From an uncultured Actinomycetes bacterium (GTDB taxonomy: Bacteria; Actinomycetota; Actinomycetes; Nanopelagicales; Nanopelagicaceae): 44,504 nt of DNA. Shown here in pieces: positions 1-44,504 of the stretch. Under the pieces are notes generated by a model that saw nothing but the letters and a program-made list of their open reading frames with translations, was not told the origin of the DNA and searched no databases. The stretch covers positions 1 to 44,504 of the forward strand of contig CAINRG010000008.1 of assembly GCA_903852585.1 (NCBI GenBank). Reading direction: 5' to 3'. Position 1 is the first letter of the stretch; the number at the start of each line of letters is the position of its first letter. Position numbers and translations under genes: made by a program.

Positions 1-156
1 TCTTGCGGCGCTTTGCAGGTGCCTTCTTAGCAGCTGGCTTAGCAGCAGCCTTCTTGCGGCGCTTTGCAGGTGCCTTCTTAGCAGCTGGCTTAGCAGCAGC
101 CTTCTTGCGGCGCTTTGCAGGTGCCTTCTTTGCAGCAGCTGGCTTAGCAGCTGCCT
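1..156 (-). repeat. In-frame 51-nt tandem repeats in the histone-like gene
   Basis: The TCTTGCGGCG junction recurs at 1, 52 and 103 (period 51), then as a diverged copy at 157 (period 54, one extra Ala codon). The first copies are nearly identical base for base, which suggests recent unit duplication. The unit encodes 17 residues, so copy-number change keeps the frame. The array continues beyond the left edge. Confidence 0.85.
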
Positions 157-232
157 TCTTACGACGCTTTGCAGGTGCTGCTTTAGCAGCTGCCTTCTTA
201 CGCTTTGGAGCAGATTTCTTAGCTGCAGCCAT
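1..232 (-). CDS. Lys/Ala-rich histone H1-like nucleoid protein (partial, runs off left edge)
   Basis: The minus strand reads from ATG at 232 through at least 77 codons with no stop before the window edge. The product is almost only Lys, Ala, Arg and Pro, built from repeats of the form KKAAAKPAAKKAPAKRR. Such tails are known from eukaryotic H1, chlamydial Hc1 and the C-terminal half of actinobacterial HupS, where they bind DNA non-specifically. Here the tail begins about ten residues after the start, with no HU fold before it. An AGGAGA Shine-Dalgarno sits five to six bases upstream. The C-terminus and total length cannot be seen. A DNA-compacting role is inferred from composition alone. Confidence 0.75.
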   Translation of the reverse strand, partial: MAAAKKSAPKRKKAAAKAAPAKRRKKAAAKPAAAKKAPAKRRKKAAAKPAAKKAPAKRRKKAAAKPAAKKAPAKRRK

Positions 233-334
233 TTGGATCTCCTATCGGAATGGTTCGATCCGTCACCGAACCTGTTCAAGGAGAATCGTGACAGCATTCG
301 CAAAAACATTCCACTATTTAGAATAAAAAAACCA

Positions 335-348
335 GTGCGTGTCGCAAC
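335..348. terminator. Possible weak terminator downstream of the MFS gene
   Basis: A short imperfect hairpin (GTGCG facing CGCAAC, one bulge) is flanked by an A-run at 325-331 and a T-rich run at 349-369. Read on the minus strand it lies 46 bases after the MFS stop and is followed by six or more T. The stem is weak. The rest of 233-393 holds the upstream region of the histone-like gene and nothing else recognisable. Confidence 0.3.
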
Positions 349-393
349 TTTATTTTTTATTTTTTTTGTGCAGATTCGCGAATTTTTTCACTA

Positions 394-1656
394 CTACTCC
401 GAATTTTTTGCGGATTTTTCTTTTTCAAGGACGAATTCATTGGTTCTGACGTCATATTTTCTAAATTTTGGCAGTAAACCAGCCGCTAAAACGACAAAAC
501 CGATGCACATCAGCCCTCCAGAGACCACAGATGTCCGCAAATTAGTCCATGCAGCCATTGTTCCGGAGCGCATTTGGCCTCCCAGTGGTCCAACGGAGTA
601 AGAAAGTAATTCAATTCCCCCCAACCGACCCCGATATTCATCGGCTATGGATTGATTCCACACAAGGGATCGAAAAAGTGCGCTGACTTCATCGGCGGCG
701 CCAGCAAGAGTCAGGCAAACCAGGACGAGGGCGAGTGAATGGAATGTCCCAGCTAGTGCAACAAAACCTCCCCATGCAATTGCAGCAAACATGATTGCTC
801 GACCGTGATGGGGATAGTGCTTCATCCAACCTGAAGTCAGCGTCGTCAACATTGCACCAACTGTTATCGAGGAATAAAAGAGTCCCAGGGCCCACCGTGC
901 ATGCAAGGAGTCAGCCCAAAAGGGAAAGAGGGCTGTCGGCATTGCAAAGAACATTGCAGAAAGATCCACAAGATATGTACCGAGAAGGTCCTTTCGGGAG
1001 ATGGCATATTGCAAGCCATCTATAAGGCTTTTGAAGCTTGGGGGAACACTCTTTGCCCCAGGAGGAACGGGCTTAAGAAGTGAAATAAAAATGAGGGACA
1101 TGACATAACTAATGACATCAATTGCATAACCGGTAGAAACACCGGCTGTTGAAACAATGAGGCCGCCAATCGATGGTCCAACAATTGCACCTACTTGCCA
1201 ACGAAGTCCCATGAGTGCATTTGCAGAGGACATATCTTCATGCTTCACAATTCTAGGAAGAATCGCACCAAGGCTTGGCCCGGATAAACCTGACAGTCCG
1301 GCGAATGCGGCGCCAACAAAGTACAAGACAAGAACGTGAGGATGTGGCAAAACGGCATTGATGAAAAGGATGACGGTCATGAGAAGAGAAGAGGCCTCGG
1401 CAATGAGGATCATTTTTTTGCGATCGACGGCATCGGCAAGAACTCCGCCGTAGAGTCCAAAAATTATGAGAGGAGCGAGCTGTACAAGTCCCATCAAGCC
1501 GACTGCGACATATGAATTTGTCAGAATCTTGATCTGGAATGGAAGGGCGACCATGGTCATCGCCGAACCAAGACGAGTAATCATTCCTGAGGCAAAAAGA
1601 AGGCGAAGTTCCCGATATTTCTTGAGAGGGGAGATATCAAGGGCAAATTTGCGCAT
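394..1656 (-). CDS. MFS transporter, MFS_3 / EntS-like exporter
   Basis: This is a 420-residue integral membrane protein with about 12 hydrophobic segments in two halves. The conserved MFS motif A is visible in the loop after the second segment as GGVLADAVDRKK. Length and opening resemble the enterobactin exporter EntS / MFS_3 families, which are proton-driven exporters of small molecules. The substrate cannot be read from sequence. The ATG at 1656 is preceded by TAGATT and six bases, so a leaderless transcript is likely. It stands alone between the histone-like gene and panB, all on the minus strand but with separate promoters. Confidence 0.82.
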   Translation of the reverse strand: MRKFALDISPLKKYRELRLLFASGMITRLGSAMTMVALPFQIKILTNSYVAVGLMGLVQLAPLIIFGLYGGVLADAVDRKKMILIAEASSLLMTVILFINAVLPHPHVLVLYFVGAAFAGLSGLSGPSLGAILPRIVKHEDMSSANALMGLRWQVGAIVGPSIGGLIVSTAGVSTGYAIDVISYVMSLIFISLLKPVPPGAKSVPPSFKSLIDGLQYAISRKDLLGTYLVDLSAMFFAMPTALFPFWADSLHARWALGLFYSSITVGAMLTTLTSGWMKHYPHHGRAIMFAAIAWGGFVALAGTFHSLALVLVCLTLAGAADEVSALFRSLVWNQSIADEYRGRLGGIELLSYSVGPLGGQMRSGTMAAWTNLRTSVVSGGLMCIGFVVLAAGLLPKFRKYDVRTNEFVLEKEKSAKNSE

Positions 1657-1662
1657 GAGATA

Positions 1663-1668
1663 AATCTA
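1663..1668 (-). promoter_or_regulatory. -10 element for a leaderless MFS transcript
   Basis: TAGATT lies on the minus strand six bases before the ATG at 1656. The transcription start would fall on or next to the start codon, and no Shine-Dalgarno is present. Confidence 0.5.
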
Positions 1669-1687
1669 TCTGCAAATCCCAGTTGCC

Positions 1688-2536
1688 TTAGTGAAAAGTC
1701 TCGGCTTCGCTAGGAAAGGCCGAACTTTCAACATCCTTCTTCCATGCGATTGCCGCATCTTTCATGGCTCTTCGAAGATCAATATATGCGCGGGCAAATC
1801 GGGGCGCATTTTCAGTGAGCCCCATCAAATCCGTCCAAACCAAGACTTGGGCATCGGTGCCATTTCCGGCCCCAATTCCAATAATGGGGAGAGGTAATTC
1901 CTGAGCAATTTCAGATGCAAGTTCGGCAGGGACCAGTTCTAAAACAATAGCGAAAACTCCCGCAGCGACAAGTGCGCGGGCATCTTCTTTTATTCTCTCA
2001 GCATCATCCCCTCGGCCCTGAACTTTAAAACCCCCCATGGCGTGAACTGATTGTGGGGTGAGACCCAGGTGGCCCATAACAGGAATCCCAGCAGAAACCA
2101 GGGCTTGGATTTGAGGAACGATTCGCTTTCCACCCTCAAGCTTTACTGCTTGGACCTTCGCCTCTTTAAAAAAGCGCACTCCCGTCTCAAGGGCTTGGGA
2201 GGGGGATGACTCATACGAGCCAAATGGAAAATCGGCAACAACAAGTGCTGTGGAATTTCCACGGACGACAGCCCTGGCGAGTGGAATTAATTCATCCACA
2301 GTCACGGGGATTGTGTTCTCTTCACCAAGAAAATTATTTCCCGCTGAATCTCCAACAAGAAGAACGGGGATCTGGGCATCTTCAAAGACTGAGGCAGTCA
2401 TCTGCTCATAGCAGGTCAACATTGCCCACTTTTCGCCACGCTTTTTCATTGCTGCAAGGTGGGAAATTGTCAGGCGCGAAGTAGATTCGTTTGCCGTTCG
2501 GGAGACTTCTCGGGAGAAGCTGGACTTGTTAGGCAT
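1688..2536 (-). CDS. panB: 3-methyl-2-oxobutanoate hydroxymethyltransferase
   Basis: PanB transfers the one-carbon unit of 5,10-methylene-THF to 2-oxoisovalerate, giving ketopantoate, the first step towards pantothenate and CoA. The 282 residues match the family length. The sequence has the early block MLTCYEQMTA, the metal and substrate segment LLVGDSAGN, EGG in KLEGGKRIV, and the GHLGLTPQS and IIGIGAGNGTD blocks. An AAAGAGGT Shine-Dalgarno precedes the ATG at 2536. It is divergent from nadE across about 100 bases, so two cofactor genes share one intergenic region. No panC or panD is in the window. Confidence 0.95.
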   Translation of the reverse strand: MPNKSSFSREVSRTANESTSRLTISHLAAMKKRGEKWAMLTCYEQMTASVFEDAQIPVLLVGDSAGNNFLGEENTIPVTVDELIPLARAVVRGNSTALVVADFPFGSYESSPSQALETGVRFFKEAKVQAVKLEGGKRIVPQIQALVSAGIPVMGHLGLTPQSVHAMGGFKVQGRGDDAERIKEDARALVAAGVFAIVLELVPAELASEIAQELPLPIIGIGAGNGTDAQVLVWTDLMGLTENAPRFARAYIDLRRAMKDAAIAWKKDVESSAFPSEAETFH

Positions 2537-2628
2537 AACTGATACCTCTTTCGATCAAGGCCTGCAAAGGTCCCTGTCTGTCGTTGGTGGGAAAAGTCTA
2601 TCCCGCTTTCTTGTCGAGGAGTGAAGGG

Positions 2629-2634
2629 TAGGCT
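2629..2634 (+). promoter_or_regulatory. -10 element for a leaderless nadE transcript
   Basis: TAGGCT lies six bases before ATG 2641, which decides that start over the in-frame TTG at 2635. No -35 match is evident. Confidence 0.5.
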
Positions 2635-2640
2635 TTGCAT

Positions 2641-4329
2641 ATGACGAGCCACCAAGCCCAGATTCGGGTGGCCCTTGCGCAGATGAATCCAACTGTGGGC
2701 GATCTTGCGGGAAATTCATCCAAAATTCTGCATCAAGCACAGCTTGCCCATACAGCCGGTGCCCACCTCATTCTCTTTCCCGAGATGGTTTTAACCGGAT
2801 ACCCCGTAGAAGATTTAGCGCTTCGATCCACATTTCGCGATGCCTCCAAGAAAGCACTCGCGCAGCTTGCTCCGCTACTTCCTCCAGAGCTGGCTGCGGT
2901 CATTGGCTATCTTGAAGAGAGCGAGAACGGCAAACCACAAAATGCGGTTGCCCTTATTCACCAGGGAGAAATTCGCGCTCGCTACATAAAGCACCACCTA
3001 CCTAACTATGGCGTCTTTGATGAATTTAGAAATTTTGTGGCGGGTTCAGAGTCTTTGATCTTTCGACTTCATGGCATCGATATTGGTCTTGCCATTTGTG
3101 AGGATATTTGGAGATTTGAAGGACCGATAGCAAACCTTGCCGGCCGCGCACCTGGTCTTGTCCTTGTTCCAAACGGCTCGCCTTTTGAGCGAAATAAAGA
3201 TGATATTCGAGCAGCCCTAGTGCAAAAGCGTGCTCGAGAAATCGGAGCTCCTGTTGTCTATGTCAATATGACAGGAGGTCAGGATGAGCTTGTCTTTGAT
3301 GGCGACAGCATCGTGGTGGACTCACAAGGAGCTGTTCTTGCTCGGGCCCCACAATTTGATGACGCCCTCATCGTTGTAGATCTTGAATGCGATACAAGGA
3401 CATCCAAGCCCGATCTAATTATTTCAGATGGCACTGTGGCACCTTACGAAAAATTGGAATTAAAAAAATCTGCGCGCCTTGATGAAGCGGCTGAAATTTG
3501 GCAAGCCCTTGTTGTGGGCCTTCGCGACTATGTTGAAAAGAATAGATTTCCAAGCGTCATCCTTGGCCTTTCTGGCGGAATCGATTCTGCCGTCACTGCG
3601 GCAATTGCGGCAGATGCATTGGGACCGGCCCGGGTATTTGGTGTTGCGCTCCCAAGCAAATATTCCTCTGAGCATTCGCTGCATGATGCTGCGGATCTGG
3701 CTCATCGAATCGGTTTAAATCATCGAATCGTTCCCATCCAAGAAATGGTGGATCAGTTTGTTTCTCACCTCTCACTCACCGGTCTTGCCGAGGAGAATGT
3801 ACAAGCGCGTGTTCGTGGAACAACATTGATGGGAATTTCCAATCAAGAGGGTCACTTAGTTTTGGCCACAGGAAATAAATCAGAACTTGCCGTTGGATAT
3901 TCCACGATGTACGGCGATGCGGTCGGGGGATATGCACCGATAAAAGATTTGCTCAAAATGCAGGTGTGGGAGATTGCTCGATGGAGAAATGAAAAGGCAA
4001 AAATGCGGGGAGAAGTGGCCCCCATCCCTGAAAGCTCCATTTCAAAAGAACCGTCTGCAGAATTGCGCCCTGACCAAAAGGATTCTGATTCACTTCCAGA
4101 TTACGAGCTCCTCGATGCGATGCTTGAAATTTATATCGAGCAGGACGGTGGACTCGAGGGGCTACTTACTGCCGGTTTTAGCAAAGAGCTTGCAACAAGG
4201 ACTGTTGCGATGGTGGATCGAGCCGAATACAAGCGCCGCCAATATCCACCGGGCACAAAGATTTCTTCTCGAGCCTTTGGCAAGGATCGTCGTTTGCCAA
4301 TTACGAGCAAGTGGCGCGAAAACTTATAA
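2641..4329 (+). CDS. nadE: Glutamine-dependent NAD(+) synthetase
   Basis: This two-domain enzyme makes NAD from deamido-NAD, ATP and glutamine. The N-terminal nitrilase-type glutaminase (about residues 8-265) shows the Glu in FPEMVLTGYP, the Lys in YIKHHLPNYG and the catalytic Cys in LAICEDIW. The C-terminal ATP-pyrophosphatase domain carries SGGIDS at residues 311-316 and the synthetase block LATGNKSELAVGY. At 562 residues it belongs to the shorter two-domain bacterial type, not the roughly 680-residue mycobacterial type. The ATG at 2641 is preferred for its leaderless -10. Confidence 0.95.
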   Translation: MTSHQAQIRVALAQMNPTVGDLAGNSSKILHQAQLAHTAGAHLILFPEMVLTGYPVEDLALRSTFRDASKKALAQLAPLLPPELAAVIGYLEESENGKPQNAVALIHQGEIRARYIKHHLPNYGVFDEFRNFVAGSESLIFRLHGIDIGLAICEDIWRFEGPIANLAGRAPGLVLVPNGSPFERNKDDIRAALVQKRAREIGAPVVYVNMTGGQDELVFDGDSIVVDSQGAVLARAPQFDDALIVVDLECDTRTSKPDLIISDGTVAPYEKLELKKSARLDEAAEIWQALVVGLRDYVEKNRFPSVILGLSGGIDSAVTAAIAADALGPARVFGVALPSKYSSEHSLHDAADLAHRIGLNHRIVPIQEMVDQFVSHLSLTGLAEENVQARVRGTTLMGISNQEGHLVLATGNKSELAVGYSTMYGDAVGGYAPIKDLLKMQVWEIARWRNEKAKMRGEVAPIPESSISKEPSAELRPDQKDSDSLPDYELLDAMLEIYIEQDGGLEGLLTAGFSKELATRTVAMVDRAEYKRRQYPPGTKISSRAFGKDRRLPITSKWRENL

Positions 4330-4330
4330 T
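4325..4330 (+). promoter_or_regulatory. Consensus -10 element for the metYX transcript
   Basis: A perfect TATAAT overlaps the nadE stop codon and lies 18 bases before the riboswitch aptamer, which sets transcription start near 4337. The -35 region is weak (TTACGA at 4301-4306, 18-base spacer). The promoter is therefore embedded in the end of nadE. Confidence 0.6.
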
Positions 4331-4347
4331 CGTTTAATATTTTCCCA

Positions 4348-4460
4348 GGTCACGAGTTCCAATGTTTAGCCCCGGCTTATTGGACGGCAACCCTCCACCA
4401 CGGTGGGGTGCTCCGGGTGAAGACCAGGTCGACTGCACAGTGCAGCGGCAAGCGTGGGTC
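4348..4460 (+). promoter_or_regulatory. SAM-IV riboswitch upstream of metY
   Basis: The leader carries the SAM-IV hallmarks in order: GGTCACGAG at the 5' side of P1, AGCCCCGGCTTATTGGACGG, the SAM-core GGCAACCCTCCACC, CGGTGGGGTGCTCCGGGTGA, the closing AGACCAGG, then a CTGCA/TGCAG hairpin and GCGGCAAGCGTGGGTC. SAM-IV shares the SAM-I binding core but differs in its peripheral helices, and is known mainly from actinobacteria. It sits directly before the sulfhydrylase metY. A possible translational platform follows: CTCCT (4479-4483) can pair with the Shine-Dalgarno AGGAG (4493-4497), while ATACA (4461-4465) can pair with TGTAT (4483-4487), and the two cannot form together. Identity is firm; the switching mechanism is inferred. 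Confidence 0.9.
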
Positions 4461-4503
4461 ATACAAAGCGGTAGGGCCCTCCTGTATCTATAAGGAGCGT
4501 AAT

Positions 4504-5823
4504 ATGTCATTTGATTTAGCAAAATCTTCCTTTGAAACACGTCAGATTCACGCTGGGCAAGTACCAGATCCAACAACAGGTGCGCGAGCACTTCCTATTT
4601 ATCAAACAACTGCCTACCAATTCAAAGATACAACCCATGCTGCAAATCTCTTTGGACTAGCCGAGCTTGGAAATATTTACACCCGCATCATGAATCCAAC
4701 CCAGGATGCTGTCGAACAACGCATTGCTTCTCTTGAAGGAGGAGTAGCAGCCCTTCTTGTCTCATCAGGATCGGCCGCAACGACATATGCAATCCAAAAT
4801 GTTGCCGAAGCTGGCGATCACATTGTTTCCTCCCCAAGCCTTTATGGTGGTACTTATAACCTCTTCCATTACACATTGAAAAAGTTCGGCATAGATGTGA
4901 CATTTGTCGAGAACCCAGATGATCCAGAGTCATGGCGTAAGGCTGTTCGCCCTAATACAAAAGCGTTTTTTGGTGAAACGATCGCCAATCCAAAGAATGA
5001 TATTTTAGATATCGAAACTGTGGCAAAGATTGCACACGAAAATGGCGTTCCTCTCATTGTCGATAACACAGTTGCGACACCATATTTGATTCGTCCTATT
5101 GAATACGGTGCCGACGTCGTTGTTCACTCAGCAACAAAGTTCTTATCCGGTCATGGAACTGCTGTTGTTGGCGCAATTGTGGATGCCGGTAATTTCGATT
5201 ACGCAAAACATGTTGCTAAATTCCCTGGATTCAATGAGCCAGACCCTTCCTACCACGGCCTTGTTTATTCACAAGCTTTGGGAGTCGGCTCGCCATTTGG
5301 AGCAAATCTTTCTTACATCTTTAAGATTCGCCTGACACTTTTGCGCGATACTGGTGCTGCAGTCAGCCCATTTAATGCCTGGCTGCTTGCTCAGGGTCTT
5401 GAGACTCTCTCCCTTCGTATCGAACGTCACGTCGAAAATGCAAAGAACTTGGCGACCTGGCTTGAGAAGCAACCTCACGTTGAAAAGGTCAATTATGCAG
5501 CGCTTGCTTCCTCTCCATGGCATGCATTGGCAACAAAGTACGCACCCAAGGGAAGTGGATCCGTTCTCTCCTTCGAATTAAAGGGTGGAGTGGAAGCCGG
5601 TAAGAAGTTCATCGAAGCTCTGGTGCTTCATTCACATGTAGCAAATATCGGCGATGTTCGATCCCTGGCTATTCATCCTGCTTCAACGACGCACTCTCAA
5701 CTCTCAGCTGAAGAGCAACTTGCAGCAGGTGTTACGCCAGGGCTTGTTCGCCTCTCAGTTGGTATTGAAAATATCGAGGATATCAAGGCCGATATTGAAG
5801 GAGGGTTTGCAGCTTCTCGCTAG
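4504..5823 (+). CDS. metY: O-acetylhomoserine sulfhydrylase
   Basis: This PLP enzyme condenses O-acetylhomoserine with sulfide (or methanethiol) to give homocysteine (or methionine). At 439 residues it has the MetY length, longer than the roughly 380-400 of cystathionine synthase or lyase. The Cys/Met PLP family signature is clear: YTRIMNPT near residue 60, SSGSAA for phosphate binding, VDNTVATPYL, and the PLP lysine in HSATKFLSGHG at residue 212. The ATG at 4504 has AGGAG at 4493-4497. Longer in-frame reading into the leader would run through the riboswitch and is rejected. metX follows after 24 bases, presumably in one SAM-controlled unit. Confidence 0.95.
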   Translation: MSFDLAKSSFETRQIHAGQVPDPTTGARALPIYQTTAYQFKDTTHAANLFGLAELGNIYTRIMNPTQDAVEQRIASLEGGVAALLVSSGSAATTYAIQNVAEAGDHIVSSPSLYGGTYNLFHYTLKKFGIDVTFVENPDDPESWRKAVRPNTKAFFGETIANPKNDILDIETVAKIAHENGVPLIVDNTVATPYLIRPIEYGADVVVHSATKFLSGHGTAVVGAIVDAGNFDYAKHVAKFPGFNEPDPSYHGLVYSQALGVGSPFGANLSYIFKIRLTLLRDTGAAVSPFNAWLLAQGLETLSLRIERHVENAKNLATWLEKQPHVEKVNYAALASSPWHALATKYAPKGSGSVLSFELKGGVEAGKKFIEALVLHSHVANIGDVRSLAIHPASTTHSQLSAEEQLAAGVTPGLVRLSVGIENIEDIKADIEGGFAASR

Positions 5824-5847
5824 TCGAGAAAGTGCAAGACTTCCCCT

Positions 5848-6954
5848 ATGAACTCTGGATCTGAGAAACATCTAGTGACCGGGGCTTGGCTTGAAGGCCA
5901 AGACCCCGGCGCTCGAGCATTTCTTGATATTGGAGATCTTGAATTGGAATCCGGGCAAGTCATCGCGAATGCGCGCATTGCCTACCAAACATGGGGAACT
6001 CTCAACGCAGATAAATCCAATGCAATTCTGGTCAATCATGCGATGACGGGTTGGTCTGATGTTCCGGGGTGGTGGCCATCGATGGTCGGCCCTGACTTAC
6101 CTCTTGATTCGAATAAATATTTCATCATCTGCCCCAACGTCATTGGAGGATGCCAAGGAAGCACTGGGCCTTCAACTATTGCACCGGATGGCAAGCCGTG
6201 GGGATCGCGTTTTCCATCTGTGACAATTCGCGATTTAGTGGAGGCAGAAGTTCGCGTTGCAAACGCCTTTGGAATTAAGCGATGGGTTCTCTGCCTTGGG
6301 CCATCCCTGGGAGGAATGCGCTCTTTGGAATGGGCGATTCAATATCCCGATCGCGTTGGAGCCATCTGCACTATCGGCTCATCCGCTGTTGCGACAGGCG
6401 ATCAAATCGGTGGATTCTCAACGCAGATCCGCGCCATCAAGGCAGATGCATATTTCAACGGTGGGGATTACTACACCCAATCAAAGGGCCCTGTTGAAGG
6501 AATGGGAATTGCTCGCCGTATTGCTCACCTGACATATCGAACTGAAGGGGAGATGGATGTTCGATTTGGTCGCGAACTCCAAGGAGATGACACGGGCCGT
6601 TACGCGGTTGAGTCATATCTTGACCACCAGGCGGAGAAACTTTCCAAACGATTTGATGCAAATACCTACATCGCCCTCACAGAAGCGATGGCCTCCCATG
6701 ATGTTGGCCGCGATCGTGGTGGAGTTGCCGCAGCCCTTTCGACAGTGAAAGTTCCAACTCTGGTTGTCTCCATCGACACCGATCGACTCTTTCCCCCTCG
6801 CCTTCAGGAAGAAATTGTTGAATTAGTTCCCACCGCGCAGCCCCTTGCCATCATTACTTCACCCTTTGGCCACGATGGATTTCTCATCGAGGTTGAGGAA
6901 GTCGGTAAATTGGTGAGAAAAGCGGTCGAATTAGGAGTCTCGAGTCAGCATTGA
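5848..6954 (+). CDS. metX: Homoserine O-acetyltransferase
   Basis: An alpha/beta-hydrolase acyltransferase that activates homoserine with acetyl-CoA, making the substrate of the preceding MetY. The 368 residues fit the family. The nucleophile elbow reads GPSLGGM with Ser153, the acid lies in SIDTDRLFPP (Asp310 or Asp312), and the base is in FGHDGFLIE (His342). The oxyanion-side block NHAMTGWSD is present. Acetyl- versus succinyl-CoA preference cannot be proved by eye; pairing with MetY supports acetyl. There is no clear Shine-Dalgarno, and it is probably co-transcribed with metY under the SAM-IV riboswitch. Confidence 0.93.
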   Translation: MNSGSEKHLVTGAWLEGQDPGARAFLDIGDLELESGQVIANARIAYQTWGTLNADKSNAILVNHAMTGWSDVPGWWPSMVGPDLPLDSNKYFIICPNVIGGCQGSTGPSTIAPDGKPWGSRFPSVTIRDLVEAEVRVANAFGIKRWVLCLGPSLGGMRSLEWAIQYPDRVGAICTIGSSAVATGDQIGGFSTQIRAIKADAYFNGGDYYTQSKGPVEGMGIARRIAHLTYRTEGEMDVRFGRELQGDDTGRYAVESYLDHQAEKLSKRFDANTYIALTEAMASHDVGRDRGGVAAALSTVKVPTLVVSIDTDRLFPPRLQEEIVELVPTAQPLAIITSPFGHDGFLIEVEEVGKLVRKAVELGVSSQH

Positions 6955-7011
6955 GGCTCGCCACACGCTCGCGAAGAGCTTTTCGATGTGCATAAAGGCC
7001 TGTGGACAATT

Positions 7012-7017
7012 TATAAT
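7012..7017 (+). promoter_or_regulatory. -10 element upstream of the primary sigma gene
   Basis: TATAAT occurs in the 130-base gap between metX and the sigma gene and predicts a leader of about 60 bases. The GTG at 7085 has the Shine-Dalgarno AAAGGATG. No convincing -35 box is seen. Confidence 0.45.
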
Positions 7018-7084
7018 ATAGCCAGTACCAAATCGCGGCGGTCCCAATGAAAAATGGGAAAGCCAAAATAACAAAGGATGCTCT

Positions 7085-8593
7085 GTGCCTGTAACTCGTG
7101 CGCCCAAAAACGGCGCTGCAGTAAAGAAAGCAGCAAAGAAGTCGGCTGCAAAGAAGGCCGTGCCTGCGAAAAAGGTAGTTGCGAAGAAAGTTGCGCAAAA
7201 ATCTCCAACGAAGAAAGCCGCACCCGCAAAAAAGCCACATCGCTTTCCAACAAAAGCTGAACTTGAAGCACTTCGCATTGCTCGTGAAGCAGAAGAAAAA
7301 GCAAAATTAGAGAAAAAGAAAGCACATCGCTTTCCAACAAAAGCTGAACTCGAAGCGCGAAAGCGTGCAGAGGCGGGACTTCCTCCTCTTGATGAGGTAG
7401 CCGGCACTCCTTCAAAGACGGATGCAAAGACTGATGCAAAAACTGATGCAAAAACGGGGAAGCCTGTTGTTACAAAGATTGATGGGGAAGAAGTCGAACT
7501 TGAAGAAGTCGAACTTGAAGATCTTGAAACTTTGGTTGAAGAAGTTACCGAAATTGTTGAGGCAGAAAAAGATGAGATCCGCGTTGTAAACGTAGCTGAA
7601 GAATCTCATAATGAAGAGAACGCTTTCACAATTAAAGATTCTGAAGAAGACGATGCCCCCGCGCAAACAGTTCTCACTGCTGGTGCAACGGCGGACCCAG
7701 TTAAGGATTACCTCAAGCTCATTGGACGCGTACCTCTTCTTAATGCCGAGATGGAAGTAGAACTTTCACTTCAGGTTGAAGCAGGTCTCTTTGCTGAAGA
7801 GATGATTACAAAAGATAAGAAGATGGATAAGAAGCTCAAGCGCGAACTTGAGACTCTTGTTTTGCAAGGAAAGCGTGCGAAAAACCACCTCCTCGAAGCA
7901 AACCTTCGCCTTGTTGTTTCTCTTGCAAAGCGCTACACCGGCCGCGGAATGTTATTCCTGGATCTCATTCAAGAAGGAAACCTCGGACTTATTCGTGCAG
8001 TTGAGAAGTTTGACTACACAAAGGGTTACAAGTTCTCAACTTATGCAACATGGTGGATTCGCCAGGCTATTACTCGTGCCATGGCTGACCAAGCAAGAAC
8101 AATTCGTATCCCTGTGCACATGGTTGAAGTCATCAACAAACTTGCTCGTGTTCAGCGTCAGATGTTGCAAGATCTTGGTCGCGAACCGACACCAGAAGAG
8201 CTTGCAAAAGAACTTGATATGACACCTGAAAAGGTTGTCGAGGTTCAAAAGTATGGCCGCGAACCAATCTCACTTCACACTCCACTTGGTGAAGAAGGCG
8301 ATTCAGAGTTCGGTGACTTGATTGAAGATTCTGAAGCAATTGTTCCTGCAGATGCCGTCTCTTTTACGCTTCTACAAGAACAACTTCACTCAGTTCTCGA
8401 CACATTGTCAGAACGTGAAGCAGGAGTTGTTGCGATGCGATTTGGTCTAACCGATGGCCAGCCAAAGACATTAGATGAAATCGGCAAGGTTTACGGTGTT
8501 ACTCGTGAACGTATTCGCCAGATTGAATCCAAGACAATGTCGAAGCTTCGTCACCCATCACGCAGCCAAGTTCTGCGCGATTACCTTGACTAA
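7085..8593 (+). CDS. rpoD: Primary RNA polymerase sigma factor, HrdB/SigA type
   Basis: Group 1 sigma-70 factor of 502 residues. Residues 1-200 are a low-complexity N-terminal extension: Lys/Ala-rich to about 50, then [11 protein letters not shown] twice (52-62 and 81-91), a DAKT repeat near 112-124, then strongly acidic to 190. Conserved regions follow: 1.2 from about 202, region 2 (about 265-345) with [14 protein letters not shown] and the -10-reading [13 protein letters not shown], region 3 from about 346, and region 4 with [12 protein letters not shown] near 472-483. Lys-rich extensions are known in Streptomyces HrdB. The start is GTG 7085. It is the likely main reader of the TANNNT promoters seen in this window. 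Confidence 0.95.
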
Positions 8594-8789
8594 TCCAAAG
8601 ATATTCATCAACCCTCGAAGCGGATCTATCCGCATCTCGGGGGAAGTTGATTTTGTGGATGCCGATGGAAACGTTTTAGAAACAAAGAGCGATGTAAAAC
8701 TCTGTGGATGCAGCCTGAGCAAAGATAAGCCTTACTGCGACGGTTCCCATAAGCAAAAATTGGGAGAAATTTTGGGAGAAAAAAGTTAA
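8586..8789 (+). CDS. Small CDGSH iron-sulfur protein
   Basis: The protein has 67 residues starting at TTG 8586, inside the last codons of the sigma gene (8-base overlap), which suggests translational coupling. A longer in-frame ATG at 8475 would lie deep within sigma region 4 and is unlikely. The C-terminal half carries [16 protein letters not shown], a full match to the CDGSH pattern C-x-C-x2-S-x3-P-x-C-D-G-x-H that binds a redox-active 2Fe-2S cluster by three Cys and one His. Its cellular role in bacteria is poorly defined. It is a single-motif protein. Confidence 0.85.
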
Positions 8790-8805
8790 ATAACTAGCAG
8801 TTTAT

Positions 8806-9030
8806 TTAGCGAACTGTGTCGTTATTTGCACCAGCGAGTTTTTCAGTCTCGTCTTGGATGCGAGCAGTTACCTTCTTGAGGCCTTCTGCATATTCTTTGG
8901 CATGATGGGCACAGAATAGAAGTTCTCCACCGTTGAGAAGCATTGCACGAACATAGGCTTGGGCACCGCAACGATCGCAACGATCGACAGCGCTTAGGGG
9001 CGTAGGTTCGAGAATTAACTGCTCAGTCAT
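8806..9030 (-). CDS. DUF7455 small zinc-ribbon-like protein
   Basis: This 74-residue protein has a CDRCGAQAYVRA pair of Cys followed by LLFCAHHAKEY, giving Cys-x2-Cys plus Cys and His residues suited to bind one zinc ion. The rest is a short helix rich in Lys and Glu. It matches the actinobacterial family DUF7455, which is typically found between the primary sigma gene and parE, as here. Function is unknown. AGAAGGG precedes the ATG at 9030. Confidence 0.8.
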   Translation of the reverse strand: MTEQLILEPTPLSAVDRCDRCGAQAYVRAMLLNGGELLFCAHHAKEYAEGLKKVTARIQDETEKLAGANNDTVR

Positions 9031-9227
9031 GTGAATTACCCTTCTGTTAAGTCATTCGACAATTGGTAAACCATAAGGCATGAGGCTTTATTCCCCTTCG
9101 CAATTTCCTGAGAATCACGAGGGAAATTTAGAATTTATGACCTATTTCTCATTAAGTGGACATATTTATCGACCAACTCGGCGCGTATGGCCACTGGAAG
9201 CAGATTACGAAGATAGCCTTCCTCCCC

Positions 9228-11297
9228 GTGGCTACAGAAGAATTAACTCCAGGCGAGCAGAGCTATACCGCAAAGGATCTTGCTGTCCTTGAAGGCCTCG
9301 ACGCTGTTCGTAAGCGCCCAGGAATGTATATCGGAACCACTGATTCACGTGGACTTATGCATTGCTTATGGGAAATCATTGATAACTCAGTTGATGAAGC
9401 TTTGGGCGGACATTGCAAGAAAATTGAAATCAATCTTGAAGCAGATGGATCCGTTGAGGTTCATGATGATGGACGCGGAATTCCTGTAGATAAGGAACCA
9501 AAAACAGGACTTACTGGAGTTGAAGTTGTTCTTACAAAATTGCACGCGGGTGGAAAGTTTGGTGGCGGCTCATATGCTGCATCAGGCGGTCTCCACGGCG
9601 TAGGTGCATCTGTCGTAAACGCCCTCGCATCTCGTCTTGATGTAGAAGTGGATCGTGGCGGAAAGATTCATTGGATGTCATTCCAGCGAGGAAATGCAGG
9701 AATATTTGATGGCGATGGTCCTAAAGCGCCATTTACCGAAAACAGCGGACTTCGCGTCATCGGAAAGATTTCCTCAAAAATTACTGGCACGCGAATTAAG
9801 TGGTGGTTTGACCGTCAGATTTTCCTGAAGGAAGCCGAACTCTCTATTGAAGATATTCATGCGCGTGCACGTCAGACTTCCTACCTAGTCCCAGGGCTGA
9901 CTTTGATTGTTAATGACAATCGCACAAAGACAAAGAGCTCAGAGACTTTTTATCACAAGGGTGGAATTGGAGAGTTTTGTACCTTCCTACGCCCTGATGA
10001 ACCGATTGGTGAAGTCATTCGCCTCCAAGGTGAAGGTGACTACACCGAAACTGTTCCTGTCTTAGATGACAAGGGGCACATGATGCCTACCGAAGTAAAT
10101 CGCAACATGGGTGTTGATATCGCTCTCCAATGGGGAAATGGTTACGACACAACGCTGGCATCGTTCGTCAACATTATTTCTACACCCAAGGGTGGAACGC
10201 ACACTGCAGGATTTGAACGTGCCATCACAAAGGCATTCAATGAAGCGCTTCGTGAAAACAAAGTGCTGAAAAACAATGAGGCCGATGTCATCAAGGATGA
10301 CGTTCTTGAAGGACTCACAGCCGTTGTTACCGTCCGCATGTCAGAGCCACAATTTGAAGGTCAGACAAAGGAAGTTCTAGGAACAGCTGCTGCCACAAAG
10401 ATTGTTGCCGCTGTTGTTGCTGATGAGATGAAGAATTTCTTCAATACGACAAAACGTATTGATAAGGCGACCGGCAAGATGGTCATGGAGAAGATTGCTG
10501 GCGCATCACGCACTCGTCTCTCTGCACGCGCACACAAGGACTTGCAGCGCCGTAAGAATGCACTTGAATCATCCTCGCTTCCTACAAAGCTTTCTGATTG
10601 CCGATCTGATGACACAGCTCGCACAGAACTCTTCATTGTTGAGGGAGATTCCGCGCTGGGCACGACAAAGGCAGCTCGTAACTCTGAATTCCAAGCAATC
10701 CTTCCTATCCGAGGAAAGATTCTGAACGTCCAAAAAGCCTCACTTGCCCAGATGCTTGAAAATAGCGAATGTGCATCGATCATCCAGGTCATTGGAGCTG
10801 GATCGGGTCAATCCTTTAATTTGGACGATGCTCGATATGGTCGGATTATCTTGATGTCGGATGCTGATGTCGACGGCGCACATATTCGATGCCTTCTCCT
10901 CACTCTTTTCCATCGCTACATGAAACCTTTGATCGATGATGGCCGAGTATTTGCAGCGATTCCTCCACTTCACCGTATCGATGTGATCGGCGGAAAGCGT
11001 GGAGAAGTTATTTACACATATTCTGATGATGAGATGAAGAAGGTCACAGCTGGTCTCACAAAAGAAGGAAAGCGTTGGAAAGAGCCGATCCAGCGATACA
11101 AGGGCCTTGGCGAGATGGATGCCGATCAACTTCGCGAGACAACGATGCTTCCCGAAGCTCGCACGTTACGTCGCATTACGATGAACGATACGGCCGCCGC
11201 TGAAAAAATGTTCGAATTATTGATGGGTAACGAAGTTGCTCCTCGTAAGGAATTTATCGCAACTGCGGAAATTGATCGCGAGAGAATCGACGCCTAA
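9228..11297 (+). CDS. parE: DNA topoisomerase IV subunit B (type IIA ATPase subunit)
   Basis: GHKL ATPase subunit of topoisomerase IV. The protein from GTG 9228 has 689 residues. Visible blocks are EGLDAVRKRPGMYIG, the ATP-binding EIIDNSVDEALGG, DDGRGIP, GGLHGVGASVVNAL, and the TOPRIM motifs LFIVEGDSA and MSDADVDGAHIR. The C-terminal GEMDADQLRETTM is the ParE/GyrB end. The upstream in-frame GTG at 9156 would add 24 residues unlike the family; GTG 9228 is preferred and has TAGCCT eight bases ahead. Hot-dog placement with parC nearby and the actinobacterial gene order favour ParE over GyrB. Confidence 0.93.
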   Translation: MATEELTPGEQSYTAKDLAVLEGLDAVRKRPGMYIGTTDSRGLMHCLWEIIDNSVDEALGGHCKKIEINLEADGSVEVHDDGRGIPVDKEPKTGLTGVEVVLTKLHAGGKFGGGSYAASGGLHGVGASVVNALASRLDVEVDRGGKIHWMSFQRGNAGIFDGDGPKAPFTENSGLRVIGKISSKITGTRIKWWFDRQIFLKEAELSIEDIHARARQTSYLVPGLTLIVNDNRTKTKSSETFYHKGGIGEFCTFLRPDEPIGEVIRLQGEGDYTETVPVLDDKGHMMPTEVNRNMGVDIALQWGNGYDTTLASFVNIISTPKGGTHTAGFERAITKAFNEALRENKVLKNNEADVIKDDVLEGLTAVVTVRMSEPQFEGQTKEVLGTAAATKIVAAVVADEMKNFFNTTKRIDKATGKMVMEKIAGASRTRLSARAHKDLQRRKNALESSSLPTKLSDCRSDDTARTELFIVEGDSALGTTKAARNSEFQAILPIRGKILNVQKASLAQMLENSECASIIQVIGAGSGQSFNLDDARYGRIILMSDADVDGAHIRCLLLTLFHRYMKPLIDDGRVFAAIPPLHRIDVIGGKRGEVIYTYSDDEMKKVTAGLTKEGKRWKEPIQRYKGLGEMDADQLRETTMLPEARTLRRITMNDTAAAEKMFELLMGNEVAPRKEFIATAEIDRERIDA

Positions 11298-11298
11298 A

Positions 11299-11856
11299 GT
11301 GGCGGATTTTTCTTTTATCGAATCAGAACATCTGTATATGCGTCCATTCAAGGACGAAGATGCTGAATCGATGTTGGAGTATCACAGCGATCCTGATATC
11401 TGTCGCTACATTCCCTGGAATGTGCGCAATCGTGAAGAGGTTGAGAAATCTATTTCAGAGAATAAAGGTGCACATTTCCTAGATAAAGAGGGGGATTACC
11501 TCACTCTTGCTTTATGCCGAAAATCTGATGATCGTCTCATCGGGCAGATGAATGCTATGTATCGAAGCTTGGAACATCGAAAAGGTGAATTCGGTTATGT
11601 CATTAATCCAAAATTTGGCGGCCAGGGGTACGCAAGCGAAGCAGCTTCTGCTCTTGTGAGTGCGCTCTTTGAATCAGGTCTATTTCACCGCGTTATTGCA
11701 AATATTGATGTGCGCAATACCTCCTCTTGGAAGCTTGTTGAACGAATCGGAATGAGACGGGAAGCTCATTACATTCAGGATTATTGGTTTAAGGGGGAGT
11801 GGACGGACTCATACATCTATGCCAGCCTCAAAGAGGAATGGCATCTTCAAAAATAA
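11299..11856 (+). CDS. GNAT family N-acetyltransferase (RimJ/RimL-like)
   Basis: It has 185 residues from GTG 11299, one base after the parE stop, so it is co-transcribed with parE. The Acetyltransf_3 pattern is clear: an N-terminal block with LYMRPFKDEDAESM, a mid segment FGYVINPKFGGQGYASEAA that holds the acetyl-CoA pyrophosphate loop (GGQGYA), and NTSSWKLVERIGMRREA near the end. Relatives acetylate ribosomal protein N-termini, other proteins or small amines. The substrate is not deducible. Starting at the earlier in-frame ATG (11236) would lie inside parE and is rejected. Confidence 0.85.
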   Translation: MADFSFIESEHLYMRPFKDEDAESMLEYHSDPDICRYIPWNVRNREEVEKSISENKGAHFLDKEGDYLTLALCRKSDDRLIGQMNAMYRSLEHRKGEFGYVINPKFGGQGYASEAASALVSALFESGLFHRVIANIDVRNTSSWKLVERIGMRREAHYIQDYWFKGEWTDSYIYASLKEEWHLQK

Positions 11857-11874
11857 TTGAAAATAATTGCTGTA

Positions 11875-13446
11875 TTAAGAAAGGCGAGTGCGACGAGGTG
11901 TTGCAAATGCCTTTGAAGTTTCAGTGAGTTCATCTGAAACCTGCTTCTTAATTGCCTCCTCTGAAGAGAGAAGCTTCTTCAAAAATGCGATGGTTTCTTT
12001 CAATTCCTTTTGTTCAGATTCGAGTTCAAGCTTGCTCATCTTCGTCAAACGGCGAAGTGGCATATCAAGAATGTAGGTAGCTTGCTCATCCGAGAGCTTA
12101 AAGCCCTTGATGAGAGCCTCTTTAGCTGCGGATGCATCATCGCTTGCGCGAATAATTTTGATGACTTTATCAATATCAATAATTGCTTTGAGAAGACCAT
12201 CAACGAGGTTAAGGCGAGCCTCCGCTTTCGCTTTACGATATTCAGAGCGTCGACGAACAACCTCAATACGGTGATCGATAAATACCTGGAGCAGATCCTT
12301 GAGACCAAGAGTTAATGGCTTTCCTCCGACAAGTGCTACGGCGTTAATGGAGAAACCATCTTCCATCGGAGTGAGTGAGTAGAGCTGTTCAAGAACTTCG
12401 GCTGCTTCGTAAGCAGGCTTGATTTCGACGACAACTTTTGTCCCTTGCTGGCCATCTGTCAGATCGACAATGTCAGAAATTCCCTGAATCTTCTTTGCCT
12501 TAACAAGCGCGGCAATCTTTTCAACAATCTTTTCTGGGCCGATGTTGTAAGGCAGCTCGGTAATGATGATGCCCTCTTTGCGGCTTGTAACTTTTTCAAT
12601 GGTGACAGTTGCGCGGACTTTAAAGGAACCTCGCCCGCTCGCGTATGCCTCTTCGATACCTTCAACTCCAACAATTTGCCCACCCGTTGGAAAATCTGGG
12701 GCAGGCACATGTTTCATGAGCTGCTTGAGAGTCGCCTTTGGGTTTTCAATCAAATACTTTGTTGCAGCGATTACCTCGCCAAGATTGTGTGGTGCCATAT
12801 TTGTAGCCATACCTACAGCGATACCTGATGCCCCATTCACAAGAAGATTTGGAAATGCAGCGGGCAAAACGAGCGGCTCGAGAAGTTGGCCATCGTAGTT
12901 AGGACCGAAGTCAACAGTGTTCTCATCGCTCTCATTGACTAGAGCGAGCGCAGCCGGAGCTAGGCGTGATTCTGTGTAACGCATCGCAGCTGGGCCCGCA
13001 TCGAGAGATCCGAAGTTTCCGTGTCCATCAACGAGCGGAAGGCGCTGGGAGAAAGGTTGTGCCATACGAACCATTGCGTCGTAAATCGCACCATCACCGT
13101 GTGGGTGCAATTTACCCATTACCTCACCGGCTACGCGAGCACACTTCACATGGCCCTTGTCAGGACGAAGTCCCATTTCAGACATCTGGTGGAGGATGCG
13201 CCGTTGTACCGGCTTCATTCCATCGCGAGCATCAGGAAGAGCGCGAGAATAAATAACGGAGTATGCATACTCAAGAAAGGACTCAGACATTTCTGCAGAG
13301 ACATCGATATCGACAATCTTGCCTGGATTCTCTCCAGCCTTGGGAAGAGCAACTTTGGTCGCTTTTGTTGATTTGGTTGTCTTTGCCGGAGTCTTTGCCA
13401 CGCGCGTATCTTGCCAAGAGATTGCGGGTATTTCGGTGACCGACAC
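11875..13446 (-). CDS. parC: Topoisomerase IV subunit A without the C-terminal beta-pinwheel domain
   Basis: Breakage-reunion subunit of topoisomerase IV. Residues 1-45 are a Lys/Thr/Ala-rich leader; the catalytic core follows with [30 protein letters not shown], and the active Tyr157 in [11 protein letters not shown]. The tower and coiled coil continue to about residue 510, ending in TPRRTRLS and a stop at residue 523. GyrA and ParC proteins are usually 740-880 residues with a C-terminal DNA-wrapping domain that begins just at this TPRRT point. That whole domain is missing, and the convergent GNAT gene ends 18 bases away. The start is GTG 13446 with an imperfect leaderless -10. Confidence 0.92.
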
Positions 13447-13452
13447 CGAATG

Positions 13453-13462
13453 GCCCTAAAGT
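13453..13462. promoter_or_regulatory. Back-to-back -10 elements between parC and the phosphodiesterase gene
   Basis: On the plus strand TAAAGT (13457-13462) is six bases before GTG 13469. On the minus strand TAGGGC (13453-13458, last base off consensus) is six bases before GTG 13446. The two hexamers share the TA at 13457-13458. Only 22 bases separate the two start codons, too few for leaders. Confidence 0.5.
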
Positions 13463-13468
13463 GAGCCC

Positions 13469-14557
13469 GTGCCCGCCGGATTAGCAGATCTCTCACAATC
13501 TCTCTTTGCCTCACTAGGGGCAACAGGGCTCAAAAACTCGCTCAACCTTGCCGAATCCCAGAGAAGTTGCCTTCTTCTTGTCGATGGCATGGGTAACGAC
13601 GTGATTTCCACATTTGGATCACAATTTCCCACCATTGCATCCCTTCATCAATCATCGACTCTCTCCTCAACTTTTCCATCCACAACTGCAACAGCACTTG
13701 CAACCTTGGGAACTGGAGTCATGCCAGGAATACACGGAATGCTTGGATACACCATTCGCGTTCCTCGAAGCGGTGAGCCTGGTCGATTACTGAATGCCCT
13801 CAAGTGGGATGAACGTGTTGACCCAACCATGTGGCAATCCCAACCCACTTTGTATGAACGTGCAATTGCCGACGGCATTAAGAGTTCCTATATCGCAGCA
13901 AAGCGTTATGAAGGAACAGGATTCACGCGAGCAACTCTTCGGGGAAGTGAATATCTTGGCGCTAATCACACCGATGACATGGTTGCGCTTGCTGCAAAGG
14001 CTCTATCTACCCCGCGCTCCTTTGCATATCTCTATGTAAATAATCTTGACAATGCAGGACATAACGATGGAGTGGGATCTGCAAAGTGGATGGATGCGTT
14101 GGCATTTGTCGAGGATTTACTCAAGAAATTAATATCGGCACTCCCAACAGGATCAAATCTATTTGTGACATCAGATCACGGGATGATCAATGTGGAAGAG
14201 AAGCTCGTCCTTGGTAAGGAAAACTCTTTGATGGAGGATGTGACGCTGCTTGGGGGAGAGCCTCGCGCGAGGCATATATATATTCGCGATGGTGCAATTT
14301 CTGATGTGACGGCTCGCTACCGTGAATTTTTTGGAGTGCGCGCCGATCTTTACACAAAGGAATCTGTCGCAGAATTAATCGGTGGAAAGGTAAGCCTTGA
14401 TTCTCGTGAACGACTCGGTGATCTTGTAGTCGTACCAAAAGGCGGCTTGATCTTGATTGACCCTACGCGTGAGCCCCAAGAAGGAAAGATGATTGGCCAC
14501 CATGGGGGTACTAGTGATGCTGAAGTACAGATCCCCTTATTGAGAGCCAATCTTTAA
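13469..14557 (+). CDS. Alkaline-phosphatase-superfamily phosphodiesterase / nucleotide pyrophosphatase
   Basis: This 362-residue protein of the type I phosphodiesterase / nucleotide pyrophosphatase family has metal ligands spread as usual: Asp in LLLVDGMGND, the nucleophile Thr region in FPSTTATALATLGTG, DNAGHNDG, TSDHGMINV, and His in GHHGGTSDAE. No signal peptide is seen, so it is probably cytoplasmic. Members cleave phosphodiester or pyrophosphate bonds in nucleotides; this subgroup's substrate is not known to me. The start is GTG 13469, fixed by the leaderless -10. It lies between parC and sepH, an arrangement I recall from other actinobacteria. Confidence 0.85.
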   Translation: MPAGLADLSQSLFASLGATGLKNSLNLAESQRSCLLLVDGMGNDVISTFGSQFPTIASLHQSSTLSSTFPSTTATALATLGTGVMPGIHGMLGYTIRVPRSGEPGRLLNALKWDERVDPTMWQSQPTLYERAIADGIKSSYIAAKRYEGTGFTRATLRGSEYLGANHTDDMVALAAKALSTPRSFAYLYVNNLDNAGHNDGVGSAKWMDALAFVEDLLKKLISALPTGSNLFVTSDHGMINVEEKLVLGKENSLMEDVTLLGGEPRARHIYIRDGAISDVTARYREFFGVRADLYTKESVAELIGGKVSLDSRERLGDLVVVPKGGLILIDPTREPQEGKMIGHHGGTSDAEVQIPLLRANL

Positions 14558-14559
14558 AA

Positions 14560-15435
14560 CTATTCGGTTGGATCTTCTTTCTTGCCGCCGAACATAATGT
14601 CATCCCATGATGGAATTTTGATTCGTTTTGTAACGCCATCTTTCTTTGCATCAGAGGGAATATCCATGGGAAGCAGATCTGATGGAACATCTTCGATATC
14701 AGATTCATCTTCTATGAATTGAGCAACCTCTGTTGCATCGGGCACAACCGAGAGTGAAACGCTTTCTATAACTGTTACAGATTCAGAGAAAGAAGTGAGT
14801 CGAGGAGCGGGAGCGGATTGTTCTCCACCAAAGACCATTCCATGTGATGGAGTCGCTGGGCGAGCAGGGCGATCATCACCGCTGATCCATCGCGCACCAT
14901 CATCGTCGGCAGAAAGTGTTCTATTTTCTAACTCAAAGATCCAATGTGCCTCAGCAATGCCTCTGCCATCGGAAGTGGGATATTGCAAAATAATTGTCCA
15001 TGAAGCATCGTCATTGCGAGAGGTATTCCATTCAACCTCAGTCATATCAACACCGCGAGGTTGAAGTTGAGCAATCGTTGCAGTTGCAAGAGTTGGGGCT
15101 GCGTTGTCGCGGCGAAGTTGAGTTTCTAGCGCAAGACCGATGACATAGGCGCGCTCTTGCATAATGGGACCAGAAAACTTTTCAATCTTCTCCACCGACC
15201 AATCTGTCGATGCAGAAATCGAAGCAGCACTTTCGCCAGCCCGCAGACGAGATTGAATCTCTTTGACCGAATATGTTGCGCGTCCTTCGAGTGGGGTAAC
15301 GGCAACAAGGCGAGGTTGGTTCACCAGTGCTTTGAGATTGTCGCTGATACGGATGAAATAGATCTTTCCATCTCCATCGGCAAGCTCAATCTGAGTCCCG
15401 TCCTCAGTTCGGCCAACTACACGTAGGTCACTCAC
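14560..15435 (-). CDS. sepH: SepH-type septation protein (DUF3071)
   Basis: SepH is an actinobacterial cell-division protein that binds FtsZ and promotes its assembly. The N-terminal DUF3071 domain is plain: SDLRVVGRTEDGTQIEL at the start, then a helix-turn-helix-like part around SVKEIQSRLRAGESAASI and VEKIEKFSGPIMQERAY, and a Trp-rich part WNTSRNDDASWTIILQYP. The C-terminal 100 residues are acidic and unstructured, ending in a short conserved tail with IKIPSWDDIMFG. GTG 15435 gives 291 residues; reading further upstream would run antisense into the phosphatase gene and is not supported. Confidence 0.88.
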   Translation of the reverse strand: MSDLRVVGRTEDGTQIELADGDGKIYFIRISDNLKALVNQPRLVAVTPLEGRATYSVKEIQSRLRAGESAASISASTDWSVEKIEKFSGPIMQERAYVIGLALETQLRRDNAAPTLATATIAQLQPRGVDMTEVEWNTSRNDDASWTIILQYPTSDGRGIAEAHWIFELENRTLSADDDGARWISGDDRPARPATPSHGMVFGGEQSAPAPRLTSFSESVTVIESVSLSVVPDATEVAQFIEDESDIEDVPSDLLPMDIPSDAKKDGVTKRIKIPSWDDIMFGGKKEDPTE

Positions 15436-15476
15436 AAGGCAAAGAGTGCCACAAGGGCATGAGCAAGCGTGGGAGG

Positions 15477-15482
15477 TAGGAT
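15477..15482 (+). promoter_or_regulatory. Possible -10 for a leaderless inositol monophosphatase transcript
   Basis: TAGGAT lies seven bases before ATG 15490. A GGGAGGTAGGA stretch just upstream could also act as a distant Shine-Dalgarno, so leaderless translation is less certain here than elsewhere. Confidence 0.35.
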
Positions 15483-15489
15483 TGATGTC

Positions 15490-16269
15490 ATGAGCAATAC
15501 TGATTCCTTTGCGAAAGAACTTCTCGATCTTGCTCTCTCCACTGCACGAAGGGCTGGCGATCTTTTGATGGCGCGGCCGGAGAGTTTTAACCTCAATCAG
15601 AAAACCTCCGCTCGAGATTTTGCAACACATATGGACCATGCAAGCGAGAAACTCATCGTCGAATCCATACTCTCTGCCCGACCAGATGATGGAATCATCG
15701 GCGAAGAGGGAAGTGAGCGGCTGAGTAAAAGCGGAATCACATGGGTGATCGATCCGATTGATGGAACGGTTAATTACTTTTATGGCCTTCCTGGCTGGAA
15801 TGTCAGCATTGCAGCTAAGGACTCCGAAGGTGTCATTGTTGGAGTAGTGAACGCACCAACTCTCGGAGCTCTCTGGCACGGAGTTCGTGGAGGAGGCGCA
15901 TTTCTTAATGAAAAGCCAATTCGATGTAATGAACCTGTCCAGATGCAAGAGGCGCTTCTTGGAACAGGCTTTTCATATAACTCCGATCAGCGTCAACGCC
16001 AAGCAGAATTCTTTCTTGAAATTGTTCGAGATATTCGAGATATCCGCCGTACCGGTGGCGCAGCCGTTGACCTCTGTTGTGTTGCAACCGGCTGGACTGA
16101 TGGATATTTTGAAAGGGACCTCCACGAGTGGGATTTGGCCGCTGGGGGCCTGATTGCCCGTGAGGCGGGAGCGGTGGTTTCGGGGCGCCTAGGGGGCCCA
16201 GCAGGCCATGAGATGACGATTTGTGCGGGCCCAACCCTGCATTCTGCGCTCGCTGCTCGAATTGGCTAG
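15490..16269 (+). CDS. Inositol monophosphatase family protein
   Basis: It is a 259-residue Mg-dependent phosphatase. Family motifs are in order: metal-binding IIGEEGSE, then WVIDPIDGTVNYFYGLPG with the Asp-Pro-Ile-Asp-Gly-Thr core, and the C-terminal WDLAAGGLIAREAGA. Relatives act on inositol-1-phosphate, histidinol phosphate or 3'-phosphoadenosine phosphates, and which applies here cannot be told. ATG 15490 is chosen; GTG 15469 is the alternative. It is divergent from sepH with 54 bases between the start codons. Confidence 0.87.
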   Translation: MSNTDSFAKELLDLALSTARRAGDLLMARPESFNLNQKTSARDFATHMDHASEKLIVESILSARPDDGIIGEEGSERLSKSGITWVIDPIDGTVNYFYGLPGWNVSIAAKDSEGVIVGVVNAPTLGALWHGVRGGGAFLNEKPIRCNEPVQMQEALLGTGFSYNSDQRQRQAEFFLEIVRDIRDIRRTGGAAVDLCCVATGWTDGYFERDLHEWDLAAGGLIAREAGAVVSGRLGGPAGHEMTICAGPTLHSALAARIG

Positions 16270-16347
16270 TCCAGCCCGCCTGTGGCAAAATACCCCATCT
16301 GCCCGCCGTATTGGCTGCATATTTTAAGAACTAGTTAGGAAACGCCC

Positions 16348-16839
16348 ATGAACGTGTTAGACGCAGTCGATGCTGCTTCACTCCGCTCCGATGTCCCATC
16401 ATTTCGTTCAGGAGATGAGCTCAAGATTCACGTTCGCGTTATCGAAGGTAATAAGAGCCGTATTCAGATCTTCCAAGGCTTGGTTATCCGTCGCCAGGGT
16501 TCAGGCGTTCGCGAAACATTCACCATTCGTAAAATTGCATACGGTGTTGGCGTAGAACGTACATTCCCAATTCACACACCTGTTATTGAACAATACGAAG
16601 TTGTTCGTCGTGGCGATGTTCGCCGCGCAAAGCTTTACTACCTTCGCGATCTTCGCGGCAAGGCTTCCAAGATTAAGGAACGCCGTAACGCTGATGGTTC
16701 AAACATTATTGAGCCAACAATCGTGAAGAAGGAAGCAGCTCCTAAGGTCGAAGCTCCTGTTGCTGAGGCTGTAGAAGATGTTGTTGTTGAAACTCCAGCA
16801 GCTGTTGAAGCAGTCGCTGAAGAAACATCAGCAGAATAA
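16348..16839 (+). CDS. rplS: Large ribosomal subunit protein bL19 with a C-terminal extension
   Basis: bL19 sits at the 30S-50S interface. Residues 1-117 are the normal protein with [30 protein letters not shown] and [21 protein letters not shown]. The usual length is about 115-120; here the protein continues to 163 with an Ala/Glu/Val-rich acidic tail. AGGAAA precedes the ATG at 16348 and a TATTTT (16320-16325) could be its -10. It opens the rplS-lepB-rnhB run. Confidence 0.95.
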
Positions 16840-16854
16840 CCTTCTAGCTTTTCT

Positions 16855-17541
16855 ATGCGCCTTCCTAAGAAGGGTTCACTTCTTCGCGAAGTTCCAATCA
16901 TTATTGTTTCGGCACTTGTCGTCTCGGTAATAATCAAGACCTTCTTCTTGCATTTTTTCTTTATTCCATCAGGCTCGATGGAGAACACACTTCAAGTAGG
17001 CGATCGCATCGCGGTCAATAAGCTTGCAAACTTTGTCTCCGATATTCGTCGCGGCGAAGTTGTTGTTTTCAGAGATCCCGCCCAATGGCTTGGACAGCCC
17101 GCTCCGGATTCAGGTTCCACAGTTGTTCGTGCACTCAAATCTGGGCTCGAAACTGTCGGAATCCTTCCAGACCCTGCAAAGCAATACCTCATTAAGCGCA
17201 CTATTGGTGTTGGTGGTGACACTGTTGTGTGTTGCGATGTAAAAGGACACCTCACCGTAAATGGCGTTTCAGTCACTGAGCCATACATATTTGCCGGTAA
17301 TGCGCCTAGTGATTCAAAATTTTCTGTCACCGTTCCAAAAGGATTTATTTGGGTAATGGGTGATCATCGAGGAGCCAGTGCTGATTCGCGATTCCATACA
17401 GATGACATCCACAAAGGGATGGTTCCACTGAAAGATGTAGTGGGCCGCGCTGAATTTGTTGTGTGGCCATTTAGCCATGTGAAGTTTCTATCGGTTGGTC
17501 ATGACCTCTCCAAGGTCGCAGTTAAACCTGCTCAACATTGA
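16855..17541 (+). CDS. lepB: Signal peptidase I
   Basis: This membrane serine protease cleaves Sec/Tat signal peptides. It has 228 residues with one N-terminal membrane segment (about 13-36). The catalytic Ser41 is in FIPSGSMENTL and the general-base Lys114 in YLIKRTIGVGGD; the box MGDHRGASADSR follows. The active site would face outside. It starts 15 bases after rplS, and its end overlaps the start of rnhB by 41 bases. Confidence 0.93.
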   Translation: MRLPKKGSLLREVPIIIVSALVVSVIIKTFFLHFFFIPSGSMENTLQVGDRIAVNKLANFVSDIRRGEVVVFRDPAQWLGQPAPDSGSTVVRALKSGLETVGILPDPAKQYLIKRTIGVGGDTVVCCDVKGHLTVNGVSVTEPYIFAGNAPSDSKFSVTVPKGFIWVMGDHRGASADSRFHTDDIHKGMVPLKDVVGRAEFVVWPFSHVKFLSVGHDLSKVAVKPAQH

Positions 17542-18133
17542 GTTAAAGCTCCGCGAATCAGGAATAAATCTGATTGCAGGAGTCGATGAGGCCGGTCGAG
17601 GTCCTTGTGCAGGACCATTAGTCATTGCCGCAGTGATTCTCAAAGATCCTCATTCAAGCGCGCTTTCGAAAGTACGGGATTCAAAAGAATTAACAGAAAA
17701 AGTTCGCGAGGAACTATTTCCTGTTGTGAAAGAAGAATCACTTTCATATTCCATTATTGAAATTTGGCCTGAAGAACTTGATGCCCTTGGACTTCATAAA
17801 TCTAATCTTGAAGGAATGCGAAGAGCTGTATCCTCACTTGCTGTCACCCCGGACTATGTGCTCACGGATGGTTATGCGATTGAAGGAATGGAGATGCCCA
17901 CTCTTGCAGTCTGGAAGGGTGATCAAGTGGCGATTTCGATAAGCGCCGCATCTATCCTTGCAAAAGTTCACCGTGATCACATCATGATTGAGGTGGATAA
18001 GAAATACCCGGGGTATGGTTTTGCTGGGCACAAGGGCTACATCACGGCCTCTCATACCGCAGCCCTCAAAAAGCTCGGTGTTTCTGATATCCACCGGAAA
18101 TCTTTTTCAAATATTCACAAGCTACTTCATTAA
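17501..18133 (+). CDS. rnhB: Ribonuclease HII
   Basis: It removes ribonucleotides and RNA primers from DNA by nicking RNA-DNA hybrids. The product has 210 residues with the family's acidic motif GVDEAGRGPCAGP, then VRDSKELTEK, and SISAASILAKVHRD. The first start that keeps the whole fold is ATG 17501 (TTG 17495 also in frame), inside the 3' end of lepB, implying coupled translation. The lepB-rnhB pair is standard in actinobacteria. Confidence 0.92.
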   Translation: MTSPRSQLNLLNIELKLRESGINLIAGVDEAGRGPCAGPLVIAAVILKDPHSSALSKVRDSKELTEKVREELFPVVKEESLSYSIIEIWPEELDALGLHKSNLEGMRRAVSSLAVTPDYVLTDGYAIEGMEMPTLAVWKGDQVAISISAASILAKVHRDHIMIEVDKKYPGYGFAGHKGYITASHTAALKKLGVSDIHRKSFSNIHKLLH

Positions 18134-18144
18134 CAGTTCTATGT

Positions 18145-18158
18145 AGGAAATATTTCCT
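18145..18158. promoter_or_regulatory. 14-bp perfect palindrome between rnhB and yraN
   Basis: AGGAAATATTTCCT reads identically on both strands. A second inverted repeat, GAGATT / AATCTC, follows within 25 bases and ends just before the yraN start. Together they fill the only sizeable gap in the rplS-to-era run. This could be a regulator site or an RNA hairpin; the factor is unknown. Confidence 0.35.
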
Positions 18159-18189
18159 CCTGGGAGATTTCTCTTAATCTCTCCTTCTT

Positions 18190-18558
18190 ATGAAAAAGGC
18201 ACAGAATTCACTCAAAGTTTTAGGCGCAGCCGGCGAAGAAGAAGTTTCACAGTATCTTCAACGGATAGGAATGCGGATTATCGATCGAAATTGGCGGATT
18301 AGGGGCGGTGAAATTGATCTTGTCTGTGAGGAAGCGGGCACAATCGTTTTTGTCGAAGTAAAGACCCGGACGAGCACTCTTTATGGAACCCCATTTGACG
18401 CTATAACTCCAGAGAAGGCATTTCGATTGCAGCGCTTAGCCCTTGCGTGGATGGCGATGAATCATCGATGGGGACAGGACTATCGAATCGATGCAGCTGG
18501 TGTCTGGACCGATGGTTATGGATCCTTTGAGATAGAACTTCGAAAGGCTGTTCTGTAA
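18190..18558 (+). CDS. yraN: YraN family protein (UPF0102, endonuclease-like fold)
   Basis: This 122-residue protein has the PD-(D/E)XK nuclease-like core: RGGEIDLVCEEA and IVFVEVKTRTS supply Asp, Glu and Lys in the expected order. It resembles archaeal Holliday-junction resolvases in fold, but the function of the family is unproven. The stop overlaps the ATG of the next gene by one base, so it is co-translated with yifB, the usual actinobacterial pairing. Confidence 0.88.
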   Translation: MKKAQNSLKVLGAAGEEEVSQYLQRIGMRIIDRNWRIRGGEIDLVCEEAGTIVFVEVKTRTSTLYGTPFDAITPEKAFRLQRLALAWMAMNHRWGQDYRIDAAGVWTDGYGSFEIELRKAVL

Positions 18559-20084
18559 TGGCTCTTGCAAGAATTCGAACGCTCACACTTGTCGGGCTTG
18601 AGGGACATGTCGTTGATATCGAAGTCGATATCTCTGAAGGGTTACCCGGATATACCTTGCTCGGGTTACCCGATACAGCGCTCACCGAATCTCGTGACCG
18701 CGTTCGTTCTGCATTAGTAAATTCAGGCTTCACATGGCCAAATCGCCGCGTAACAGTTTCACTTTCACCAGCCTGGCTTCCGAAAAAGGGATCCAATTTT
18801 GATCTCCCCATTGCCATTGCTCTACTCGTTGCAACAGGGGAGTTGGAGCAAAAAAATTGCGAGGAGATTATTTTTCTCGGCGAGCTAGGACTCGATGGTT
18901 CCCTTCGATTTGTTCGGGGAGTGCTCCCCGCTCTACTTGCGGCAACACGGGAAGGATTCCACCGGGCAATTATTCCAAGCTCCAATCGCGAAGAGGCAGT
19001 TTTGGTAAGGCAGATGCAATCCATCGGCGCAACATCACTTCTTTCAGTGATTCATTTTCTTTCAACGGGGGAGCGCGAGAAGGAAGAGTTGCTCAGCGGA
19101 AATGACTTTTCAGATTCCAGCGCAATTGATCTTTCCGATGTTATTGGGCAGATTCCAGCGCGATTTGCATCGGAGATTGCAGCGATTGGTGGACATCACA
19201 TTCTCTTTATCGGTCCACCTGGTACAGGAAAGACGATGATTGCTGAACGAATTCCCACAATACTTCCACCACTGTCCCACGAGAGAGCTCTTGAAGTAAG
19301 TGCAATACATTCTGTAGCAGGAATTTTGGAGAAGAGGGGAGCTCTCTCATCTATCGCACCATTTATCGCTCCTCATCACACAACAACAGCACCAGCGATG
19401 GTGGGCGGCGGAGTTCACATCGTGCGTCCCGGCGCAGTCAGTCTTGCCCACGAAGGAATTCTCTTTATCGATGAAGCGCCAGAATGTTCTTCAGGGGTTC
19501 TCGATTCTCTTCGTCAACCACTGGAATCTGGCACAGTCACGATCTCTCGGTCGACTGGAACTACAACATATCCGGCAAACTTTCTCCTCGTGCTGGCCGC
19601 GAATCCCTGCCCGTGTGGAAAATATTCCGGAAGAGGCAGAAGTTGCAGATGTTCTTCTCTTCAGATTCGGCGCTATCTTCAGAAACTTTCAGGGCCCTTA
19701 TTAGATCGCATTGATATTCGAACATTTGTAGAGGCGCCAACTCGCACGGAAATGGCGAGCCGGGAAATTGGAGAATCTAGTTCGACCGTTCGCAAGCGAG
19801 TTATGGCCGCACGTGCTGCTTCTGCCGAACGTTTTTCGGGATTGCCGTGGAAATTAAATTCACGAATCCCTCCTCGTGAACTTCGTTCACGTTTTGCGGC
19901 AGAGAAAAGTGCAATGGCCTTTCTTCATACCGAGCTTGATTCTGAGCGGCTAAGCGCACGGGGATTTCACAAAGTCTTGCGGCTTTCATGGTCCGTCGCT
20001 GATCAAAAGGGGCATCAGATTCCAAATAAGGATGATGTCGAAATTGCCTATTTGCTCCGAGAAGGAATGGAGCTACTTCAATGA
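18558..20084 (+). CDS. comM: YifB/ComM family Mg-chelatase-like AAA+ ATPase
   Basis: It has 508 residues in three parts: an N-terminal Lon-protease-like (ChlI) domain (about 1-180), an AAA+ domain with Walker A GPPGTGKT at 219-226 and Walker B in ILFIDEAPE, and the Mg_chelatase_C part with LAANPCPCG. ComM is a hexameric helicase that promotes branch migration in natural transformation. The neighbour dprA overlaps by four bases and loads RecA on incoming DNA, so the two probably work together. No DNA-uptake genes are visible here, so competence is not shown. Confidence 0.92.
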   Translation: MALARIRTLTLVGLEGHVVDIEVDISEGLPGYTLLGLPDTALTESRDRVRSALVNSGFTWPNRRVTVSLSPAWLPKKGSNFDLPIAIALLVATGELEQKNCEEIIFLGELGLDGSLRFVRGVLPALLAATREGFHRAIIPSSNREEAVLVRQMQSIGATSLLSVIHFLSTGEREKEELLSGNDFSDSSAIDLSDVIGQIPARFASEIAAIGGHHILFIGPPGTGKTMIAERIPTILPPLSHERALEVSAIHSVAGILEKRGALSSIAPFIAPHHTTTAPAMVGGGVHIVRPGAVSLAHEGILFIDEAPECSSGVLDSLRQPLESGTVTISRSTGTTTYPANFLLVLAANPCPCGKYSGRGRSCRCSSLQIRRYLQKLSGPLLDRIDIRTFVEAPTRTEMASREIGESSSTVRKRVMAARAASAERFSGLPWKLNSRIPPRELRSRFAAEKSAMAFLHTELDSERLSARGFHKVLRLSWSVADQKGHQIPNKDDVEIAYLLREGMELLQ

Positions 20085-20968
20085 CATCAGAGGAATCGGC
20101 GCGATTACTTCTGATGGCAACGATTGAAGGCGGCTCTCCATTTTGGACAAAAGAGGTAAAGGAATGTGGAGCACCCTCTGTAGTCGATCGCCTTATCGAT
20201 GGCTTCTATCTCGGAGGAAAAAACTCTTCTGACAAAATTAGCGCCCACATAAGAACTCTGGATGCTGAAATCCTTCGTAAAAAGATATCTGATGCCGGGT
20301 GTGATTTACTCACTCCCTTTTCTCAAGAATGGCCTACGCAGGTAGACGATCTATTGGCACCGCCATTTGGTCTGATCTGTAAGGGCGATAAAGAACTTTT
20401 AACTCAAAAGTCTCTTTCGATAGTTGGGAGCAGAAATCCAACTTCCTACGGCGTAAAAGTGGCAGGAGAATTTGCTGCCGGCTTTGTCGATCGTGACTGG
20501 ATTGTTGTAAGCGGTGGTGCGTATGGAATAGATGCGGCAGCACATCGAGGAGCGCTAGCTGCTGAAGGGGCCACCGTTGTTGTTCTCGGAAGCGGAATGA
20601 ACCAAACGTATCCGGCCGGGAATGAGAAACTTTTCAAGGAGATAGAGGCAACAGGTGTTCTAATTTCTGAAGTGTTGCCTCATGTGCATGCACATCCACA
20701 TCGATTTCTCATTCGAAACCGAATTATCGCCGCGCTCAGCAGAGGAACACTTGTTGTCGAGGCTGCCTACCGAAGCGGTTCTCTTCGAACAGCAAGAGAT
20801 GCATCAGAAATTATGAGAATGGTGATGGCAATTCCAGGCTCAATATCCTCCCCGGCAAGTGAAGGCTGTCATCGATTAATCGCAAATCGCGAGGCAGAAT
20901 TGGTTTCTTCAGTCTCTGATGTCATGGAATTGGTTATGTCGCTCGATGATGCGAGAATGGATGCATGA
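20081..20968 (+). CDS. dprA: DNA-processing protein DprA
   Basis: This is the 295-residue Rossmann-type SMF/DprA protein that binds single-stranded DNA and passes it to RecA during transformation. Family blocks are LSIVGSRNPTSYG, SGGAYGIDAAAHRGAL, GSGMNQTYPAGN and RFLIRNRIIAALS. The C-terminal winged helix (DML1) common in longer members is absent, and the end is a short helical tail. ATGA-type overlaps occur with yifB upstream and era downstream. Confidence 0.93.
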   Translation: MTSEESARLLLMATIEGGSPFWTKEVKECGAPSVVDRLIDGFYLGGKNSSDKISAHIRTLDAEILRKKISDAGCDLLTPFSQEWPTQVDDLLAPPFGLICKGDKELLTQKSLSIVGSRNPTSYGVKVAGEFAAGFVDRDWIVVSGGAYGIDAAAHRGALAAEGATVVVLGSGMNQTYPAGNEKLFKEIEATGVLISEVLPHVHAHPHRFLIRNRIIAALSRGTLVVEAAYRSGSLRTARDASEIMRMVMAIPGSISSPASEGCHRLIANREAELVSSVSDVMELVMSLDDARMDA

Positions 20969-21873
20969 GTTCATCTTTCCGAGCAGGGTTTGTCGCCATT
21001 GTTGGACGCCCAAATACCGGAAAATCTACACTCGTTAATGCTTTAATCGGCAAAAAGATTGTGATCACATCGGCCCATCCCAATACAACACGAAATCCCA
21101 TTCGCGGAATCCTCTCTCGCCCAGATTTCCAAATGGTTGTCGTTGACACGCCTGGAATTCACAAGCCGAAAACTCTCTTAGGTTCACGCCTGAATGAGAT
21201 GGTGAATCAAAACCTTGAATCCGTCGATGCCGCGGTTTTGTGCTTGCCTGCCGATGAAGCAATCGGAGCTGGCGATGAGTTTATTGCAAAGCAATTAGAG
21301 CACATTCGAAATGTCTATCTTGTGGTGACAAAAATTGACCGCGTTGGGAAAGATCAAATTGTTGCCAAACTTGCAGAAGTTTCGCAATTCATCACGAAGA
21401 CAAAATTGATGGTTCGAGAAGTTGTGCCAATCTCTGCTGCAGAACATACTCAGGTTGACCTACTCACAGAACTGCTCGTGAATTCGCTTCCCACTTCGCA
21501 CGCTCTATATCCAGAAGACATCACAACCGATCAGGCAGCAGAAATGACACTTTCTGAGTTAATTCGCGAAGCTGCCATTCAAGATGTATTCGAGGAAGTT
21601 CCTCACTCCATCGTCGTGACAATCGATGAAATGGAGAAGCGTGAGAATAAGGAATTTTACGATATTCACGCAACCATTCATGTGGAGCGAGATAGTCAAA
21701 AGGGAATAATCCTTGGCGCTCGTGGATCACGACTGAAGGAAATTGGAATGCAATCTCGTAAGAGCATTGAGATATTTTTGGATTGCAAAGTTTTTCTTGG
21801 CCTTCACGTCAAAGTGAGCAAGGACTGGCAACGCGACCCCAAGCTTTTGAAGCGGTTTGGATTTACGGAGTAA
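20965..21873 (+). CDS. era: GTPase Era
   Basis: Era binds the 3' end of 16S rRNA and assists 30S assembly. In its 302 residues G1 is GRPNTGKS (14-21), the switch region has PNTTRNPI, G3 is DTPGIHKP, G4 is TKID and G5 is ISAAE. A C-terminal KH domain follows (about 205-300) with GILGARGSRLKEIG-like residues. In many bacteria era lies with ybeY or recO; here it directly follows dprA with a four-base overlap. Its 3' end overlaps the convergent EamA gene by 11 bases. Confidence 0.95.
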   Translation: MSSSFRAGFVAIVGRPNTGKSTLVNALIGKKIVITSAHPNTTRNPIRGILSRPDFQMVVVDTPGIHKPKTLLGSRLNEMVNQNLESVDAAVLCLPADEAIGAGDEFIAKQLEHIRNVYLVVTKIDRVGKDQIVAKLAEVSQFITKTKLMVREVVPISAAEHTQVDLLTELLVNSLPTSHALYPEDITTDQAAEMTLSELIREAAIQDVFEEVPHSIVVTIDEMEKRENKEFYDIHATIHVERDSQKGIILGARGSRLKEIGMQSRKSIEIFLDCKVFLGLHVKVSKDWQRDPKLLKRFGFTE

Positions 21874-22735
21874 CTCTCTTTTTTCCCGCAAGATATGACC
21901 CAATAAGGATGAGGGGCAAACCTAATCCTATTCCAAGAGTAAGTGGTTCGCTTAATACAATAATTCCTAACAAGACCGCCACGGCCGTGTTTATATAGGT
22001 CACCATCGAAGCGCGCGTAGGCCCAACATCAATAATGACTTTGAAAAAGACGACGAATGCGATTGCTGTCGGGAATATTCCTAGAACGAGAAGCGACCAG
22101 ATTGCTTTTGCACTTGGTGCAGTTGCTGGCCATTGGATAACCCCTACGGGTATGTAGATGATCGCGGTAAAGAACATTGCAAGACTATTGATTGCAAGGC
22201 CGTTGAGATTTGGAGCTTTACGCCTGATCATCATCGGGGCAATTGCATAACCCAGAGCGGCTAACAAAATCATGGCTATTGCCGAACCGCTATTTTCACC
22301 GCGCAAACTTTCTAGCCCAACGACCAGAATGACGCCAACGAAACCAACAACCATTCCGATAATGCGTTGGGGTTGCCAAACAGAATGATCGCCCAACATT
22401 GAAGCGAGAATTGTTGACCAGAATGGAACCGTTGCAATCAGAAGCCCAGCAAGTCCAGATGAAATATGTCGCTCACCGCTTGATAAAAAATACCAAGGCC
22501 CAACGAGTTCTATCACGGAGTAGAGAAGAATCCATTTATAGAATTTCAACGCCTCCTTTATTAGCCCTTGCTTAATGGCGAGGGGGAGAAGAAAAAGCGC
22601 TCCGAGGCAAACGCGTGCAAAGACTAAGAATCCAGGCTGGAATCCGCCAGGCTCCACAGCAATTTTGATGAAGAGGTAGGGAATTCCCCACAGAATTCCT
22701 GCAGCCCAAAAGAGGGTCCAACTTTTTCGTGTCAT
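21863..22735 (-). CDS. EamA/DMT family transporter
   Basis: A 290-residue membrane protein with about ten hydrophobic segments arranged as two EamA repeats, the drug/metabolite transporter plan. The start MTRKSWTLFWAAGILWGIPY matches the family, and Pro/Gly-rich segment ends such as GLPLILIGSYLAGKK close each repeat. Members export amino acids, nucleosides or other metabolites; no substrate is deducible. The ATG overlaps the glgM stop by four bases, so it is translated from the glgM message. Confidence 0.85.
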   Translation of the reverse strand: MTRKSWTLFWAAGILWGIPYLFIKIAVEPGGFQPGFLVFARVCLGALFLLPLAIKQGLIKEALKFYKWILLYSVIELVGPWYFLSSGERHISSGLAGLLIATVPFWSTILASMLGDHSVWQPQRIIGMVVGFVGVILVVGLESLRGENSGSAIAMILLAALGYAIAPMMIRRKAPNLNGLAINSLAMFFTAIIYIPVGVIQWPATAPSAKAIWSLLVLGIFPTAIAFVVFFKVIIDVGPTRASMVTYINTAVAVLLGIIVLSEPLTLGIGLGLPLILIGSYLAGKKRVTP

Positions 22736-23895
22736 CTTTGTGAAATCACAGAGCGGTAGAGAGATTCAGTCTGTTCTGCGATTGCGCCCCAAGCAAAATC
22801 ATTGACAGCGCGAGTTCGCCCCGCTTTACCGTATCTTTCGAGTTTGGCTGGATCGGACATGAGTGAAGTGATCTTCGAGGAGAGTGCGTTTTCAAATTCG
22901 AGGCCATCCCCGGAGTAATCAACGAGCTCGCCCGTTATGCCATCCTGAACTACTTCTGGAATTCCACCAACACGTGAGGCGAGTACTGCCGTCTCGCACG
23001 CCATTGCTTCAAGATTAACGATGCCAAGGGGTTCATACACGCTTGGACAGATAAAGAGATCAGCACTTGATAGCAAAACCTTAAGTTCTGCCTGAGGCAA
23101 CATCTTTTCTTGCCACCATACATTCTTTCGACTGGCTTGAAGTTCTTGGATAAGTGCTGCGATCTCTGCACCGATTGCAGGTTCGTCAGGGCTGCCTGCA
23201 GCAATCACGAGCCCAATATCAGGGGATACGTTTTTCCAAGCTCGAAGTAGGTGGGCAAGACCTTTTTGACGAGTAATGCGACCAACAAAAATTGCGTAGC
23301 GACCGACAATTCCAATCTGATTGAGAACTTGCTGGTCGTGGGTGGGGGAATATTTTTGAGTATCAACCCCATTGAGAATTGTGTGAATCTTGGAAGGATC
23401 AAGTGAGGGGTAGGCCTTGAGGATATCTTTCTTCATCCCATTACTCACCGCAATGATGGCATCTGCGGATTCGTAGGCAGTTTTTTCTGCCCATGAGGAG
23501 AGGCGATATCCGCCGCCAAGTTGTTCAGCTTTCCAAGGGCGATCGGGTTCGAGGGAGTGCGCTGTGATGATGTGTGGGATTCCGTGGAGGAGGGATGCAA
23601 AGTGCCCTGCCATATTTGCATACCAGGTGTGAGAATGAACAAGGTCCACGGTATCGAGTGCTTGTGCGATTTCAATATCAGTTGTCAGCGCTTGAAGCGC
23701 GGGATTGAGGGAGGCAAGTGAGCTGGGAAGGGAATATCCCGTGGCATCCTGCCGATCTTCTCCAAAACAATGAACATCAACAGTGATTTTTTCGCGAAGT
23801 GCTTGAGTTAACTGCAGTGCATGAACTCCCGCACCACCATAGATATGAGGAGGCCACTCTTTGGTAACGAGACCAATCCGCAAATCTTGAGACAT
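22732..23895 (-). CDS. glgM: GT4 glycogen synthase / maltose-1-phosphate synthase (GlgM type)
   Basis: The 387-residue GT4 glycosyltransferase has the N-terminal loop EWPPHIYGGAGVHAL, a hinge with FVGRITRQKGL, and the donor-site E-x7-E motif in EPLGIVNLE. Actinobacterial proteins of this type, first named GlgA, are known in mycobacteria to make alpha-maltose-1-phosphate from ADP-glucose and glucose-1-phosphate (GlgM). The divergent glgC neighbour is the same arrangement as Rv1212c-Rv1213 in M. tuberculosis. A GGAG Shine-Dalgarno precedes ATG 23895. No glgE is present here to use the product, so plain glycogen synthase stays possible. Confidence 0.85.
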   Translation of the reverse strand: MSQDLRIGLVTKEWPPHIYGGAGVHALQLTQALREKITVDVHCFGEDRQDATGYSLPSSLASLNPALQALTTDIEIAQALDTVDLVHSHTWYANMAGHFASLLHGIPHIITAHSLEPDRPWKAEQLGGGYRLSSWAEKTAYESADAIIAVSNGMKKDILKAYPSLDPSKIHTILNGVDTQKYSPTHDQQVLNQIGIVGRYAIFVGRITRQKGLAHLLRAWKNVSPDIGLVIAAGSPDEPAIGAEIAALIQELQASRKNVWWQEKMLPQAELKVLLSSADLFICPSVYEPLGIVNLEAMACETAVLASRVGGIPEVVQDGITGELVDYSGDGLEFENALSSKITSLMSDPAKLERYGKAGRTRAVNDFAWGAIAEQTESLYRSVISQR

Positions 23896-23956
23896 TTGTT
23901 ATCGCTCCGTTACATGCTTGACCAATACATCACTTCCGCTGATGCGAAGGCAAGAG

Positions 23957-23962
23957 TATCGT
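23957..23962 (+). promoter_or_regulatory. -10 element for a leaderless glgC transcript
   Basis: TATCGT is six bases before ATG 23969, with no Shine-Dalgarno. The opposite gene glgM does have one, so the 73-base gap serves one leaderless and one leadered gene. Confidence 0.5.
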
Positions 23963-23968
23963 TGAAGC

Positions 23969-25195
23969 ATGATTCGGCGCGAACAACCCCTCGGAATAGT
24001 CCTCGCCGGCGGTGAAGGCAAGCGTTTAATGCCGCTAACGGCCGATAGGGCTAAGCCGGCCGTTCCTTTTGGTGGGGCCTACCGACTCGTTGATTTTGTT
24101 CTCTCAAATCTTGTAAATGCAGATATGCGAAAAATCGCAGTACTTACTCAATATAAATCCCATTCTCTTGACCGACACATCACCACAACATGGCGCATGT
24201 CGACTCTTCTTGGTAATTACATTACTCCAGTCCCTGCTCAACAACGCCTCGGACCTCGTTGGTACACCGGTAGCGCAGATGCGATTTTGCAAAACTTTAA
24301 TCTTATTCACGATGAAAACCCAAAGAATGTTCTTGTTTTTGGTGCAGATCACGTTTATCGCATGGATCCAGAACAGATGTTTAATTTTCATCTTGAAACT
24401 GGAGCGGGTGTTACAGTCGCAGCTATCCGAGTGAAAAAAAGTGAAGCCTCAGAATTTGGAGTTATTGAACTTGCAGATGATGGAATAACCATAAAGGCAT
24501 TTCATGAAAAACCTGCAAATCCTCCAACCATGCCAGGAAATCCAGATTATTGCTTAGTCTCGATGGGCAATTACATCTTTAAGCGGGACGAGATGGAAGA
24601 TGCCTTAATTTTGGACTCTGAAAATATCGAGAGCAAACATGATTTGGGAACAAACATCATTCCAATGCTTACTGCCATGGGTCGAGCTTTCGCCTATGAT
24701 TTTGCGAATAACCACGTTCCAGGAGAGACAGATCGCGATAAGGGCTATTGGCGCGATGTTGGAAGTATCGACGCTTACTATGACGCGCATATGGATCTTG
24801 TTTCTGTGCATCCAATCTTCAACCTCTACAACCGCGAATGGCCACTTCTCACAAATCCGCCTTCGCTTCCGCCTGCAAAATTCTCTGAAAATGGAAGTGC
24901 GGTTGATTCGATTGTAGGAGCGGGATCCATCATTGCCGGTGCACGTGTGGAGCGATCTGTCGTTTCTTTTGATGTGCAGGGTGCAACAAATGCGATTGTG
25001 CAAGGTTCTGTCATTATGCCGGGCGTTCGAATTGGCGCAAACTCAATTATTCGAAATGCAATTTTGGATAAGGGAGTAATTGTTGAGCCGGGAGCTCAAA
25101 TCGGTGTAGATCTAGAACGAGATCGTCAGCGATTTACTGTCAGCGATGGTGGGATTGTTGTCGTAGGCAAGAGCACCATCGTTACATCACATTAA
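23969..25195 (+). CDS. glgC: Glucose-1-phosphate adenylyltransferase
   Basis: It makes ADP-glucose from glucose-1-phosphate and ATP, the committed step in glycogen synthesis. The length of 408 residues is typical. Motifs are the nucleotide loop [28 protein letters not shown], the substrate-site [16 protein letters not shown], and the [12 protein letters not shown] box. The C-terminal third is a left-handed beta-helix of hexapeptide-like repeats. Its stop abuts the stop of the convergent sugar-kinase gene with no spacer. Confidence 0.94.
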
Positions 25196-26581
25196 TTACG
25201 CCGTTAAATCTCTCAATTTTCGATAAGAAAGAAGAACTTCTGGCGTAGCTACGGCCTTTACACTCGCAACATCTCCCAAATCCCATTGCGGTGGATTTTC
25301 TGTGCCAAGAAGAGCCCATGCAGCCTGACGCGCAGCTCCATTTGCAACATATTCACCAGCAGGCGGAACTAAAACTTCTCGACCAAAAAGTGCCGAAGCA
25401 ATATGAGAGACGGCAGGATTCTTGGCAGCGCCGCCGACAAGAAATACTCGTCGAATTTCTACGCCAGCTTTTTCAAGTGCATCGACTGCATCGGCAAGAC
25501 CACACAACATTCCTTCTATATAGGCGCGTGCGATATCTTGCGGATTGGAATTCTGTAGCGTGATTCCAGAGAGAACGCCGGTAGCTTCTGGACGATTCGG
25601 AGTGCGTTCACCTTCGAAGTAGGGCAGGAGTGAGAGCCCATGAGCCCCGGCAGGAGCTTTGAGCGCAAGCTCTCCGAGTTCTTCATAAGTGACACCGAGA
25701 ATTGCTGTAGCTGCATCAAGAATGCGAGCGGCATTTAATGTGCAGACCAATGGAAGAAAATCACCTGTCACAGATGCAAAGCCAGCGATTGTTCCGGATG
25801 CATCATGTGTCGATGTTTGGGAGATTGCAAATGCCGTTCCACTTGTACCGAGAGAGACGATCACATCGCCTTCCTGAGCTTGGATGCCAAAACCGGCCCC
25901 GGCATTATCACCAGCACCAGCGCCAATTTTGAGGCCAGAGGGAGAGGTTGCTCCAAATTCTTTGCTTCCGACGATTCGCGGAAAAATCACTTTTTGATCG
26001 CTGCGAATTACTTTTGCAAAAAGCTCCGGTAGATATTCATTTTTCTTTGCGCTGAAATATCCCGTTCCAGATGCATCCGATCTATCTGTGAAGATCTCGT
26101 TGATATCCGCACTTCCTGAGAGTTTCCACGAGAGCCAGTCATGTGGAAGGCAGACCGCGGCAATGCGCGAAGCGTTTTCTTTTTCATGATCTGCAACCCA
26201 GCGAACTTTGCTTGCTGTAAAGGATGCGACAAGTGATGAACCTGTCATAGCTGCTATCTCAGGAAATTCAGCATTGATATCGCTCGCTTCTTTTGCAGAG
26301 CGCGTGTCATTCCACAAGAGAGCTGGTCGAATAACGCGGCCTTGCAAATCAAGAAGAACCATTCCGTGCTGCTGTCCACCAATAGAAATGGCTTCAACGT
26401 CTTGGAGCCCACCGGCAGCGGCAATTGCTTCTTGGAGAGCGCTCCACCAATGAGCAGGATCCACTTCTGTTCCATCTGGATGGGGCGCCCGCCCTTCGCG
26501 AATAAGTGCTCCGGTGTGGGCGTCACGAATGACGATTTTCACTGATTGGGTGGACGAATCGACCCCGGCAACTAGCGTCAT
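25196..26581 (-). CDS. xylB: FGGY-family carbohydrate kinase, probably xylulokinase
   Basis: This is a 461-residue sugar kinase of the FGGY family. The N-terminal phosphate loop is [12 protein letters not shown]; the [11 protein letters not shown] box is typical of xylulokinase, followed by [12 protein letters not shown] and the C-terminal-lobe ATP site [11 protein letters not shown]. Xylulokinase feeds xylulose-5-phosphate to the pentose-phosphate pathway. No xylose isomerase is nearby, so ribulose or another pentulose is possible. AAAGGAG is well placed before ATG 26581. Confidence 0.85.
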
Positions 26582-26688
26582 GGCGCTCCTTTATTCTGAC
26601 CCTGCTAAAAGGGTAGACTTCCATAGTCATCGTTGACTAGCCACTTCATTGAACTCATCTGAAGAAAATTGATCTTGGAGACTTTTAA

Positions 26689-27714
26689 ATGCGTATTGGT
26701 GTACTCACAGGCGGCGGAGACTGCCCCGGCCTTAATGCTGTTATTCGTGCAGTAGTCCGTAAGGGAATCAAAGAATACGGTTATGAATTTGTAGGATTCC
26801 GCGATGGATGGAAGGGCCCTCTCGAAGGACTCACCATGCCCTTGGACCTCACTACTACTCGTGGAATTCTTCCACGCGGCGGAACAATCCTTGGATCATC
26901 TCGCACAAACCCTTTCAAGATCGAGGGTGGAGTAGAAAAGATTAAAGAGAATTTGGCGGCGATGGGCGTTGACGCGCTCGTTGCAATTGGCGGGGAAGAT
27001 ACGTTGGGCGTTGCCACAAAGCTTGATTCATTGGGCGTCAAAGTTGTTGGCGTTCCAAAGACAATCGACAATGATCTCAACAACACTGACTACACATTTG
27101 GTTTTGATACATCAGTCAATATTGCAGTTGATGCAATTGACCGCCTTCACACCACTGCAGAATCCCATCACCGCGCGTTAATCGTGGAGGTCATGGGTCG
27201 TCACGCAGGCTGGATTGCCCTTCATGCGGGTATCGCAGGTGGAGCAGCATGTATTTTGATCCCAGAAGTGAAGTTCTCTGTCGATAAGGTTTGCGACTGG
27301 GTGAACTCTCGATTTGAATCCTCTTACGCACCAATTATTGTGATCGCAGAAGGTGCAATTCCTCAGGATGGCGACATGATGGTTAAAGATCAAACACTGG
27401 ATGCCTTTGGTCACGTCAAGCTCTCAGGCATTGGCGAGTGGCTTGCTGGAGAAATTGAAAAGCGCACAGGAAAAGAAGCTCGAACCTCAGTTCTCGGACA
27501 TATCCAACGTGGTGGTTCACCTACCGCTTTTGACCGTGTTCTTGCTACTCGCTTTGGACTTCACGCAATCACTGCGATTCACGATGGCGACTTCGGAAAG
27601 ATGGTTGCTCTTCACGGAACAAAGATTGAGCGCGTTCCACTTGCATCTGCGACAACTGCACTCAAGCTTGTTACCCCTGATCTCTACGCTGAAGCTGAGG
27701 TCTTCTTCGGATAA
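26689..27714 (+). CDS. pfkA: 6-phosphofructokinase, PPi-dependent type predicted
   Basis: A 341-residue PFKA-family enzyme of the actinobacterial group III type. The phosphoryl-donor site reads GGEDT (101-105), with Asp at position 104, and PKTIDND (123-129) has Lys124. In E. coli numbering these are the two positions that separate ATP enzymes (Gly104, Gly124) from PPi enzymes (Asp, Lys). The sequence GGEDT also occurs in the PPi-PFK of Amycolatopsis methanolica, while the S. coelicolor ATP enzyme has GGEGT. The reaction would be reversible: fructose-6-P plus PPi gives fructose-1,6-bisP plus Pi. GGAG precedes ATG 26689. Confidence 0.9.
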   Translation: MRIGVLTGGGDCPGLNAVIRAVVRKGIKEYGYEFVGFRDGWKGPLEGLTMPLDLTTTRGILPRGGTILGSSRTNPFKIEGGVEKIKENLAAMGVDALVAIGGEDTLGVATKLDSLGVKVVGVPKTIDNDLNNTDYTFGFDTSVNIAVDAIDRLHTTAESHHRALIVEVMGRHAGWIALHAGIAGGAACILIPEVKFSVDKVCDWVNSRFESSYAPIIVIAEGAIPQDGDMMVKDQTLDAFGHVKLSGIGEWLAGEIEKRTGKEARTSVLGHIQRGGSPTAFDRVLATRFGLHAITAIHDGDFGKMVALHGTKIERVPLASATTALKLVTPDLYAEAEVFFG

Positions 27715-27743
27715 ATTGGTCGCCGCGCGATCTTTTTAAACCC

Positions 27744-27749
27744 TAGAAT
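27744..27749 (+). promoter_or_regulatory. -10 element for a leaderless aroG transcript
   Basis: TAGAAT is six bases before ATG 27756 and no Shine-Dalgarno is seen. It lies in the 41-base gap after the PFK gene. Confidence 0.55.
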
Positions 27750-27755
27750 TCTCCG

Positions 27756-29114
27756 ATGACTTCCTCGATGCAATCAAAAATCGACTCAATCTTCACTCCC
27801 GGTCTTGTGGCTGCCCAACAGCCACAATGGCCAGGGGGTCCAGATGGAGAGCCAGTTCAGCGCGCAGTCGCACAACTTCAAAAACTTCCACCACTTGTCT
27901 TCGCTGGTGAGTGTGACAACCTCAAAGCACGTATTGCTGAAGCTGCTGAAGGAAGAGCATTTTGGCTTCAAGGCGGAGATTGCGCTGAAACCTTTGTAGC
28001 AGCAACAGCTGACTCGATTCGAAATCGCATTAAAACTATTCTGCAGATGGCTGCAGTACTCCAATATTTTGCAAGCATGCCTGTTATTAAAGTCGGCCGA
28101 ATGGCTGGCCAATTTGCAAAACCACGAAGCAATAACGATGAAACTCGAGATGGAGTAACCCTGCCGGCTTATCGTGGAGATGCCGTCAATGATTTAGCTT
28201 TTACCCTTGAGGCGCGCACGCCAGACCCACAGCGTCTTGTCCAGGTCTATAACACTTCTGCTGCAACGCTCAATCTTGTGCGCGCATTCACGACAGGTGG
28301 ATTCGCAGACCTTCGTCAGGTCCACGAATGGAACAAGGGCTTTGCAAGCGATCCCCGCTTCGGCGCTCGTTACGAGCAACTTGCAAATGAAATTGGTCGA
28401 GCTCTTGAGTTCATGGTTTCTGCCGGTGTCGACCCAGAAGCATTTAAGACAGTTGATTTTTATTCAAGCCACGAGGCGTTGATTCTTGAGTACGAAAAGG
28501 CTTTAACCCGCATCGATTCACGCACCGGACTTCCGTACGATGTATCAGGGCATTTTGTCTGGGTTGGAGAACGCACTCGTCAACTCGACGGAGCACACAT
28601 GGATTTTGCTTCCAAGATTCAAAATCCAATCGGCATCAAACTTGGACCAAAGACAACTCCTGAAGATGCGCTTGCAATGATTGCAAAACTCAATCCAAAG
28701 AATGAACCTGGCCGACTCACCTTTATTACGCGAATGGGCTCTGGTCAGATTCGCGACAAGTTACCTCCGCTTGTCGACGCGGTGACAAAGTCGGGGGCAA
28801 AAGTTTTGTGGGTCTGCGATCCGATGCACGGAAATACCTATGAAACTTCTACTGGGTACAAAACTCGTAAATTTGATGACGTCATGGACGAAGTTCGCGG
28901 TTTCTTTGAAGTTCACAAAAAGCTTGGAACTCATCCAGGTGGAGTCCATATCGAGCTCACAGGTGATGATGTAACTGAGTGTGTCGGCGGAGGAGAGCAA
29001 ATCTCAGAGGCCGATCTTGCTGGCCGTTACGAGAGCGCCTGCGATCCTCGCCTCAATCACACCCAATCCCTCGAATTGGCATTTCTTGTAGCGGAGATGT
29101 TGCGCGACCGTTAA
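27756..29114 (+). CDS. aroG: 3-deoxy-D-arabino-heptulosonate 7-phosphate synthase, class II
   Basis: The first enzyme of the shikimate pathway condenses PEP with erythrose-4-phosphate. At 452 residues it is the class II (plant/actinobacterial) type. Conserved blocks are LQGGDCAETF with the metal-binding Cys, VGRMAGQFAKPRS, the FSSHE-like YSSHEALILEYE, LWVCDPMHGNT and the late THPGGVHIELTG. PEP from glycolysis and E4P from the pentose route tie it to the preceding PFK and sugar kinase. In mycobacteria this gene neighbours pknL, as it does here a few genes away. Confidence 0.94.
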   Translation: MTSSMQSKIDSIFTPGLVAAQQPQWPGGPDGEPVQRAVAQLQKLPPLVFAGECDNLKARIAEAAEGRAFWLQGGDCAETFVAATADSIRNRIKTILQMAAVLQYFASMPVIKVGRMAGQFAKPRSNNDETRDGVTLPAYRGDAVNDLAFTLEARTPDPQRLVQVYNTSAATLNLVRAFTTGGFADLRQVHEWNKGFASDPRFGARYEQLANEIGRALEFMVSAGVDPEAFKTVDFYSSHEALILEYEKALTRIDSRTGLPYDVSGHFVWVGERTRQLDGAHMDFASKIQNPIGIKLGPKTTPEDALAMIAKLNPKNEPGRLTFITRMGSGQIRDKLPPLVDAVTKSGAKVLWVCDPMHGNTYETSTGYKTRKFDDVMDEVRGFFEVHKKLGTHPGGVHIELTGDDVTECVGGGEQISEADLAGRYESACDPRLNHTQSLELAFLVAEMLRDR

Positions 29115-29122
29115 ATCAGGTT

Positions 29123-29128
29123 TAAGTT
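29123..29128 (+). promoter_or_regulatory. -10 element for a leaderless ogt transcript
   Basis: TAAGTT is six bases before ATG 29135, just after the aroG stop at 29114, so ogt need not depend on the aroG message. Confidence 0.5.
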
Positions 29129-29134
29129 TCTCAG

Positions 29135-29629
29135 ATGTTGTCTCAGACGTTTCACAAGACTCCGATAGGCACTCTCTTTCTCATCAGTGATGAGCACATC
29201 CTTCTTGCAGCTGGATTCCGAAGTTTTGAAGACCTCATCGATCGTATGGATGCGCAAGATTCTCTTCGCGAAATTAAGAGCGTTCGAAATATCCCTGTTA
29301 TAAGTGAGCTAGTGAAAGATTACTTTGATGGCGATCTCACTGCATTTAATGGAATACAGACCCGCCAACCTGGGGGAGAGTTTTTTCAATCTGTCTGGAA
29401 AGTTATGCGCAAAATTCCTGCAGGCAAGACGATGTCATATGCAGAATTAGCTAAGCGTGCAGGATCTGAAAGCGCGGTCCGGGCGGCCGGAAGCGCTTGT
29501 GCCCGTAATTTGATTGCGCCAATAATTCCTTGCCACAGAATCGTCAAAAGTGGCGGTGCTCTTGGAAATTACGGCTTTGGACTTGAATCGAAAGAGTGGC
29601 TCTTACGCTTTGAAGGCGCTCTCAAGTAA
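29135..29629 (+). CDS. ogt: Methylated-DNA--protein-cysteine methyltransferase
   Basis: A suicide repair protein that takes alkyl groups from O6-alkylguanine. Its 164 residues comprise an N-terminal RNase-H-like part and the C-terminal DNA-binding domain with KIPAGKTMSYAELAKRAG, the Arg finger in SAVRAAGSA, and the active-site PCHRIV near residue 132-137. It lacks Ada N-terminal methyl-sensor motifs, so it is Ogt-type. Its last 27 bases overlap the convergent threonine aldolase gene. Confidence 0.93.
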   Translation: MLSQTFHKTPIGTLFLISDEHILLAAGFRSFEDLIDRMDAQDSLREIKSVRNIPVISELVKDYFDGDLTAFNGIQTRQPGGEFFQSVWKVMRKIPAGKTMSYAELAKRAGSESAVRAAGSACARNLIAPIIPCHRIVKSGGALGNYGFGLESKEWLLRFEGALK

Positions 29630-30646
29630 TCCTGGTAGAACTGAGTTTGTCTTAGAAATATCAGCATCTGAGAGATCTCGATGCGTCACAAGGCGCAGAG
29701 TTGTTGGCCCAAGAGCGCTGGCGAGAATCCCGGCTTCCTTCAGTGAAGCGTTAAGCGTTGGTGCTGTAACAGAAGCGTCGGTGAGGTCGAGAACAACAAT
29801 ATTTGTGTGAACATATTTAAGTGCTACAGATTTCGGAGCAACGGAAAAACAGGCCTGAGCAATCTCCCGAGCACGACGATGATCATCGGCAAGGGAAGGA
29901 ATGTTGTGATCCAATGCAAAGTCGATTGCAGCAGCGAGAAGCCCTACTTGTCGCATACCCGCACCGTAGCGCTTTCGCCAGATACGGGCTTCTGCCACGC
30001 GCTCCTTTGTGGATAGCAGCATAGAACCGATTGGGGCGCCGAGTCCTTTCGAGAAGCAAACGCTCACCGTATCGAAATTTTCCGCATAGTCGGTAAAGGA
30101 AATTCCTGATGCGACATGAGCATTCCAAATTCGAGCACCATCAAGGTGCGTTGTAATTCCAACCTTGGAAGTCATCGCACGAAGTTTACGAATTTCCTCA
30201 AGAGATTGCACAGTGCCGCCGCCAAAATTGTGCGTATTTTCAACTGCAATTGCAGTTGTGGAAACAAGATATGGGCCAGAGTCAGGACGAGCAATCGCCA
30301 TTGCATTTTCTGCAACTAGCAGGCCATGGTCTCCCTCCCATGTACGCGTGGTGATTCCACTAAAAGCAGCACCAGCACCAAGTTCTGCTCGAACGATATG
30401 TGCAAATGTTTCTGTGAGAAGTTCTTCACCAGGTTTTACGAGGGTTCGGATACCAAGCTGATTGGAGAGAGATCCCGTGGGAGTAAATACTCCTGCCTCT
30501 TTGCCAAACATTGCTGCGACCCGAGATTCAAGGGCATTCACCGTTGGGTCATCAGCGTAGACATCATCACCAACTGGGGCAGCCGCCATTGCCGCTCGCA
30601 TTTCATCACTGGGACGAGTAACTGTGTCAGAGCGCAGATCAATCAT
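29603..30646 (-). CDS. ltaE: Low-specificity L-threonine aldolase
   Basis: A PLP fold-type I enzyme that splits threonine or allo-threonine to glycine and acetaldehyde. In its 347 residues the N-terminus IDLRSDTVTRPSDEMR is characteristic, followed by YADDPTVNALE, THLDGARIWNA and the PLP lysine in VCFSKGLGAPIGS. The ATG overlaps the end of the upstream EamA gene by four bases, so export of an amino acid or related metabolite by that transporter is plausible but unproven. Confidence 0.9.
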   Translation of the reverse strand: MIDLRSDTVTRPSDEMRAAMAAAPVGDDVYADDPTVNALESRVAAMFGKEAGVFTPTGSLSNQLGIRTLVKPGEELLTETFAHIVRAELGAGAAFSGITTRTWEGDHGLLVAENAMAIARPDSGPYLVSTTAIAVENTHNFGGGTVQSLEEIRKLRAMTSKVGITTHLDGARIWNAHVASGISFTDYAENFDTVSVCFSKGLGAPIGSMLLSTKERVAEARIWRKRYGAGMRQVGLLAAAIDFALDHNIPSLADDHRRAREIAQACFSVAPKSVALKYVHTNIVVLDLTDASVTAPTLNASLKEAGILASALGPTTLRLVTHRDLSDADISKTNSVLPGLLESAFKA

Positions 30647-31506
30647 GTCGAAATCCTCTCACGTCCTTCGTCAGTAATGATGATGTACATGGCTGAAATT
30701 ACGAGGGATCCGCCGATAATGACGCGCAGCGTCAAAGATTCGTGGCCAAACCAGACACCAAAAAGTGCTGCAAATATATATTCCATTGTCAGGATAATTC
30801 CAGTGCTTGTGGCCGACATAAATGATTGAACCCAGGTTTGAACAATGAATGCAAAAGCACTCGCAAATATTGCGGTGTAAATGATTGCTGCCCATACCCC
30901 CGAGTCTGGAGGCATATGAAAGCCGCTCTTCAAAGATGCGATAAAACAGATAGCCCCAACAGTGCCAAGTTGAAGAACGGTGAGAGCGTATGTGTTTGCT
31001 CCAGCGCTCCATTCGCTTAACCCGACGATATGTCCAGCGTAAAAAGCAGCGCTAATCACAACGAGAAATTCTCCCAGCCCCATCGAGAGGCCATTCATCG
31101 AAAGAAAGCCAAGTCCAACGGCTGCTATTAAAACTGAGATCCATTGGATCTTAGAAATATGTTTTTTCAATAAGCCTGCAGCAATCAGGGGAGTGAATAC
31201 AGCGTAGAGCCCCGTTATGAAACCAGTCTTTGCAACGGTTGTCAGTGTGAGTCCAAAAGTTTGAAAAATATAGCCACACCCAAGAAGCGTTCCGAGAATA
31301 ACTCCTCGCACAACGAATTTCTTATCAAAATGGGCAAATGCTTTTGGCCGGAGAGCAGCCATGATGAGCGCTGCGAGAATAAATCTGCAAGCAAGAAAAG
31401 AATTTACATCTTGCCGCGCAAGAGTGTCCTTCATGACCACAAAAGCGCTTCCCCAGATAACTGCAACTGAAAGCAGAATTCCGGTTAAGGCGTATTTATT
31501 TCGCAA
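30643..31506 (-). CDS. EamA/DMT family transporter
   Basis: A 287-residue membrane protein with about ten hydrophobic segments in two EamA repeats; the start RNKYALTGILLSVAVIWGSA and FITGLYAVFTPLIAAGLL are typical. The only good start is a TTG at 31506 immediately following the stop of the endonuclease IV gene, which implies coupling. Its end overlaps ltaE. It is clearly different in sequence from the EamA protein at 21863. The substrate is unknown. Confidence 0.83.
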   Translation of the reverse strand: MRNKYALTGILLSVAVIWGSAFVVMKDTLARQDVNSFLACRFILAALIMAALRPKAFAHFDKKFVVRGVILGTLLGCGYIFQTFGLTLTTVAKTGFITGLYAVFTPLIAAGLLKKHISKIQWISVLIAAVGLGFLSMNGLSMGLGEFLVVISAAFYAGHIVGLSEWSAGANTYALTVLQLGTVGAICFIASLKSGFHMPPDSGVWAAIIYTAIFASAFAFIVQTWVQSFMSATSTGIILTMEYIFAALFGVWFGHESLTLRVIIGGSLVISAMYIIITDEGRERIST

Positions 31507-32403
31507 TTACTTATTTACCTTTTTTACTTTTACATTCGCGCGCATCTTCTTCAACATTGCGACCTCGGGGCCATGTTCAGCTTCCATTCCAGGGGTTTCA
31601 AGAATGAGAGGTGCGTTTTGTACGGCGGGGTGAGCAAGGAGTTCTTCAAACGGCTTTGAGCCGATTTCCCCTTGTCCAATATTTTGGTGACGATCTTTAA
31701 GGGCTCCGCATACATCCATCGAGTCATTTGCGTGGATGAGTTGAATCCGCTCGATGCCAACAATGGAGACCAAGAGGTCGAGTGTTTCAGTCATGCCACC
31801 CTTTTTCTTGATGTCATGTCCTGCGGCAAATACATGACATGTATCCAGGCAGACTCCAACCTTGGGATGCCATTCGAGAGCATCGAAATACTTTGTTAGA
31901 TCATCAAGTTTTTTTACGAGGGATTGACCTTGCCCGGCCGTTGGCTCAAGGAGCAACCAAGGGTCTTCGTCGGTGAGTTTTTTTAAAACCGGCATCATGC
32001 CTTTATTAATCTGCTTCCAGGCCTTGGAGACGTGGCCTTCATCTACTGCAGATCCGGTATGGATGACTACGCCGTGAGCGCCAATTTCTCGGCCACGTTT
32101 TAATGAATATGCCGTTGAAGCAAGTGAATTCTCATATGTAGATGGAGTCGGCGAACCAAGATTAATAAGGAACGGTGCGTGCACATAGGCTTCAATATCG
32201 TGTTCTTCAGTCTTTGCCCTAAATGCTGCATCTGCTTCTGGATTGGATTCAGGCATCGCCCATCCACGAGGATTGCTTGCAAATACTTGAATTGCCTCAG
32301 ATTCGGTGGCAAGTGCATACTCGATTGAGCGCTTTGCCATGCCTCCTGAAGTTGGAGTATGAGCCCCTATTCGCGGACCTGAGAATGCTTTCTTAGCTGC
32401 CAT
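31507..32403 (-). CDS. nfo: Endonuclease IV (AP endonuclease)
   Basis: This Zn-dependent TIM-barrel enzyme cuts DNA 5' of abasic sites in base-excision repair. The 298 residues carry the ligands in order: VIHTGSAVD, LLEPTAGQG, CLDTCHVFAAGHD, IHANDSMD, DRHQNIGQGEIG and the final LETPGME. The Lys-rich C-terminal tail is short. TAGGCT six bases before ATG 32403 suggests a leaderless start that also carries EamA and ltaE downstream. Confidence 0.93.
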   Translation of the reverse strand: MAAKKAFSGPRIGAHTPTSGGMAKRSIEYALATESEAIQVFASNPRGWAMPESNPEADAAFRAKTEEHDIEAYVHAPFLINLGSPTPSTYENSLASTAYSLKRGREIGAHGVVIHTGSAVDEGHVSKAWKQINKGMMPVLKKLTDEDPWLLLEPTAGQGQSLVKKLDDLTKYFDALEWHPKVGVCLDTCHVFAAGHDIKKKGGMTETLDLLVSIVGIERIQLIHANDSMDVCGALKDRHQNIGQGEIGSKPFEELLAHPAVQNAPLILETPGMEAEHGPEVAMLKKMRANVKVKKVNK

Positions 32404-32409
32404 TCCGTC

Positions 32410-32415
32410 AGCCTA
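32410..32415 (-). promoter_or_regulatory. -10 element for a leaderless nfo-EamA-ltaE transcript
   Basis: TAGGCT on the minus strand is six bases before ATG 32403 and lies in the 19-base gap after the pknL stop (32423). The same hexamer precedes nadE. Confidence 0.5.
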
Positions 32416-32422
32416 TCAAGCC

Positions 32423-34342
32423 CTAACTCAGAGTGATGACGACAACCGTTCCGCGCTTCACCTTTGTGCCAACCTTTGGTGAAATACCCGTAACTTTTTT
32501 GATCTTCTTACTCCCGATTTTCTTAACACTGACCTTCAACTGGAGGCTTTCCAGAGATGTCCGAGCTGCCGATTCGGTGAGTGAGTAGAGGTTTGGAATA
32601 AAGATAAATTCGGTGCCTCGTGAAATAACGAGAGTGATTTTTGAACCTTTAGGAGCGGTCGACCCCGTATCGGGATCTTGACGAATAACTCCACCTGCTG
32701 GAACCGATTCACTGTAGGCAAATGCACTCTTCACAACAAAGCCGGCATCGGTTAGTTCATTTGTGGCTTGATCTGAAGTTTTTCCAACATAGGAGGTGAG
32801 TGCAATTTGTTCAATTCCCTTGCTGAGCAGAAGATCAACAATTGAATTGCGGCGAACAGGAGTACCGGCTGAAGGATTACCGTCGACAATAAGATTTGCT
32901 GCAACTTTCATGTCGAATGCTTGAGAAGTATTACCAACTTTGAGCCCGGCGTTAATGAGTGCTGCAGTAGCTGCATCTTGAGTGAGACCGGAAAGAGATG
33001 GAACGAGAATTCTCTCCTTTCCCTTTGAAAGAACTAAATGAACTGTTCCATTCTTTGGAAGATGACCACCACCACCCGGGATTGATGTCAGTACGAGCCC
33101 TTTATCCACTTCCTCGCTGAAATCTTGCGCCGTGACATCGCTCTGAAGCCCAAGGTGTGAAATTTCAGATTTTGCATCGTCAATACTCAGGCCCACCACG
33201 GAAGGAATGGAGATTTGAGATCCTGGACCTAGGAATTGGTACCAAGATCCTGCACCCACGACAATTACCAAGGACGCTGCAATAACTCGATTTCTCTTCA
33301 CTCGCTTTGATGCTCGCCTTCTAATTTCCGAGGTGGGGCTCACTTCGGCAGTTTTAATGGGTTGAGTCAAACTCTTCACTCGTTCAATGACATGAGCCCC
33401 AATTCGTATTTCACCCTTCGGCGCCTTACTCCTCTTGATGGGTCGCTCGGTCGGCAAAGGGAGATCTAATTCAAGGCTGAGCTGACGCTTGCGCGGATCA
33501 ATATTTTCTTGAATTGTTCGAAGTGAATTGAGGAGCTCGCGAGCATCTCTAAATCTCTTATCAGGATCTGGATCGGTCGCTCTCGAAATCAAAATTTCGA
33601 TCTCTTCTGAAAGTTCTGGCTTGATTGTTCGAACCGCTGGAACGCGTTCGTTGACGTGTTTGTAAGCAATTTGAATAGGTGTCTCACCATCAAATGGTTT
33701 TCTTCCGCAAAGAAGTTCAAAAAGAACAATTCCCAGGGAGTAAATATCGCTTCGCGCATCTGAAATGCCACGTTGGACTTGCTCGGGAGAAAGGTAGGAG
33801 ACACTTCCTAAAACAACGCTGGACTCGGCAGTTTGGGTGGATCCGAGCTGATCGCCACGAGCCAATCCAAAATCAGCAATTTTTACGCGTCCATCTTTAG
33901 AGATCAAGATATTTTCAGGCTTTATATCTCGATGGATAATTCCAATTGAGTGCGCCTCTGCTAGCGCACTCACTACGGGAATGATGTACCGAAGAACCTC
34001 TTCTATGGAGAGTGAGCCACGCTCAAAAAGGTAATCACGTAAGGTGCTTCCTTCAATGTATTCCATCACAATAAAGACTGCAGGTGAACCACCTTCATTC
34101 CAACCTTGATCTTGGATGGAGACAACATTTGGGTGATTGAGAGAGGCAGTAGCTTTCGCCTCTTTAATAAAACGGTCAACAAATTCTTCATCGTTTGCAA
34201 GATGAGGGTGCATAATCTTTACTGCGACGAGTCGATCCAACCGCTGATCCATCGCAAGATAAATCGAGGCCATGCCACCAGCGGCAATAATCTTCTGTAG
34301 CTGGTAACGGCCGTCGATGAGCTCGCCGGTTAGATCTGACAC
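32423..34342 (-). CDS. pknL: PASTA-domain Ser/Thr protein kinase, PknL-like
   Basis: A 639-residue receptor kinase. The kinase domain (about 12-275) has the Gly loop IAAGGMASIYLA, catalytic VAVKI lysine, HRDIKPEN and DFGLAR, and a GSVSYLSPEQ activation segment. A basic juxtamembrane stretch leads to one membrane helix near 353-372. Four PASTA-like repeats follow outside, each with a VPSL/IPNL-type start and an end such as GTVHLVLSKG. PASTA domains of such kinases bind peptidoglycan fragments or lipid II. Gene order with aroG, idsA/crtE and metF matches mycobacterial pknL. The start is GTG 34342. The PknL substrate Rv2175c has no homologue in the window. Confidence 0.9.
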   Translation of the reverse strand: MSDLTGELIDGRYQLQKIIAAGGMASIYLAMDQRLDRLVAVKIMHPHLANDEEFVDRFIKEAKATASLNHPNVVSIQDQGWNEGGSPAVFIVMEYIEGSTLRDYLFERGSLSIEEVLRYIIPVVSALAEAHSIGIIHRDIKPENILISKDGRVKIADFGLARGDQLGSTQTAESSVVLGSVSYLSPEQVQRGISDARSDIYSLGIVLFELLCGRKPFDGETPIQIAYKHVNERVPAVRTIKPELSEEIEILISRATDPDPDKRFRDARELLNSLRTIQENIDPRKRQLSLELDLPLPTERPIKRSKAPKGEIRIGAHVIERVKSLTQPIKTAEVSPTSEIRRRASKRVKRNRVIAASLVIVVGAGSWYQFLGPGSQISIPSVVGLSIDDAKSEISHLGLQSDVTAQDFSEEVDKGLVLTSIPGGGGHLPKNGTVHLVLSKGKERILVPSLSGLTQDAATAALINAGLKVGNTSQAFDMKVAANLIVDGNPSAGTPVRRNSIVDLLLSKGIEQIALTSYVGKTSDQATNELTDAGFVVKSAFAYSESVPAGGVIRQDPDTGSTAPKGSKITLVISRGTEFIFIPNLYSLTESAARTSLESLQLKVSVKKIGSKKIKKVTGISPKVGTKVKRGTVVVITLS

Positions 34343-34348
34343 ACTTGG

Positions 34349-34354
34349 ATTTTA
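34349..34354 (-). promoter_or_regulatory. -10 element for a leaderless pknL transcript
   Basis: TAAAAT on the minus strand is six bases before GTG 34342, inside the 17-base gap after the P-loop kinase gene. Confidence 0.55.
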
Positions 34355-34359
34355 GAGAA

Positions 34360-34929
34360 CTACGGCCGATCTGCCCCTGAAGGCGCGCCACTCATTGCGT
34401 AATCCGCAGCACGCTCAGTCTCTTCGTTCATAAAATGCTTCTCTTCTAAAATCTGAAATTTCAACCATTCTTCCTTCAATTCGACGCCATCTCGCTCAAG
34501 GCCTCGGGCTAATCGCAATTCTTTCGGCGCCCAAATCCAAATTGAAAATGAGGCAAAATCTCGAATTGCCCTCTGCCCGCTGCCGACACCTTCCAGTATG
34601 AGAAAAGAGGGAAGAGGAAATTCAACTTCTTCTCGAAGTGATCCTTTATGCCAATCGTATGGACGATAGGAAATTCGACCCGAATCTGCGGCGCAAGTGA
34701 AAAGGTTGAGAAGTTTCTCCGAAAGAGAGGGAGTTAATGTGCTTTCCCATCCTTCGTAGAGGTCATCCATGTGAATGATTTCGCATTCAGGAAGAAAGCC
34801 CGAAAGTGCATGAGAAAGAGTTGTTTTGCCAGAGCCCGCAGGACCATCAATCGTAATGATCCTTGTCTCTCCGATAGTGGCAGGGGACTGGCGAATTCTT
34901 TCTACGAGATTTTGGATTTCTTCAGCCAT
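34360..34929 (-). CDS. P-loop small-molecule kinase (uridine kinase-like), possible vitamin kinase
   Basis: The 189-residue nucleotide-kinase fold has Walker A DGPAGSGKTTLSHAL near residues 28-42, an IIHMDDLYEGW Walker-B-like strand, a SYRPYDWHKG segment as in uridine kinases, and FLILEGVGSGQRA. A GGAGG motif nine bases away selects ATG 34929 over ATG 34938, where it would have no spacing. It overlaps the PnuT gene by 28 bases and lies in the same TPP-controlled unit. PnuC-type carriers need a kinase to trap cargo, so a thiamine or thiamine-precursor kinase is possible; ordinary uridine or nucleoside kinase is the alternative. Confidence 0.8.
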   Translation of the reverse strand: MAEEIQNLVERIRQSPATIGETRIITIDGPAGSGKTTLSHALSGFLPECEIIHMDDLYEGWESTLTPSLSEKLLNLFTCAADSGRISYRPYDWHKGSLREEVEFPLPSFLILEGVGSGQRAIRDFASFSIWIWAPKELRLARGLERDGVELKEEWLKFQILEEKHFMNEETERAADYAMSGAPSGADRP

Positions 34930-35501
34930 CGAGCCCATCCTCCAACTGCAAGTCCCACAAATATCAGATACAAAATAGCGGTGAGATAGAGCTTTCCGTG
35001 GAAAAATTGATATGTATAAACGCCATCAACAACAAACCACAACGGCCATGCCTCATACTTTTCTTTCACCATAAGAACTTGAGCGATACAGCTTCCAGCA
35101 AATCCGAAGGCATCAGTCAGGCTTGCCGCAGCACCAATATGGGTAAGAAGCGGATACAGGGCAAACCAGGTAATAAGAAAACCAATTCCCCAATTTGCTT
35201 TGAGTTTTTTCGTGAGGCGTGCAGGTTTTGCTCCCTCTTTGCCCCAACCAAACCAACCCCATAGGCCTCCTGCGATAAATACAAATTGCAGAACGCCGCT
35301 TGCGTAGTACTTCTGCTCAAAAAAGAGAATCGCATATAAGAAGCTTGAAATATTCCACCAAGGCCAGGTTGAACGTGGCCCGAATATCCCTAAGGCCACA
35401 CCGACAACTGAAGTAATGAAGGCAAGAAATTCTAAGAACGATAAGTGATATCCCCAGGCGGTAAAAAGTGTAGTCATGAGGAATGTGTTGAGTGAATGCA
35501 T
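34902..35501 (-). CDS. pnuT: PnuC-family vitamin transporter, predicted thiamine transporter PnuT
   Basis: This 199-residue membrane protein has six to seven hydrophobic segments and the PnuC family features: SVVGVALGIFG with WWNISSFLYAILFF early, GLWGWFGWG in the middle, and the late WPLWFVVDGVYTYQFF block. PnuC carriers move nicotinamide riboside; the PnuT branch moves thiamine. A TPP riboswitch directly upstream points to thiamine or a precursor. The ATG at 35525 lies inside the riboswitch (the TAATG loop), so ATG 35501 with AAAGGGG six bases upstream is the real start. It overlaps the following kinase gene. Confidence 0.85.
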   Translation of the reverse strand: MHSLNTFLMTTLFTAWGYHLSFLEFLAFITSVVGVALGIFGPRSTWPWWNISSFLYAILFFEQKYYASGVLQFVFIAGGLWGWFGWGKEGAKPARLTKKLKANWGIGFLITWFALYPLLTHIGAAASLTDAFGFAGSCIAQVLMVKEKYEAWPLWFVVDGVYTYQFFHGKLYLTAILYLIFVGLAVGGWARWLKKSKIS

Positions 35502-35507
35502 GCGGTA

Positions 35508-35596
35508 CCCCTTTCCAATTCGCATTACCGAACTGGTCTCACGGTCGACCTGGATATCAGGTCCTCTCAGCCAATAATTCGGCTCCCGTCGCTACG
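35508..35596 (-). promoter_or_regulatory. TPP (THI-box) riboswitch upstream of pnuT
   Basis: On the minus strand the aptamer runs CGACGGGAGCC, a GGCTGAGAGG hallmark after a small loop, an ACCTG/CAGGT side stem, GACCG, then CCAGTTCG-GTAATG-CGAATTGG, an eight-pair P5 with the conserved TAATG loop, and GAAAGGGG. These are the conserved TPP aptamer elements. P1 is not obvious by eye. The pnuT Shine-Dalgarno AAAGGGG (35508-35514) forms the 3' edge, so ligand binding likely hides it and blocks translation. No separate terminator is seen. Confidence 0.9.
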
Positions 35597-35651
35597 AACA
35601 TTAGCACCATTTGATTGAATGAATTTGATTGCAGAAATGAGAGAATAGGGC

Positions 35652-35984
35652 GTGCTTAAGTTTGGATATATGGCGATGCTGCTATTTACGGTGGCAGGCT
35701 CCTTTTGGCTTGAGATTATTTTAAAAGTTGGAGTTCTGCGAAGGGTAAAGCGAACCATTTTCACAATTGCTCCCATGGCGATCATTTTTCTTTTGTGGGA
35801 TCTTTATGCGATCCATGCCGGTCATTGGTTTTTTGATTCCAAGCAAATACTTGGGATTTTCATCCCGGGCAGAATCCCACTGGAAGAGGTCCTCTTCTTT
35901 GTCATTGTTCCCCTTGCTGCCATCATGACAATTGAAGCGGTGAGAAGCGTTAAGAAGAATTGGCTCGTTGGAGATGAGCGATGA
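35652..35984 (+). CDS. crtYc: Lycopene cyclase subunit, CrtYc type
   Basis: This 110-residue membrane protein has about three hydrophobic segments and belongs to the heterodimeric actinobacterial lycopene cyclases. Typical features are SFWLEI, the DLYAIHAGHWFFD segment and PLEEVLFF with its conserved Pro-Glu-Glu. GTG 35652 is used, with ATG 35670 (TAAGTT seven bases ahead) as an alternative start. It faces away from the pnuT riboswitch and overlaps crtYd by four bases. Such pairs cyclise one or both lycopene ends to beta or epsilon rings. Confidence 0.85.
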   Translation: MLKFGYMAMLLFTVAGSFWLEIILKVGVLRRVKRTIFTIAPMAIIFLLWDLYAIHAGHWFFDSKQILGIFIPGRIPLEEVLFFVIVPLAAIMTIEAVRSVKKNWLVGDER

Positions 35985-36274
35985 CATACACACAAATCGC
36001 ATTGATGGCTGTTGCACTTTCGATTCTTTGCGATGGATTTTTGACTCGAAGCAGGATGGTTATGCGGCGTAGTTTTTGGACTGCTTATGCAATTATTCTT
36101 CCATTTCAATTACTCACAAATTGGTGGCTCACTTCTCGAAATATCGTGATGTACAACCCTGATGTCATTATTGGTTTTCGAATTGCAAGTGCTCCAGTAG
36201 AGGATCTTCTCTTCGGCTTCGCCCTTGTCCTCGGAATTCTTCAGTTGTGGAGCTATTGGGGAAAACGCCTTTAG
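35981..36274 (+). CDS. crtYd: Lycopene cyclase subunit, CrtYd type
   Basis: The 97-residue partner of CrtYc has about three membrane segments, TNWWLTSRNIVMYNPD and the conserved PVEDLLFGFAL (the second PxE(E/D) motif of the family). It is translated through an ATGA overlap with crtYc. Both subunits are needed for activity in Corynebacterium and Brevibacterium. The stop overlaps that of the convergent crtB by two bases. Ring type (beta or epsilon) cannot be read. Confidence 0.83.
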   Translation: MTYTQIALMAVALSILCDGFLTRSRMVMRRSFWTAYAIILPFQLLTNWWLTSRNIVMYNPDVIIGFRIASAPVEDLLFGFALVLGILQLWSYWGKRL

Positions 36275-37188
36275 CGTGCTCGTATCGCACGAAGATATGC
36301 AGGAAGTGCCACTTTGATGCGGCGCCATGTAGAAGTCTTTGCTCGAAAGTTGAAGATGTCGTAGCCAATATCTTCAACTTCATCGACGATTCCGCAGTAC
36401 AACTCACTCGCTGCTTCAATGCATGGACGACTCGCAGGTTCGAGCATCGCGATTCCGACAGACGCCTCTCTTTGGAGGTTTCGAACTCGCTCGATCTGAA
36501 ATTTGATTGCTTCGACAATAGGGGGAGTGAGTTGGCGCGCAAAGAGATCTTCACGCGTGACGCCAAAGCGCGCTAAATCATCTATAGGAATATAGATTCG
36601 ACCTCGTTCCAAATCCTCGCCTATGTCTCGAATAAAGTTTGCCAGTTGGAATGCAATACCGAGTTTCTTTGCAGCCTCAAACGCTTCCGGTGAAAGGGCT
36701 CCCAGAATTGGAACCATCTGCAATCCGATAACGGCGGCGCTTCCGTAGACATATTCCATGAGGTCTTCGTATGTCCGGTATTCGTTGACAGTTAAATCCA
36801 TCTCCATGGAATGAAGAAATGCTTCGAAGTATTCGATAGGAATGGAATACTTTTTTACTGTGTCGACGAGTGCTCGACCAATTGGGTCGATACTGGTGCC
36901 TCCACGAATATCGGAGATTGCCTGGGCTCCCCACCCTTTGAGAGCTGCCGCCTTCTCTTCCTCCGTGAGAGTTGAAGAAAGATCGTCGACAATTTCATCG
37001 GCGTATCGAGCAAATCCATAGAGAGCATGTACATAAGGCCGCTTGGCGGCCGGTAATAAAAGAGTTGCAAGATAGTAAGTTTTTCCATGTTGAGAGTTGA
37101 GCCGCTTGCATTCGGCGTATGAAGCAGCCAGAACAGGTTCGAGAATTCCTGCCGCTCTCAATTCGCTCACGCGGGGGAGTCTACGCAT
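36271..37188 (-). CDS. crtB: Phytoene synthase
   Basis: It joins two GGPP molecules head to head to make phytoene. The squalene/phytoene-synthase fold shows both Asp-rich sites, YADEIVDDL and NFIRDIGEDLERGRIYIP, and the TYYLATLLLP opening block. From ATG 37188 the protein has 305 residues. GTG 37170 (six codons later) has TAGACT seven bases ahead and may be the true leaderless start. The longer frame to 37332 is unlike the family. It is isolated from crtE/crtI by the AzgA gene. Confidence 0.92.
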   Translation of the reverse strand: MRRLPRVSELRAAGILEPVLAASYAECKRLNSQHGKTYYLATLLLPAAKRPYVHALYGFARYADEIVDDLSSTLTEEEKAAALKGWGAQAISDIRGGTSIDPIGRALVDTVKKYSIPIEYFEAFLHSMEMDLTVNEYRTYEDLMEYVYGSAAVIGLQMVPILGALSPEAFEAAKKLGIAFQLANFIRDIGEDLERGRIYIPIDDLARFGVTREDLFARQLTPPIVEAIKFQIERVRNLQREASVGIAMLEPASRPCIEAASELYCGIVDEVEDIGYDIFNFRAKTSTWRRIKVALPAYLRAIRAR

Positions 37189-37375
37189 ATCTGCGCGCTC
37201 AATCCTCAATCTGAACTCGAGGGTTTTGTAAAAAATCCCCTTCTCGCTCGCACATATTTGCCGATCTTTCTCGCGAGTAACCATTAGGTTTTCACTATTC
37301 CCTCCTGGCTTGCATCCAGTTTGAAACTGCACGGGGTCGCAAACACCCCCGATACCAAAATCAGAGAGGTACTAC

Positions 37376-38815
37376 ATGCTGGATAGTTTCTTTAAAATCA
37401 GCGAGCGTGGTTCAACTGTAAGCCGTGAAGTTCGAGGTGGCTTGGTCACCTTCTTCACCATGGCATACATCGTTGCCCTCAATCCGCTCATTCTTGGCGG
37501 CGCAGTCGATGCAAACCACAAATTCCTTGGTGGCTTCTCATCCTTCGGCGCTAACTTGCCACTTATCGCTGCAGCAACAGCACTTGTTGCGGGCGTTTTG
37601 ACCATCTTGATGGGCGTTGTTGGTAATTTCCCACTCGCACTTGCAACCGGTCTTGGTCTCAATACATTCGTTGCATACGGCATTGCCTCACGCATGACAT
37701 GGGCAGATGCAATGGGCCTTGTTGTCCTTGAAGGTTTGATCATCACCGTTCTTGTTCTTACTGGTTTCCGTACTGCAGTATTCAAGGCTGTTCCACAACA
37801 GCTCAAGTACGCAATTTCAGTCGGTATCGGTCTCTTTATTGCTTTGATCGGCCTTGTTGATTCAGGATTCGTTCGTCGCACAGGCACTGGCCCAGTTCCA
37901 GTTCAGCTTGGTGACAATGGCAATCTCGTTGGGTGGCCAATTATCGTATTCCTCATTGGCTTGGTCATCATCATCACGCTGATGGTTCGTAAGACAAAGG
38001 GAGCGATCCTTATTGGTATCGCATCAGCCACAGTGCTTGCTGTTGTTCTTGAAAAGGCCTTCAAAATTGGCCCAAGTTTTATTTCTCCAACAAAGAGCAA
38101 TCCAAAGGGATGGGGACTCAATGTTCCATCACTTCCACACAACATTTCTGCAACACCTCATTTCGATCTCCTTGGTCACTTCAGCCTGCTCGGTTCTTTC
38201 AAGCACATCTCAGTGATTTCAGGAATCTTGCTTGTCTTCACTCTCTTGCTTTCTGACTTCTTCGACACCGTCGGAACCGTCACAGCAATTGGACACGAAG
38301 CTGGCTTGATTGGTGCAGACGGAACCGTTCCAAATAACGATCGTGTTCTTCTTGTTGACTCAATCGCTGCCGCTGCTGGTGGTGCTGCTGGTATTTCTTC
38401 AAATACCTCTTACATCGAATCTGCCTCAGGAGTGGGCGAAGGTGCTCGTACAGGTTTGGCTTCGGTCGTTACCGGTATCTGCTTCCTTCTCACCACATTC
38501 TTGGCTCCACTTGTTGCAGTGATTCCTTACGAGGCTGCTACGCCTGCTCTGGTTATCGTCGGATTCTTGATGATGACACAGGTAAAAGACATCGATTGGG
38601 CGGATTTGGGAATTGCAATTCCTGCTTTCTTGACCATTATCTTGATGCCTTTCACATACAGCATCTCCGTAGGTATCGGAGCTGGTTTCGTTTCCCACGT
38701 AATCATTCGCTTCGTACAAGGCCGCCGCAAGGAAGTACACCCACTTCTCTTGTTGGTTGCTGGTCTATTTGTGGTCTACTTCCTACAGTCCCCAATCAAT
38801 ACCTGGGTTCACTAA
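37376..38815 (+). CDS. NCS2/AzgA-family purine permease
   Basis: A 479-residue membrane carrier with about 12-14 hydrophobic segments. The opening TFFTMAYIVALNPLIL and LATGLGLNTFVAYGI, and the later DFFDTVGTVTAIGHEAGL, GGAAGISSNTSYIESASG and GEGARTGLASVVTG blocks, mark the AzgA type (adenine, guanine, hypoxanthine) within NCS2. AGAGAGG precedes ATG 37376. Base use seems smoother and the codons more optimal than neighbours, fitting high expression. I see no purine riboswitch upstream. It ends in a strong bidirectional terminator. Confidence 0.88.
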   Translation: MLDSFFKISERGSTVSREVRGGLVTFFTMAYIVALNPLILGGAVDANHKFLGGFSSFGANLPLIAAATALVAGVLTILMGVVGNFPLALATGLGLNTFVAYGIASRMTWADAMGLVVLEGLIITVLVLTGFRTAVFKAVPQQLKYAISVGIGLFIALIGLVDSGFVRRTGTGPVPVQLGDNGNLVGWPIIVFLIGLVIIITLMVRKTKGAILIGIASATVLAVVLEKAFKIGPSFISPTKSNPKGWGLNVPSLPHNISATPHFDLLGHFSLLGSFKHISVISGILLVFTLLLSDFFDTVGTVTAIGHEAGLIGADGTVPNNDRVLLVDSIAAAAGGAAGISSNTSYIESASGVGEGARTGLASVVTGICFLLTTFLAPLVAVIPYEAATPALVIVGFLMMTQVKDIDWADLGIAIPAFLTIILMPFTYSISVGIGAGFVSHVIIRFVQGRRKEVHPLLLLVAGLFVVYFLQSPINTWVH

Positions 38816-38825
38816 TTAAGTAGCT

Positions 38826-38860
38826 CAAAAAAAAGGCGCCGAGAGATCGGCGCCTTTTTT
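38826..38860. terminator. Bidirectional Rho-independent terminator between azgA-like gene and crtI
   Basis: A perfect eight-pair stem GGCGCCGA (38835-38842) / TCGGCGCC (38847-38854) with a GAGA loop is flanked by an A-run before and six T after. It works for both the plus-strand permease and the minus-strand crtI. It is the only strong intrinsic terminator in the window. Confidence 0.9.
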
Positions 38861-38882
38861 ATTTCCAGAATATTCTCTTATT

Positions 38883-40367
38883 TTATTTAACAGGTCCAAC
38901 GATTCTTTCGGCAGCTAGGCGTCCAGAAATTAGGACCATCGGAACACCTACGCCAGGTTGTGTTCCAGAACCAGCAAAGACAACATTTTCAAAACCAGCA
39001 GCCATATTTGCTGGGCGGAATGGACCTGTTTGAAAGAATGTGTGAGCACTTGCAAATGGCGCTCCTGCTTCAAGTCCCATCTCTTTCCACTCTAATGGAG
39101 TGGTGATGTGCTCAACTTCAATTCCATTACCAAAATCTGTGTATCCACGTTGCTCAAGAGTACGAATCATCTCATCTCTGTATCGTGACTTTTCTTTCTT
39201 CCAGTCGATATCTGCCGTCAAATTTGGGGTTGGAAATAGTACGTAATACGAACTCTTTCCTGCAGGGGCGAGAGATGGATCATCATGTGTTGGAACGGTA
39301 ACTAAAACGCTGGGATCGCTCATTAAAACTTTCTTATTGATAAGTTCGTCAAAGACGCCATCCCATGACTTTCCAAAGTGAATATTGTGATGAGCGATAT
39401 GGTCGTAGCTCTTGTTTGAGCCAATCAACATTATTACGCAGGAAGGAGAGTAGTTCAGTTTCTTTACCTTGCGAGGCACCGTTCCTAAAAGTTCCTTCCA
39501 AGCCACTGGAAGGTCAGGATTGAGAATAAGGGCATCACAGGTGATGCGCTCCCCGGTTGAGGTGATTACTGCGCGAGCTCGCCCACCGGAATGCTCAACG
39601 CTTGTGACAGTTGAGTTATATTTAAATTCGACACCATGTTTTTCAGCAGCAGCAGCCATAGCCCGAGGAACTGCATGCATGCCACCCTTAGGGAAAAAGA
39701 CGCCATTCACCGAATCCATATATGCAATAACGGCATAAATAGCCAGCGCTTGCTGTGGACTTACCCCGGCATACATGGCCTGAAATGAATAAATTTTCTG
39801 AGTTCGGGGATCTTTCATGTATTGATTTACCTTTGGAGCAAGCTTTCTAAATCCGCCGATTGCAACGAGTTTTGCAAGGTTTGGTGTGAGTAGATTCAAG
39901 GGCGAATCGATATTTCGATCGATAAAGTCCTTCATCTCATATTTATATAATTTTGTTACAAAATCAACGTACTTTGCATATCCAGCTGCTTCTTCAGCTC
40001 CGATGACGTTTCTAATTTCTTCTTGCATGCGTGCAGTATCAGCATGTACATCCATCTGCGATCCATCATCGAAGAAACCGCGATAGAGAGGTGAGACTGG
40101 CACTAAGTCCAGCCAATCCTTGAGATCTTCACCTACGCAAGCCAGCGCATCGGCGATGAGATCAGGCATCGTTAGAACTGTTGGGCCTGTATCAAATGCA
40201 TAGCCATCTTTTTTCAATAGGCCATTTCGACCACCCGGAACACTTTCCCGTTCTACAACCGTAACTTTACGTCCGGCACCTGCTAGTCGAAGTGCCGCGC
40301 TCAGACCTGCCAATCCGGCACCAACGATAACGACGTGGTTTGTAGGGCCAGTGACGCGTTTTGCCAT
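38883..40367 (-). CDS. crtI: Phytoene desaturase
   Basis: This 494-residue FAD enzyme desaturates phytoene towards lycopene. The N-terminal dinucleotide fold is VVIVGAGLAGLSAALRLAGAG with VVERESVPGGRNG; the C-terminal FAD-binding end has GSGTQPGVGVPMVLISGR. The ATG at 40367 overlaps the crtE stop by one base (TGATG), so crtE-crtI are translated together. It is shorter on the C-side and differs clearly from the second CrtI-like gene at 42905. Confidence 0.93.
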   Translation of the reverse strand: MAKRVTGPTNHVVIVGAGLAGLSAALRLAGAGRKVTVVERESVPGGRNGLLKKDGYAFDTGPTVLTMPDLIADALACVGEDLKDWLDLVPVSPLYRGFFDDGSQMDVHADTARMQEEIRNVIGAEEAAGYAKYVDFVTKLYKYEMKDFIDRNIDSPLNLLTPNLAKLVAIGGFRKLAPKVNQYMKDPRTQKIYSFQAMYAGVSPQQALAIYAVIAYMDSVNGVFFPKGGMHAVPRAMAAAAEKHGVEFKYNSTVTSVEHSGGRARAVITSTGERITCDALILNPDLPVAWKELLGTVPRKVKKLNYSPSCVIMLIGSNKSYDHIAHHNIHFGKSWDGVFDELINKKVLMSDPSVLVTVPTHDDPSLAPAGKSSYYVLFPTPNLTADIDWKKEKSRYRDEMIRTLEQRGYTDFGNGIEVEHITTPLEWKEMGLEAGAPFASAHTFFQTGPFRPANMAAGFENVVFAGSGTQPGVGVPMVLISGRLAAERIVGPVK

Positions 40368-41434
40368 CAAGAACTTCTCTTTGTGGCAACAGCTGCCATA
40401 TGTACCAGAAATGCTTTTGCATCCGAGGTAATCGTTCCTGTTTCCAAAGCTGCAAGTGATTTCGATGTCATCGTCGAAATCATCTCTTCAACAAAATCGA
40501 CTGCTCCTGATGAGGTGATAATAGATCGAAGTTCTTCGACCTCAGAAAAAGATAGGTCTGGCTTTCCAAGAAGGGTGTTTACCCGCAACTTCTCTTCAGC
40601 ACTGCAACGTTCAAGTGCCGCAGCGATGAGAACCGTTCTCTTTCCTTCACGAAGATCATCGCCAGCTGGTTTTCCAGTTTGTGCGGGGTCACCGAAAACT
40701 CCGAGCAGATCATCGCGAAGTTGAAATGCTTCTCCTAACGGAATTCCATATCCGGTGTAGGCCGCAAGATTTGATCCTGAAGAAAGTGCAGCTCCGAAAT
40801 GCAAAGGTCTCTCAATGCTGTATTTTCCAGATTTGAATCGTGCAACTTTCAGTGAACGTTCGATACTTTCGCTGGCGAGCGCCTGCTCATATACGTCGAG
40901 ATACTGGCCTGCCATGAGTTCAACGCGCATTTCGTCATACAGAGGGAGTGCACGCAATAGAGATTGAGAATTGACACCAGATTCATGGAGAGCTTTGCTT
41001 GCCCAGACGAGGGCCAAATCTCCAAGCAGAATTGCAGTTGCAACGCCAAATTGCGTGCGGGAACCCGATAGCGATTGCTCCTGATGTAATTTTTCAAAGA
41101 GTTTGTGAATGGCTGGTGCGCCTCGTCGGGTAGCTGAACCATCCATAACATCGTCATGGATTAATGCGCAGACATGAACGAGCTCGATCGATGCCACGGC
41201 ATTTATCGATGCCTGATCAAGGAGTCCACCACTTCCCACAAAACCGGCTGCTGCAAAGAGAGGGCGAAATCGCTTTCCTGAATCAATGAGAAAATTCTTC
41301 AGTGCAGTAGCAACGGGCGCTAATTCGCTACCAATCGAGTTTAGGTATTCATTTTCTCGGTCGACGAACTGTGTCAAGGAAGAATTGATAGCCTCGCGGA
41401 GCGGGTCAACGCCAGATTCGAGCGTGTAATCCAT
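40367..41434 (-). CDS. crtE: Polyprenyl diphosphate synthase, probable GGPP synthase
   Basis: A 355-residue trans-prenyltransferase that adds IPP to make GGPP for CrtB. The first Asp-rich motif is IHDDVMDGSATRRG, the second QLRDDLLGVFGD. Placement next to divergent metF matches mycobacterial idsA2-metF, so it may be the idsA orthologue recruited into carotenoid synthesis. ATG 41434 is used; extension to 41509 lacks a start signal and would run through metF's start. A -10 (TACCTT) lies six bases ahead. Confidence 0.92.
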   Translation of the reverse strand: MDYTLESGVDPLREAINSSLTQFVDRENEYLNSIGSELAPVATALKNFLIDSGKRFRPLFAAAGFVGSGGLLDQASINAVASIELVHVCALIHDDVMDGSATRRGAPAIHKLFEKLHQEQSLSGSRTQFGVATAILLGDLALVWASKALHESGVNSQSLLRALPLYDEMRVELMAGQYLDVYEQALASESIERSLKVARFKSGKYSIERPLHFGAALSSGSNLAAYTGYGIPLGEAFQLRDDLLGVFGDPAQTGKPAGDDLREGKRTVLIAAALERCSAEEKLRVNTLLGKPDLSFSEVEELRSIITSSGAVDFVEEMISTMTSKSLAALETGTITSDAKAFLVHMAAVATKRSS

Positions 41435-41440
41435 GCGGTA

Positions 41441-41450
41441 AAGGTACCCT
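41441..41450. promoter_or_regulatory. Back-to-back -10 elements between crtE and metF
   Basis: On the minus strand TACCTT (41441-41446) is six bases before ATG 41434. On the plus strand TACCCT (41445-41450) is nine bases before ATG 41460. They share the TA at 41445-41446. Only 25 bases separate the two starts. Confidence 0.45.
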
Positions 41451-41459
41451 GAACCTCCT

Positions 41460-42326
41460 ATGAACTTGAGCCAAAAGCCAACGCTCTCCATCGAGCTCTT
41501 TCCTCCCAAGGATCACGATGGTGAAGAGAGGCTCTGGGCTGCCATCGACCGACTTCGCCAGATACAACCAGACTTTGTGTCTGTGACCTACGGCGCAGGT
41601 GGGAGCACGCGCGATAGAACAATTCGAATTGCCGAAGAATTTACGGCGCGAACTGGAATCTCCACCGTCGCCCATCTCACATGCGTTGGCTCCACACGAG
41701 ATGAATTACTTTCCATTCTTAACCATTATCAGAGCGCGGGCATCACCAGCATCCTTGCCCTTCGGGGAGACCCACAAGGCGGTCCGCGTGCGCCGTGGGT
41801 GAGCCACCCGGATGGGTTGGATCATGCTGACCAACTTGTTGAACTTGCACATAGTCGCGGTGGATTTGAAATTGGTGTTGCCGCGTTTCCTGATGGACAT
41901 CCGGCTTCACAAGGAAATTTTCGTCAAGATATTGATGTTTTGATGCACAAAGAAGAACTTGGTGCCACATTCGCCACAACCCAATTTTTCTTTGAATTTG
42001 AAAAATATGAGGCTCTTGTCGAAGGACTTCAAGCACGAGGATCATCTCTCCCCATTATTGCTGGAATTTTGCCAATTACAAATCTCAAACAGCTTAATAG
42101 AATGGCAGAACTGGGCGGGACACCCATTCCGCCATCAGTAATAAATCGCTTTGAAGGTAAAGAAGATGACCCAGATGCCGTTCGCAACATCGGTATTGAC
42201 CTTGCAACCGAACTTTCACAAAAGCTTATCTCTGCAAGAGTTCCTGGCCTCCACTTTTACACAATGAATACTTCAACAGCCACGCTTCAGATCGTGAAGA
42301 ATTTGGGACTTTCCCGTGAGCCGTAA
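41460..42326 (+). CDS. metF: 5,10-methylenetetrahydrofolate reductase
   Basis: MetF makes 5-methyl-THF, the methyl donor for methionine. In its 288-residue TIM barrel, SVTYGAGGSTRDRTI and VAHLTCVGSTRDEL are the family blocks, then LALRGDPQGG and TTQFFFEFEKY. The terminal GLHFYTMN segment is conserved. It completes a methionine set with metY/metX, though it is outside the SAM-IV unit. No methionine synthase is in the window. The gene is probably leaderless and overlaps the next gene by 11 bases. Confidence 0.93.
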   Translation: MNLSQKPTLSIELFPPKDHDGEERLWAAIDRLRQIQPDFVSVTYGAGGSTRDRTIRIAEEFTARTGISTVAHLTCVGSTRDELLSILNHYQSAGITSILALRGDPQGGPRAPWVSHPDGLDHADQLVELAHSRGGFEIGVAAFPDGHPASQGNFRQDIDVLMHKEELGATFATTQFFFEFEKYEALVEGLQARGSSLPIIAGILPITNLKQLNRMAELGGTPIPPSVINRFEGKEDDPDAVRNIGIDLATELSQKLISARVPGLHFYTMNTSTATLQIVKNLGLSREP

Positions 42327-42933
42327 TACGTTCTTTCTCAAGTGGTCATCTCTTCACGGAGATACTCCGGTTAAGGGCGCTGTGAAGGGCTGGCTTTCTA
42401 TTTCATATATTCTTGTGAAGCCACTTGCTTTATTGAAAACATCTCCCCACTTTGTTACTTCTGCAGGAGTCTTTGCCGCAATTGGATCGTGGAGATTTGC
42501 TCATTCCTATCTGGGGATTGCGCTTCTTGTTTTCTCTCTTCTCTGTGATGGCATTGATGGTTCCCTGGCCATGATTCGCAATATGGATAGCCGATGGGGA
42601 GCCATTACGGATTCTTTCGCTGATCGAGTATCAGAATTCTTCTGGGCGCTGACATTTCACGCCTTGGGCGCCCCAACCATTGTCATAGCTATAGCGTGGG
42701 TGGGGGCGGGGACCCAGGAGTATGTGCGCGCTCGGATGGGTGGACTTGGGGCTAAAGAAATTACACAAGTAACAATTGCAGAACGCCCCGTAAGAGCATC
42801 TTTACTTTTTGTTGCAATGGTGAGTATTCATACTCATTTCGATATGGTGAATCGCACATCGTGGATGTGGATGATCATGCAGCTTATAAGTTTTATTCTC
42901 GTTCTCAATGATGGCTATGGCCGCTTGAAGTAA
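42316..42933 (+). CDS. CDP-alcohol phosphatidyltransferase family protein
   Basis: A 205-residue membrane protein with about five hydrophobic segments. The CDP-alcohol motif D-x2-D-G-x2-A-R-x8-G-x3-D-x3-D is found as DGIDGSLAMI through GAITDSFAD: all four Asp and both Gly are kept, but the Arg after Ala is Met. This variant form occurs in some actinobacterial members of unknown substrate. It may make a phospholipid head-group or related lipid. It starts at GTG 42316, coupled to metF by overlap, and its end overlaps the convergent crtI-like gene by 29 bases. Confidence 0.8.
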   Translation: MSRNTFFLKWSSLHGDTPVKGAVKGWLSISYILVKPLALLKTSPHFVTSAGVFAAIGSWRFAHSYLGIALLVFSLLCDGIDGSLAMIRNMDSRWGAITDSFADRVSEFFWALTFHALGAPTIVIAIAWVGAGTQEYVRARMGGLGAKEITQVTIAERPVRASLLFVAMVSIHTHFDMVNRTSWMWMIMQLISFILVLNDGYGRLK

Positions 42934-44437
42934 CACCATCGGCTCGACCAATCGCTTCAGCAACTAATTCAGCGCTCATACCCACAAGTGGAAGACCACC
43001 ACCAGGGTGTGCAGATCCACCCACACAATAAAGATTTGGCAGTGGTGAACGATTGGATGCGCGTAGAAAGGCGGCGCGTGCGCCATTACTTGAAGTTCCG
43101 TAGATAGAACCGCCGGGAGCATTGACGCTCTTTTCTAAATCTGCAGGTGTTCTAAATTCCATCACATCCAAACGTTCTGAAACTTTAAGTCCAAGCGCAT
43201 CAAGTTTTGCGAGAATCTTTTCAGCATATATCTGGGGATTCTTTCTCCAGTCGTAGCCCCCTACTGGATCATGTCGCGGCGCATTTACGAGCACAAACCA
43301 TGCCTCCTTATTTTCACCCTTCACCATGGATGAATCACGCGGAGCGCAGATATAAATAGTTGGGTCCTCAACAGGTTCACTCTTTGCAAATATTGATTCA
43401 AATTCTTGATCATAGTCAGCAGGAAAGTAAACGTTATGATGTTGTATCTGCGGTGCGGCTCCGGAAAGCTTTGAGTTATCTAAGCCAAGAAGAAGAGAGA
43501 AGCCAGCAAGCGATTTCTCTGAGCGTTTTAGTTTCCTGCGCTCACTTTTTACGCGAGAAGCGTCTTTATCAAGCAATTTGTTATAGACAACTTCTGCATC
43601 GGCATTTGCAACAACTTTCTCAGCAGAAATCTTTATCCCCGATGCAAGCTCTATCCCGCTCGCTTCTCCGTTTTCTATAAGAATCTTTGAGACAGGGGAG
43701 TTGAGGTGAATCTCTACCCCAAGTTCAAGGCATCTCTTCTCTAGTGAGGTTGCAAGCGTTCCAAGTCCGCCTTTGAGGTGCCATGCACCAAATGTTGACT
43801 CAACAAATGCAATGGTGAGAAGAACGGCAGGGGCTTTTCGAGGGTCTGATCCCGAGTATGTGGCGTATCTATCGATGATTTTTTGAAGATATGGATTTGA
43901 TGTGTTTTGCTCGGTGTAGCCACGCAATGACTTCCAGGGCGCAATAGTTATCAAATCCTTCAAAAATCCCTTTCGCTTCAGAAGAGAGGGAATCGATGGG
44001 AGTTCTGATTCAATAAATGGCCCACGCGATGCGTCCCACATCCTTTCTGCTTTCTGCATCAATACATGCCATTCATCTGCAGCGTCTTTGCCAAGAGTGG
44101 CCTCAATGGAGTTACAAATTTCAGGAAGGGAAAGATTGGGGAACTCAAAACTCACACCATCTGCAAAGTGGTAGCTAAACGCTGGATCGACAGGTTCTAG
44201 ACCAACTTCTGTTTCAAAACGTTTTCCGGTCCGAATAAAAAGATCGCGAAATACGGCTGGGAGCGTTAGAAGTGACGGTCCTGTGTCGAATGCATAATCG
44301 CCAATCCATTCGGTGCGACATTTGCCTCCCACCCGATCTGAAGATTCATAGATAGAAACTTTGTGTCCATATTTTGCGAGGCGCGCAGCAGAAGCAAGGC
44401 CACCAATGCCCGCTCCAATCACAACAATTTTTGCCAT
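42905..44437 (-). CDS. CrtI-type carotenoid desaturase/oxidoreductase, second copy
   Basis: A 510-residue flavoprotein of the CrtI family. It has the N-terminal FAD fold IVVIGAGIGGLASAARLAKYG with GGKCRTE and the C-terminal GGSAHPGGGLPLVGMSAEL. It differs in many places from CrtI at 38883, so it is a paralogue, not a copy. Candidates are a C-3',4' or CrtD-like desaturase, or a carotenoid oxidase. The start ATG 44437 overlaps the stop of the upstream gene (TAATG), linking it to that gene, which may be a carotenoid glycosyltransferase. Confidence 0.85.
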   Translation of the reverse strand: MAKIVVIGAGIGGLASAARLAKYGHKVSIYESSDRVGGKCRTEWIGDYAFDTGPSLLTLPAVFRDLFIRTGKRFETEVGLEPVDPAFSYHFADGVSFEFPNLSLPEICNSIEATLGKDAADEWHVLMQKAERMWDASRGPFIESELPSIPSLLKRKGFLKDLITIAPWKSLRGYTEQNTSNPYLQKIIDRYATYSGSDPRKAPAVLLTIAFVESTFGAWHLKGGLGTLATSLEKRCLELGVEIHLNSPVSKILIENGEASGIELASGIKISAEKVVANADAEVVYNKLLDKDASRVKSERRKLKRSEKSLAGFSLLLGLDNSKLSGAAPQIQHHNVYFPADYDQEFESIFAKSEPVEDPTIYICAPRDSSMVKGENKEAWFVLVNAPRHDPVGGYDWRKNPQIYAEKILAKLDALGLKVSERLDVMEFRTPADLEKSVNAPGGSIYGTSSNGARAAFLRASNRSPLPNLYCVGGSAHPGGGLPLVGMSAELVAEAIGRADGVTSSGHSHH

Positions 44438-44504
44438 TATCCGATCTTTCTCTCACGCCATACAAGAGAGCCAGAGAGTTTTCTGCGTAGCGATTCAAAA
44501 ATAA
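44437..44504 (-). CDS. C-terminal end of an upstream gene, possible GT2 glycosyltransferase (partial)
   Basis: The minus strand is open from the window edge to a TAA at 44437-44439, giving 21 residues ending SGSLVWRERKIG. A short basic helix plus a Trp-Arg/Lys-x-Arg ending resembles the tail of family 2 glycosyltransferases associated with carotenoid or hopanoid genes (the WKGR-type end). That match is by eye and weak. Overlap of its stop with the next start shows that it is a real coding end in the same unit. Confidence 0.45.
   Translation of the reverse strand, partial: IFESLRRKLSGSLVWRERKIG

Follow-up and report, generated by a model that had tools for sequence, protein, structure and literature searches.

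A putative thiamine import-and-trap operon behind a variant TPP-type leader in freshwater Nanopelagicales

Organization of the locus

The window examined in this study is a 44,504-nt stretch of contig CAINRG010000008.1 from an uncultured actinomycete of the family Nanopelagicaceae. Its minus strand carries, from position 35599 down to 34360 and in order of transcription, a leader RNA of the TPP type, a gene for a PnuC-family transporter, and a gene for a P-loop kinase. The transporter gene, pnuT (34902-35501, minus strand), codes for a PnuC-family facilitator (PF04973, E = 2e-35, 122.8 bits), which also scores above the cut-off of TIGR01528 (PnuC). The start codon of pnuT, ATG at 35501, is conserved and reads ATGCAT in close relatives; an upstream ATG at 35525 is also possible. 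The kinase gene (34360-34929, alternative start at 34938, minus strand) overlaps the end of pnuT by 28 bases when counted from its second ATG (34929) and by 37 bases when counted from the first (34938). The transporter family and the 28-base overlap with a P-loop kinase had both been named in the original prediction, which was made from the sequence alone, and both are confirmed.

The product of pnuT is predicted to carry thiamine, on the strength of its leader and of a proposal published in 2017 that acI PnuC proteins with a THI element are probably PnuT, a thiamine transporter (PMC5301498).

The operon is flanked by carotenoid genes, namely a lycopene-cyclase-like pair and a phytoene-synthase-like ORF, and by the gene of a PASTA Ser/Thr kinase (window positions 32423-37332). 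In several relatives, the kinase gene of the operon lies immediately 3' of a phytoene-synthase-like gene. Elsewhere in the window there is a SAM-IV riboswitch (4348-4460, plus strand, 104.9 bits), which was the sole report of the standard scan for RNA families; the TPP-type aptamer was missed by that scan.

The leader RNA lacks the pyrophosphate-sensor loop

The TPP-type (THI element) aptamer occupies positions 35496-35599 on the minus strand, with a modelled core at 35504-35590. It matches RF00059 at 35.8 bits (E = 1.3e-5 against the whole 1.35-Mb genome, where it is the only match to this family), which is below the RF00059 gathering score of 54.3 bits; the leaders of relatives score 32-44 bits. 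Our own covariance model of the variant, R1, gives 95.3 bits, a score to be read with the window's own leader included among the rows of the model.

In the thiM aptamer of E. coli, the T-loop grips the pyrimidine, and three highly conserved nucleotides of the J4-5/J5-4 loop, G60, C77 and G78, touch the pyrophosphate or its metal ion (PMC3764141, PMC7824784). The pyrimidine sensor is present in all 45 aligned leaders, as invariant columns and covarying helices (T-loop, P2, P3 and P3a); the T-loop itself, CUGAGA at 35565-35570 on the minus strand, is invariant in leader alignment A4 and, from the thiM structure (PMC3764141), would sense the pyrimidine (HMP) moiety. The pyrophosphate sensor J4-5/J5-4, with G60, C77 and G78, is absent, as P4 runs into P5 without a single unpaired nucleotide in every one of the 45. 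Canonical TPP aptamers, including those found in the same family, have the arrangement ACC-UGAU-P5-GUAAUG-P5'-CGC-AGGGA, whereas the pnuT leaders read CCAGUUCG-GUAAUG-CGAAUUGG or covarying versions of it, such as CCCGUCCG-GUAAUG-CGGACGCGG, and form a single continuous stem. In the window, this fused P4-P5 (35515-35536, minus strand) is an uninterrupted helix of 8 bp, CCAGUUCG/CGAAUUGG, closed by L5 GUAAUG. The UAAU of L5 (U64 A65 A66 U67) is invariant in A4 and presumably docks on P3.

The structure as stated is 95.7% paired over 45 distinct leaders and contains 12 pairs with two-sided changes (81 such cells). None of 500 shuffles matched the observed pairing or covariation, and slid registers score far lower. 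Within the P4-P5 stem (helix 5), 93.6% of cells are paired, and double changes are seen at three pairs. Simple decay of a riboswitch was rejected on this evidence, since the form has been kept throughout the order and its paired positions show compensatory changes.

The leader has P2, P3, P3a, the CUGAGA T-loop and L5 in common with RF00059 TPP riboswitches, and differs from them in the loss of J4-5/J5-4, in its sub-gathering score, and apparently in the loss of P1, the closing helix, several positions of which form non-standard pairs in the cmscan alignment of the window leader. The aptamer can hardly be called well-formed, as it was in the original prediction, and the term 'TPP-controlled' used there is an assumption for a leader without the pyrophosphate-binding loop of TPP riboswitches. 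A literature search of incomplete coverage found no description of a TPP variant without J4-5.

A putative -10 box, TAATGT, lies at 35598-35603 (minus strand), with transcription predicted to start near 35591. In 42 of 44 leaders, against a mean of 3.6 and a maximum of 9 in shuffled sequences, the motif TANNNT occurs 8-11 nt ahead of GGGAGC at P2. Given this spacing and the predicted promoter, the transcript probably begins at P2, against its 5' edge, and does not include P1. At the other end of the aptamer, a Shine-Dalgarno-like sequence, GGAAAGGGG (35508-35516, minus strand), is directly 3' of P4 and 6 nt ahead of the ATG; such a motif followed by a start codon is found in 41 of 44 leaders. 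The position of the Shine-Dalgarno sequence immediately after P4 suggests that the leader controls translation.

The kinase belongs to the PRK/uridine kinase fold

The kinase matches PF00485 at 28.5 bits (cut-off 22). Its AlphaFold model, with mean pLDDT of 92.4, has the PRK/uridine kinase fold and is matched by pantothenate kinase (Z 18.2), uridine-cytidine kinase 2 (Z 17.4) and NRK1 (Z 12.1), the last of which is found also among the sequence matches. Kinases with this fold phosphorylate hydroxyls of vitamins and nucleosides, and members of the superfamily produce monophosphates. The closest named family is NF005115 (PRK06547, hypothetical protein), to which no function is assigned; the kinase scores 106.2 bits against it, short of its cut-off of 173. 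Neither the catalytic domain of thiamine pyrophosphokinase (TPK, PF04263) nor the APH domain (PF01636, the fold of ThiK) is found among the Pfam matches of the kinase at E up to 1, which agrees with the earlier placement of this protein outside the ThiN/Tnr3 and ThiK families.

The conserved residues of the family are the P-loop, an HMDDxYxGW motif (D58, Y61, W64), W96, E116-G117, R145 and R149. By analogy with uridine kinases, D58 or D59 may act as the catalytic base, and the aromatic residues may stack against the ring of the substrate. Six of these residues, D58, W64, W96, E116, R145 and R149, are identical in kinases that are linked to pnuT and in those that are not, so the substrate could be a general one.

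A gap in the thiamine pathway

Genes of the thiamine pathway were searched for singly, family by family. ThiL is present in the same genome as the window (G000:C15, 190 bits over cut-off), in the genus, and in almost all genomes searched within the family. Searches for ThiE, ThiC and the TPK domain (PF04263, over the whole genome) found none of them in this genome or in its genus, and the search for an APH/ThiK-type protein in this genome gave no clear match and one weak one (E = 1.7e-4). Outside this family, PF04263 matches in the class span only about 35 of the 113 positions of the domain, within long proteins, and were not accepted as TPK.

The substrate of ThiL is thiamine monophosphate. 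With ThiL in place, and with ThiE, ThiC, TPK and a clear ThiK absent, the cell would need either thiamine monophosphate made from thiamine by a kinase or imported thiamine monophosphate. The adjoining kinase is the best candidate for the conversion of thiamine to thiamine monophosphate, and its membership in a superfamily of monophosphate-forming enzymes fits the retention of ThiL. Another route must exist somewhere, since a 1.4-Mb actinomycete genome (G040) has ThiL and lacks ThiE, ThiC, a TPP element, TPK and this kinase. The published account of acI, as far as it was consulted here, reports the lack of nearly all enzymes of de novo thiamine synthesis and salvage, and leaves open the step from imported thiamine to its phosphorylated form (PMC5301498).

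Conservation and distribution of the pair

The two genes are tightly coupled. In all 55 loci of Nanopelagicales (freshwater acI) that have both, pnuT ends at -38 to +27 bases relative to the start of the kinase gene, and a TPP-type leader stands before nearly all pnuT-kinase loci with sufficient upstream sequence. The kinases of coupled loci often share only 35-48% identity, with the variant leader retained. Among 60 relatives searched, the kinase was found in 41 and pnuT in 30. A scan of public genomes with kinase alignment A1 returned 80 named loci, including those of Candidatus Planktophila, Candidatus Nanopelagicus and strain IMCC26103.

In a maximum-likelihood tree, kinases of Nanopelagicales group together, except for the divergent copy of the window, with weak support for the split. 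Kinases without an adjacent pnuT (G034, G033, G020, G006, L172, L185) are nested among those that have it, i.e., the tree indicates that pnuT was lost repeatedly while the kinase was kept. In one of these genomes (G033), a pnuT preceded by a variant leader of its own lies at a separate site (L067).

The window kinase shares 43-50% identity with its relatives, and the accompanying pnuT shares 81-84% with the same genomes; kinase pairs from genomes with such pnuT identity usually share about 51-63%. The window kinase also has G146 and W158, as do unlinked actinobacterial members. Given this excess divergence and these two residues, a foreign copy may have replaced the original gene in situ.

Three genomes of the same genus (G016, G020 and G026; loci L094, L093 and L076) have lost pnuT, have kept the kinase, and have a strong canonical TPP riboswitch on the binding protein of a ThiB-type ABC transporter, which scores about 220 bits against TIGR01254 (cut-off 93.4) in the two genomes tested, G016 and G020. 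These genomes bear upon the classical role of PnuC proteins, which is transport of nicotinamide riboside. A PnuC (TIGR01528) next to a kinase that has NRK1 among both its sequence and fold matches might be taken for a nicotinamide riboside pair; we give this reading hardly any credence and have rejected it, on account of the TPP-type leader, which precedes nearly all copies whose upstream sequence is long enough, and of the ThiB-type transporter under a TPP riboswitch in the sister genomes that lack pnuT. The enteric ThiBPQ transporter also carries thiamine phosphates (PMC4112796), and by that analogy the kinase may be dispensable in ThiB lineages. In G036, ThiE is present, a TPP riboswitch stands before a CytX-like transporter gene, and the kinase is missing; G034 has ThiC and ThiE, and keeps the kinase without pnuT.

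In the class as a whole the kinase family is widespread irrespective of ThiE, being present in 148 of 218 genomes, 104 of which have ThiE. Phylogenetic profiling of these 218 genomes gave no association of the kinase with the absence of ThiE outside the family (Fisher p = 0.58), and the profile was discarded as support for a role in thiamine metabolism. Either thiamine phosphorylation is an old and general function of this kinase family, or its members have another substrate. Unlinked relatives are mostly found away from thiamine genes, for example between crtB and a PASTA kinase gene or beside homologs of argH, mpg and tyrS. One of them (L171, positions 3955-5573) overlaps the 3' end of a gene for an NMT1/THI5-type ABC substrate-binding protein, with a divergent gene for an ABC ATPase upstream; a TPP element was looked for at this locus and not found.

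The wide distribution, the unlinked contexts and the shared active site all fit a general actinobacterial small-molecule kinase, acting on a nucleoside or another compound, that merely happens to be downstream of pnuT, the thiamine kinase being some other protein. We regard this as unlikely, though as a serious alternative: it has to contend with the coupling at 55 of 55 loci, with retention of the kinase through exchanges of the transporter, with the failure to find a known enzyme forming thiamine monophosphate in the genome (ThiE, TPK and a clear ThiK type were searched for), and with the placement of the unlinked relative just described directly 3' of a gene for an NMT1/THI5-type binding protein.

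The explanation that we favor, and hold to be reasonably probable from gene context and the pathway gap, is that the pair serves a streamlined actinobacterium auxotrophic for thiamine as an import-and-trap operon for this vitamin and that the kinase phosphorylates thiamine. PnuT would admit thiamine down its gradient, and the downstream protein of the NRK/uridine kinase/pantothenate kinase superfamily would convert it to thiamine monophosphate and so trap it; ThiL, which is encoded elsewhere in the genome, would then form TPP. The leader, which lacks the pyrophosphate-sensor loop and is set against the ribosome-binding site, would govern translation of both genes. Coupling, the pathway gap, persistence of the kinase after loss of pnuT, and the genome that has ThiE and lacks the kinase (G036) all count in favor of this explanation.

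The role in thiamine salvage given to the locus in the original prediction is upheld by the presence of ThiL, the otherwise missing source of thiamine monophosphate, and conservation of the unit across Nanopelagicales. Its assignment of the kinase to thiamine or a thiamine precursor fares less evenly, being backed by the pathway gap and the coupling and weakened by the wider family, which lies away from thiamine genes and shows no profile association. Outside Nanopelagicales, relatives of the kinase are frequent and lie apart from genes under TPP control, which in part matches the distribution that the original prediction had named as counting against it.

Loop-less leaders in other loci and the question of the ligand

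A scan of 396 genomes of the phylum with R1 showed that a second lineage also has the loop-less form (G378, G408, G427; loci L191-L193); its members are 1.8-Mb actinomycetotes from outside the class. At L191 (1478-2990), the J4-5-less leader is followed by genes for ThiT (TIGR02357, over the cut-off) and thiamine pyrophosphokinase (TIGR01378, over the cut-off), and genes clearly similar to these two stand behind the leader at L193. A transporter and a thiamine kinase behind a loop-less leader support the proposed reading of the Nanopelagicales pair. The presence of a one-step enzyme under the same type of leader might also suggest that the kinase of the window is itself a thiamine pyrophosphokinase and ThiL a relic. 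This we consider very improbable, given the fold, which is that of monophosphate-forming kinases, and the near-universal presence of ThiL among the searched genomes of the family.

Another J4-5-less leader (L207, minus strand) precedes genes for a ThiO-like FAD-dependent oxidase and a small ThiS-like protein, which by our reading of the translations are biosynthesis genes. There are also intermediate leaders (L202, L194), in which only the left strand of the loop has been lost. Leaders that have lost the loop are therefore not confined to salvage operons, and it may still be TPP that they bind.

The leader may thus be an ordinary TPP riboswitch that tolerates the loss of J4-5 and still senses TPP, a reading that concerns the RNA only and is compatible with a thiamine kinase downstream. 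We give it slightly less than an even chance. The intact T-loop, P2, P3, P3a and L5 UAAU docking loop speak for it, as do the intermediates and the biosynthesis genes behind a loop-less leader at L207; against it stand the high conservation of the missing G60, C77 and G78 and their contacts with pyrophosphate or metal (PMC3764141, PMC7824784), the dependence of thiM switching in E. coli on pyrophosphate recognition (PMC4112796), and the fact that other TPP riboswitches in the same family have retained canonical loops. A changed ligand, judged from comparison of the leaders, is conceivable and somewhat doubtful. We entertain with similar reserve the fuller proposal of a distinct class derived from the TPP aptamer, which would sense unphosphorylated thiamine (or thiamine monophosphate), would have arisen or spread elsewhere on ThiT-TPK, would be conserved across Nanopelagicales, and would control there a type of thiamine kinase that fills the missing salvage step. 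For the present, the window leader is best treated as a variant TPP-type aptamer and should not be classed as an ordinary TPP riboswitch.

Relation to known systems and implications

The closest known layout is the TPP-riboswitch pnuT-tnr3 operon of Bacteroides (PMC5613172), which likewise has a TPP-type leader, PnuT and a downstream thiamine-phosphorylating gene, the last of these roles being a predicted one in our case. The Bacteroides gene tnr3 encodes a thiamine pyrophosphokinase, whereas here an unrelated protein of the NRK/uridine-kinase fold, together with ThiL, would serve; and the leader here is devoid of J4-5. The acI THI element with PnuC/PnuT (PMC5301498) shares with our locus the bacterial order, the transporter and the leader, and strain IMCC26103 belongs to both data sets (locus L180); those passages of that study that deal with the THI element and PnuT do not name the coupled kinase, ThiL or the loss of the pyrophosphate sensor. 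In the literature searched, neither the kinase nor the aptamer change in acI was found mentioned anywhere. PnuT and the THI element in acI have been in print since 2017, and what is new is the composition of the proposed import-and-trap unit.

In E. coli, salvage by ThiK and ThiL proceeds in two steps, from thiamine to thiamine monophosphate to TPP, as is proposed here. ThiK is a kinase of the APH fold, and the window kinase differs from it in having no Pfam match to APH.

The acI bacteria, which rank with the most abundant microbes of fresh water, cannot make thiamine, and a defined candidate kinase makes the phosphorylation step directly testable. The same candidate could give a name to a large unassigned family of actinobacterial proteins. 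The strongly conserved aptamer, which keeps the pocket for the vitamin ring and has lost the pocket for pyrophosphate, offers a natural test of ligand change in riboswitches.
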